NCBI GenBank assembly: GCA_947378965.1
Contig: CANCMG010000025.1
Location: forward strand, 1 to 46,193
Reading direction: 5' to 3'
DNA from: Alcaligenaceae bacterium
GTDB taxonomy: Bacteria > Pseudomonadota > Gammaproteobacteria > Burkholderiales > Burkholderiaceae_B
DNA length: 46,193 nucleotides
Shown here: piece by piece, positions 1 through 46,193 of the stretch
Numbering within the stretch: position 1 is the first letter of the stretch
How the letters are laid out: every line of letters begins with the position of its first letter
Notes under the pieces: generated by a model
The model's database searches: none
What the model saw: the letters and a program-made list of their open reading frames with translations, nothing else
Told to the model about the DNA's origin: nothing
Translations under genes and position numbers: made by a program

Positions 1-1070
1 TTTTTTGCCTTATCAATATTGAACTCATACTTGGGAAGGTCGGTTGAGTGAAAGGTCGTGACCTGCGAGGGAATTGGACTGACCGCAGGTTGACCATAAC
101 CAAGCCAAACAACTTGGGTCATCCGTGCGCGATCAATTGCATGCGCGATGGCCTGTCGTACTCGTACGTCATTAAGAGGCGGTTTGCGCAGATTGACCTC
201 CATCAGCATGTAGGGCGACATGTAAGCGTATCCGCGCGTTTCAATACTGAGTGCGGGATTTTTCGCAATACGTGGCATGTCGGTCAGTGGTACGGGGCTG
301 AGCCCACCAATATGACCTTCGCCGGTTTCAAAGCTCGCTGCGCGCGCCGAGGCGTCGCTGATGATTCTGAACACGATACGCTGCAGGCTTGGTTTACCTG
401 CTTGCCAGTAGTCGGCATTTTTCTCAAGTAGGATGTAGTCGCCTTTTTTCCATTCTTTGAATACGAAGGGGCCCGTACCCACCGGTTTACTGATGTTGGG
501 GTTGGCAGAGGGGTCTGTGCCTGCGAAGAGATGTTTAGGCACCATGGGTGACTCGTAGCTTGAGGCCAGAGCTGTCAGCATAGGAGGTGCCGGTTGGCTA
601 AGTTTAATCACGGCAGTGAGAGGATCAGGCGTTTCGACCGCTGTAACTTTTGCGAAAGCCGAGCGCCCACGCGGATGAACCTTTTTAAGCACCTCAAGAA
701 TTGTGTAGCTAACATCTGCCGAGGTAAATGGCTGGCCATCATGCCACTTAACGTTTGGACGGAGCTTAAAAGTATAGGTCAGCCCATCTGGACTAATGTC
801 CCAAGCTTGAGCCAAGAGAGGTTGCGGCTTGAGTTCGTTGTCGAGGTACAGTAAGCCTTCCATCACCTTTGAGGTAACCATCCCCATCTGTAGGGCGGTG
901 TTGATGGCGGTTAACAAAAACGGTGGTTCGGGTGACAAGACAAATTTGAGTGTGCCGCTGTCAATGTCCGCGGCGCTTTGTGCTTGGACGGGGTACCCCA
1001 ACAACGCGCCGCTCAGCATTAGCAGCGAGGCAAGCGCGCGTTTAAAAGAATGGATAATCGTGGTCGTCAT
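1..1070 (-). CDS. ABC transporter substrate-binding protein, peptide/nickel type (SBP_bac_5), 3' part cut off by window edge
   Basis: I translated the reverse strand from the ATG at 1070. It stays open to base 1 (356 codons), so the C-terminus lies outside the window. The N-terminus is a Sec signal peptide: a basic start, a hydrophobic stretch (ALASLLMLSGALLG) and a cleavage region near PVQAQSA. After it come features of the solute-binding protein family 5: FVLSPEPPFLLTAINTALQMG, LAQAWDISPDGLTYTFKLRPNVKWHDG (given here only in part as the diagnostic WDISPDGLTYTFKLR and KWHDG), and GTGPFVFKEWKKGD. The product should be the periplasmic receptor of a peptide- or opine-type ABC importer, with the permease genes expected to the left. 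The SD AGAGGG lies 6 bases before the ATG. The ligand cannot be told from sequence. Confidence 0.9.
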   Translation of the reverse strand, partial: MTTTIIHSFKRALASLLMLSGALLGYPVQAQSAADIDSGTLKFVLSPEPPFLLTAINTALQMGMVTSKVMEGLLYLDNELKPQPLLAQAWDISPDGLTYTFKLRPNVKWHDGQPFTSADVSYTILEVLKKVHPRGRSAFAKVTAVETPDPLTAVIKLSQPAPPMLTALASSYESPMVPKHLFAGTDPSANPNISKPVGTGPFVFKEWKKGDYILLEKNADYWQAGKPSLQRIVFRIISDASARAASFETGEGHIGGLSPVPLTDMPRIAKNPALSIETRGYAYMSPYMLMEVNLRKPPLNDVRVRQAIAHAIDRARMTQVVWLGYGQPAVSPIPSQVTTFHSTDLPKYEFNIDKAK

Positions 1071-1110
1071 GGGAAACCCTCTTTTCAGTACGTTGAACGC
1101 TGAACGCTAG

Positions 1111-1137
1111 GATCTGCTCACTTTTGGTGAGCAGATC
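1111..1137. promoter_or_regulatory. perfect 11-bp inverted repeat upstream of the ABC binding-protein gene
   Basis: GATCTGCTCAC and GTGAGCAGATC face each other across a 5-base loop, about 40 bases before the start of the binding-protein gene. There is no T-run in the direction of that gene. A 5'-UTR hairpin or a repressor operator is therefore more likely than a terminator. A tandem repeat TGAACGC TGAACGC (1094-1107) lies between the hairpin and the SD. Confidence 0.5.
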
Positions 1138-1212
1138 TAGCAATTAAGTTTCAGTATGAAAAGTCAGGTCACGAGCGTCTTTCAAAATCCGCTCGCTTCA
1201 TTTCAAAATCAG

Positions 1213-1239
1213 AACAGTTGACCTGAGGGGTCAACTGTT
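1213..1239 (-). terminator. probable leuA terminator
   Basis: AACAGTTGACC and GGTCAACTGTT form a perfect 11-bp stem with a 5-base loop, 9 bases beyond the leuA stop codon. On the minus strand it is followed by CTGATTTTG, a weak T-rich tract. Position and stem strength fit a Rho-independent terminator of leuA. Confidence 0.65.
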
Positions 1240-1247
1240 TGGCAATC

Positions 1248-2918
1248 TTAACTGGATTTGATATGCCGGTTTAAGCCACTTAGCACCGCCTTGAATGACG
1301 CCGTGACGATATCGCGGTCGATTCCGACCCCAAAGCCAGTTGGGCTATCACCCACGCGCGCTTCAACATAGCAGGCCGCGCGAGTATCGGTACCGGTGCC
1401 AATCGCGTGCTCGTGGTAATCCATGATGCGAACGGGGATGCCCAGGCAATCAACGAATGCAGAAATTGCACCATCGCCCGTGCCTTTCAGCACACGACGT
1501 ACGCCCTCGACTTCGAATTCTGCCTCGATCGTAAAGTGCTTGCCTTCTGCCGCACTTGGGTCACCAGTGATGCTATGTTTGATGAGTTTCCAGGGCTCGG
1601 TTTGTGTCAGATACTCGGTATTGAAAATTGTGTAGACGGCCTCAGCGGTGACTTCGCGACCGGTTTCATCGGTGACGCGTTGAATCGCACGGCTAAACTC
1701 AATTTGTAAACGGCGTGGCAAGGCTAAGCCATGCTCTTGCTCGAGCAGGTATGAGACACCGCCTTTACCGGATTGGCTGTTGACGCGAATCACGGCGTCG
1801 TAGCTGCGACCCAGATCGGCGGGGTCGATTGGTAAGTAAGGGACTTCCCAGATGGCATCGGCTTTTTGTACGGCAAAGCCTTTTTTGATCGCATCTTGGT
1901 GCGAACCCGAGAAGGCTGTGAAGACCAAGTCACCGGCATAAGGATGACGTGGGTGTACGGGCAACTGATTGCAAAATTCAACGCAGCGACGCACCTCGTC
2001 GATATCTGAAAAATCAAGACCAGGGTGAATGCCTTGGGTGTAAAGATTTAAGGCCAAGGTGACCAGGTCGACATTGCCTGTGCGCTCGCCGTTACCAAAC
2101 AAACAGCCCTCGACGCGATCGGCCCCAGCCATTAAGCCTAACTCGGCTGCTGCGACCGCAGTGCCACGATCGTTGTGCGGGTGCAAGCTGACAATCACTG
2201 AATCACGCTGATGCAGATTGTTATGCATGTATTCGATTTGATCGGCATACATATTTGGCGTGGTGGCCTCGATGGTGGCCGGCAAGTTATAAATAATTTT
2301 TTTCTGAGGCGTTGGTTTGTACAGAGCGGTCACTGCGTTGCAAACCTCAAGTGCGAAGTCGGGCTCGGTAGTGCTGAACACTTCGGGCGAGTACTCGTAG
2401 AGCCAGTGTGTTTGCGGATACTTGGCCATGCAATCCATCACGCACTGCGTGCCCTCAAGTGCCACCTGCTTAACTTCTTGCCGGTTCATATTGAAGACGA
2501 TACGGCGAAAGCCGGGTGCGCAAGCGTTGTAAAGGTGGATCATGGCGCGTTTGGCGCCGGCCGCTGATTCAACAGTGCGCTCGATGAGCTCGGGGCGAGC
2601 TTGCGTGAGCGCAATGATGGTGACATCGTCTGGGATCAGTTTGTCGTCAACCAGCTTGCGTACAAAGTCAAAGTCGGTTTGAGAGGCCGACGGAAACCCA
2701 ACCTCAATTTCTTTGAAGCCGATTTTGACCAGCATTTCAAAGAAGCGCAATTTGCGCTCGACGCTCATGGGCTCGATGAGTGACTGATTGCCATCGCGCA
2801 GGTCGGTGCTCATCCAGATAGGGGGACGGGTGATCTTTTTAGTGGGCCAGGTGCGCTCTGAAAAATCGCGTTCGAAGGGTTTGAACGGGATGTATTTTGT
2901 AGCGGGATTCGAAAGCAT
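1248..2918 (-). CDS. leuA: 2-isopropylmalate synthase
   Basis: Condenses acetyl-CoA with 2-oxoisovalerate to 2-isopropylmalate, the first committed step of leucine biosynthesis, in the cytoplasm. The 556-residue product is the longer LeuA form (about 550-570 residues) common in actinobacteria and many beta-proteobacteria. The TIM barrel carries the substrate and metal motif LRDGNQ (40-45), the divalent-metal HxH in LHPHND (245-250) and GNGERTGN (275-282). The C-terminal part (about 430-550) matches the LeuA regulatory/dimerisation domain that binds leucine. The start ATG at 2918 has AAGG 6 bases upstream. The gene stands alone, with no leuBCD beside it. A leader rich in leucine codons lies upstream and a hairpin terminator lies downstream. 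Confidence 0.97.
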
Positions 2919-3026
2919 GATTAACCTTAAATCTGTTTAAACGATGACACGGTGCGTGCGACCTGTGTTCATCGATGGCGTAAATAAGCCAGGGTTTGGA
3001 TCAAATCTAAAAATTTTTGAGGAAGG

Positions 3027-3104
3027 CTATCGCTGGGGTGGCGGTTGGTTGCCGGACTGCCACGGGCGCTAGGCCCGGCAACCGATCGCTAGTAGTAGCG
3101 ATAG
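3027..3104 (-). promoter_or_regulatory. leuA leader with alternative hairpins (probable attenuator)
   Basis: Three pairings compete in the RNA read from the minus strand. First, ATCGCTA/TAGCGAT forms a 7-bp hairpin directly over the CTA codons (plus coordinates 3085-3102). Second, GGTTGCCGG/CCGGCAACC forms a 9-bp stem just after them (3047-3055 with 3075-3083). Third, CTATCGCT within the codon run can pair with a distal AGCGATAG (3097-3104 with 3027-3034), excluding the first hairpin. Mutually exclusive stems over a run of leucine codons are the hallmark of ribosome-mediated attenuation. A clean T-run right after the last stem is missing; the nearest is AAAAATTTTT at 3009-3018. The exact readout is therefore open. 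The rest of the 2919-3311 gap shows nothing else I can name. Confidence 0.55.
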
Positions 3105-3137
3105 TAGCCCTAGAGTGTCAGCATGGTTGCCAGACAC
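3069..3137 (-). CDS. putative leucine leader peptide upstream of leuA
   Basis: In one reverse frame, beginning at a GTG (3137-3135), the sequence reads VSGNHADTLGLLSLLLAIGC followed by RA and a stop. This 22-residue frame ends about 150 bases before leuA. It has six leucine codons, arranged 1+2+3, and all six are CTA, a leucine codon that is rare in GC-rich proteobacteria. That is what a leader peptide sensing charged tRNA-Leu should look like. The weak point is the start: the GTG has no good SD, and the true initiator may be another codon nearby. A second overlapping frame reads MLTL and a stop (3125-3111). Confidence 0.55.
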   Translation of the reverse strand: MSGNHADTLGLLSLLLAIGCRA

Positions 3138-3311
3138 AACTTGACCGCGACCTAAAATGGTCGGGCAGTGTGTTTGAGGGCAGGCGAGGCCTGTGGCAAG
3201 CGCGTTCATAGCCTCTAGTCGAACATAAATTGGCGTGAAACGCAAGCGCGACGGGCTTTTACGTGGTGCTTAAGCAATGCTCGCGCAGCACTTGGCCAGC
3301 CCTTGAGCAGG

Positions 3312-3956
3312 TCAGGCAAGTAGGGTGGGTTCGCGTTGCCCGGCGTCGTTGGCAGGTGGCAACACCCGCGTTGGGACAGGCGCGTTAGGGTGGTTGACGG
3401 GCCGGCTTTGTAAGGCCGACTGAAGCTCGAGCTGTTGCGCGCGAGCCAAGGCGAGCTTTCGCGCTCGACCGCTGCTGCGCTGAGACAACACGGTTTGTAA
3501 AATTCCAACAGTCACGGGCTGAGTTTGATCTTTCCAGACCCAATTCAAAATATCCAAGCCTTCAGGGCTAAGTTGAGCGCAGAGCTTGCGCACGTCACTG
3601 AGCGGCACAAGCGCGGCTCGGCCGCGCTTAAGACTACTGCGCAAGTAACTGATCAGACCGCTGATCGTGATTAAGATCAAGATCAGAATCACAAACCACC
3701 AGAAATACTTTTGGTACTGGATGACAGAGTCGATGACCGTTTTGCCAAGAATCTCAGATAGGCCAGTCAGTTTGAGGACAAAATCAAGCCAAGCTTTACC
3801 CGATTGCAGAATACTGTTCGCGCAATAATTGACTAGGGCAATAGCCGCTAAAATGATGACTAGCCGCGTCAACAGGCGTGGTAGCGCTAGCCGTAACAGG
3901 ATGCCGCCCAATAAAGGGGTGTCTTTTTGTAGCGGTGTGGTGCTAGGTCGATTCAT
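3312..3956 (-). CDS. small two-helix membrane protein, unknown function
   Basis: I do not recognise this gene with confidence. Starting at MNRPSTTP (3956) it gives 214 residues. It has a short cytoplasmic start, a hydrophobic segment (LLTRLVIILAAIALVNY), a loop of about 40 residues, a strong second segment (FWWFVILILILITISGLI), then a basic soluble tail. The tail contains LSDVRKLCAQLSPEGLDILNWVW and ends in proline/alanine. Two membrane helices followed by a short cytoplasmic domain resemble the superinfection-exclusion-B style of small proteins, but this is only a resemblance. Tandem ATGs sit at 3959 and 3956, and the frame is open up to 3986. The start codons interlock with the rpoN start on the other strand, so each promoter must lie inside the other gene. 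Confidence 0.7.
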   Translation of the reverse strand: MNRPSTTPLQKDTPLLGGILLRLALPRLLTRLVIILAAIALVNYCANSILQSGKAWLDFVLKLTGLSEILGKTVIDSVIQYQKYFWWFVILILILITISGLISYLRSSLKRGRAALVPLSDVRKLCAQLSPEGLDILNWVWKDQTQPVTVGILQTVLSQRSSGRARKLALARAQQLELQSALQSRPVNHPNAPVPTRVLPPANDAGQREPTLLA

Positions 3957-3957
3957 C

Positions 3958-5481
3958 ATGCAAAATATTGTACCTATGAGTCGCAATTTTCTCGAGCTTC
4001 GTCAGGGTCAACAGCTGACACTGACCCCCGCGCTGCAACAGTCGATTAAGCTGTTGCAGCTTTCGACGCTGGATCTTGAGGCTGAAATTGCCCGAGCCTT
4101 GGCTGAGAATCCCCTCTTAGAGCAAGAGGGCACGCCATTGTACGAGCCGGGAGGGGCTGCGGCGAGTTTACGCGTTGGGCAAGAGAGCGCAGAATTTGGT
4201 TCGTCCCAAAATAGTGCCGACCGTGGTCAGGACGCAACACCCGAGGCCACTACCGATTACGCCCCGGCGTCAGAACGTGAGCCCGAGCGCGACCGAAGCG
4301 AATTTTCGTCAGAGTCACGTGGTTCGCGCGACGATGATTTTCCTGACCGCCCAGAGCCAGCTCGCGAAAGCAACCTGCGAGAATATTTGCTTGAGCAGTT
4401 AGGCATGACACGCCTAAGCAAGCGCGATGCCGCGGTTGTCGAACTGTTGATTGACGAGCTCAATGATGATGGTTTTTTGGCCTCACCGCTTGATGAGATT
4501 GCGAGCTGGATGAACCCAGAGCTCGGTCTAGACGAAGACGATTTTCGTTGCGCCTTAAAAATGCTGCAGTCGTTTGATCCACCGGGTGTCGGTGCCCGCG
4601 ACCTTGGCGAATGCTTGGATTTACAGCTGCAGTTCGGCGACCCCAAGCGACTTGAAGCGTTGCAAGACCCAGCACTACTTGCCTTGGCGCGTATGGTGTG
4701 CCAGCATCATCTGGCGGTCTTGGCAACCGGCAATATGCTCAAGCTACGTGACTTACTACAATGCGATACCGAGACACTTAAGCGTGCGCATGCGTTGATC
4801 GTGAAATTGAATCCTCGGCCTGCGAGTGCCTGGAACATACCCGCAGCAGACTTTGCCGTGCCCGATGTGCTGGTGCGAAAAACGCGTAAGGGTTGGGTGG
4901 TGTCACTCAATGAGTCTGTGATGCCTAAGCTGAGAGTCAATGCGATGTACGCCGAAGCCTTAGGCAGTCCGCGCAGCGGGGCACACACAGCGCTGCATGG
5001 GCAACTGCAAGAGGCACGCTGGATGATTCGCAATGTCGCGCAGCGGTTTGAAACGATATTGAAAGTGTCGCAGGTGATTGTTGCCCATCAGCAGGCGTTT
5101 TTTTCAAGTGGTTGGGGGGCAGTACGGCCATTAACACTTAAAGACATTGCTGCTGAGATCGGTATGCATGAGTCAACGATTTCGCGAGCGACTACGCAAA
5201 AATTTATGTTGACGCCGCACGGTACGTTTGAACTCAAGCGATTTTTTAGCACGGGGCTAACGACCGAGGGTAAAGAGGCTACCTCGGCTACCGCAGTACA
5301 AACGCGCATTCAAATACTGATCACCGGCGAAGACCGCAAAAAACCACTGTCGGATAGTCAGCTCGTGAGCTTGCTTGACCAAGATGGGATTACGATTGCA
5401 CGGCGCACGGTGGCTAAATATCGAGAGCTATTGCGTATTCCGACTGCGCCACTGCGCAAGTCGCAGGCGGGCGCACGTTAG
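3958..5481 (+). CDS. rpoN: RNA polymerase sigma-54 factor
   Basis: Directs RNA polymerase to -24/-12 promoters that need an AAA+ activator. Region I is clear: LELRQGQQLTLTPALQQSIK and LLQLSTLDLEAEIARALAEN. A variable acidic region II follows, rich in D, E, R and S. The core-binding region comes next, then the HTH (LKDIAAEIGMHESTISRATT, then FMLTPHGTFELKRFF). The RpoN box ARRTVAKYRE, which reads the -24 element, lies about 20 residues from the end. The length (about 501-507 residues) is normal. The start could be the ATG at 3958 (AGGT 9 bases upstream) or the ATG at 3976 (no SD). The usual lptB and hpf/ptsN neighbours are absent. The stop overlaps the stop of the next, convergent gene by 4 bases. 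Confidence 0.95.
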   Translation: MQNIVPMSRNFLELRQGQQLTLTPALQQSIKLLQLSTLDLEAEIARALAENPLLEQEGTPLYEPGGAAASLRVGQESAEFGSSQNSADRGQDATPEATTDYAPASEREPERDRSEFSSESRGSRDDDFPDRPEPARESNLREYLLEQLGMTRLSKRDAAVVELLIDELNDDGFLASPLDEIASWMNPELGLDEDDFRCALKMLQSFDPPGVGARDLGECLDLQLQFGDPKRLEALQDPALLALARMVCQHHLAVLATGNMLKLRDLLQCDTETLKRAHALIVKLNPRPASAWNIPAADFAVPDVLVRKTRKGWVVSLNESVMPKLRVNAMYAEALGSPRSGAHTALHGQLQEARWMIRNVAQRFETILKVSQVIVAHQQAFFSSGWGAVRPLTLKDIAAEIGMHESTISRATTQKFMLTPHGTFELKRFFSTGLTTEGKEATSATAVQTRIQILITGEDRKKPLSDSQLVSLLDQDGITIARRTVAKYRELLRIPTAPLRKSQAGAR

Positions 5482-6137
5482 TTGCCGGTGAGTGGTTCGT
5501 TTTGACGCGCTGGGCAGTCAGCAGTTTTACCCCAGGCATCGTTTGGAGCGCAGTATTTGTTGCGCGCGTTTTGTAAGCAGGTTGGGCGTTGAAAAAAACC
5601 TACCTTGGCGCATTGTTCGAGTTCTTGTTTAAGCGATTGTTGCCACGTGGTTACAGTGACGGTAATCCCGGGCGGCACAGGAGGTGCGGCTGGCCGTTGT
5701 CCAAAGACTGGCGTGCTTGGCTGAGTACTTGAATCATTACTGCGCCCAGTGCGCTGCATCGTGTCTTGCGCTAAACGTTTGGCGTCTGCGGTTTCTGAGC
5801 CTTCGCTGCCTGTGCCTTCGTCATCATCCTCGTCGCCCTCAACCTTCATGCGGTTGGGATCCGTTTCAAAATCATCGGCTGACACCGCTTCGATGGCCCA
5901 TTCAATTGGAACAAGTTCGCGCGGTACGCCTAAGGTGCCGTCAATGCGAGGCTGGGGTGGCTGTGCGGTGATTGGACGACCGCTGGCGTCAAGTTTTAAG
6001 GTTTTGTAGTCTTTGTCGGCTACCGAGGCAACGGTATCGGGTGCGCGCGTCACTAGCCAATTACCTAATTGCACTCCGCCTTGCCATGAGCCAACGGCAG
6101 CAAGCGTTAAAAGGACAATTAAGACACGCCAGGACAT
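5478..6137 (-). CDS. exported or membrane-anchored acidic protein, unknown function
   Basis: I do not recognise a family. The 219-residue product begins with a hydrophobic segment (MSWRVLIVLLTLAAVGSW) that should be a signal peptide or anchor. A short conserved-looking domain follows (about 35-90: DYKTLKLDASGRPI, GTLGVPRELVPIEWAIEAVS). Next is a very acidic linker (EGDEDDDEGTGSEGSE) and a proline-rich linker. The C-terminal domain has cysteines at CAKVGF, PTCLQNARNKYCAP and ADCPA. The four cysteines suggest two disulphides in the periplasm. It lies 23 bases downstream of prfC on the same strand and may be its operon partner. Its stop overlaps that of rpoN. Confidence 0.75.
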   Translation of the reverse strand: MSWRVLIVLLTLAAVGSWQGGVQLGNWLVTRAPDTVASVADKDYKTLKLDASGRPITAQPPQPRIDGTLGVPRELVPIEWAIEAVSADDFETDPNRMKVEGDEDDDEGTGSEGSETADAKRLAQDTMQRTGRSNDSSTQPSTPVFGQRPAAPPVPPGITVTVTTWQQSLKQELEQCAKVGFFQRPTCLQNARNKYCAPNDAWGKTADCPARQNEPLTGN

Positions 6138-6160
6138 AAGGGATCTCTGAGGGGCGGTGA

Positions 6161-7771
6161 TTAAACTTTATCGGCAAACACTTGACCGCCGTGTTCGCGC
6201 ATGGCGTGAAAACGAATTGCCGGATAGCGCTCTTCGGCGACGCGCAGCTGAGCGGTCGAACTCACTAAAAACGCCGGTGCTTCGACGACATCATAGGCGA
6301 TGTTTGAGACGTTAGCATCGATGAATTTGCGCAACTCTTTCGGGTCTTCGGCGGTGACCCAGCGCGCCATGTTGTAGCGTGAGGGCATCAGTCGCGCTTC
6401 GGCGCCGTACTCAGCCTGCAGGCGGTGGGCGACGACCTCAAACTGCAACTGGCCGACCGCGCCAAGCAGCAGCGCTCCGCCCGCTACCAAAGGCCTGAAC
6501 ACTTGAATCGCGCCTTCTTCGCCCAGTTGCAATAAACCAGTGCGTAGCTGTTTGGTGCGCAAGGGATCTTTGGTTTCGACCGCCTGAAAAAGCTCGGGGG
6601 CGAAAAAGGGCAAGCCTGTAAAGTGCAAGGCTTCGCCTTCAGTTAAGACATCACCCAGATGCAAAATGCCGTGATTGGGGATGCCAATCACATCGCCCGC
6701 GTAGGCCTCATCGACGAGTTCGCGGCGCTGCGATAAAAACGACACCACGTTATTGGGGCGAATCTCTTTGTTGTTGCGTGACACCTTGAGCCGCATGCCG
6801 CGCTCGAACTTGCCTGAACTGACACGCACAAAAGCCACACGATCGCGATGTGCCGGATCCATGTTGGCCTGCACTTTAAAGACCACGCCTGTGAACTTGG
6901 GCTCTTCGGGATGCACCACGCGCTCAAGCGCTTGACGTGAACCCGGTGGTGGCGCCTGATCCACCAACGCATCCAATACTTCTTGAACGCCAAAATTGTT
7001 AATCGCCGAGCCAAAAAAAACGGGTGTTTGTTTACCGGCTAAAAAGGCCACGGGGTCAAAGGCTGGTGCAGCTGCTTGGATGAGTTCGATCTCGCCTTTG
7101 GCTTGTTCAAACGAGCTGCCGAAGCGTTTGGCAATTTCTGGGTTGTCTAGCCCGTCGATAAAGTCGTCGCCGGTATCGTTACGACGCTCTTGTCCGGATT
7201 TAAACAAACGCATGCGATCGCGCTGGATATCAAACACGCCGCCAAAGGCTTTGCCCATGCCGACTGGCCACGAAAACGGCACGGCATCCATGCCAATGTG
7301 TTGCTCGATTTCGGATAACAGCTCAAGCGGTTCGCGTACCTCGCGATCCATCTTGTTAATGAAGGTAATAATGGGGGTATTGCGGGCGCGGCAGACCTGC
7401 AGCAAACGGATGGTTTGTGGCTCGACCCCGTTAGCCGCATCAATCACCATCAAGGCCGCATCGACCGCAGTCAGTACACGATAAGTGTCTTCAGAAAAAT
7501 CTTGGTGGCCGGGGGTATCAAGCAGGTTGATCACGCAATCGCGGTATTCCATTTGCATGACTGACGAGGCAACCGAGATGCCACGTTGTTTTTCGATTTC
7601 CATCCAGTCAGAGGACGCGTGGCGAGAAGCCTTGCGCGCTTTGACGCTACCGGCGATTTGGATCGCACCCGCAAAAAGCAACAGCTTTTCGGTGAGCGTC
7701 GTTTTACCGGCATCTGGGTGAGAAATAATGGCGAACGTTCGGCGTCGCGCGACTTCAGTTTGAATACTCAT
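6161..7771 (-). CDS. prfC: peptide chain release factor 3
   Basis: Translational GTPase that ejects RF1/RF2 from the ribosome after peptide release. At 536 residues it has the expected length. G motifs are visible: G1 in SHPDAGKTTLTEK (17-29), switch region with KQRGISVASSVMQ, G3 DTPGHQDF and G4 NKMDRE. The RF3-specific tail follows (LGAVGQLQFEVVAHRLQAEY, then RYNMARWV). The ATG at 7771 has no clear SD. A perfect hairpin stands 14-36 bases upstream of it. It lies downstream of the helicase gene on the same strand. Confidence 0.97.
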   Translation of the reverse strand: MSIQTEVARRRTFAIISHPDAGKTTLTEKLLLFAGAIQIAGSVKARKASRHASSDWMEIEKQRGISVASSVMQMEYRDCVINLLDTPGHQDFSEDTYRVLTAVDAALMVIDAANGVEPQTIRLLQVCRARNTPIITFINKMDREVREPLELLSEIEQHIGMDAVPFSWPVGMGKAFGGVFDIQRDRMRLFKSGQERRNDTGDDFIDGLDNPEIAKRFGSSFEQAKGEIELIQAAAPAFDPVAFLAGKQTPVFFGSAINNFGVQEVLDALVDQAPPPGSRQALERVVHPEEPKFTGVVFKVQANMDPAHRDRVAFVRVSSGKFERGMRLKVSRNNKEIRPNNVVSFLSQRRELVDEAYAGDVIGIPNHGILHLGDVLTEGEALHFTGLPFFAPELFQAVETKDPLRTKQLRTGLLQLGEEGAIQVFRPLVAGGALLLGAVGQLQFEVVAHRLQAEYGAEARLMPSRYNMARWVTAEDPKELRKFIDANVSNIAYDVVEAPAFLVSSTAQLRVAEERYPAIRFHAMREHGGQVFADKV

Positions 7772-7784
7772 GATGGCGAATTTT

Positions 7785-7807
7785 ACAGGCTGGCGCAGCC
7801 AGCCTGT
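7785..7807 (-). promoter_or_regulatory. 9-bp hairpin between the helicase gene and prfC
   Basis: ACAGGCTGG and CCAGCCTGT form a perfect stem with a 5-base loop in the 47-base gap between the two genes. On the minus strand it is followed by AAAATTCG, with no U-run. It is thus a poor intrinsic terminator and may be a processing or translation-control hairpin for prfC. Confidence 0.4.
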
Positions 7808-7818
7808 GTGCGTGCAAA

Positions 7819-9333
7819 TTACTTGTTAAAGAGAGCCGGACGACGGGGGCGATTTGCCTGATCGCCACTGGGGCTACGGGGGGCTGAGCCACTTGGTGCA
7901 CCAGTACGCGCACCAGTGCCCATGCCGGTGCCGGTTCTGACCGCGCCACCGGCGCTGTGAGGTGCGCGCGAACCTGCGGCCGGAGCATCACGGCGTGGTG
8001 CTGAGCGGCTGTCGCCCTGCGAATCACGGCGGGGTGCGTGAGTTGGCCCTTGGCCTGGTCGTGCGGGGCGAGCCCCAGCACTTGAGCCACTAGGACGTGC
8101 CGAGCGCTGCTGTGGGCGGCGTTGACCATCGCGCCTACCTTCAGCGCGGGCTTCGTCATCGGCCCCATGTGGTGAGGGGGGCGAGGCAGTCCAGCCGGTC
8201 GGCGCGGGCAATTGAGGGATTGTCTTTTTGATAATGCGCTCGATCGCTTTGAGGTATTTAATTTCGCTTGAATCGACTAAAGAGATGGCTGAACCTGCCG
8301 CGCCTGCACGCCCCGTGCGACCAATACGGTGCACATAATCTTCGGGGATATTAGGCAACTCAAAGTTCACGACCTGAGGCAGCTGATCAATATCGAGACC
8401 GCGAGCGGCGATATCGGTGGCGACCAACACGGCAACCTTGCCCTTTTTAAAGTCATCAAGTGCACGAGTGCGCGCCGCCTGGCTTTTATTGCCGTGAATC
8501 GCTGAGGCCGATAGGCCGTCTTTGACCAGCTTTTCAGCCAAACGGTTTGCGCCATGCTTGGTGCGGGTAAAGACCAACACCTGATGCCAGCCACTTTCGC
8601 TAATGATGTGGCTCAAGATGTCGCGCTTGTGCGCTTGATCAACCATATACACAGTTTGCTCAACGCGTTCGGCCGTCGTGTTGCGTGCGGCAACCGAGAC
8701 TTCAGTGGCGTTTGATAAAACACTTTTTGAGAGCTCGCGGATTTCGTCCGAGAAGGTTGCTGAAAACAACAGGTTTTGACGCTGACGCGGCATCAAGGCC
8801 AAAATCTTGCGTATATCGCGGATAAAGCCCATATCCAACATGCGGTCGGCTTCGTCGAGCACCAAAATTTCAACACCCGATAAGTCAACGGTGCGTTGTT
8901 GGCAGTGATCAAGCAGGCGACCAGGAGTGGCCACTAAAATATCAATCGGCTTGCGCAAAGCAGAGATTTGCGGATTGATATTGACGCCGCCAAAAATCAC
9001 CATTGACGAGATTTTTGTGTGAGCGCCGTAGGTTTTGACCGACTCTTCAACCTGTGCGGTGAGTTCGCGGGTGGGGGTCAAAATCAATACGCGTGGGCGG
9101 CCGGCTTTGCGCACTTCAAGGGGTTTGGCAAGCAGCATGTGCAAAATTGGAAGCGTGAAGCCGGCCGTTTTGCCAGTGCCAGTTTGGGCTGCAGCTAATA
9201 AATCGCCGCCAGCCAGCACGCGCGGGATTGCCTGCGCTTGAATAGGAGTGGGTATGGTGTAGCCGGCATCGGCAATCGCACGCATAAGGGGATCAGCCAA
9301 CCCGAGGTCAGCAAAAGTAATCGAAGTAGACAA
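7819..9333 (-). CDS. rhlE: DEAD-box ATP-dependent RNA helicase, RhlE type
   Basis: Unwinds RNA duplexes in RNA decay or ribosome assembly. Motifs in order: Q motif ([29 protein letters not shown]), Walker [22 protein letters not shown] in [37 protein letters not shown]. The last 120 residues are a low-complexity R/G/P/S/A tail ending PRRPALFNK, typical of RhlE-type RNA-binding tails. I place the start at the TTG at 9333, giving [11 protein letters not shown], because GGAG lies 8 bases upstream. The frame is open to another TTG at 9381, but that adds a non-conserved stretch ([11 protein letters not shown]). The product is about 504 residues. Confidence 0.93.
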
Positions 9334-9613
9334 GAGAACAGCTCCATCGTCATGCCGGCCTGCACAGGGTGCGGGCTCCAATCGGGGCAGACGAACAGGG
9401 AGTAAAAACGCCTTGGAGGCGAGCGCCCACAGTGTTGGGGCTTAGAGCGGCACGAGGACTGGAACGTTGTGCCGTGCAGCAATTGTACGTCAAATTTAGT
9501 GTGGCTCCGCAGATATTCTTAAACCACGTGGCGCGCGCGGTGGATACTGTGGAGATCGAGCGCGCAGCGCTGGCGCTTCGCTGGTTTGTCGCGAGGGCTT
9601 CAACCCGGCGCGC

Positions 9614-10588
9614 TTAAGAAGAAAGCGGGACCTCTGTGTCGACCTGTAAAGGTAGTAAAAAGTCTTGGCTAATACCGCTGCCAACGGCGTTGATGCGGCT
9701 CAAAAACTCAGTCAGGTATTCGTGCAGGCCTTTTTCAAAGATATCTTCAATACTGAAGTCTCGCAGCTCTGAAAGCAGTCGTAAGGCCGCCGATTGTGTG
9801 TGAGATGATTGACTGTTTCTGACGCGCGACAGCGTATCCACCACTTCGTGCAAACAACTCACCAGCGAGCGTGGCATGCCCAGACTCAAAATCATGAGTT
9901 CGGCAATGCGTTCGGGAGTAATGACGTCGCGATAGACTTTGCGATAGTTTTCGAAGGCCGATACCGAGCGTAAGATCGCGGTCCAATAATAAAACTCGTC
10001 AACGGGATCGGTGTCGTCGTCGTGCACTTCGCTGGCAGCTAAAAATTTAACATCGAGCAGCCGTGCTGTATTGTCTGCTCGCTCAAGAAAGGTGCCAAGC
10101 TGAATAAAGTCGTAAGCTTCGCCACGCATCATGGTACCTAAATGCACTCCGCGAATTAGATGCGATCTGAACTTGACCCATTCAAAAAACTCGGCTGGCG
10201 CACGCTTGAGCATGCCCTCATGCATGAAGCGCTGAGCGTCAAGCCACGTGGTGTTGATGGTCTCCCAGAGTTCGGTAGTGATTGAGCCCCTGACTGCGCG
10301 GGCATTTTCGCGCGCCCCTTGCAGGCAGCGCATGATCGAAGAGGGGTTGCTGGTGTCACTCACCATGAAGCGCATGACGGCTTCAGGTGTGATGGTGGCC
10401 TGCTGCGCGGTAAAGGCCGAGGTGAGTTCTGAAATCTCAAGTAAGGCTGCCCAGCCCCGTTCGATGGTCTGCACCGACTGAGGCAACAGAGACATCTGAT
10501 AGTTGACATCAAGCATGCGCGCTAAATTCTCTGCCCGCTCGGTGTAGCGAGACATCCAATATAAATGATCAGCAGTTCTTGAAAGCAT
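9614..10588 (-). CDS. alpha-E domain protein (DUF403)
   Basis: The 324-residue all-helical product opens with MLSRTADHLYWMSRYTERAE, the typical alpha-E signature. It continues with ENLARMLDVNYQ, a conserved ERADNTARLLDVKF block and SLGMPRSLVSCLHEV. Alpha-E proteins have no established reaction. They accompany circularly permuted ATP-grasp enzymes and transglutaminases in gene clusters proposed, from comparative genomics (Iyer and colleagues), to make or attach peptide tags. It lies 42 bases downstream of the ATP-grasp gene and is probably cotranscribed. An equivalent domain is fused to an ATP-grasp protein in the divergent operon. Confidence 0.93.
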   Translation of the reverse strand: MLSRTADHLYWMSRYTERAENLARMLDVNYQMSLLPQSVQTIERGWAALLEISELTSAFTAQQATITPEAVMRFMVSDTSNPSSIMRCLQGARENARAVRGSITTELWETINTTWLDAQRFMHEGMLKRAPAEFFEWVKFRSHLIRGVHLGTMMRGEAYDFIQLGTFLERADNTARLLDVKFLAASEVHDDDTDPVDEFYYWTAILRSVSAFENYRKVYRDVITPERIAELMILSLGMPRSLVSCLHEVVDTLSRVRNSQSSHTQSAALRLLSELRDFSIEDIFEKGLHEYLTEFLSRINAVGSGISQDFLLPLQVDTEVPLSS

Positions 10589-10630
10589 GAGGGTGATGTC
10601 CGAGAGCGTTGGGAGCTGAGTGTTTAACGT

Positions 10631-12103
10631 TTAGTGTTCAAGCACCCAAGTATCTTTCGTGCCGCCGCCTTGTGAGGAGTTCACCACAAGCGAACCCTCT
10701 TTTAACGCGACGCGAGTCAAACCGCCTGGCACCATCCGTATATGCTGACCCGACAGAACAAAGGGCCGAAGATCAATGTGACGTGGCGCAATCCCAGCCT
10801 CGACGTAGGTTGGGCAAGTCGACAGCGCAAGCGTGGGCTGAGCGATGTAATTGCTTGGGTTCGCGAGTACGCGTACCTTAAAGTCGTCAATTTCGGCACG
10901 TGTCGAAGCGGGCCCAACCAGCATGCCGTAACCGCCCGCGCCGTGTACTTCTTTGACAACGAGCTCATGCATGTTTTGCATCACGTGATCAAGCTCGTCG
11001 GGCTTGCGACACATAAAGGTGGGTACGTTGGCGATGAGGGGCTCTTCACTCAGATAAAAACGAATCATGTCCGGCACGAACGGATAGATCGACTTGTCAT
11101 CTGCGACACCTGTGCCGATGGCATTGCAAATCGCCACGTTGCCCGCGCGATACGCGCGCAGCAAACCTTTCGCACCTAGGGCTGAATCTTCTCGAAAGAC
11201 TTCAGGATCCAGAAAATCGTCATCGACTCTGCGGTAGATGACGTCGACACGGCGCGGTCCTTGGGTAGTGCGCATGAAGACAGTATCGTCCTGCACAAAA
11301 AGATCCTGCCCTTCGACAAGCTCGACCCCCATTTGTTGGGCGAGAAAGGCGTGTTCAAAATAGGCTGAGTTGTACATGCCAGGCGTGAGCACCACAACGT
11401 TTGGCTCAGCTGCGTCGGCGGGGCCAGAATTGCGCAGCGTGTCGAGTAAAAGATCTGGATAGTGCGCGACTGGCTCGACGCGATGCTTCGCGAATAGCTC
11501 AGGAAACAAGCGCATCATCATCTTGCGATTTTCGAGCATATACGAAACGCCTGAGGGCACTCGCAAATTATCTTCAAGTACAAACAGCTCGCCGGTTTGT
11601 GCGCCGTGATTGGCACGTACGATGTCAATGCCTGCGATATGTGCGTAAATGTTGTGCGGCACGTGCACGCCCTGCATCTGCGGACGGTATTGCGCGTTAT
11701 TCAGCACTTGCTCGGCTGGTACTAGACCTGCTTTCAAAATGTGTTGCTCGTGATAAACGTCATGCAAAAACATATTGAGCGCCTGCACCCGTTGTTTCAA
11801 ACCGCGCTCTAGCCTAGACCATTCAGCAGCCGGGAATATCCGCGGCACAATGTCAAAGGGGATCGTGCGTTCGGTGCCATCGCTATCACCATAGACCGCA
11901 AAGGTGATGCCGACCCGTCTAAAAATAAGTTCGGCCTCATCACGACGTGTTTGTAGTAAGTGCTCGGGTTGTTGGGCCAGCCACTGGGCAAAGCCCCGGT
12001 AGTGCGCACGCGCGCTTTGACTGGGGCACGCTTCTGCCGCTGGCCGCACACCGCTGGTATCTACCATTTCGTCAAACGCTAACGGTCGCGCTAGTTGTTG
12101 CAT
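10631..12103 (-). CDS. circularly permuted type 2 ATP-grasp protein
   Basis: Predicted ATP-dependent carboxylate-amine ligase of the DUF404/DUF407 group; substrate unknown. Conserved blocks include FAVYGDSDGTERTIPFD (N-terminal part), GIDIVRANHG, VLEDNLRVPSGVSYMLENR (ATP-grasp core), LTPGMYNSAYFEHAFLA and YRRVDDDFLDPEVF. Near the C-terminus are VKEVHGAGGYGM and SQGGGTKDTWVLEH. At 490 residues it is a full-length single-domain member. I chose the ATG at 12103, which has GGCGGA close upstream, over an in-frame TTG at 12121. It is divergent from the transglutaminase operon, with 143 bases between starts, and probably forms an operon with the alpha-E gene. Confidence 0.93.
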   Translation of the reverse strand: MQQLARPLAFDEMVDTSGVRPAAEACPSQSARAHYRGFAQWLAQQPEHLLQTRRDEAELIFRRVGITFAVYGDSDGTERTIPFDIVPRIFPAAEWSRLERGLKQRVQALNMFLHDVYHEQHILKAGLVPAEQVLNNAQYRPQMQGVHVPHNIYAHIAGIDIVRANHGAQTGELFVLEDNLRVPSGVSYMLENRKMMMRLFPELFAKHRVEPVAHYPDLLLDTLRNSGPADAAEPNVVVLTPGMYNSAYFEHAFLAQQMGVELVEGQDLFVQDDTVFMRTTQGPRRVDVIYRRVDDDFLDPEVFREDSALGAKGLLRAYRAGNVAICNAIGTGVADDKSIYPFVPDMIRFYLSEEPLIANVPTFMCRKPDELDHVMQNMHELVVKEVHGAGGYGMLVGPASTRAEIDDFKVRVLANPSNYIAQPTLALSTCPTYVEAGIAPRHIDLRPFVLSGQHIRMVPGGLTRVALKEGSLVVNSSQGGGTKDTWVLEH

Positions 12104-12219
12104 GGGTCCGCCTTTGACCAAATCTGACTGTCAAGATGTGTGGGCAACATGCACCACCATAGAGTTATGGTTCATAGCAAAGCAAATTCCATGCCATCTA
12201 TGCCTGGTGCGCACTGAAC

Positions 12220-12235
12220 TGGCATACTTATTGCT
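12220..12235 (+). promoter_or_regulatory. sigma-54-like promoter element
   Basis: TGGCATACTTATTGCT agrees with the -24/-12 consensus TGGCACRNNNNTTGCW at every defined position except one (T for C), with the correct 10-base spacing between GG and GC. It would place the transcript start at about 12246, one base before the ATG of the transglutaminase gene, giving a nearly leaderless mRNA. No SD is visible for that ATG. This is a by-eye match; activator sites were not identified. Confidence 0.35.
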
Positions 12236-12246
12236 GTGCCTTGAAC

Positions 12247-15200
12247 ATGCCTATACATGTTGCACTTCATCACCTGACAACTTATCGCTACGACAAACGG
12301 ATCAACCTGGGCCCTCAGGTGATTCGTTTAAAGCCAGCGCCGCACTGTCGCACCCGAATCTTGTCTTATGCGTTGCGCATCAAGCCCGCTGAGCATTTTT
12401 TAAACTGGCAGCAAGATCCTTTTGCCAATTACGTTGCGCGGGTGGTGATCCCCGAAAAGACAACAGAGTTTCAGGTAGAAGTTGATCTGGTTGCTGAAAT
12501 GTCTGTGTTTGACCCGTTCGATTTTTTTCTCGAACCGTCTGCTGAAAAATTTCCGTTTCAGTATGCGCCTGAACTCAAGGCAGACTTGGTACCATACCTG
12601 CGAGCAGAACCTGCGGGCCCCAAACTCACTACGTTTTTGAAAAACGTGCCGCACCGGACGCGGCGCAGCATCGATTTTTTAGTTGAAATCAACGCGCGGT
12701 TGCACCGTAAGGTCAGCTACACGATCCGCATGGAGCCCGGCGTACAGACGCCCGAGCAAACGCTAGAGCTGTGTTCGGGCTCTTGCCGCGACACGGCTTG
12801 GCTGATGGTGCAGGTGTTTAGGCAGTTTGGCTTGGCGGCGCGTTTTGTCTCGGGTTATTTGATTCAGCTCAAACCCGACGTTGAGGCGGTGGGTGGCCCA
12901 ACTGGCGCAAGCTCAGACTTTACCGACTTGCACGCCTGGTGCGAAGTGTATTTGCCCGGCGCGGGCTGGGTTGGCTTGGATGCGACCTCGGGTTTATTGG
13001 CCGGCGAGGGGCATATTCCGATTGCTTGCACGCCCGAACCTTCGTCGGCTGCGCCGATCGACGGCGCACTAGATGAGTGCGAAGTTGAATTTGAGCACCA
13101 AATGTCAGCACGCAGGGTGTTTGAGTCACCTCGGGTGACCAAGCCCTATGACGACGAGCAGTGGCAAAGCATTGTGGCGCTCGGTGCAGCGGTTGATGTT
13201 GAATTAGAAGATCAGGATGTGCGCTTGACAATGGGCGGTGAGCCCACGTTTGTGTCAGCGCTGGATCGAGATGGTGCCGAATGGAACACCGAGGCGCTTG
13301 GCCCGACTAAGCGAGGTTTGGGCTTAGAGCTGATGCAAAAATTAAGTCAGCGCTATGGGGCAGGCGGATTTTTGCACTATGGTCAGGGTAAATGGTACCC
13401 GGGCGAACAACTGCCGCGTTGGTCGCTCTCGGCCTATTGGCGCGAGGATGGCCAGCCCTGCTGGCAGGATCCGAGTGTGTTTGCCGATGAGCGTGAAGAG
13501 CATCACTACACCCCTGAGGATGCAAAGCGGTTGATTCAAACGCTCACGCAAAAACTAGGACTTGAACAAAAATACATTCAACCTGCCTTCGAGGACACTT
13601 TTTATTATTTGTGGCGCGAACGCACGCTGCCAGTCAATGTCGACCCGTTTGATTCACGCTTAGATGATGAGATGGAGCGCGCCCGCCTGCGGCGTGTCTT
13701 TTCAAATCAGCTCGATGTGCCGGTGGGGTATACCTTGCCGCTTGCAACGACAGAAGGGGAACAGGCCAAGGTAAAACGCTGGCGTTCGGGCCCTTGGTTT
13801 TTGCGTGACGACAGAATGTATCTGATCCCCGGTGATTCACCAATGGGGTACCGCTTACCGCTAGACTCGCTACCCTGGGCGAAAAGCACTGATCGGCCTG
13901 TTGCGCCAGATGCTGACCCTTTTGCGCCACGCACAGCACTGCCTTCTGCAACAGAGTTGCGCCTGCAGTGGCCAGCGACGGGCGAGCCAGTGCAGGAGCC
14001 GGAATCTAACGCTTCCCATGACTTAGCGCGCCGGCAGACTTCGTCTACCGAACCAACACAAGGTTTCGTTGAGGGGGCAAGCGTTGCCCTGCCAGGCGGA
14101 TCGCCACCTGAAAAGTTTGAATCTGCAGTTGACCTGACACGCACCGCGCTGTGCGTTGAGGTACGCAATCCCAATCGCAGCAATGGACCAAAGCTTGAAT
14201 TTACAGAGCCGCAGTGTTCGGTGCTGTACGTCTTTATGCCACCACTCAAGCGTCTGGACGACTATTTGGCCTTGCTCGCGGCGCTCGAAGCCAGCGCGAC
14301 CGAGCTTGGTTACAAAATTGTGCTTGAGGGCTATACACCACCACGCGATCCGCGTCTGACTGTTTTGCAGGTGACGCCAGATCCAGGTGTACTTGAGGTC
14401 AATATTCATCCAGCAAAAAACTGGGATGAGTTGGTTGATCACACACAATTTTTGTATCAGGCCGCGCACGAAACGCGCTTAAGCAGCGAAAAGTTTATGA
14501 ATGATGGCCGCCATACCGGGACAGGGGGCGGTAATCACTTTGTCATGGGCGCTGCCACGCCGGCCGATAGCCCATTTTTGCGGCGGCCCGATGTGCTGTC
14601 GAGCTTGTTGGCGTTTTGGCATAACCACCCCTCCCTGTCGTACTTGTTTTCGGGGCTGTTTATCGGACCAACCAGTCAGGCGCCCCGCGTTGACGAAGCA
14701 CGCAATGATCAACTCTACGAGTTAGAAATTGCGATGCAAGAAATCGAGCGGCAGCAAGAGCAACCAGGCGGCTGCCCGCCCTGGATGATTGATCGCGCAC
14801 TGCGCAACATCTTGATCGACGTCACGGGTAACACGCACCGCTCTGAGTTCAGTATTGATAAGTTGTATTCGCCCGATGGCCCAACCGGACGGCTCGGTTT
14901 GCTAGAACTGCGAGGCTTTGAAATGCCCCCCCACGCCCAGATGAGTCTGGTGCAACAACTGTTGATTCGTGCGCTGGTGGCGTGGTTTTGGAAAGCGCCT
15001 TATCACCCGCCAGGTAAAACGCGTTTGACCCGTTGGGGTACGCAGTTGCACGATCGGTTTATGTTGCCGACCTTCATCATGATGGACTTTGATGACGTGT
15101 TGGCTGAGCTGCATCGGGCTGGGTTCGCGTTCGACAGATCGTGGTTTGAACCGCACAGGGAGTTCAGGTTTCCGTTGATCGGTCACACCGAGTTGAGAGG

Positions 15201-15717
15201 CATGCAACTAACCCTGCGCACCGCACTTGAACCTTGGCATGTCATGGGTGAAGAGGGCGGTGGTGGCGGCACTGTGCGCTATGTCGACTCTTCGGTTGAG
15301 CGTTTAGAACTGAAGGTCTCTGGATTTACCGATAATCGTTACGTGATTTCAGTCAATGGGGTGGCGCCGAATCTGCAGCCCACCGGGGTTGAGGGCGAGT
15401 TTGTGCTTGGCGTACGTTATCGCGCCTGGAATCCGCCTTCGGCATTGCACCCAACGATTGCCGTACACGCGCCGTTGTCGTTTGATATTGTTGACCAGTG
15501 GCTCTCGCGCTCGCTGGGTGGCTGCCGCTACCATGTGGTGCATCCGGGTGGGCGTAGCTACGATACCTTGCCGATTAATTCGTTTGAAGCTGAGAGTCGC
15601 CGGCGTGCAAGATTTTTTAAGCTGGAGCACACGCCCGGTGACATCGGGTTGCAACCTCAGCCTACTGGGATAGAATTTCCCTTTACACTCGACTTACGCC
15701 GAACACCACAAATTTAG
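12247..15717 (+). CDS. transglutaminase-like protein fused to DUF2126
   Basis: A 1156-residue protein of unknown substrate. The N-terminus (about 1-85) is the bacterial transglutaminase N-domain (MPIHVALHHLTTYRYDK). The papain-like transglutaminase core follows, with the catalytic Cys in ELCSGSCRDTAWLMVQ (about residue 180), the His in FTDLHAWCEVYLP and the Asp in GWVGLDATSG. From about residue 320 to the end is the DUF2126 region, with TMGGEPTFVSALDRDGAEWN, GRHTGTGGGNHFVMGAATPA and DVTGNTHRSEFSIDKLYSP. DUF2126 has been suggested to be related to amidoligase-type enzymes. The ATG at 12247 is preferred over the TTG at 12241. The gene is first in a three-gene operon, 12 bases before the next gene. 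Confidence 0.94.
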   Translation: MPIHVALHHLTTYRYDKRINLGPQVIRLKPAPHCRTRILSYALRIKPAEHFLNWQQDPFANYVARVVIPEKTTEFQVEVDLVAEMSVFDPFDFFLEPSAEKFPFQYAPELKADLVPYLRAEPAGPKLTTFLKNVPHRTRRSIDFLVEINARLHRKVSYTIRMEPGVQTPEQTLELCSGSCRDTAWLMVQVFRQFGLAARFVSGYLIQLKPDVEAVGGPTGASSDFTDLHAWCEVYLPGAGWVGLDATSGLLAGEGHIPIACTPEPSSAAPIDGALDECEVEFEHQMSARRVFESPRVTKPYDDEQWQSIVALGAAVDVELEDQDVRLTMGGEPTFVSALDRDGAEWNTEALGPTKRGLGLELMQKLSQRYGAGGFLHYGQGKWYPGEQLPRWSLSAYWREDGQPCWQDPSVFADEREEHHYTPEDAKRLIQTLTQKLGLEQKYIQPAFEDTFYYLWRERTLPVNVDPFDSRLDDEMERARLRRVFSNQLDVPVGYTLPLATTEGEQAKVKRWRSGPWFLRDDRMYLIPGDSPMGYRLPLDSLPWAKSTDRPVAPDADPFAPRTALPSATELRLQWPATGEPVQEPESNASHDLARRQTSSTEPTQGFVEGASVALPGGSPPEKFESAVDLTRTALCVEVRNPNRSNGPKLEFTEPQCSVLYVFMPPLKRLDDYLALLAALEASATELGYKIVLEGYTPPRDPRLTVLQVTPDPGVLEVNIHPAKNWDELVDHTQFLYQAAHETRLSSEKFMNDGRHTGTGGGNHFVMGAATPADSPFLRRPDVLSSLLAFWHNHPSLSYLFSGLFIGPTSQAPRVDEARNDQLYELEIAMQEIERQQEQPGGCPPWMIDRALRNILIDVTGNTHRSEFSIDKLYSPDGPTGRLGLLELRGFEMPPHAQMSLVQQLLIRALVAWFWKAPYHPPGKTRLTRWGTQLHDRFMLPTFIMMDFDDVLAELHRAGFAFDRSWFEPHREFRFPLIGHTELRGMQLTLRTALEPWHVMGEEGGGGGTVRYVDSSVERLELKVSGFTDNRYVISVNGVAPNLQPTGVEGEFVLGVRYRAWNPPSALHPTIAVHAPLSFDIVDQWLSRSLGGCRYHVVHPGGRSYDTLPINSFEAESRRRARFFKLEHTPGDIGLQPQPTGIEFPFTLDLRRTPQI

Positions 15718-15729
15718 AAATTAAGGCAT

Positions 15730-18309
15730 ATGTCGCTCGACACAACATCGACTCAAGACTCTGCAGCACAGGGTCAACGCGACCGCGAGCGCGCATTCGC
15801 GCTTGCGGATAAGCTCGCGGCGCCGGTCAAACTAGGCCACTACGACGAACTGAGAGACGCGAGCGGTGCTTTGCGCAAGCCCTGGCAAACGTTTTTTAGT
15901 TACTTGGGCGAAGCGGGTATCACTGGTCTGCCGCAAAGTAGCGAGACTATTGACCGGTTGATTCAACAAAACGGTATTACCTATAACGTCTACGGAGATC
16001 AGCAGGATCAAACGCGACCGTGGTCCTTGAACGCGTTGCCGATGTTGATCACGCCCGCAGACTGGCGCGGTATCTCAACCAGCTTGCAGCAGCGTGCCAA
16101 GTTGTTGAATGCGATTTTGCAGGATGTTTACGGTGAACAGCGGTTGATCCGTGGAGGCTACTTGCCTGGCGCGTTGATCTTGGGCAACCCTGGCTACTTG
16201 CGTGCGATGCAAGGGGTCAAGCCTTTAGGTGGCGTTTATCTGCATGTGGTCGCCTTTGACATTGCGCGTGGCCCGGATGGTCGGTGGTGGGTGATTGGTC
16301 AGCGTACCCAAACCCCCTCGGGTTTAGGGTATGTGCTTGAAAATCGTCTAACAGTCTCTCGCGTATTTCCTGAGGCGTATCGAGAGATGCGGGTGCAGCA
16401 TGTCGCGTCAAGCTACAAGCGCCTGCTTGAATCGATGACAAGTGCGGCGGCTTCAATCGCAGAGGGTGCCCCGCGCTTTGCGCTGTTGACCCCAGGGCCC
16501 TACAGTGAAACGTATTTTGAGCATGCGTATCTGGCGCGCTATCTTGGTTTGCCTTTGGTTGAGGGGGCTGACTTGGCGGTGCGTGACGACAAGCTCTATT
16601 TGAAGACGATGCACGGCTTACAACGCATTCATGGTTTGCTGCGCCGGTTAGACGATGACTTTTGCGACCCACTTGAATTACGTGCCGACTCAAGCTTGGG
16701 TGTGCCGGGGTTGCTGCAGGCGATACGTGCCGGCAGCGTGGTGATGGCTAATGCACTTGGCACAAGCTTTTTAGAGTCGCCTGCTGTGCAAGGGTTTTTA
16801 CCGGCGATCTCAGAATATTTGTTGAATGAACCTTTAAAAATGCCCTCGCTTAACACCTGGTGGTGTGGCGAAATCGCGGCCTGGCAAGATATCGCCCCAG
16901 ACTTGCATACGCAGGTCATTAAGCCAACCTATGCAACGAACGCAGCAACAAATTTTCAGCCCGCGATCGCAAGTTTGCTTGATGCTCAAGAGCTCGACGC
17001 GTGGCGTAAGCGGATTGGTTCGCAGCCTGATATTTATACAACGCAAAGCTACTTGCCTTTCTCGCAAGCGCCGACTTGGCAGGGCGACGAGATCTCGCCG
17101 CGTACGGCCATGTTGCGCGTGTATGCCATTGCCTCTGGGGATGGTGAGTGGCAATTATTGCAAGGGGGCATGACGCGCATTGCTACGGTTGATCCTCACA
17201 TCGTTTCAATCCAAAGTGGTGGCAGTACCCTTGATACTTGGGTCATGACGGATCAACAGGTTGATACCTACTCGATGTTGCCCAACCGCACGCGTTTGCC
17301 GCGTTGGACAGCAACCGAGCAACTGGTGTCGAGCCGCTCTGCCGAGAGTTTATTTTGGCTAGGGCGTTATACCGAACGCTGTGAATTGATGGTGCGGCTG
17401 GCCAAAGAGGCCTTGGTGTTGGTCAGTACGAATCAACAAGATAGTTTGCCGGCCTTAAATGATGCGATCGGCGCGCTCGGTAGGCTGCATGGCCTAATAC
17501 CAGAGGGCACACCAAGCCTGACAAAATCTGCTTCGGTCTTTGGGCGCACGTTGATCGCGCAGTTGATACAGAAGGGTACGCGTGGTTTGCTCGACAATCT
17601 CGAGCTGCTTGAGTTTTCACTCAAAGCGGTGCGTGATCGTTTACCGGCAGAGCATGCAGAAATTGCTCAAACCATGAAGCACATGCTGATGCACAATACG
17701 GTTTATCCGGCGCTGGTGGGCGCGCCCAACGCAACTAAACCGCGCGCAAAGCGTTTGGGCCGCCCTGTGACTCGAAACCCGATTGACACGATTGAGGTGC
17801 TTGATGTCATCGGCATACAGCTAGTTGCCCTGGTGGGTTTTCAATCTGATCGCATGACCCGAGACGTGGGTTGGCATATGTTGGCAGCAGGGCGTTTAAT
17901 TGAGCGGTTGGTTAACCTCAGTGGTATTTTGGTTGCGTTTTTTACGCATGCTGCCGTGTATACGCCCAGAGGGTTTGAAACACTTTTAGTGCTATTTGAT
18001 AGTTCGATTACCTACCGTACGCGATATCAGCGTCAGCAAGATATCCCAGCCTTAATGGACTTGTTGGTCACCGACGAAACCAATCCTCGTTCGATTAGCT
18101 GTATCTTGCAGACGCTTAAGGGTGAGATCAAGCATTTGCCAAATGGTGACGTACTGCTTGAAGGGCTGCCAGAATTTGATCCACACGAAGACTCGGTGTT
18201 GCTGCAAGTTGAAATGGTCCGTACCCTTGGTGTATTTGCCGCCAATGTGTCTGATGAGATTAGCCGGCGGTTTTTTGCACTCGCTGTCGATAGGCACTTT
18301 GCATCATGA
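15730..18309 (+). CDS. circularly permuted ATP-grasp / alpha-E fusion protein
   Basis: An 859-residue two-domain protein. Residues about 60-500 are the permuted ATP-grasp domain: ITYNVYGDQQDQTRPWSLNA, TPSGLGYVLENRLTVSRVFP, LLTPGPYSETYFEHAYLARY, RRLDDDFCDPLELR, QSGGSTLDTWVM. From about residue 525 on is an alpha-E domain opening SSRSAESLFWLGRYTERCE. The order matches the two separate genes on the other side of the divergent promoter, so the window carries split and fused versions of the same pair. The gene-final TGA overlaps the next ATG (ATGA at 18306), which implies translational coupling. Confidence 0.94.
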   Translation: MSLDTTSTQDSAAQGQRDRERAFALADKLAAPVKLGHYDELRDASGALRKPWQTFFSYLGEAGITGLPQSSETIDRLIQQNGITYNVYGDQQDQTRPWSLNALPMLITPADWRGISTSLQQRAKLLNAILQDVYGEQRLIRGGYLPGALILGNPGYLRAMQGVKPLGGVYLHVVAFDIARGPDGRWWVIGQRTQTPSGLGYVLENRLTVSRVFPEAYREMRVQHVASSYKRLLESMTSAAASIAEGAPRFALLTPGPYSETYFEHAYLARYLGLPLVEGADLAVRDDKLYLKTMHGLQRIHGLLRRLDDDFCDPLELRADSSLGVPGLLQAIRAGSVVMANALGTSFLESPAVQGFLPAISEYLLNEPLKMPSLNTWWCGEIAAWQDIAPDLHTQVIKPTYATNAATNFQPAIASLLDAQELDAWRKRIGSQPDIYTTQSYLPFSQAPTWQGDEISPRTAMLRVYAIASGDGEWQLLQGGMTRIATVDPHIVSIQSGGSTLDTWVMTDQQVDTYSMLPNRTRLPRWTATEQLVSSRSAESLFWLGRYTERCELMVRLAKEALVLVSTNQQDSLPALNDAIGALGRLHGLIPEGTPSLTKSASVFGRTLIAQLIQKGTRGLLDNLELLEFSLKAVRDRLPAEHAEIAQTMKHMLMHNTVYPALVGAPNATKPRAKRLGRPVTRNPIDTIEVLDVIGIQLVALVGFQSDRMTRDVGWHMLAAGRLIERLVNLSGILVAFFTHAAVYTPRGFETLLVLFDSSITYRTRYQRQQDIPALMDLLVTDETNPRSISCILQTLKGEIKHLPNGDVLLEGLPEFDPHEDSVLLQVEMVRTLGVFAANVSDEISRRFFALAVDRHFAS

Positions 18310-19286
18310 TCAACATCGAAGTTGAGCACGACTCTCATTACACCTATCAAACCGAGGTTGAACTTGCGCATCACTTAGCGTATTTGCGACCAAGAAAAAC
18401 CGACTGGCAAAAAGTTTTATTCACAGGGCTCGAGATTTCGCCCAAGCCTGATTGCCAAACTGAAAACCAAGATGCCTTTGGTAACCATCGCACGTTCTTC
18501 ACTCTGTCTACGCCTCATGCGGCGCTATTGGTGCGCTCGCGCTCGGTGGTGACGCTGGCAGATCGCTATGCCAACTTCGATGCGAGTCAGTCAGTCGCCT
18601 GGGAAGAGGTGCGCGACGCGCTCGCATATGCGCTCGATCGTCCGTATGTGGCGGCAAGCGAGTTTGCATTTTTGAGCCCTTATGTCCCGCGCCTGAGTGA
18701 ATTGCGAGCGTACGCAGAGCGTTCTTTTGTACCGGGGCGTAACCTTGCCGAGGCGAGTATCGAGTTGTCGTCGCGCATTCACGAAGACTTTACCTATTCG
18801 CCGACGGCGACCGAGGTGCATACACCCATCCTCGAGGCCTTCAATAAGCGTGCAGGTGTGTGTCAGGATTTTTCCCACATATTGATTGGTTGTTTGCGCG
18901 CGATGGGCTTAAGCGCCCAATATGTCAGTGGTTATCTGCTGACGAAACCCGCACCGGGCACCGTTAAGTTACGCGGGGCTGATGCCTCGCACGCCTGGGT
19001 AGCGGTGTATTGTCCGCAAGCGCCAGGTCAGTGGCTAGAGCTTGATCCAACGAACAATGTTTTGACGGGCCCCGGTCATGTGCGTCTGGCGGTTGGTCGT
19101 GACTTTGGTGACGTATCGCCGTTACGCGGGGTGATTCGCGGTGGTGGTGATCATCAGCTCGCTGTCGGGGTAACAGTGCAAGTGATGGACGCAGCGCCGG
19201 AGGATCAAGCACCTGCTTTGACAGAAAAGAGACAGAGTCAAACACAGAGTCAAACACAAAGTGCCGCGACTCAGACCCAGAGTTAG
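18306..19286 (+). CDS. transglutaminase family protein
   Basis: A 326-residue second transglutaminase of the cluster. The N-domain is visible (INIEVEHDSHYTYQTEVELA, then HHLAYLRPR). The catalytic Cys lies in KRAGVCQDFSHILIGCLRAM, the His in DASHAWVAVYCP and the Asp in WLELDPTNNVLTGPGHVRLA. Proteins of this kind are proposed to hydrolyse or form isopeptide bonds; the partner is unknown. The last residues are a low-complexity SQTQSQTQ tail encoded by a 12-base tandem repeat (19233-19256). It overlaps the upstream gene by 4 bases. Confidence 0.93.
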   Translation: MINIEVEHDSHYTYQTEVELAHHLAYLRPRKTDWQKVLFTGLEISPKPDCQTENQDAFGNHRTFFTLSTPHAALLVRSRSVVTLADRYANFDASQSVAWEEVRDALAYALDRPYVAASEFAFLSPYVPRLSELRAYAERSFVPGRNLAEASIELSSRIHEDFTYSPTATEVHTPILEAFNKRAGVCQDFSHILIGCLRAMGLSAQYVSGYLLTKPAPGTVKLRGADASHAWVAVYCPQAPGQWLELDPTNNVLTGPGHVRLAVGRDFGDVSPLRGVIRGGGDHQLAVGVTVQVMDAAPEDQAPALTEKRQSQTQSQTQSAATQTQS

Positions 19287-19351
19287 GCCTAAGCCTCACC
19301 ACAAGTGCTTGGCGATTGAACGCTAAAGCTCGAGGGACGAGCGAAGTGACT

Positions 19352-20365
19352 TCAACGCAGAGAGGCCACGTTAATCATCGGCTCGCCACGTTTCCAGTAG
19401 CCCAGATTTTCAATAAATTTTTGTGCCATCCGTTGCAAGATGGCGTCTGAAAAACCGGCGGTGTGTGGCGTTGCAATCACGTTAGGCATATCCCACAACG
19501 GCGAGTCGACATGCAAGGGTTCTTGCGCAAAGACATCAAGATAGGCGCCCGCCAAGTGGCCTCTTTGGAGTGCGTCGATCATGGCAAGTTCGTCAATCAC
19601 CGTGCCGCGTGAAATATTCACAATGTACGCGCCGGGCTTCATAAGTGCGAGCGCGTCTTTACTCATTAAGTTGGTGGTTTGTTTGGTGAGCGGGCAAGCC
19701 AGAACCAGCCAGTCGGTTTCTGGTAAGACTTGACGAAAGCCGTCAAAACTCACGACACGAGTGTTCTCGATTAAAGAGGCGGCAGACTGGCGCACCACAA
19801 TGATTTTTAAACCTAGTGCCGTTAACCAGGCGCCAAGCTTTTGTCCGATGGGACCCCAGCCTACGATCGTTGCGGTTTGACCCTCGAGATCTGGAGGCAG
19901 TCCGACTTTCATAAACGGCGCCCAAACATGGGCACGCTGTGCCGCGGCGAGTTGTGGAAAGCGCCGCGCGAGTGATAGCAATCCCGTCAAGGCGGTTTGA
20001 GCCACCAAGCTTGCACTCGCACCAGAAGACGACGTGATTGTCACACCGCGCGCCATTAAATCTAGAAATATTTGTCGGTCAACACCAGCAGAGTGAATGT
20101 GTACCCACTGCAGCGTTTTAGATTTAAGCAGCGCGTCGTAGACATACTGCGTGCTGGCTTCAATTTGATGCTTGGTTGAACCCGCTGTAATGTCACGCGA
20201 AATAAAACAGAAATCCAAATCTTGTGTGCCAGCGTGTACGTCTGCAGCACTGACACGCTGATAGCCCTCGGGCCCAAGGATGTCGCTCATTTGTGGCGCA
20301 AGCTCGAGTGCTGTTTTGTCAGACAAAAGGATGCGCGGTGTGTGATTTAACACGATATTTGACAT
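19352..20365 (-). CDS. D-2-hydroxyacid dehydrogenase, NAD(P)-dependent
   Basis: Reduces 2-oxoacids or oxidises D-2-hydroxyacids. The NAD-binding motif GWGPIGQKLGAWL, the arginine in VNISRGTVIDELAM, a Glu in VFAQEPLHVD and the catalytic His in TPHTAGFS are all present. From the ATG at 20365, which follows AAGGAA by 6 bases, the product has 337 residues; the frame is open to 20401. It is the last gene of a minus-strand operon with a Bug binding protein (10 bases upstream) and a class II aldolase. This suggests catabolism of a hydroxyacid or sugar acid. Substrate not inferable. Confidence 0.92.
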   Translation of the reverse strand: MSNIVLNHTPRILLSDKTALELAPQMSDILGPEGYQRVSAADVHAGTQDLDFCFISRDITAGSTKHQIEASTQYVYDALLKSKTLQWVHIHSAGVDRQIFLDLMARGVTITSSSGASASLVAQTALTGLLSLARRFPQLAAAQRAHVWAPFMKVGLPPDLEGQTATIVGWGPIGQKLGAWLTALGLKIIVVRQSAASLIENTRVVSFDGFRQVLPETDWLVLACPLTKQTTNLMSKDALALMKPGAYIVNISRGTVIDELAMIDALQRGHLAGAYLDVFAQEPLHVDSPLWDMPNVIATPHTAGFSDAILQRMAQKFIENLGYWKRGEPMINVASLR

Positions 20366-20375
20366 GCTAATTTCC

Positions 20376-21347
20376 TTAACGCGGGGTCGCACCTGAATCA
20401 ATCACGACTTTTTTCCACTTGAGGTGTTCTGTGCGAATGAATTCTTGAAAATACGCGGCAGTGCCCCCAACAGGGTCTGCACCTTCTTGAACAAAGCGAT
20501 GCTCAAGCGGGATCATCGCGAGGTTCACTTCTTTGTTCAGCTTGTCAATAATGGCTTGCGGTGTGCCTTTGGGCGCCAGCATGCCAAACCAAGAGCCGGC
20601 CGAAAAGTCTGGAAAGCCATTTTCAGCAACGGTGGGGACGCCGGGTAACGAGCGCGAGGGCTTGGGGCTGCTGACCGCGATGGCGCGCAGCTTGCCGCCC
20701 TTAATTTGCCCGATCACCGAGGGGATTGTCGCAAACATAAAGTCGATGCGGCCCGCGATTAAATCGTTGAGCGCTTCAGCACCTTTATATGGAATATGCT
20801 GTGCGCTGACCCCTAGGGCCTCCATCAACATAAAGCTCGACAGGTGCGAAGACGTACCCGTACCGGTCGAAGAGTAATTCAGGGTGCCAGCCTGTTTAGC
20901 TTTTGCGTACGCGACAAACTCTGGAAACGTGTTGACCGGCAAATTGGGGCTGACCACCAGCACATTGGGCACGTCGGCGATTAGCACGACAGGCACCAGG
21001 TCAACTAACGGGTTGTAGCGCAGGTCTTTGTACAGTGTTGGGTTGATGGCAATCGGCCCTACCGAAGCGATGGTGAGGGTGTAGCCATCAGCCGGGGCGC
21101 GTGCGGCAATCTCGTTACCAATATTGCCGCCCGAACCTGGTTTGTTTTCGACCACAAACGGTTGCTTCAGTTTTTCGGCAAGGTTTTGACCGACACTGCG
21201 CGCAATGATGTCGGTGGTGCCGCCCGCCGTGAATGAAACAATGATTTTGACGGGTTTGGTTGGATACTCTAGGGCGTCTTGAGCGTGAGCCGATAAGGCG
21301 CACCCAAGCATCGAACTCAAAAAAAGCGAAGCAACAAATTTAATCAC
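20376..21347 (-). CDS. Bug family tripartite tricarboxylate transporter binding protein (1)
   Basis: Periplasmic solute receptor of 323 residues. A signal peptide (FVASLFLSSMLGCALSAHAQ) is followed by the family start YPTKPVKIIVSFTAGGTTDI, then VVENKPGSGGNIGNEIAA, and later MFATIPSVIGQIKGGKLRAI and GTPQAIIDKLNKEV. Known family members bind carboxylates. No TctA/TctB membrane genes are in the window, so it is an orphan receptor, as is common in Alcaligenaceae. The GTG start overlaps the end of the aldolase gene by 8 bases, indicating translational coupling. Confidence 0.95.
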   Translation of the reverse strand: MIKFVASLFLSSMLGCALSAHAQDALEYPTKPVKIIVSFTAGGTTDIIARSVGQNLAEKLKQPFVVENKPGSGGNIGNEIAARAPADGYTLTIASVGPIAINPTLYKDLRYNPLVDLVPVVLIADVPNVLVVSPNLPVNTFPEFVAYAKAKQAGTLNYSSTGTGTSSHLSSFMLMEALGVSAQHIPYKGAEALNDLIAGRIDFMFATIPSVIGQIKGGKLRAIAVSSPKPSRSLPGVPTVAENGFPDFSAGSWFGMLAPKGTPQAIIDKLNKEVNLAMIPLEHRFVQEGADPVGGTAAYFQEFIRTEHLKWKKVVIDSGATPR

Positions 21348-22128
21348 GATAAGAAATGTCCGTACGGTCGAGTTTACGTAATAGAGCAGGCCACTCCATC
21401 ACGCCATAGGCCCGGCGAGTGCCAGGTTGGTAATTGTTCCAAGTCTCGTCAAGCACCTTCTGCGAGACTTTTGATAACGGGCTATTGCATGACATTGCCC
21501 CGAGCTGTGCATGGCACGACAACTCAAGGCGGTGCATCCAGTTAAACGCTTCGCCAACGGTACGCCCAACGGTCAGTGCGCCGTGATTACGCAAAATCAT
21601 GGCTTCGCTCATGCCTAGGTCTTTGCATAGCGATTCTTGTTCACTTTCATCCAACACGACACCTTCGTAGTTGTGATAGGTGACCTTTAAGAAACGCATC
21701 GCTGTTTGCGTGAGTGGCAATAGGCCGCACTCAAGCGAAGAGATGGCCATTGAGGCCCAGCTGTGGGTGTGAATCACACAGCCGACATCCGCACGGGCGT
21801 GATGAATGGCACTGTGGATCACCGAGCCGGCTTTGTTCAAGCCATATTTCAGATCACCAAAATCGGGGCTCGTCAGGATGTTGCCGTGGTGATCCACCTT
21901 CAGCAGGCTAGAGGCTGTAATTTCTTCGTACATCATGCCGTAGGCATTGATTAAAAACGTGCCTTCTTCGCCAGGGACACGGGCTGAAATGTGGTTGGCG
22001 GCCATATCGGCCATGCCATAGATTGCAACCAGTCGGTAACAGGCGGCCAGGTCGACACGTGCCTGCCACTCTGCGTCAGAGACTTTGCCCTTCATTGAGG
22101 GGAGCTGTAAAACACCTACTTTTGCCAT
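21340..22128 (-). CDS. class II aldolase/adducin family protein
   Basis: Zinc-dependent aldolase/epimerase fold, fuculose-phosphate aldolase type. The metal-binding region CVIHTHSWASMAIS and the later LRNHGALTVGRTVGEAFNWM are clear, as is an N-terminal AIYGMADMAANHISARVPG. From the ATG at 22128 (MAKVGVLQLP) the product has 262 residues; the frame is open to 22263 but that extension is not conserved-looking. It is the first gene of the three-gene operon with a Bug receptor and a hydroxyacid dehydrogenase. Many such proteins are annotated as aldolases without known substrates. Confidence 0.93.
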   Translation of the reverse strand: MAKVGVLQLPSMKGKVSDAEWQARVDLAACYRLVAIYGMADMAANHISARVPGEEGTFLINAYGMMYEEITASSLLKVDHHGNILTSPDFGDLKYGLNKAGSVIHSAIHHARADVGCVIHTHSWASMAISSLECGLLPLTQTAMRFLKVTYHNYEGVVLDESEQESLCKDLGMSEAMILRNHGALTVGRTVGEAFNWMHRLELSCHAQLGAMSCNSPLSKVSQKVLDETWNNYQPGTRRAYGVMEWPALLRKLDRTDISYRD

Positions 22129-22180
22129 GATGGTTTGCCTCAGAAGAAATGTTATTGTTAATGGATAAACGATGCACTTG

Positions 22181-22200
22181 GATACAGCATATGCGATACA
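22181..22200. promoter_or_regulatory. operator-like element upstream of the aldolase operon
   Basis: GATACA GCATATGC GATACA is a direct repeat of a hexamer flanking an 8-base palindrome. It lies about 55 bases before the aldolase start, in the divergent gap. The symmetry resembles a regulator site (GntR-type sites often contain GTATAC/TGTAT), but no regulator gene is adjacent. Confidence 0.3.
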
Positions 22201-22339
22201 ACGAATAAAGCTTGTGCAATGACAATACCAAAAGGCGTCAAAATCTGCGAGTGATTCTCGCAAAGCACGTTATGCTTGAACCTTAAAGATATTTTGACGT
22301 GATTTTTGCCCCAAGCGGCAAGGCGTCTTGGAGAGCGGC

Positions 22340-22657
22340 ATGAAAAGTTTGGTAGCGGTTGTGGCGTTGCTTTTGGTAGGTTGCCAAGGTAGCCCCGTGT
22401 ATTACCATCGCGACCCAGCCCGTCAGATCGTGGTCTTGGATAAGCGTGAGATCAGCATCATCCCCTTGGGCGAAAACCGTTGGGAAGCCTATGGCGGCAA
22501 AGAGGGCGGCATGAAGCCAGATCTCGCGGTGCAAAAAGCACGTCAGGTTGCGGCGATTGAAAAAGTAACAGGTTGTCGCGTGGTCAACGCTCAGTTCGTA
22601 CCTGGGCATGAAGTCGACGGTATGCTCTTACACGCAACGGTTAGTTGCTCCAAGTAA
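22340..22657 (+). CDS. small lipoprotein, unknown function
   Basis: The 105-residue product starts MKSLVAVVALLLVGCQGSP. The lipobox LVGC predicts cleavage before Cys and lipid anchoring. The mature part has ISIIPLGENRWEAYGGKEGG, LAVQKARQVAAIEKVTGCRV and a final HATVSCSK, with two further cysteines. I see no family. The ATG at 22340 follows GAGAGCGGC; a TTG at 22328 is the only alternative. It is convergent with the PaiB-like gene, 4 bases apart. Confidence 0.8.
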   Translation: MKSLVAVVALLLVGCQGSPVYYHRDPARQIVVLDKREISIIPLGENRWEAYGGKEGGMKPDLAVQKARQVAAIEKVTGCRVVNAQFVPGHEVDGMLLHATVSCSK

Positions 22658-22661
22658 CTCG

Positions 22662-23309
22662 CTAACCTAACCCGCCGCTCGCCCCAACAATACGGCCCAT
22701 CTGCAGATCGGTGTCGGTTTGCCCTGCGGTACTGGCTAGGCCTTTAGCAACCCCCATCCGGTCAGATTCATCGCGGTTTTGGCTTATCTTCCATTTTGCT
22801 TGTACACGGATAATCGTTAACTCGATGGCGACAATGGCTTCTAGCATCATTGCGAGGTAATCCGCAGGCGCATCGGCGACGCGCCACGTGCTGTTGCGGC
22901 TGAGCTCCATCTTTGCGGTTAAATCCGTCACCACCTGGCGCTTGACTTCAGGGTCGTGCGAGACCGTGAGCCAGCCGTACACGTGGGCCACGGCGTAGTT
23001 ATAGGTAGGCACGACTTTGTGGTGCTCAAGCTTAGACGGATACCAATTGGGCGTGATGTAGGCGCTGGGGCCCTGAAACACGACAAGCGACTCAGCCTCG
23101 GGGTTGGCAGTTTGCCAGACGGGGTTACCTTTAGCCACATGACCGATTAATTTGGTGCCTGGGCTTAAGTCGCCTTCAAGCATAAAGGGGATGTGGTTGG
23201 CTTCGAGCGCGTCGCCGTCGCGTGTAATGAGCGTGCCCAACGGAAAGTGTTTGATCAGATCAGCCACAACGGCTATATCATTTTGTTCAAAGTGTTTCGG
23301 GTTGTACAT
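22662..23309 (-). CDS. FMN-binding negative transcriptional regulator, PaiB family
   Basis: The 215-residue product shows the split-barrel flavin-binding fold of PaiB-like proteins: MYNPKHFEQNDIAVVADLIK, LGTLITRDGDALEANHIPFM, GHVAKGNPVW and YITPNWYPSKLEHHKVVPTY (each within the family pattern). In Bacillus, PaiB is linked to repression of sporulation and protease genes. In proteobacteria the members are often just flavin- or pyridoxine-oxidase-like proteins. It is divergent from the amidase gene, with 150 bases between. Confidence 0.9.
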   Translation of the reverse strand: MYNPKHFEQNDIAVVADLIKHFPLGTLITRDGDALEANHIPFMLEGDLSPGTKLIGHVAKGNPVWQTANPEAESLVVFQGPSAYITPNWYPSKLEHHKVVPTYNYAVAHVYGWLTVSHDPEVKRQVVTDLTAKMELSRNSTWRVADAPADYLAMMLEAIVAIELTIIRVQAKWKISQNRDESDRMGVAKGLASTAGQTDTDLQMGRIVGASGGLG

Positions 23310-23459
23310 GCTTGGCTCGCTGACTTAAAAATAAATGGTGTGAATGACCCCGAGAGGGAGTCGCTTACTCAATATAAATTAAAGATAAATAACCTTGTCG
23401 TTGATCGAGACACAGGTTCGCGCTAAAGTCAGTGTACATAGTTTTAACTGAGATAAAAA

Positions 23460-24773
23460 ATGAAACCGAATAAATTGCCGCTTGGCCTGTTTGCAGCAAC
23501 CCGTGCGATTGCAGAGGGTAGCTTGTCGCCCAAAGAATATTTGCAGCAATGTCTCGCGCGTGCCGACGAGCGCGAACCCACGTTGCATGCCTTTGTTGCG
23601 CGAACGCCCGCGCAAGAGGTGCTCGACTCGGTGAGTGGCGGTGAGTGGGCAGGTATCCCCGTTGGGGTGAAGGATATTATCGCAACGCGCGCACTCACCA
23701 CGACTAACGGCTCGCTGATCTACACAGACCAAGTGCTTGACTACGACGCACCGATCGTCGCGCATATCCGTCAACTTGGTGCAGCGGTCTTTGGTAAAAC
23801 GGTGACGACAGAATTTGCCTGGCGCCAGCCTGGGCCGACGGTGAATCCGTTTCATGCCGCTCATACTCCAGGTGGGTCATCCAGTGGCTCGGCGGCAGCG
23901 GTTGGCGCGGGTATCGTACCCCTGGCACTCGGCACACAAACCGTTGGCTCGGTGATTCGACCTGCCGCCTTTTGTGGTGTGGTGGGGTTTAAAGCCAGCT
24001 TTGGCGCGGTGCCGCGCGCAGGCGTGTTTCCGTTAGCCGGGTCGCTTGACCATGTGGGCTTTATTGCCAGATCAGTCAACGACGTTGCGTACGCTTTTAA
24101 TATGTTGCGCAATCGAGCCGCAACTGAACCCGATAGCATTGTGTTGCCCGCGGTGCCAATGAAGACCGACACCGGCATTGAGCCCCAAGCGGCGCCGCGC
24201 CTCGCGTGGTTGCGCACACCCTACGATGATCGAGTGACCGGTGAGCAAAAGCAGGCAATGGAAAAAGCCGTTGCGCAGTTGCGCGCACAAGGCGCAGTGA
24301 TCGAAGAGTTTGTGCTACCCGATGAATACTGGACAGGAATCGACGCGATGTTTTGCCTGCTTGAGTGCGAGGGCGGCGCGATCCATCAAGAGCACGTCAC
24401 GCACTTCGCAGAGCGTTCAAGCGTGCATCTGAAAGAGTTAGTTGAAAAAGGCCGCGCGCGCTCTGCGCTTGAGTATCTGGGCGCGCGCGCCTTACAGCAG
24501 CGCTTACGTGCCGATACGGCTGCACAGCTCAAGGGCTTTGATGCGATCTTGACGATCCCTGCCACCGGCGAAGCACCCGAGGGTTTGGCCTTTACGGGAG
24601 ACCCAGTGTTTTGCGCGCTCTGGAGCTTCTTGGGTTTGCCTGCGCTGACCGTGCCGATCGCACGCTCAGCCAAGGGCTTGCCGCTTGGCCTTCAGTTGAT
24701 CGCCCCGTACAAGCAAGATGCACACTTGCTGCGCACAGGGCGGTGGGTCGAAGTGTCGTTGCCGGTTGTTTGA
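23460..24773 (+). CDS. amidase, amidase signature family
   Basis: Hydrolyses a carboxamide; 437 residues. The Ser-cisSer-Lys triad is visible: Lys71 in GIPVGVKDII, cis-Ser140 region in HTPGGSSSGSAAAVG and nucleophile Ser164 in GTQTVGSVIRPAAFCG. The usual TGGS is TVGS here; the nucleophile itself is kept. Close relatives include AtzF/GatA-type amidases, but without the GatCAB context this is a free amidase of unknown substrate. The ATG at 23460 has a weak SD (GAG). It converges on the gamma-glutamyltransferase gene across a hairpin terminator. Confidence 0.93.
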   Translation: MKPNKLPLGLFAATRAIAEGSLSPKEYLQQCLARADEREPTLHAFVARTPAQEVLDSVSGGEWAGIPVGVKDIIATRALTTTNGSLIYTDQVLDYDAPIVAHIRQLGAAVFGKTVTTEFAWRQPGPTVNPFHAAHTPGGSSSGSAAAVGAGIVPLALGTQTVGSVIRPAAFCGVVGFKASFGAVPRAGVFPLAGSLDHVGFIARSVNDVAYAFNMLRNRAATEPDSIVLPAVPMKTDTGIEPQAAPRLAWLRTPYDDRVTGEQKQAMEKAVAQLRAQGAVIEEFVLPDEYWTGIDAMFCLLECEGGAIHQEHVTHFAERSSVHLKELVEKGRARSALEYLGARALQQRLRADTAAQLKGFDAILTIPATGEAPEGLAFTGDPVFCALWSFLGLPALTVPIARSAKGLPLGLQLIAPYKQDAHLLRTGRWVEVSLPVV

Positions 24774-24784
24774 TACAACACTGA

Positions 24785-24815
24785 ATCATTGCCCCATGCT
24801 GATGGGTGCAATGAT
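24785..24815. terminator. bidirectional terminator between amidase and gamma-glutamyltransferase genes
   Basis: ATCATTGCCCCAT (24785-24797) pairs with ATGGGTGCAATGAT (24802-24815), a 13-bp stem with one bulged base and a GCTG loop, in the 86-base gap between two convergent genes. It lacks a long T-run on either side. Confidence 0.55.
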
Positions 24816-24859
24816 CGCAGTAGCGCTCTTGCGCTGCAACAGGTGGCGAGAGCGGTGGC

Positions 24860-26434
24860 TTAGCCGCCGCTGACCGCATCGCCATAGGGTGACATGATTT
24901 CAGTGCAGCCCATGTTTAAGTCGCCATCGCGCATCACACCCGCAGGGCAAGCAAAGGCGTAGGGGTAGGCGGTGCTGCGCGCCGCCACCACTGGCATGAC
25001 TTCGCCTAAGGCTTGCATGACATCAGCTGGTAAGTCTTTATCGGCAACGATACGCGGCCCACCGCTGACGTCTAAACGTGGCTGATGAAACGCCTCTTCA
25101 AGCGTTAAGCCGTGATCCATCATAAAAGAGGTCAGCTGCATCACGGTACCTAAAATCTTGCGCCCACCCGAAGCGCCAATGGCAAAGCGGCGGCCTTTGA
25201 GATCTTCACCAATCACTGGCGAATAATTGGCCAGGCAACGCTTGTTAGGTGCCAGCGAGTTGGGCTTGCCGGGCTCGGGGTCAAACCACATGATGCCATT
25301 ATTGAGCAGTAAGCCTGTAGAGGGTGACACGACACGCGAACCAAAAATTGACAGCAAGGTTTGCGTGACTGAACACATATTGCCGTGACGATCCACCACA
25401 CTGAAGTGGGTGGTGCAGCCTGGTGCCTTCGGCGATTCGTGATCGCCCATATGTTCAAAGCGTAATTTAAACGCGGCGTCTAGCGCGCGCGCAAAGCCAG
25501 CATAGGTCGCCGCATCGGGTGCGCCAGCGCCTGGCGTAAATTCTTGCGCGAGTAGCTCAAGCGCTTTACCAAAGGTCGGGCCACCCGTTAGACCGGGCGT
25601 GGCAAAGACACGACCGCCGCGATAGTTCAGCGTGAGGGGTTCGACCATTTCGGCGCTGTAGTGAGCAAGATCTTCAACGCTTAAGCTGCCACCTTTGGCG
25701 CGAACGTCGCGCGCGAGCGCCTGCGCGATGTCGCCTTTGTAAAAGGCCTGCGCACCGCCTTCGGCGATTTGCCTGAGTGTTTGAGCAAAGGCTTTTTGAT
25801 TTAAGCGTCGCTGGTTAACGGATGTCCAGTCGCCGGCGATGGGCCAATGACCGTCATCTAAAAACATGGCAGCGGTATCAGGATCTTTTGCTAAGACACG
25901 GGCATTTGCTGCGGTGACTAACGTTGTGTACCAATCTACCAACAACCCCGCTTCAGCCAGGTTGGCCGCCGGAGTGACGAGCTCTTGCCAAGGCATACGA
26001 CCAAAGTGCTCGTGCGCCAGGCCCATACCAGACACAACACCAGGTACGGCCACGGCGGTGGCGCCCATCACGTTGCGATCCTCAACGACCGAAGGCCAGG
26101 GAAACAAATCAGAAGATTTGCCGGTACCACTTAGGGGATAGTCAGCCGGGTTTAACTCGCGAGGCGAGCGGCAACCAAAATTAATCACGCGTGCTTTAGC
26201 GTCTTTGGCGCGCCACAACACCATCGCGCCACCGGCAGCCGGGCCGCTCATCCACGGCTCGACAACGCCGAGCGCAAACGAAGTTGCGATCGCGGCATCG
26301 ACGGCATCGCCACCTGCGTCAAGTACTGCCGCACCGACCTCAGCGGCGCGGCGATGCTGTGCCGCGACCACGCCAGCTTTGGTGGCGATCACAACTTTGC
26401 GGGTGGTTTGCGAGTTTGAAAAATTATCGTCCAT
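24860..26434 (-). CDS. gamma-glutamyltransferase family protein
   Basis: N-terminal-nucleophile hydrolase related to gamma-glutamyltranspeptidase; 524 residues. The autoprocessing/catalytic threonine lies in PGCTTHFSVVDRHGN (about T341), giving a large and a small subunit after self-cleavage. The N-terminal VVAAQHRRAAEVGAAVLDAG and the small-subunit ASGGRKILGTVMQ and SMT-type contexts fit. There is no signal peptide, unlike periplasmic Ggt, so a cytoplasmic substrate is likely. The SD AGAGG lies 5 bases before the ATG at 26434. It is the last gene of a minus-strand run with a polysaccharide deacetylase, a Bug receptor and a Gfo/Idh oxidoreductase. Confidence 0.93.
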   Translation of the reverse strand: MDDNFSNSQTTRKVVIATKAGVVAAQHRRAAEVGAAVLDAGGDAVDAAIATSFALGVVEPWMSGPAAGGAMVLWRAKDAKARVINFGCRSPRELNPADYPLSGTGKSSDLFPWPSVVEDRNVMGATAVAVPGVVSGMGLAHEHFGRMPWQELVTPAANLAEAGLLVDWYTTLVTAANARVLAKDPDTAAMFLDDGHWPIAGDWTSVNQRRLNQKAFAQTLRQIAEGGAQAFYKGDIAQALARDVRAKGGSLSVEDLAHYSAEMVEPLTLNYRGGRVFATPGLTGGPTFGKALELLAQEFTPGAGAPDAATYAGFARALDAAFKLRFEHMGDHESPKAPGCTTHFSVVDRHGNMCSVTQTLLSIFGSRVVSPSTGLLLNNGIMWFDPEPGKPNSLAPNKRCLANYSPVIGEDLKGRRFAIGASGGRKILGTVMQLTSFMMDHGLTLEEAFHQPRLDVSGGPRIVADKDLPADVMQALGEVMPVVAARSTAYPYAFACPAGVMRDGDLNMGCTEIMSPYGDAVSGG

Positions 26435-26522
26435 CTAAGCCTCTGTAATTTTGATGAGCGCCAAGTGTGGCGCGATACTGTGTCGCGCTGTAGGTCAGGT
26501 TCGATGCGGTTCGTCAGCCAGC

Positions 26523-27416
26523 TCAGCCATGCTTTTTCGCGTGGCGGACGACATCAGCGTGCGTGGCGAACCAAACGCCGGGCAGGCTGCGCATGTAACG
26601 CACTAATTCTTCAAGAATCCAGATGCGCGAGCGATAACCAATGATATGCGGGTGCATGGTTAATTGAAAGAGCCCACCCTCTTTATAGGCGGCATCAAAT
26701 TCGCGTTTAAAAATATCAAAGACATCCGCAGGCGGCGTATAAGGGCGCAGGCCAGCAAACCGGTTCATCCCAAAGTAGACCGCATCGTCGCGAATCCATT
26801 CAACTGGCAATTCAACGACACCGGTGTTTTCACCGTCGAGCAGCAACTCATAACAGTCGACATCTGCCATGAGCGATGAGTCATAGAGCAAACCCATGTC
26901 GCGAGTGAGCGCAAGCGTATTGGGGCTGAAATCCCAGGACGGCGTGCGCATACCGACCGGGCGCACGCCAGTGATTTTTTCTAAGACATCTGAGCTGCGT
27001 TGCATCAGATCTTTTTCGGCAGCGTAAGGCAGCACAGAGTTGCGTTCGTGAATCCAGCCATGAATACCAACCTCGTGGCCTTCGGCGACTACGCGTTGCT
27101 GTTCGTCTGGGTATAACAGTGCGGTCACCGCTGGCACATAAAAACTGGCGGGTACCTCGTGTTGTTTTAAGATATTTAAGATGCGTGGCACGCCTTGCCG
27201 ATTACCGTATTGGCCTTGCGACAACTTGCCAATTGACTCACCACCTTCGCGTAGTTCGTTGGTCTCATGATCTGAGTCAAACGACAGTGCCACAGCGCAG
27301 CGTGCGCCTTCGGGCCAAAGGCGTGGGCGCAGGGTGCGTCCGGCGCGCACATGGTTCACAAGGCCTTGCCAGTGCGCCTCTGGCCATTGCCAGGGTTCGA
27401 GTGTAGGTGTGGTCAT
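26523..27416 (-). CDS. polysaccharide deacetylase family protein
   Basis: NodB-fold, carbohydrate esterase 4-like hydrolase of 297 residues. The metal site is suggested by ALSFDSDHETNE (Asp/His) and HEVGIHGWIHER. Later blocks include GVRPVGMRTPSWDFSPNT and LTMHPHIIGYRSRI. No signal peptide is seen. Members without export signals often act on small amides, as PuuE does on allantoin, rather than on polysaccharide. With a Bug receptor and a gamma-glutamyltransferase relative next door, a small nitrogenous substrate is a reasonable inference. Confidence 0.92.
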   Translation of the reverse strand: MTTPTLEPWQWPEAHWQGLVNHVRAGRTLRPRLWPEGARCAVALSFDSDHETNELREGGESIGKLSQGQYGNRQGVPRILNILKQHEVPASFYVPAVTALLYPDEQQRVVAEGHEVGIHGWIHERNSVLPYAAEKDLMQRSSDVLEKITGVRPVGMRTPSWDFSPNTLALTRDMGLLYDSSLMADVDCYELLLDGENTGVVELPVEWIRDDAVYFGMNRFAGLRPYTPPADVFDIFKREFDAAYKEGGLFQLTMHPHIIGYRSRIWILEELVRYMRSLPGVWFATHADVVRHAKKHG

Positions 27417-27450
27417 TATTTTGTCTCAGTGGCGTGTTGCGCGGGCGTCG

Positions 27451-28533
27451 TCATTTCTTTGCCCCGCTGTCAAGGGTGGTCGGTGTCGTGGTCACTTTGA
27501 CCACTGCGGGTGCGACGTTGCGTGCGATCTGTTGCGCCGCCGCCGCTTCTTTGGCAACAAACAGTGCGAACTCAGTCGAGGGCATCCCAACGCCCTCTAA
27601 CCCAAGTGTGTCGAATTGCGCGATGACGTCAGGCTGGGCAACGGCTTTGACGATTTCAGCCTGCAGTCGACCCACAATTGCTGCGGGGGCATCGATGGGC
27701 AGCCACAGGCCAAACCAGTTCACGACATTGAAGTCTTTCAGGCCCAACTCTTGCAAGGTGGGCGTATCAGGCATGCCTTTCCAGCGTTTTGCGCCCGTCA
27801 CCGCTAAGGCGCGAAGCCGACCACCTTGCACGTGCTGCTGTGCGATTTGCGTGCCAACAAAAAAGATGTCGATCCGCCCTGCGATTAAATCGTTGATTGA
27901 CTCGGCCACACCTTTGTAAGGGACCGATAAGATCTCGGTGTCGGTCATGGTTTTCATGACTTCAGCCGGGATGTGGCTGGCAGTTCCCAGGCCGGCGTGC
28001 CCGTACGAGAGTTTGCCAGGCTCTTTCTTGGCGAGCGCGATCAGGTCTTTAAATGTCTTGGCAGGTGAGTCAGCGGGTACAACCAACACTTGCCCAAAAT
28101 TTTGAGCGGCTAAGGTGACGTGGGTAAAGTCTTTCACCGGGTCATAGGTGACGTTTTCGTTAAAGGGCGGGATGTTGGTGTGCGAGGCGGTTGTGAAGAG
28201 CCAGGTGTAGCCGTCAGCAGGAAGCTTGGCGACGTAGGCGGTACCCACCAAGCCCCCAGCGCCCAAACGGTTTTCGACGATCACGGTTTGCCCGAGCGAT
28301 ACAGACAGTTTGGGCGCAAGAATGCGCATTAACAGATCAGGTGGGCCGCCCGGTGGCGAAGGTACGATCACCCGAATAGGTTTAGTTGGATAGTTTGACG
28401 CTGCAGCCCCATCGGTAGTTTGTGCCATTGGCGCTAGAGCCGGGACAAGGCAGGCGCTAGCGACGATGAGCAACCGCCGCATGCTACGACATAACCAGAC
28501 TGGTGTTGTGATGAACGCTTGGAAGGCGGACAT
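27451..28533 (-). CDS. Bug family tripartite tricarboxylate transporter binding protein (2)
   Basis: The 360-residue receptor has YPTKPIRVIVPSPPGGPPDL, VIVENRLGAGGLVGTAYVAK, and SVPYKGVAESINDLIAGRID. The GG-PPD variant of the usual GG-TD loop is unusual and lies at the ligand site. The ATG at 28533 has AAGGA 5 bases upstream, giving a long N-region before the hydrophobic core (RRLLIVASACLVPALAPMA); an inner ATG at 28482 is possible. It lies between the Gfo/Idh and deacetylase genes and is likely cotranscribed with them. No transporter membrane genes are present. Confidence 0.94.
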   Translation of the reverse strand: MSAFQAFITTPVWLCRSMRRLLIVASACLVPALAPMAQTTDGAAASNYPTKPIRVIVPSPPGGPPDLLMRILAPKLSVSLGQTVIVENRLGAGGLVGTAYVAKLPADGYTWLFTTASHTNIPPFNENVTYDPVKDFTHVTLAAQNFGQVLVVPADSPAKTFKDLIALAKKEPGKLSYGHAGLGTASHIPAEVMKTMTDTEILSVPYKGVAESINDLIAGRIDIFFVGTQIAQQHVQGGRLRALAVTGAKRWKGMPDTPTLQELGLKDFNVVNWFGLWLPIDAPAAIVGRLQAEIVKAVAQPDVIAQFDTLGLEGVGMPSTEFALFVAKEAAAAQQIARNVAPAVVKVTTTPTTLDSGAKK

Positions 28534-28551
28534 AAAATCCTTGGGGGTAAG

Positions 28552-29562
28552 TTACCCGAGTTGCACGGTGGTGTGCGTCGTTGAAGAACGAATAATGGCC
28601 TCAAGTACTGCGGCATTGCGTACAGCATCGCCGTCAGGAGTGACGAGTGGTTGTTTATGGTTGATGCATGCGGCAAAGTGCTCGAGTTCGGCGCGCTCGG
28701 TGCTGGTTGCCGGAAAGCTTGTGGTCACAGGCTTTTGCTTGTTGGTCACGTTGCTGCGGTCGATCATACAAGTGGTGAGATCCCAGGTATGCAAGTGACC
28801 AACATCACCGACCTTGACCCAGCCATTTGAACCAAAGACTTGCATGCGCCAGGTTTCTGCGGTGGCAATCACGGTACCCAAGTAGCCGGTCGAACCGCCC
28901 GCGAAATGCAGCATCATCGAGGTCGTGTCGTCTGAACCAAAGTCTTGCGCGAGGCGATAGCTTTGTGCGGTGACGCGGTCGATTGGGCCCGCCAAATACA
29001 TCATGGCATCAATCACATGTACCCCGCGGCCAGTCATACCGCCAGCGGGGGATTCGTCAGAGGCGTGCCTCCAGTGGCCCTCGGGAAAGCGATAGGCGCT
29101 TGGCCCGCAAAAATTACCTTCGATATGTAGCACTTTGCCCAAACGACCGTCGTCGATCATGCGGCGAATTTCTTGCAAAGCAGGCTGATAGCGCCAGTTG
29201 TAGCCCACCCCTAAAATAATGTTGTGCTCGGCGGCGGCAAGGGCCGCACGGTGTGTGCTGGCGTGATCTAAACCAAGCGGCTTTTCGCAAAAGACATGTT
29301 TGCCAGCTTTGGCCGCCGCCACAATTTGCTCGGTGTGCATTGAGTGCGGGGTGGCTAAGACCACCGCGTCAATAGACGAATCTGCCAGCACGGCTTCAAA
29401 GCTGTCGAGCAGACGAATCTTGTGCTTGGCGGCAAATTCGCTGGCCTTGGCCGGCGTGCGCGTGGAGCCCGCGACAAATTGGATGTCTTGACTTAAACCT
29501 TGAACGCTGGTGACCAAATTTTGGCCCCAAACGCCCATGCCGATAATTGCCGCGTGAATCAT
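28552..29562 (-). CDS. Gfo/Idh/MocA family oxidoreductase
   Basis: NAD(P)-dependent sugar or inositol-type dehydrogenase. The N-terminal Rossmann motif is AAIIGMGVWGQNLV; the catalytic lysine lies in HVFCEKPLGLDHAS; a later GVGYNWRYQPALQEIRRMID (20 residues) is typical. I start at the ATG at 29562 (MIHAAIIG), giving 336 residues; a GTG at 29598 is in frame but adds a non-conserved lead. It is the first gene of the minus-strand operon, with a 27-base palindrome upstream. Confidence 0.93.
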   Translation of the reverse strand: MIHAAIIGMGVWGQNLVTSVQGLSQDIQFVAGSTRTPAKASEFAAKHKIRLLDSFEAVLADSSIDAVVLATPHSMHTEQIVAAAKAGKHVFCEKPLGLDHASTHRAALAAAEHNIILGVGYNWRYQPALQEIRRMIDDGRLGKVLHIEGNFCGPSAYRFPEGHWRHASDESPAGGMTGRGVHVIDAMMYLAGPIDRVTAQSYRLAQDFGSDDTTSMMLHFAGGSTGYLGTVIATAETWRMQVFGSNGWVKVGDVGHLHTWDLTTCMIDRSNVTNKQKPVTTSFPATSTERAELEHFAACINHKQPLVTPDGDAVRNAAVLEAIIRSSTTHTTVQLG

Positions 29563-29616
29563 ATGTCGTTGTATCCCAAGCAGAGTAAACAGGTGCACGC
29601 GGGTATTGCGCGCAAC

Positions 29617-29643
29617 ATCCCATAAGATGATTGATTATGGGAT
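29617..29643. promoter_or_regulatory. palindromic operator-like site between Gfo/Idh and Bug genes
   Basis: ATCCCATAA and TTATGGGAT form a perfect 9-bp inverted repeat with a 9-base spacer. It starts 55 bases before the Gfo/Idh start, in the divergent gap with the third Bug gene. A half-site spacing of 18 bases centre to centre suits a dimeric repressor. No regulator gene is adjacent. Confidence 0.45.
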
Positions 29644-29788
29644 AAAGAATGACAGATGACAACAGAGGTCAAATGTGTTGTGATCTTTGCTCAGCAGGCT
29701 TTGCCTGAAAAGCCAAATACGATGTTCTAAAGTAAACCGCGTCTGAAAAGCTAAGTAGGGCACTCTAAATTAACAGAAAGGATCAGAT

Positions 29789-30769
29789 ATGACACGTTTC
29801 AGTGCTCTCACCGCACTTCGCACCGCACTGGCCGCACTCTTACTCTTTTCGGCGACCTTTGCACAGGCGCAGACTTGGCCCGCGAGGTCTTTGCGCCTGG
29901 TGATTCCCTTTGCGCCGGGTGGTGGCACAGACATTCTGGCCCGCGTGATCGCGCCTAAGCTCTCTGAAGTGCTGGGCCAACAGGTAGTGGTTGAAAACAA
30001 GCCGGGCGCTTCGAGCATCATCGGGTCGCAAATCGTTGTGCAAGCTGCACCCGATGGGTATACCTTGATGATGGTGGATTCATCGATTTACGTGAATCCT
30101 GGGTTGCGCGCAGAGCTGCCTTACAACACCATGAAAGACTTGACGCCCATCGTACACATGGCCGTGGCACCGGTGATTTTGGTGGTGCACCCTTCAGTGC
30201 CGGCTCAGACGCTCGCTGAGCTGATTGCCTTGGGCAAAGCCAAGCCAGAAAGCTTGTTGTATGGGTCGGGCGGCAACGGCTCTTCGCCACATATGGCGGG
30301 TGAACTATTCAATATCGCCTCGGGTGTGCCGATCACCCATGTGCCCTACAAGGGAACGGGTGAGGCGTTATCGGCCGTGTTGGCGGGCCAAGTGCCGTTG
30401 ACGTATTCTGGGATTAGTTCGGTACGGCAAGCTGTTGAGGCAGGGCGCCTGCGCGCGCTCGCACTCACAGGTGCTCAGCGCAATGCCGCCTTACCCAACG
30501 TGCCGACCTTTGCTGAAAGTGGTCTGCCCAGCGTGGATTGCAGTAGCCACTGGGGCCTGCTGGGCCCTGCCGGGATGCCACCAGAGGTTGTTGCAAAATT
30601 GAATGCCGCTGTCAATCAAGTACTGGCCGACGCGGCGATTAAAGAGCGCATCACCGCGCTTGGGTATGACGTGGCGGGCGGTGCGCCAGCGGCATATACA
30701 AAGTTACTTGAAACCGAAATTGAAAAATGGCGCAAAGTGATAAAAACCGCGGGGATCAGGGCGAGCTGA
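29789..30769 (+). CDS. Bug family tripartite tricarboxylate transporter binding protein (3)
   Basis: A 326-residue periplasmic receptor. Its signal peptide (TALAALLLFSATFAQAQ) is followed by WPARSLRLVIPFAPGGGTDI, VVVENKPGASSIIGSQIVVQ, and GSGGNGSSPHMAGELFN and ITHVPYKGTGEALSAVLAGQ. The SD AAAGGA lies 7 bases before the ATG. It is monocistronic by appearance and divergent from the Gfo/Idh operon, sharing its gap and possible operator. Ligand unknown. Confidence 0.95.
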   Translation: MTRFSALTALRTALAALLLFSATFAQAQTWPARSLRLVIPFAPGGGTDILARVIAPKLSEVLGQQVVVENKPGASSIIGSQIVVQAAPDGYTLMMVDSSIYVNPGLRAELPYNTMKDLTPIVHMAVAPVILVVHPSVPAQTLAELIALGKAKPESLLYGSGGNGSSPHMAGELFNIASGVPITHVPYKGTGEALSAVLAGQVPLTYSGISSVRQAVEAGRLRALALTGAQRNAALPNVPTFAESGLPSVDCSSHWGLLGPAGMPPEVVAKLNAAVNQVLADAAIKERITALGYDVAGGAPAAYTKLLETEIEKWRKVIKTAGIRAS

Positions 30770-31010
30770 GGCGAGCCACAGCACAACACGCGCAGGCGGC
30801 TTTAGTCTGCGTCAGTTGTTAAGTGGAGCGCGATGCAGGGTGCACCGACCACTTTAGCCGTGGCTAATTTTTGAAGGTCAAGCCCCAATCGTCGCGACAA
30901 ATTACAGTATAAAAATTAATCATACAAAAACCGCTTTACAAAAAGCAATCAAGCAAAATGCAACCAAGCAAACAATAACTAAGCAAACAATCAAATAAAC
31001 AGGACCCTTT

Positions 31011-31808
31011 ATGCAACATTATCTAAACCGTGACGGCTTGAAACTCGCCTATTACGTTGATGACTTTACACCGCCCTGGGTCAAACCCCAGACGGTGTTT
31101 CTCCTCCACGCTGCAATGGGCAATTCTCAACGCTGGTTTCGCTGGGTGCCAGAGCTTGCGAAGCATTACCGCGTGATTCGTATGGATTTGCGTGGACACG
31201 GGCAGTCGACGATCCCCTCTTCAGAGCAGGCTTTCTCGTTACAGCATTTAGTTGACGATGCCGCAGCGCTGCTAGACCATCTAGGCTGCGAACAGGCGCA
31301 CGTCGTGGGTAACTCGGCGGGTGGCTATGTGGCGCAGCAACTGGCGTTGCAGTACCCCGCTCGAGTTAAGACGTTGGCGTTATTCGGCGCGACGCCCGGT
31401 TTGAAAAATAGCCATGCCCCCACCTGGATCCCGAAGATTCAGCAAATTGGTTTAAAAAAGTTTCTATCCGATACGATTCACGAGCGCTTTGATGAAACCG
31501 CTGACCCGGCGTTAGTGGCCTGGTTTATTGAACAGGCCGGCTCAAATGACCCAGCCTTTATTGGCCGGTTCGTGCTGCATATGTGCACGCATGATTTCAT
31601 GGAAGAACTCGTGGGCATTAAGTGCCCAACCTTGATTGTGGCGGCTGGCAAAGAGTCAATCGGACACGCTGACGCCTACGAGCAAATGCATCAGCGCATC
31701 AAGGGTTCTGAGGTCGCCTATGTGGATACCGCTGGGCATAATATTTGCGACGGGTACGCTGAACATTGTGCTCAACTGCTCATGTCGTTTTTGAGTCGCC
31801 AGGCGTGA
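31011..31808 (+). CDS. alpha/beta hydrolase (1)
   Basis: A 265-residue serine hydrolase. The nucleophile elbow is VVGNSAGGYVAQQLAL, the oxyanion region FLLHAAMGNSQRWF, and the final catalytic His lies in VDTAGHNICDGYAEHC. Relatives include 3-oxoadipate enol-lactonase-like and esterase families; the substrate cannot be read. The SD AGGA lies before the ATG at 31011. The 240 bases upstream hold an AT-rich stretch with several AAGCAA units and TATAAA at about 30909. Confidence 0.92.
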   Translation: MQHYLNRDGLKLAYYVDDFTPPWVKPQTVFLLHAAMGNSQRWFRWVPELAKHYRVIRMDLRGHGQSTIPSSEQAFSLQHLVDDAAALLDHLGCEQAHVVGNSAGGYVAQQLALQYPARVKTLALFGATPGLKNSHAPTWIPKIQQIGLKKFLSDTIHERFDETADPALVAWFIEQAGSNDPAFIGRFVLHMCTHDFMEELVGIKCPTLIVAAGKESIGHADAYEQMHQRIKGSEVAYVDTAGHNICDGYAEHCAQLLMSFLSRQA

Positions 31809-31902
31809 AGAACTAGGTGCGAACGTTGGGGTCTGAAGCGATCAGGTGTAACGCCCCTCACCTTTGTCCACACAAAGGCAAGGGCGCGTCTGCTGCGCTT
31901 GT

Positions 31903-32715
31903 TTAAAGCACTTTAGCGGCCCAGCTGAGTACTGCCCCAGTAAACTCAGCCAGGCGCGTCACCGGAAAAAAATGGCCGCCATCTTCAAGCAGATGCAAAG
32001 TTGAACCGGGCATCAGCGCGGCCATCTCTTCTTGTAAAAACGCGGGCACGATTAAATCGTCGCGTGCGCCAATATTTAAGACGGGCACCTTGATGCGCGC
32101 CACGTCAGCACTTCGGTCAAACGCCATGATGGCGTCGATGCGTTCTGCCACAATGTTTTGTGCAGCGGGGCTCAGCGGCGCCGCGGCACGTGAGGCCTCC
32201 AACGCGCCCCAGTTGGCGTTGAGCCAGCTTGGTTCATGCGAATAAAACGTGGCTGACACGGCATAAGCCATCGGATCGCTTCGCAACAGGCCTTTACGCA
32301 ACTTAAAAAGCTCTTGCATGTAGCGATTAGGAGTGGTCCAGGTGCCGGTTAAAACGCAGGCCTTAGCATGCTGTGGTGAGCGCAGGGCAATGGCTTGTGT
32401 AATGCACCCGCCTGTCGAGTGCCCCAAAATGATTGCAGACTCAATCGCAAGATGGTCAAGTACTGCAATGCAATCATCGGCCAACTGGTCGATGGTGACC
32501 GCTGCTGTGCCGCGCGAGCTTGCACCGATGCCGCGCTGATCGAGTCGAATCACCCGGTGCGCGGCGGTGAGTGCGGGCAGACACGGATTCCAGTAGGCGG
32601 CGGCACCCCCAAGTCCGCTAATGAGTAATAGCGGGGTGCCGGCACCTTCTGCAAAAACTTTTAAACAGGCGCCGTCAGGCAGGGTGACATTGTGGGTCTG
32701 ACTCGATTGCGACAT
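31903..32715 (-). CDS. alpha/beta hydrolase (2)
   Basis: A 270-residue alpha/beta hydrolase. The nucleophile is in IILGHSTGGCITQAIAL, the oxyanion loop in LLLISGLGGAAAYWNP, an acidic residue in LNIGARDDLIVPAF, and the His in LEDGGHFFPV. It resembles the 3-oxoadipate enol-lactonase / pimeloyl-ester hydrolase group. It converges with the first hydrolase gene. The two are not close copies, so this is not a recent duplication. Confidence 0.92.
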   Translation of the reverse strand: MSQSSQTHNVTLPDGACLKVFAEGAGTPLLLISGLGGAAAYWNPCLPALTAAHRVIRLDQRGIGASSRGTAAVTIDQLADDCIAVLDHLAIESAIILGHSTGGCITQAIALRSPQHAKACVLTGTWTTPNRYMQELFKLRKGLLRSDPMAYAVSATFYSHEPSWLNANWGALEASRAAAPLSPAAQNIVAERIDAIMAFDRSADVARIKVPVLNIGARDDLIVPAFLQEEMAALMPGSTLHLLEDGGHFFPVTRLAEFTGAVLSWAAKVL

Positions 32716-32912
32716 AGGGCCTCGCTTTGCTTACGCACATGTGCTCAAGCCCCTAGTGTGCCTACTTTTTCTTAAAAAAGAAATTCAAAACTTTTGCGGT
32801 GATGCTTTTTGACTCTGCAGCGACGCGCGCTGATTGGCCATCGGTTACGCTTAGCCCTGCAGCGCTCGGTTTGGAGAAGCGCAGCGTTACGTTGGACCAA
32901 GAGAGGACGGCA

Positions 32913-33377
32913 ATGATCAAACATCAAATGTGCGCGCAACGATTTTTTGAAGATTTTGTGTTGGGCGAGCGCTTCAATTTACCCTCACGTACGATGACTG
33001 AGGCGCTGTTTGCTGCCTTCTCGTTGGCGAGCGGTGACAATCACCCTGTTCATTACGACCTTGAATACTGTCGAGCACATGGCATGCCACATATGTTGGC
33101 GCATGGGTACCAGGTGCTCATTCAAACGGCCGCAGGTGCGGGCTTGTTTCCGCACATGGTTGAAGAGTCGTTAAAGGCTTTCATCGAACAAAGTAGCAAG
33201 TTTTTGCAGCCAGTGTTTGTTGGCGATACCTTGTACTCAAGCTTGACCGTGGCTGACTTGGTTGCGAATCGTACGACGGGCGTCTTGACCATGCACTCTG
33301 AGATCCGCAATCAGAATGATGTCATCGTCATGCAAGGCATGCAAAAGTATTTATTGCGCAAGCGTAGTCATGAGTGA
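32913..33377 (+). CDS. MaoC-like hot-dog dehydratase
   Basis: A 154-residue single hot-dog domain. The hydratase-2 motif is present as SGDNHPVHYDLEYCRAHGMP with the following LAHGYQVLIQTAAGAG; the D and H of the pattern are the expected catalytic pair. FFEDFVLGERFNLPSRTMTE is typical of the N-terminus. The ATG at 32913 follows GAGAGGA; the frame is open back to 32799 but that lead is not conserved-looking. Probable enoyl-CoA hydratase or related, acting on an unknown acyl-CoA. It overlaps the next gene by 8 bases. Confidence 0.9.
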   Translation: MIKHQMCAQRFFEDFVLGERFNLPSRTMTEALFAAFSLASGDNHPVHYDLEYCRAHGMPHMLAHGYQVLIQTAAGAGLFPHMVEESLKAFIEQSSKFLQPVFVGDTLYSSLTVADLVANRTTGVLTMHSEIRNQNDVIVMQGMQKYLLRKRSHE

Positions 33378-33690
33378 TGATAATCAGATCGTGATTCCGC
33401 CTTCTTTCATTGCGTTATTTGTTGAGCCAGGGCGTACCAAGCCCAGCGCAACAAAAGAGGTGATTTACGAGCGCTATGATTTTTGTGAAGACATGGCGAG
33501 CATGTTGACTGAACAGGCAAGTGCCAAGCTATGGGAACTTGGTATTACCGAGGCTGACGTGCTTGAACGCATCTACCAAGGGCTAACGGTTGCCGATGTT
33601 GGGGTGAATGTCCCTGAGGCACAGTGGGTGGTCACGCGTTTGGCCGAGTTGCTCGGTTGGCAGACGGACTGGGCAGCGGGTGCAGCCTGA
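33370..33690 (+). CDS. small conserved-looking protein, unknown function
   Basis: The ATG at 33370 overlaps the MaoC stop by 8 bases, so translation is probably coupled. The 106-residue product (MSDDNQIVIPPSFIALFVEP, then TKEVIYERYDFCEDMASMLT) is helical and has no signal or membrane segment. I do not recognise a defined domain. Its Alcaligenaceae-style look suggests a lineage-conserved protein. It may partner the hot-dog enzyme, but there is no motif to say how. Confidence 0.7.
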   Translation: MSDDNQIVIPPSFIALFVEPGRTKPSATKEVIYERYDFCEDMASMLTEQASAKLWELGITEADVLERIYQGLTVADVGVNVPEAQWVVTRLAELLGWQTDWAAGAA

Positions 33691-33787
33691 GCAACTTCTA
33701 GTGACTTGGTACGACGTACCGCTATTTGCTGCGACTTGCGGTGACATGCCACGCTGCGCTTCGACGTGCGGCGACTTGGGCCGAGGC

Positions 33788-34261
33788 TTACCGTATTTTT
33801 AAGCCGCCCCCAGGGCTGCGGGGTGTCGCGTAGGGGCTTGGTGCGAGGTAAGGGCTTTGCCCACCAGCCGAAATTTCAGGGCTCACCGGTGGTTGGGTGG
33901 GGGCTGCGCCGCGTGGTGGGCTTAAGCCAGCAGCAGGGTTTGCTTTTTCGGGATACAACCCTTGATGAATCGTCGGCTCAGAGGGTTCAGTCTTAGCAGG
34001 TGCCGCTGCAGTGCCGCCAGAGACCGGCGCGGCGGCTGGCTCAGGTTTGGCAGCGGCTGGCTCGGGTTGCGTCGCTGCCTCTGCGGGCGGGGCAGGCATT
34101 AAATCCAAAATTGAGCCTGAGCTTGAATACGGTACGCCCGGCGTCAAGCCGCCAGGGTTGAACCTAAGCCCGCTTTGCGCCCGCGTATCGCTCGGCAAAA
34201 AGGCCGCTGCCGCGACGAGCACGAGTGCTGCTGATAGGGTGATGCGAAACATCTGTGCCAC
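33788..34261 (-). CDS. exported proline/alanine-rich protein
   Basis: The GTG at 34261 (GGAG 6 bases upstream) gives about 157 residues; an ATG at 34252 is the alternative. The signal peptide is MFRITLSAALVLVAAAAFLP with a DTRAQ cleavage region. The rest is low complexity: repeated PEPAAAKPEPAAAP, then PSPYATPRSPGGGLKIR. No domain is visible; a periplasmic linker-like or surface protein is possible. It is divergent from the alcohol dehydrogenase gene. Confidence 0.6.
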   Translation of the reverse strand: MAQMFRITLSAALVLVAAAAFLPSDTRAQSGLRFNPGGLTPGVPYSSSGSILDLMPAPPAEAATQPEPAAAKPEPAAAPVSGGTAAAPAKTEPSEPTIHQGLYPEKANPAAGLSPPRGAAPTQPPVSPEISAGGQSPYLAPSPYATPRSPGGGLKIR

Positions 34262-34395
34262 GACCAACTCCGCTTGAACCGAACGCAAATTCTACTCTTG
34301 TGCAGCGTTCTGTCACGCTGATTGTTTTGGTGCTCCAAAGCATGCGGGATGCTTTATCATCCTCAAAATCACTAAAAACAACAGGGAGCGACAAC

Positions 34396-35535
34396 ATGGC
34401 ACTGATTAATTACATCACGCAAATTCAATTCGACTTCGGCGTGGTGGCACTGCTGCAGTCAGAGTGTGACCGAGTCGGAATCAAGCGCCCGATGATTGTG
34501 ACCGACGCCGGTGTGCGTGCGGTGGGCATTATCGATAAGGTGCTGGCGCAGTTAAAAAACGCTGATGCGGTCGGTATCTATGACCAAACACCCCCTAATC
34601 CAACAGAGGCTGCAACGCGCGATGCCCTGAAGATTTACCGCGAGGGTAAATTTGACGGCTTGATCGCCGTGGGCGGTGGTTCGGCGATGGATCTCGCCAA
34701 AGCCGTCGCAGTGATGGCAACGCACGCGGGCGATTTGAAGCATTTTGCAGCGATTGAGGGTGGGGTTGCGCGAATTACAGCCGCCACGGCACCGGTGATT
34801 GCGATCCCAACCACGTCGGGCACAGGCAGCGAAGTTGGCCGTGGCGCGATGCTCATCCTGGATGACGGCCGCAAGGTGGGTATTTTGTCGCCCTATGTGG
34901 TGCCAAGATCGGCGATTTGCGATCCAGAATTGACCCTTGACTTGCCCCCACTGCTCACGGCCGCGACCGGAATGGATGCGATTACACATTGCTGTGAGGC
35001 GTTCATGTCCTCGGCCTTGAATTTTCCGGCCGAAGGGATTGCCTTAGACGGCTTATGGCGCGGCTGGGCACATATCGAGCGTGCCACCAAACAACCGCAC
35101 GACCGCGAGGCACGCTTTCATATGATGAGTGCTTCAACGCAGGGTGCAATGTCGTTTCAGAAGGGCCTGGGCGCCGTGCATAGCCTGAGCCATTCGTTAG
35201 GCGGAATGAACCCTCGACTGCACCATGGCACGCTGAATGCAATGTTTTTGCCTGCTGTGATTACGTTTAATCAAAGCGAGGCGTCGATGCAAAAGGGCAA
35301 AAAGCTTGACCGCTTAGCGCAGGCAATGGGGCTGGGTCAGGGCGCCGAGGTTGCTCCCGCGATCAAGGCAATGAACCAGCGCCTTGGTTTGCCTTCGGGT
35401 TTGGCTGCCATGGGTGTGACTGAAGATATGTTTGGCAAAATCATTGAAGGGGCGATGGCAGACCATTGCCATAAGACGAATCCACGTATTGCTAGCGCAG
35501 AGGATTACGCCTCGCTACTGCGTCAGTCGATGTAA
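34396..35535 (+). CDS. iron-containing alcohol dehydrogenase
   Basis: A 379-residue group III dehydrogenase. The NAD(P) motif GGGSAMDLAKAVAVMA, the IPTTSGTGSEVGRGAML loop and the metal-binding region DAITHCCEAFMSS with HSLSHSLGGMNPRLHHGTLN (His residues) are all present. It is closest in style to 4-hydroxybutyrate or maleylacetate-type reductases. The ATG at 34396 follows AGGGAG by 7 bases; the frame is open back to 34255 but overlaps the divergent gene. Substrate unknown. Confidence 0.94.
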   Translation: MALINYITQIQFDFGVVALLQSECDRVGIKRPMIVTDAGVRAVGIIDKVLAQLKNADAVGIYDQTPPNPTEAATRDALKIYREGKFDGLIAVGGGSAMDLAKAVAVMATHAGDLKHFAAIEGGVARITAATAPVIAIPTTSGTGSEVGRGAMLILDDGRKVGILSPYVVPRSAICDPELTLDLPPLLTAATGMDAITHCCEAFMSSALNFPAEGIALDGLWRGWAHIERATKQPHDREARFHMMSASTQGAMSFQKGLGAVHSLSHSLGGMNPRLHHGTLNAMFLPAVITFNQSEASMQKGKKLDRLAQAMGLGQGAEVAPAIKAMNQRLGLPSGLAAMGVTEDMFGKIIEGAMADHCHKTNPRIASAEDYASLLRQSM

Positions 35536-35659
35536 GGATTGAGCCAAGTGCAGAGCCCACCAGCCTTTGGCGGTGCTCTGGCGCTGCCTGAGCGGGGTCG
35601 CGTTCAGCCTGGCGCCATGCTTTAAAAGGCGCACGCGAGGCCAGTCGCGACCTGTTGTG

Positions 35660-36202
35660 TTACGCGGCCGAAGCTTCTTTGGCGTAGCGCGCCAAACCCT
35701 CAAGAATTTCTTGGTGCGCGTCGTCAACGCCGTACCAACCATCAACCTTGACCCATTTGCCTTGCTCAAGGTCTTTGTAGTGCTCAAAAAAGTGCTGAAT
35801 CGCATTTAGGCGCATCGGGTTGATATCCGAGGCTTGTTTCCAGTGGCTGTAAATGGGCAGAATTTTGTCTTCGGGGACTGCCAATAATTTGGCATCGTCA
35901 CCTGCCTCGTCTTTCATTTTAAGCACGCCCAACGCACGGCAACGCACCACTACGCCTGGGATTACCGGAAAGGGAGTAATCACTAACACGTCAACTGGAT
36001 CGCCATCGCCTGCGATGGTTTTGGGGATGTAGCCGTAGTTACACGGATAGTGCATGGCGGTACCCATGAAGCGGTCAACAAAGATCGCCCCTGACTCTTT
36101 ATCAACCTCATATTTGATCGGATCGGCGTTCATCGAGATCTCGATGATCACATTAAAGGACTCGGGAAGCTTTTTTCCGGGGCTGACTTTATCAAGACTC
36201 AT
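35660..36202 (-). CDS. ppa: inorganic pyrophosphatase
   Basis: Family I soluble pyrophosphatase of 180 residues. The signature DGDPVDVLV is present, as are [28 protein letters not shown] and the KWVKVDGW C-terminal region. It hydrolyses pyrophosphate in the cytoplasm and pulls biosynthetic reactions forward. It is divergent from the membrane pyrophosphatase gene hppA, with a 176-base gap, so both pyrophosphate-consuming routes share one regulatory region. That gap contains ACTAGC GGG GCTAGT (36288-36302), a short palindrome. Confidence 0.96.
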
Positions 36203-36378
36203 GAGTGTTTTTGCTGCAGGTTGATTAGTGAATACCCTAATGTTAACAAAGAAACAAACCGCCCCTCTCGCCTAAGTTTTGCGACATACTAGCGGGGCTA
36301 GTTCTTCCAGTGTCACAAACGGCCGACGGCTGCGTATAAAAAACGATTTAAGACAACACACTTTAGGAGTTTTCGAGC

Positions 36379-38448
36379 ATGAGCAACATTCAGTTGGGCC
36401 TCTATTTTGCCCTGGGCTGCGGGGTTCTCGCAGTCTTGTATGGCTTTGTAGTCAGGTCCTGGATTCTTAATCAAAGTACCGGTAACGCCAAGATGATGGA
36501 AATCGCTGACGCGATCCAGCAAGGTGCAAGCGCCTACCTGTCGCGTCAATACAAAACCATCAGTATCGTGGGCGTGGTGCTAGCGATTTTGATCGCGCTT
36601 TTTCTCGATCACACGACCGCAGTCGGTTTTGTGGTGGGTGCCGTGCTATCAGGCGCCTGCGGCTTTATCGGCATGAATGTCTCGGTACGCGCCAACGTGC
36701 GCACCGCACAAGCGGCGACCGTGGGCATGAATGAGGCGCTCAATGTTGCCTTCAAAGGCGGCGCCATTACCGGTATGTTGGTGGTGGGCCTGGGCTTGCT
36801 TGGTGTTGGCCTGTTCTATATGTACTTGATGTCGGTTGGCAAAGCTGGAAACCTTTCAGCGACTCTGCATCCCTTGATCGGCTTGGCTTTTGGCTCTTCA
36901 TTGATTTCAATCTTCGCGCGTCTAGGTGGTGGTATTTTCACTAAGGGCGCAGACGTTGGTGCCGACTTGGTTGGTAAGGTCGAAGCGGGTATCCCAGAAG
37001 ATGATCCACGTAACCCAGCGGTGATTGCCGATAACGTCGGCGACAACGTGGGCGACTGCGCAGGTATGGCCGCCGACCTGTTTGAAACCTACGCGGTCAC
37101 ATTGATCGCCACGATGGTGCTCGGCGCCTTAATGGTGAAAGTCGCAACCGCCGAAGCAGTGATTTACCCGTTAGTGCTGGGCGGGATTTCGATCATTGCC
37201 TCAATCATCGGTTGCTCGTTTGTCAAAGCGACTCCTGGTATGAAAAACGTGATGCCAGCCTTGTACAAAGGCTTGATCATCGCTGGTGTCATCTCATTGG
37301 TGGCATTTTATTTTGCAACAAACTGGTTGATGCCTGATAACGCATTAGCCGACTTCGGTTTTAAAACTGGCGGCAAAATGCGCTTGTTCGGTGCAACGGT
37401 TGTGGGCCTCGTGCTGACGGCCTTGTTGGTATGGATTACCGAGTATTACACCGGTACAGACTACGCGCCCGTTAAGCACATTGCTCAAGCGTCAAGCCAA
37501 GGCCATGGTACGAACATCATCGCAGGTCTGGGTGTGTCGATGAAGTCAACCGCTTACCCTGTGTTGTTTGTCTGCGCCGCAATTTACTCGGCGTTTTGGC
37601 TCGGCGGCATTTATGGCATTGCGATCGCAGCGACCTCAATGCTGTCGATGGCAGGTATTGTTGTCGCGCTCGATGCGTATGGTCCGATTACCGACAACGC
37701 CGGTGGTATTGCTGAAATGGCTGGTATGCCACAGTCTGTGCGTGACATTACTGACCCGCTTGACGCTGTGGGTAACACCACTAAAGCTGTGACCAAAGGC
37801 TATGCAATTGGTTCGGCTGGTTTGGCTGCCTTGGTGCTGTTTGCCGATTACACCCATGAGCTCGAGTCAAAAGGGTTGAAGGTTAGTTTCGACTTGTCTG
37901 ACCATATGGTCATTATCGGTCTGTTTATTGGCGGCCTAATCCCTTACCTGTTTGGCGCGATGGCGATGGAAGCCGTCGGTCGTTGCGCGGGTGCCGTGGT
38001 CGAAGAAGTGCGCCGTCAGTTCCGTGACATCAAAGGCATTATGGATGGCACCGGCAAGCCTGAGTACGACAAGGCTGTCGATATGCTGACAACCGCTGCG
38101 ATTAAAGAGATGATTATCCCGTCGCTCTTGCCAGTGGTGGTGCCGGTTGCTGTGGGCCTGATCCTGGGCCCCAAAGCGCTGGGTGGTATGTTGATGGGTA
38201 CGATTGTGACGGGTCTGTTTGTTGCGATCTCGATGTGTACAGGCGGCGGTGCTTGGGATAATGCCAAGAAGTACATCGAAGAAGGTCATTATGGCGGCAA
38301 GGGTTCAGAGGCGCATAAGGCAGCTGTGACCGGCGATACCGTAGGCGATCCTTACAAAGATACGGCAGGCCCTGCGGTCAATCCTCTTATTAAGATCATT
38401 AACATTGTGGCACTGCTGATTGTGCCGTTGATGGTTCGTTTGGCTTAA
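36379..38448 (+). CDS. hppA: membrane-bound proton-translocating pyrophosphatase, K+-independent type
   Basis: Couples pyrophosphate hydrolysis to ion pumping across the inner membrane. The 689-residue polytopic protein has the nucleotide-site motifs [40 protein letters not shown] and [16 protein letters not shown]-like (here [15 protein letters not shown]). The sequence [21 protein letters not shown] carries Lys where K+-dependent enzymes carry Ala, which marks the K+-independent, H+-pumping class. The SD AGGAG lies 9 bases before the ATG. Hairpin terminators follow the gene. Confidence 0.95.
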
Positions 38449-38465
38449 TGTTTCGCTGCTAGGTC

Positions 38466-38485
38466 TCTGCACGCTTGCGTGCAGA
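38466..38485. terminator. first hairpin downstream of hppA
   Basis: TCTGCACGC and GCGTGCAGA are perfectly complementary, making a very tight stem (8 bp with a CTTG loop) 17 bases after the hppA stop. There is no T-run; it probably acts with the next hairpin. Confidence 0.4.
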
Positions 38486-38492
38486 AGAGTTT

Positions 38493-38529
38493 AAAAAACC
38501 GCTCGCGCCCCGCGCCTGAGCGGTTTTTT
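38493..38529 (+). terminator. Rho-independent terminator of hppA
   Basis: AAAAAACCGCTC pairs with GAGCGGTTTTTT around a 13-base loop. The stem ends in a TTTTTTATTTT run, so this is a textbook intrinsic terminator. The A-run on the other side would let it work in both directions. Confidence 0.92.
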
Positions 38530-38696
38530 ATTTTGAGTGCTGAATTCTTGGTGTAAGAGCGCCTGGGTTGGCGGCACCATGACAGCGGTCTGTGCGGCGA
38601 GGGAGCACTTTTTGGCGGATTCTGTGAGGTAAAAGCTTGTAAATCCGTTTACGATTGCACTCAGCTATGAATTGAACGAGTCCTTAAGGTGTGATC

Positions 38697-40184
38697 TTGA
38701 AAATTTACGTCGCAGGCTACCAACACGAAACCAATACTTTTGCGCCAACCAAGGCCGATTGGGCGGCGTTTAATCGAGGTGAATCATTCCCGGCCTTCAT
38801 TGAAGGTCAACCGATGCTCGACAGCTTGCGTGGGGTCAACATTCCCATCGGTGGGTTTATCGAAGCGGCCCGACTCGAAGGCTGGCAACTGGTGCCTGGG
38901 TCTTGGTGTGGTGCGATACCGTCTGCACATGTCACGCGTGACGCCTTTGAACGAATCAGTGAGTCAATTCTTGCTGGTATTCGCAAGGGTGGTTTTGATG
39001 CCGTCTATCTTGACTTGCATGGCGCTGCAGTTGCCGAGCATGTTGACGACACCGAGGGTGAATTAATCGCACGCATACGGGCTCTTGTGGGGCCGAACTT
39101 ACCAATCGTAGCAAGCTTAGACCTTCACGCCAATGTGACGCACCGCATGCTCGCCGAGGCAGATGCCTTAGCCGCGTACCGCACCTACCCGCATGTGGAT
39201 ATGGCCACCACCGGCCAGCTTGCAGCAACGCTGTTGAAGCGCCGACTCAAGCGTGGCAGCAAAGAGCCGTTGGCCTATCGTCGCCTGCCCTACCTGATCC
39301 CCCTCAATGCACAAAGCACGTGGCTTGAGCCCGCTAAGTCGCGCTACGAAGAGATCTTTGACCTTGATCGAGAGTTTGATACTTGCTTGAGTTTTTGCAT
39401 GGCGTTTCCGGCGTCAGATATCGCCGAGTGTGCGCCGATGGTTTGGGGCTATGGGGATCGCGCTGAAGCTGCGGTTCAGCGGCTGTACAAACAAGTGAGT
39501 GAGCCCACGCAGTGGAAACTTGAACTGTTTTCGGCGCGCGATGCGGTCGAGCGGGCTTGCTTGCTGGGTGAAACGAACGAAAAACCAGTGGTGATTGCGG
39601 ACACTCAAGATAACCCGGGTGCTGGGGGCGATAGCAACACCACAGGCTTGCTGCGGGCGTTACTAGAAAAGGGAGCAGGCAAGCGCTTGCCTGGCAAAGT
39701 GGCGCTCGGGTTGCTCTTTGATAGCGCCGCTGCCACCATGGCGCACGAGGCCGGCTTAGGGGCTTCGATCACCACGGCGATTGGGACAGCGGTGCCGACC
39801 TTCACCGGGCAACTCAGTGACGCGCCGGTGCAAGGAACTTTTAAAGTTAAAGCGTTGTCGGATGGCAAGGTCACGCTCAAAGGGCCAATGATGACGGGCT
39901 CGCGCATCACACTGGGCGCCTGCGCCTTGCTTGAAATCGAGGGCGTGTTGGTGGCGGTAGCCAGCGGTAAAAAACAGTTACTGGATCGCGAACTATTTCG
40001 AATGCTGGGCGTGCACCCCGAGACGATGAAAGTCTTGGTCGTTAAAAGTTCAAATCATTTTCGAGCCGATTTCACGCCAATCGCGTCGCATATCTTGGTG
40101 GCGAAAGCGGCGGGGCCGATGGCTGCTGACCCAGCAGACTTGCCTTGGACGAAGCTTGCGAAAACGACCCGCACAACGCCGTAG
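38697..40184 (+). CDS. M81 family metallopeptidase (MlrC-like)
   Basis: A 495-residue protein of the family named after microcystinase C (MlrC). Metal-binding motifs fit: QHETNTFAP near the start, DLHGAAVAEH and DLHANVTHRML. The conserved DNPGAGGDSNTTGLLRALL block and the C-terminal KSSNHFRADFTPIA follow. Most members do not degrade microcystin; related proteins act on small amidated or peptide-like metabolites. I choose the TTG at 38697, which has AAGG 7 bases upstream, over the GTG at 38691. It is separated from hppA by terminators. Confidence 0.92.
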   Translation: MKIYVAGYQHETNTFAPTKADWAAFNRGESFPAFIEGQPMLDSLRGVNIPIGGFIEAARLEGWQLVPGSWCGAIPSAHVTRDAFERISESILAGIRKGGFDAVYLDLHGAAVAEHVDDTEGELIARIRALVGPNLPIVASLDLHANVTHRMLAEADALAAYRTYPHVDMATTGQLAATLLKRRLKRGSKEPLAYRRLPYLIPLNAQSTWLEPAKSRYEEIFDLDREFDTCLSFCMAFPASDIAECAPMVWGYGDRAEAAVQRLYKQVSEPTQWKLELFSARDAVERACLLGETNEKPVVIADTQDNPGAGGDSNTTGLLRALLEKGAGKRLPGKVALGLLFDSAAATMAHEAGLGASITTAIGTAVPTFTGQLSDAPVQGTFKVKALSDGKVTLKGPMMTGSRITLGACALLEIEGVLVAVASGKKQLLDRELFRMLGVHPETMKVLVVKSSNHFRADFTPIASHILVAKAAGPMAADPADLPWTKLAKTTRTTP

Positions 40185-40382
40185 GTCACCGCATGGACGA
40201 GCGTGTATTGGTGGGGTGTTTGCGCAAGGCAAGACGCATGTCTGCAGCCAGTTTGTGGGTTGGCAATGTGAGGCGCCCGACACGGGGATCTTGAATACAA
40301 TGGAATGCGTGTTCTAGGCAATGACCTCCAGTCAAATTAACATCTGGAGGAGTGCCGTTGAAAACATAAGTTAGGAGCTGCG

Positions 40383-41369
40383 TTGATAGATTCAATAGAA
40401 AATTTGCAACTGAAGCAAGATTCAGAGGGTCGATGGCATGTTGTTCTAGGTGATCTGGTGTTTACGGCAACAGAATTTTTAGATCACATATCCAATCATT
40501 CCTTTCAATTAAGTGAAGCAAAGAATCGAGCTTTAAGTGCTTTAGAAAAAGAGGCCATGTTTCTTTTTGTAAACGGTGGCGATTACGCTATTTACAACCG
40601 GCTCTTACGAAATAGAGAAGTTCATCCCTTAAATCGCAAGCTTTTAAAAAAGACGCTTGTGCGGATTGCGGCAATGCAATCTGGGATTAATAAGTTACCG
40701 GACTATAGTGGTAGCGTGTACCGCGTGGCTTCCGTTGTCGACGGTTTAGCATCAACCTATAACGGAATCGGAGAAGGAAGTTTGAGCGTTGGTGCGACGA
40801 CTACGACCGATACCTTCGTTGGTGCCTGTCGTTTTGCCTTTGTGGTCGTTGAACATGCACCAGTTGTGATTTGGACAGTGATAAAAACACGTCATGCGAA
40901 GGTTCAACCCGCTTGCCGTGAAGAAGTGACTTTTCCGTTGGGATCCTCGCTTAAGTTTACAAATATCAAACAATTGGATCCTAAGAAAATCACGGGGCAC
41001 ATTGACCCTGATGCCGAGTTGAAGTGGGTTCAAATTGGTTCTAAGCTTCGTCCATTCATTGGATTAAATCTTCATTACGGCGACGAAAGATTGCCAGATT
41101 TTTATTTTCTTTCTGAGCCACGTCAATTTAGACGCGTCGCGTTGGGTCTAGTCACATATTTTTTAGAACGCTCAAATTTATTCTACAAAAAATACGCGCT
41201 GAAAGAACTTGAACACATTAAGCGGTTACCTGCTGAAAGACGATTTGAAGAAATGTGGACGAGTCGACTAGACTCAGCGAGTCAGGCCGGCAAACTACCA
41301 GACATTATTTATTTGGCAGAGGCAGAAGAGATGCCGAACGCAGGTGTAGACATCAATATAAAGCTGTAA
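40383..41369 (+). CDS. protein with an ADP-ribosyltransferase-like domain (tentative)
   Basis: I do not recognise a named family for the whole 328-residue protein. Residues about 50-200 follow the plan of ADP-ribosyltransferase exoenzymes. An N-terminal helix (GDYAIYNRLLRN) comes first. Then YSGSVYR gives a possible NAD-binding Arg114; GATTTTDT (137-144) sits where the STS motif should be; REEVTFPLGSSLKF (179-192) sits where ExE-V-L-P-G is expected, with Glu181 as the candidate catalytic residue. The first Glu of ExE is Arg here, so activity is uncertain. The TTG at 40383 follows AGGAG by 5 bases. The gene is visibly AT-richer than those upstream, which suggests transfer. No antitoxin-like neighbour is present. 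Confidence 0.6.
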   Translation: MIDSIENLQLKQDSEGRWHVVLGDLVFTATEFLDHISNHSFQLSEAKNRALSALEKEAMFLFVNGGDYAIYNRLLRNREVHPLNRKLLKKTLVRIAAMQSGINKLPDYSGSVYRVASVVDGLASTYNGIGEGSLSVGATTTTDTFVGACRFAFVVVEHAPVVIWTVIKTRHAKVQPACREEVTFPLGSSLKFTNIKQLDPKKITGHIDPDAELKWVQIGSKLRPFIGLNLHYGDERLPDFYFLSEPRQFRRVALGLVTYFLERSNLFYKKYALKELEHIKRLPAERRFEEMWTSRLDSASQAGKLPDIIYLAEAEEMPNAGVDINIKL

Positions 41370-41430
41370 CGTCACCGAACCTAGAATAATATCTGGTTCT
41401 TGCGCAACGATAAAACTTAGGGATCGCGTT

Positions 41431-41886
41431 TTGCAAATACTTTACTATGGCGTGCTATTTTTTTTGCTTGGACTGATTATCGGCGAATTAGCAACGCCCA
41501 TCAAAGCAATCGGGTTCAGGATTCGTGAGCATAGATTTTATACTCACCGAGATCAGGCGATAAAAAAACCAAGCCCTTTTATAGAAAATCTCGAAGGTGG
41601 CTATGTCAACGAATCCGCACGTGCCGCTGTGATTCGTGACAAAAAACCTCGCGCACCCATTCATTTTTTAGTGATACCAAAAGAAAGAATAATTTCGATC
41701 TTAGAGGCCCCAGAAGACTTGGTGGCAGAAATGATTCAACTGGCGAAGGCGACGGCCATCGAGCACGGGATTGCTGAGTCGGGGTTTCGCTTGGTCATAA
41801 ATACCAATCCTCAAGGACTTCAAACGGTGTATCACCTCCACATACACCTTCTTGGTGGTAGGCAGTTGCGAGTGCCCTTTTGGTGA
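41431..41886 (+). CDS. HIT family protein with N-terminal membrane anchor
   Basis: A 151-residue protein. Residues about 1-25 are hydrophobic (LYYGVLFFLLGLIIGELATP) and should anchor it in the inner membrane. The rest is a histidine-triad domain: PIHFLVIPKERI, SGFRLVINTNPQGLQTVYHL and the triad HLHIHLLGG. HIT proteins of the HinT kind hydrolyse nucleoside phosphoramidates or AMP esters; a membrane anchor is unusual. The start is a TTG at 41431. Its stop overlaps the HAD gene start. Confidence 0.88.
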   Translation: MQILYYGVLFFLLGLIIGELATPIKAIGFRIREHRFYTHRDQAIKKPSPFIENLEGGYVNESARAAVIRDKKPRAPIHFLVIPKERIISILEAPEDLVAEMIQLAKATAIEHGIAESGFRLVINTNPQGLQTVYHLHIHLLGGRQLRVPFW

Positions 41887-42539
41887 GTCACAGCAATCGC
41901 GCCAGGCATCAAAAAATTTCTACAATCTTATTTGATGCCGATGGAGTTATGCAATATCCCGCGGCTGATTACGAGTTGGTGTTTCGCACACTTCTTGGTT
42001 CGCGAGCACATGAGGCAGAGCAGTTTTTTACCGATATGTTTCTGATCGAGCGTGCCTCACTAGATGGGAAAGGAGACTTTCAAAAAGATCTTATAGGCCT
42101 ACTGAGTCGTTGGGATCTTTTGCAAAGTGCCGATCAGGTATTCACGCTATCGACGCAAATCAAGCCAAGCGCAGCCATACTGTCAACAATCAGTGCACTG
42201 AGGTCTAACGGAGTTTTATGCTGCTTAGCGAGTAATCAGCAGTCATATCGAGCGCGCTTTATGTCTAAAGGCTTAGGTTATTCAAGCTGTTTTGATAAAG
42301 AATTTTATTCTTGTGACTTAGGTTTTATTAAGCCGGACCCAAGATATTTCGAGTCTATTTTGGCTGATCTTGGCCAACCGGCAAGCACCATGTTGTTTAT
42401 TGATGATCAAGAGGCCAACGTAGTTGCCGCTCGATCGGTGGGTTTGCATGGCACAGTTTTCTCTGCAAGCTTTGAAACTGGCGATCAAACATTAAGGGCT
42501 ATTTTGTCTGAGTATGAGATTTCAGTGCAGAGTGTTTAA
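41883..42539 (+). CDS. HAD superfamily hydrolase
   Basis: Probable phosphatase or phosphomutase of 218 residues. Motif I ILFDADGVM, motif II CLASNQQ, motif III FIKPDPRYF and motif IV LFIDDQEANVVAARSVG are in order, and the helical cap lies between I and II. I start at the GTG at 41883, inside the HIT stop region; a TTG at 41880 is the alternative. The overlap implies coupling to the HIT gene. It could act on a product of the ADP-ribosyltransferase-like or HIT protein, but that is only a guess from context. Confidence 0.88.
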   Translation: MSHSNRARHQKISTILFDADGVMQYPAADYELVFRTLLGSRAHEAEQFFTDMFLIERASLDGKGDFQKDLIGLLSRWDLLQSADQVFTLSTQIKPSAAILSTISALRSNGVLCCLASNQQSYRARFMSKGLGYSSCFDKEFYSCDLGFIKPDPRYFESILADLGQPASTMLFIDDQEANVVAARSVGLHGTVFSASFETGDQTLRAILSEYEISVQSV

Positions 42540-42581
42540 ACACACCGAACAGCGGTGCGGCTGACCCCATGATATTCAGGT

Positions 42582-42610
42582 TTGCGATGGCATCAGACCT
42601 ACGTTATAAA
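42582..42610 (+). promoter_or_regulatory. sigma-70-like promoter of peptide gene 1
   Basis: TTGCGA (42582-42587) and TATAAA (42605-42610) are separated by exactly 17 bases, in the gap between the HAD gene and the short peptide gene. The start of transcription would be about 42617, some 40 bases before the ATG. Confidence 0.5.
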
Positions 42611-42656
42611 ACAGCATTCATACCTGTTGACCTCGACCTTACACCTTGGATTCACA

Positions 42657-42809
42657 ATGAACAATGAGCTTGATGAAGTGGTTGTACTGGACGTCTCTGA
42701 TGATGCGCTGGAGTTGGCTGCGGGTAGTGCGCAGGGAGGGCTTGGCTCTTTCATTCGTCGTGGCTATACCTTCGGGTGTTGGTGTTCACGAGAAGTCTCT
42801 GAGCAGTAA
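42657..42809 (+). CDS. putative RiPP precursor peptide 1
   Basis: A 50-residue peptide. The leader half contains EVVVLDVSDDALELAAG; the C-terminal half, SAQGGLGSFIRRGYTFGCWC then SREVSEQ, is the presumed core, with two Cys, two Arg, Tyr, Trp and three Ser. The leader is shared almost residue for residue with the second peptide gene at 44045, while the C-terminal parts are unrelated. Conserved leader plus variable core is the RiPP precursor pattern. Leader cleavage may follow AAG. No peptidase or exporter gene is adjacent. It converges on the oxygenase gene with 37 bases between stops. Confidence 0.7.
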   Translation: MNNELDEVVVLDVSDDALELAAGSAQGGLGSFIRRGYTFGCWCSREVSEQ

Positions 42810-42846
42810 ATATTGTCAGAGCTTGAATCACGGCTTCACGAATGGG

Positions 42847-43710
42847 CTAACTTTGTGCAGACTTTTTCGGACGTTTCTCAGCAAAAAGAGTTTTCCCAAG
42901 AAAGGCTTTTACATATGTTGGGAACATCTGCAAAGAGCCCCGTTCAGGCATGAGCTTAGGCGTCTCTAACCATATATTCAAAGAAATAATGGTGCTATAA
43001 CTCATCACTTGATGCCACCAATACGGAGCAAGATACAAAATGCTGCCAGGTTCCATCGTGACATCGTAAAACTTCACCCGACGGGCTTTAGGAAAGCGAT
43101 CGAAATCTGGCTTGAGTGGATTGAAATCTGTGACTCGTGGGTAAGTTGAAAACGCAGAGCGAGGCGATAAATTCGAAAAGCTACTGGGCTCGCTTAGCAA
43201 AAATCTTTTCGGGCCATACAGTTGAATAAAAAAATTGTACTGAGGGTCAAAATGAAGGCCCGTGGTATTGCCGCCAGGGCCGTACCAAAGATCTCTCAGG
43301 CCGGGCCTATCCTTGGGCAACAAGTTATCAAAATGAATGTCTGGCAGTAGCTCAGGAAAAAACTGAGCCACTGGCTGGCTGCCCATATATAGCTTGCGAG
43401 CAGGGTTTGGATGATCAGCTTCAATTTCATTGACGTAATCACTAAAACTCATTTTAGTTTCGTCGTAATACTCTTGAAACAGACCTGTTTTAGAGGTCAT
43501 GACATGGATGATTTTTGAGCCTATTTTTTGACGCAGAAACTCTGGGCTCCAAGTCGCAAGGCTTGGAAATACTTCATAAGCATTGGTGATCAGTAACGGC
43601 TTCTTGTTTTCGACACAACGAGTGAAAAGATCTTCGCCGCTGTCGACTAATTCTTTAAGACTGATCTGAGGTAGGGGCTCAGCGTATAGATTCAAATCGC
43701 AATTATCCAT
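42847..43710 (-). CDS. JmjC/cupin_8-type Fe(II)/2-oxoglutarate-dependent oxygenase
   Basis: A 287-residue double-stranded beta-helix protein. The metal triad is visible: His153 and Asp155 in TTGLHFDPQYNFF, and the distal His233 in APYWWHQVMSYS. A lysine follows the HxD at KRFLLSEP (about 168), where 2-oxoglutarate is usually bound in this group. The family includes peptide and protein hydroxylases (FIH-like) that act on side chains. I start at the ATG at 43710; a GTG at 43740 is in frame. It sits between two precursor-like peptide genes, convergent with one and divergent from the other, so the peptides are candidate substrates. Confidence 0.88.
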   Translation of the reverse strand: MDNCDLNLYAEPLPQISLKELVDSGEDLFTRCVENKKPLLITNAYEVFPSLATWSPEFLRQKIGSKIIHVMTSKTGLFQEYYDETKMSFSDYVNEIEADHPNPARKLYMGSQPVAQFFPELLPDIHFDNLLPKDRPGLRDLWYGPGGNTTGLHFDPQYNFFIQLYGPKRFLLSEPSSFSNLSPRSAFSTYPRVTDFNPLKPDFDRFPKARRVKFYDVTMEPGSILYLAPYWWHQVMSYSTIISLNIWLETPKLMPERGSLQMFPTYVKAFLGKTLFAEKRPKKSAQS

Positions 43711-43958
43711 CTTCTTTTCTTTACAAAAACGATTAATCACTTTTCTTCATAAGATGAGCGACGGCGCCACATCGTTGATCGTTTGGGATCCCCACTTTGC
43801 CTCAAGCTCAATCTTGGCTTTACACTGAGACAAGTATAGTGCAGCCCAAAGTCTGAGAGTATGTCAAGGTCATGAGGTGGCCCGAGATTGAGACATATTA
43901 AGAGCTTTGCGAAATCTTCCAAGCGAGACGGCTTGAGCCAGGGCTAGGATTCACTGAG

Positions 43959-43987
43959 TTAAATGCGCAATATTTCGAGTCTATACT
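43959..43987 (+). promoter_or_regulatory. promoter of peptide gene 2; content of the 43711-44044 gap
   Basis: TATACT (43982-43987) is a strong -10 match; TTAAAT (43959-43964) lies 17 bases upstream as a poor -35. The start would be about 43994, roughly 50 bases before the GTG of peptide 2. The rest of this 334-base divergent gap holds no credible gene. A 61-codon frame on the minus strand (43737-43922) has no SD and no recognisable domain. Confidence 0.45.
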
Positions 43988-44044
43988 TTGTTGATCCGCA
44001 ACCCAAATAAAACTGTGCGCGGGCGTACAACCTAGGAGTCGGCT

Positions 44045-44239
44045 GTGAATACTGAGCATGAGCAAGTTGTAGTACTCGAAGTCTCTGATGAGGCTCTAGA
44101 GTTGGCTGCGGGTGGTGTGCAGGGTCGTTCTGAGCCGCCTGAGCCGCCCCGTAGTTTTGGCGCAGGCTGGGCCGCGGGTCTGCAGACTTATGCGAGCCAG
44201 CCTTGGCAGTATCTCCATTGTCTGCGTCATTCCTGTTAG
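44045..44239 (+). CDS. putative RiPP precursor peptide 2
   Basis: A 64-residue peptide starting at GTG with AGGAG 6 bases upstream. The leader EQVVVLEVSDEALELAAG matches peptide 1 at 19 of the first 27 positions. The C-terminal part is different: GVQGRSEPPEPPRSFGAGWA, then AGLQTYASQPWQYLHCLR and HSC. It is rich in Pro, Trp and Tyr and has two Cys at the end. AAGG at the leader end resembles double-Gly processing sites, but no C39 peptidase is in the window. It lies 75 bases upstream of nnrS on the same strand. Confidence 0.7.
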   Translation: MNTEHEQVVVLEVSDEALELAAGGVQGRSEPPEPPRSFGAGWAAGLQTYASQPWQYLHCLRHSC

Positions 44240-44314
44240 CCTCTGCTGGGTGGTCACCCATGCTCATTCGGGCGTGTGGTCTAACATCGTAGTGATAGTA
44301 GGTAGGGTGCCCTC

Positions 44315-45484
44315 ATGGCGACATTGAATGTGATTCAGCACCCACTCGACCGAAAGGCGGCTCACTTCGCACTATGGCGTCTGGCCTTTCGTCCCTTTTA
44401 CCTACTCGCCAGCGCATTTGCCGCCGTTTCGGTTTTGCTATGGGGCCTGCAGTTCAGTGGCTATCTGCCCTTTGCTTATTTGCAGGGGCCCTTGTGGCAT
44501 GCGCATGAGATGCTGTTCGGGTTTGTGCTGGCGGTGTTGGCAGGTTTTTTGCTCACGGCTGGCCAGAACTGGTCGGGGCAGCCCACGCCGAAAGGTGTAT
44601 ACCTCGCCGCGTTGGCGGGCTTGTGGGTAGCAGGCAGGGTATTGGTGCTGTTACCTTGGGGGTGGCTGGCCGCCGTTGTGAATGTAGCCTTTCCACTGGC
44701 CGTGGCAACTGCACTTGCCGTTCCGCTTTACCGAGCGCGTAATCAACGCAACTACTTCTTTGTCGGGTTACTGGTCTTGTTGGCGTGCGCTCAACTGGTG
44801 GTGCATCTAAACGCCCTTGGGACTCTGCGCATACCGAACTGGGCTGGGATTGCGCTAGGCTTGAATGTGATGCTGGTGGTACTCAGTGTGATGGCGGGAA
44901 GGGTGATACCGATGTTCACCAACAATGCCATTCCTAAGGCAAAGGCCGTACGTCACCCCTGGGTCGAAAAGCTAGCCTTGGCCCTGGTCTTGCTAATCAC
45001 CATTGCAGATGGGTTGCAAATCTCGGGAGCGTGGTTTGCGTTGATGGCCGTTCTGGCGATGCTGGCGCATCTTGCGCGCCTATGGCTGTGGCAGCCCTGG
45101 AAGACGCTGAAGACTCCGCTAGTTTGGGTGCTGCATCTTGCCTATGCTTGGGTACCTCTTTACTTGCTGTTTCGTGCCATGGCTGCGATGGACTGGGTTT
45201 CGGCCTCAGTCGCCTATCACGCGCTCACCACAGGAGCTATCGGTGGCATGATCATTGGCATGATGACGCGCACGGCCATGGGTCATACCGGAAGAAAACT
45301 CTTTGCAGGAAAGACAGAGGTAGCCTGTTATCTTTTGGTGGCGTTTGCCGCTGCGGTGCGGGTCTTCGTTCCGCTGTTCAACCCAGCGCTGGTGGGTGAT
45401 GCAGTTTTTGTCTCTGCGGTGCTGTGGTCGTCTGGGTTTGCCTTGTATGCCTTTCGGTATTGGCGCATTCTCAGCCGGCAATAA
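44315..45484 (+). CDS. nnrS: NnrS family membrane protein
   Basis: A 389-residue polytopic inner-membrane protein. PLWHAHEMLFGFVLAVLAGF, LTAGQNWSG and the late ITTGAIGGMIIGMMTRTAMG-like block (here ALTTGAIGGMIIGMMTR) are family hallmarks; about 12 hydrophobic segments are visible. NnrS is a heme- and copper-containing protein linked to resistance to nitric oxide and nitrosative stress, usually in NnrR/FNR-type regulons. No denitrification genes are next to it here. The ATG at 44315 follows AGGG. It may be cotranscribed with peptide gene 2. Confidence 0.95.
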   Translation: MATLNVIQHPLDRKAAHFALWRLAFRPFYLLASAFAAVSVLLWGLQFSGYLPFAYLQGPLWHAHEMLFGFVLAVLAGFLLTAGQNWSGQPTPKGVYLAALAGLWVAGRVLVLLPWGWLAAVVNVAFPLAVATALAVPLYRARNQRNYFFVGLLVLLACAQLVVHLNALGTLRIPNWAGIALGLNVMLVVLSVMAGRVIPMFTNNAIPKAKAVRHPWVEKLALALVLLITIADGLQISGAWFALMAVLAMLAHLARLWLWQPWKTLKTPLVWVLHLAYAWVPLYLLFRAMAAMDWVSASVAYHALTTGAIGGMIIGMMTRTAMGHTGRKLFAGKTEVACYLLVAFAAAVRVFVPLFNPALVGDAVFVSAVLWSSGFALYAFRYWRILSRQ

Positions 45485-45570
45485 AGCAACAACCGTAATA
45501 ATTAAAAAGACGCAAAAAACGCCACGAGGTGCGACTCAGACCGCAACCAACCGACTAGAGAGAATCAATA

Positions 45571-45720
45571 ATGAAAAGCCTTAAGGATGTTAAAGCGCAA
45601 CTACTGCAAGACCCAGAGGTCAGCGCTGAATATGAAAAGCAATAACCTGAATTTGCCATTGCGCGTTACGCACAGGCCACGAACAGCCATACCGTCGTGC
45701 GCCTAGTGGCAAACACTTGA
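45571..45720 (+). pseudogene. degraded XRE-type antitoxin (HigA-like) gene
   Basis: The ATG at 45571 opens MKSLKDVKAQLLQDPEVSAEYEKQ (in two parts: MKSLKDVKAQLLQDPEV, SAEYEKQ), the common N-terminus of small XRE antitoxins. It hits TAA at 45643. In the same frame it continues PEFAIAR, again antitoxin-like, and then jumps to YAQATNSHTVVRLVANT, which resembles the antitoxin C-terminus (usually RYAQATGTRLKIS), ending at TGA 45718. The helix-turn-helix that should lie between is missing. The gene therefore has a stop codon and an in-frame deletion. A further in-frame block (PYDLWQAGQQFKIKVMN onward) to 45810 is unexplained. No toxin gene is next to it. Confidence 0.6.
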
Positions 45721-45953
45721 CCCTACGACTTGTGGCAGGCCGGGCAGCAATTCAAGATTAAAGTCATGAACGTGACCCTAGGTAAGTCATGCAGCGTTTG
45801 GAATGATTGAGACTGCGATTAAGTCGATACAGTTGCAATCGCATTTATCAAAATGAGTACTAGGGTGGCACCATGAAAGTTGTGAGGAAAAAAACAAGAG
45901 GCGAAACAGGCCTGAGGGCCTCACGAATAAATGGTTATTTCACCAAGACCCAC

Positions 45954-45990
45954 AAAAACAAAAAGCCTCAGAGCATTTACGCTTTGAGGC
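45954..45990 (-). terminator. Rho-independent terminator, downstream of the tRNA-Thr remnant
   Basis: Read on the minus strand, GCCTCAAAGC and GCTCTGAGGC form a 10-bp stem (one G-T pair) with a GTAAAT loop, followed by TTTTTGTTTTTG. It lies 12 bases beyond the CCA end of the tRNA fragment, where a tRNA terminator belongs. The gap 45721-46193 otherwise holds the tRNA fragment and AT-rich DNA. Confidence 0.85.
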
Positions 45991-46002
45991 CTTTGTTGTA
46001 AC

Positions 46003-46048
46003 TGGTGCCGGAGAAAGGAATCGAACCCTCGACCTTCTCATTAAAAGT
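46003..46048 (-). other. 3' half of a tRNA-Thr gene (probable attachment-site remnant)
   Basis: On the minus strand: CTTTTAATGAGAAGGTCGAG, then GGTTCGATTCC (T arm), then TTTCTCCGGCACCA (acceptor 3' strand and encoded CCA). This matches the 3' end of a bacterial tRNA-Thr(UGU), which reads TTGTAATCAG before AAGGTCG. The match fades at the anticodon arm; the D arm and 5' acceptor strand are absent to the right, where the sequence becomes AT-rich. A tRNA 3' fragment with its terminator but without a 5' half is the usual attR left by a tyrosine-recombinase element. Confidence 0.7.
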
Positions 46049-46193
46049 TATGAAAAGAGTATGTTTATTGGTGTTGATTGATATTGCGTAGAAACCATAA
46101 AAATCAATAAAAACAATATCTTGTTAATAATTCTAAATAATTGGATGTTGAATAGTATTGCTCGATATTGTGTGAATTTGGTACCATAGCGGT

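Follow-up and report, generated by a model that had tools for sequence, protein, structure and literature searches.

Two short open reading frames in a stretch of DNA from an Alcaligenaceae bacterium begin with similar residues and end in unrelated ones, and the question that this locus raises is what kind of peptides they encode and which enzyme might act on them. The stretch, referred to below as the window, comprises 46,193 nucleotides and represents contig C25 of a genome of the genus Zwartia (Alcaligenaceae; 4.5 Mb, 189 contigs, 96% complete).

Two window genes with a common leader and unrelated cores

The features of the locus are the following:

42657..42809, + strand: precursor peptide gene 1, ATG start, 50 amino acids, leader followed by core LGSFIRRGYTFGCWCSREVSEQ
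42657..42740, + strand: leader of precursor 1, 28 codons, profile E 3.2e-18 (profile built partly from this same leader)
42847..43740, - strand: Cupin_8/JmjC-like protein between both precursors, PF13621 E 1.2e-37
44034..44038, + strand: probable ribosome-binding site of precursor 2, AGGAG, assigned by eye
44045..44239, + strand: precursor peptide gene 2, GTG start, 64 amino acids, leader followed by a long core ending in HCLRHSC and a stop codon
44045..44128, + strand: leader of precursor 2, 28 codons, profile E 1.7e-16 (profile built partly from this same leader)
44234..44265, + strand: diverged copy of the 3' flank at precursor 2, with Cys codon TGT, stop codon TAG and the following bases

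The positions and lengths of both genes agreed with the original prediction, as did the identity of 19 of the first 27 residues (both starts counted as Met) and, judged by eye, the lack of any similarity between the tails. The core of peptide 2 is unusually long and rich in proline, and its AGGAG motif sits in an upstream stretch which by eye resembles that of other precursor genes.

Orthologs of both genes are present in another Zwartia genome, G004. The ortholog of precursor 1 (L048:10187-10339) has a similar core and differs by 15 synonymous and 5 non-synonymous changes among 50 codons, of which 7 and 3, respectively, fall in the core. For precursor 2 (ortholog at L048:8778-8972), 10 synonymous changes and 1 non-synonymous change were counted among the 36 codons of the core. 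G004 also retains the gene order precursor 1 - cupin - precursor 2, and its cupin is 97% identical. A gene for a 328-residue protein at 40383-41369 (+) also keeps its place in the gene order (L048:11625-12623); neither Pfam nor NCBIfam gave a match to this protein at E up to 1. Directly 3' of precursor 2, the window contains an NnrS-like gene (44315-45484, +). Beyond precursor 2 of G004, no NnrS-like frame occurs before the next conserved genes, which indicates gain or loss of this gene between the two genomes.

The conserved order would fit a unit of the two peptides and the Cupin_8/JmjC protein, in which the cupin would hydroxylate the cores, with or without the lanthionine synthetase LanM described below. 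Oxygenases tailor some lanthipeptides. However, eight of the ten cupin matches (E up to 1e-20) in 6 of 32 Zwartia genomes are located on contigs that have no leader match, including one on contig C35 of the window's own genome, and genome G023 has the cupin and neither leader nor LanM. We consider such a unit unlikely, and with eight of ten matches on leader-free contigs, a function of the cupin as general tailoring enzyme is unsupported. The protein might be a tailoring enzyme, but is more likely just a neighbor.

A leader family in Zwartia

With peptide 2 alone as query against its own genome, we obtained peptide 1 at E 6.6e-5 and two further leaders, C33:12164-12244 at 8.8e-5 and C70:1638-1715 at 0.017, each followed by another short tail, so that the genome has four precursors, distributed over three contigs. 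A profile built from their leaders recovered all four at E 1.7e-16 to 3.2e-18, values that are low in part by construction, and the next match in this genome was at 0.6. As had been suggested with the original prediction, the leader was then searched for in other genomes, namely in 101 genomes, 32 of the genus Zwartia and 69 others. It was present in 18 of the 32 genus genomes, own genome included, with 85 places in total at E below 1e-5. Since neither the gap to 0.6 nor the 81 matches in other Zwartia genomes are due to construction, the leader family is not a product of chance. The best match among the 69 other genomes had an E value of 0.01 and lay inside a 930-residue frame. Neither of the two outcomes named in the original prediction as speaking against it was observed: the leader occurs in short frames, not within an already known family of longer proteins, and many genomes combine it with variable C-termini.

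The carriers include two described isolates, Zwartia hollandica (G005) and Zwartia vadi (G012), and some genomes have tandem arrays, with ten precursors in about 2.8 kb in G030. A leader pattern scan of one genome per species over 84,980 species gave 45 loci. Loci were also returned from genomes G101, G102 and G103, and the leader need not be strictly confined to one genus. Leader loci L097, L098, L099, L102, L103 and related ones derive from MAGs publicly labelled 'Bordetella parapertussis' that appear to be Zwartia genomes; this and other labels on MAGs equal to G027, G030 and G031 look wrong. Carriage by phages or plasmids was rejected after searches of viral contigs with the leader profile and of plasmid and phage collections with one precursor, neither of which gave a match. 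When 16 of the 82 precursors described below were compared with Pfam and NCBIfam, none reached the cut-off of any model, and Nif11 of NCBIfam was not matched by any of the 16 at E up to 1, while a Nostoc control did match.

Core variability and composition

For an analysis of the cores, we searched 142 loci and compiled 82 distinct precursors with a leader profile E of at most 1e-3 and a stop codon inside the locus. The match had to begin by profile position 6 and to reach position 20, identical DNA was counted once, and the set consists of complete precursors, those that are partial or run off a contig being excluded. In 1,500 random pairs from 80 precursors, leader residues 1-24 showed a mean identity of 76%, and the cores one of 17% compared to 15% for shuffled cores. 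These values strongly support the original reading of the peptides as RiPP precursors with a shared leader and varying cores. Clustering at 60% identity placed the 82 cores in 71 clusters, 63 of them with a single member. All eight multi-member clusters span different genomes, showing that some cores are kept, and both window peptides belong to such clusters. The most widely shared core, ending in S-W-[LF]-x-[LF]-Q-T-[HY]-C-V, was found at five places in four genomes (L040, L046, L047, L054, L058).

Cys and Ser/Thr are present in 82 of 82 cores, including those of both window peptides. As the precursors were selected by the leader alone, this composition is not built into the set. When the same DNA was read in the five other frames, Cys occurred in 27 to 40 of 82, and at the Cys rate of the larger open reading frames of the window 10.9 of 82 cores would be expected to contain it. 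Cys was found within the last four residues of 71 cores and as the C-terminal residue of 45.

A LanM enzyme co-occurs with the leader

Five precursor neighborhoods encode a LanM, a protein of 1,073-1,074 residues with DUF4135 and LANC_like domains in Pfam. The own genome of the window encodes one LanM (C155:2516-5737), which is full-length and matches DUF4135 (PF13575) and LANC_like (PF05147) far above cut-off and TIGR03897 of NCBIfam with 743 bits (cut-off 304). This is the sole DUF4135 match of the genome, and the absence of a lanthionine synthetase from the window itself was thus correctly noted at the outset. No precursor of this genome lies near lanM, the window being C25 and lanM located on C155.

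LanM was detected in 16 of the 32 Zwartia genomes, in one of them (G020) as pieces. The leader is present in 15 of 16 LanM-positive and in 3 of 16 LanM-negative genomes (Fisher p 4e-5, a value that is only a guide because the genomes share ancestry). The LanM-positive genome lacking a leader match is G020, which is 65% complete. The LanM-negative genomes with leaders are the draft assemblies G004 (11 places), G011 (5) and G024 (1). Among four genomes reached via leader loci, G103 and G104 have a LanM, with the match of G104 being the same as that of G003, and the drafts G101 and G102 gave no LanM match. In G103, a leader stretch is located at the start of the contig numbered 135 (L139). Outside the genus, LanM was found in 4 of 368 other genomes of the class (E up to 1e-30), with at most 33% identity.

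The leader is also physically linked to lanM, occurring within 5 kb of a LanM match in 11 of the 16 LanM-positive genomes. Random placement in a 3.3-Mb genome (2,000 trials) gave a mean of 0.22 and a maximum of 2 genomes. At the same time, 66 of the 85 leaders lie outside this 5-kb distance. The gene content around lanM differs between genomes, some of which have a neighborhood in common.

The Zwartia LanM proteins carry a CCG zinc motif

The alignment of 14 full-length genus LanM proteins, from which the cut copies of G019 and G020 were left out, revealed a CCG zinc motif with Cys as third ligand (WCHG...TLCCG) in all 14. It is also present in both LanM proteins of G103; the second one (L176:352-3408) is a diverged CCG-type enzyme about 30% identical to the own LanM. 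LicM2 and CylM have CHG, i.e., His, at the same position of the alignment. In excerpts of PMC10783134 and PMC12328550, the CCG motif is tied to the ProcM group and proposed to aid substrate tolerance.

We calculated a tree of 30 LanM proteins, comprising 16 of the genus and G103, ten chosen from plasmid records and four from the class search. With a support of 100/100, the tree separates the CCG enzymes and two cyanobacterial ones with a degenerate site from the six CHG enzymes. The LanM proteins of Zwartia and G103 form one group, whose exact sister is left uncertain by long branches.

From gene content and relationships of this kind, we conclude that the two window genes very probably encode precursors (LanA) of class II lanthipeptides that are modified in trans by the LanM of C155, in the manner of the prochlorosins. 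The 28-residue leader would serve as the handle for this one enzyme encoded on another contig (C155:2516-5737). LanM would dehydrate Ser and Thr residues of any core joined to this leader and form thioether rings with the Cys residues of that core, and the leader would presumably be cut near GG. If LanM indeed acts on any attached core, one substrate-tolerant enzyme could serve several to many scattered precursors, as ProcM does for the prochlorosins. Modification of the two window peptides, ring formation and tolerance of the enzyme are inferred here.

A constant 3' flank follows many of the cores

A stretch shared by many precursor genes follows the core and reads TGT TAG CTATTGCTGACCGGTAACCC, with slight variation between genes. 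Allowing six mismatches at most, we found it within 250 bases of the leader end in 52 of 82 precursors, and in 0 of 82 regions in every one of 20 rounds of shuffling. In 30 of the 52 genes the flank is in frame with the leader (one third expected, p 3e-4), with 12 of these 30 in-frame flanks preceded by an earlier stop. TGT TAG forms the end of 29 of the 82 precursors. In 18 of the 82 genes the start of the flank coincides with the last Cys codon and the stop codon, and it therefore supplies the terminal Cys and the stop in at least this number.

Ten precursor pairs have leaders and 3' flanks that are both at least 90% identical. Two of the pairs consist of orthologs whose cores are similar; in the remaining eight, core DNA identity is at most 0.52, compared to 0.29-0.47 after shuffling (six of the eight). 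The gene plan is constant-variable-constant, with a leader, a gene-specific core and a 3' flank that gives the last Cys and the stop codon in some genes. A rather speculative extension would be a cassette logic, by which core DNA is replaced wholesale between the constant leader and flank. An in-frame flank would then provide a ring-closing Cys and a stop, making many inserts cyclisable, and the products might be exported or act inside the cell without the usual C39 exporter.

In the own genome of the window, the flank is located at the stop codon of the C33 precursor and further on, past the stop, in that of C70. The flank of peptide 2 is placed exactly at the stop and has diverged at 7 of 27 positions, beyond the six-mismatch limit used for counting. 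The constant 3' flank is absent from peptide 1.

Candidates for leader removal, export and acylation

The C39 peptidase domain PF03412 (E up to 0.001) was detected in 2 of the 32 Zwartia genomes and not in that of the window. The only LanM-positive genome with a match has a weak one in a tandem ABC protein. LanM comes without a C39 peptidase that could account for cleavage of the leader and for export, a point against the scheme proposed above. Subtilases were considered as leader peptidases and rejected: PF00082 is found in 10 of 16 LanM-positive and 9 of 16 LanM-negative genomes (Fisher p 1.0), and the own genome lacks it. Contig C155 encodes the membrane and ATPase parts of an ABC transporter in two overlapping frames (L078:623-1715), which are located about 0.8 kb upstream of lanM.

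A GNAT protein is encoded in 7 of the 32 genus genomes, all of them LanM-positive (p 0.003), and its gene adjoins lanM in 6 of the 7. The own genome has no homolog of this protein at E up to 1e-20. In Zwartia vadi, the GNAT gene (G012:C11:210156-210739; L184, L185) is broken by stop codons, and the adjacent LanM frame is open. An AlphaFold model of the LanM-linked GNAT had a mean pLDDT of 39, too poor for comparison.

The missing C39 peptidase would suit peptides that work without modification or that are remnants of the family undergoing decay in this genome, and so would the presence of only four copies, the stop of the C70 precursor ahead of its flank and the lack of a close flank at either window peptide. 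However, G004 retains both window cores, and most of the changes in them are synonymous (7:3 and 10:1), and the LanM of the own genome is full-length. We regard this explanation as quite improbable.

Comparison with known systems

In the original prediction, the peptides were put forward as a possible new RiPP family and the known large classes were judged to be unsupported. The latter was wrong, as a LanM is encoded in the same genome and both co-occurs and clusters with the leader across the genus. For the same reason, the novelty holds for the precursor family and not for the RiPP class, which is that of the class II lanthipeptides. A new class matured by another enzyme, with LanM co-occurring by shared ancestry only, could draw on the 16 precursors that match no family model and on the 66 leaders distant from lanM, but is highly improbable given the physical linkage in 11 of 16 genomes and the Cys plus Ser/Thr of every core.

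Within class II, the prochlorosins and synechococsins are the nearest parallel for the lanthipeptides proposed here. As described in excerpts of PMC10783134, one CCG LanM (ProcM, SyncM) serves many scattered precursors with one leader and unrelated cores; 9 of 12 strains have the LanM, and some have precursors without it. Zwartia likewise combines a CCG LanM with scattered precursors, a constant leader and unrelated cores, the ProcM sequence itself lying outside the comparison. In contrast, the Zwartia leader has 28 residues and no Nif11 match, whereas the same excerpts describe a 60-residue Nif11-type leader for the prochlorosins. Moreover, no C39 peptidase-transporter accompanies the Zwartia system, and the host is a betaproteobacterial genus. 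Since the Nif11 leader and the C39 transporter are both lacking, we do not file the Zwartia family under the prochlorosins.

Class II clusters of Nostoc (e.g., NZ_CP046705) encode the LanM that ranked first in the plasmid search, with 33.9% identity and a CCG motif as in Zwartia. Unlike in Zwartia, the leader is of the Nif11 type, and a peptidase-containing ABC transporter is encoded right next to lanM.

Classical double-glycine class II lantibiotics have a short leader with GG. The Zwartia precursors resemble them in the short GG leader and in the Cys and Ser/Thr of the core. They differ in that PF04604 was matched by only 1 of the 16 precursors, below threshold (E 0.096), in having several unrelated cores per enzyme and in their LanM proteins, which are placed in the tree on the side opposite the six CHG enzymes included.

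A LanM combined with a GNAT acyltransferase is known from the selidamides and nostolysamides (excerpts of PMC13060382), and the GNAT of seven Zwartia genomes, a putative acyltransferase, recalls these. In contrast to them, Zwartia has no Nif11 leader, and the GNAT is absent from the own genome.

Significance

Marine cyanobacteria are the best-known source of naturally combinatorial lanthipeptide systems, and the role of the many products is unknown according to the parts of PMC10783134 consulted. Genome mining summarized in a section of a review (PMC12328550) estimated homologous clusters in alpha- and gamma-proteobacteria, and proteobacterial relatives as such are therefore not new. The titles and abstract openings surveyed name no lanthipeptide of Zwartia or the GKS98 cluster, and reports may exist elsewhere; in PMC10535154, which mentions Zwartia, none of six natural-product terms occurs. 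The family described here would represent a comparable combinatorial system in a freshwater betaproteobacterial genus, with a short leader and a distant enzyme. The Zwartia LanM would be another candidate for a promiscuous LanM in peptide engineering, and the family would offer an independent case for asking how and why the cores diversify.
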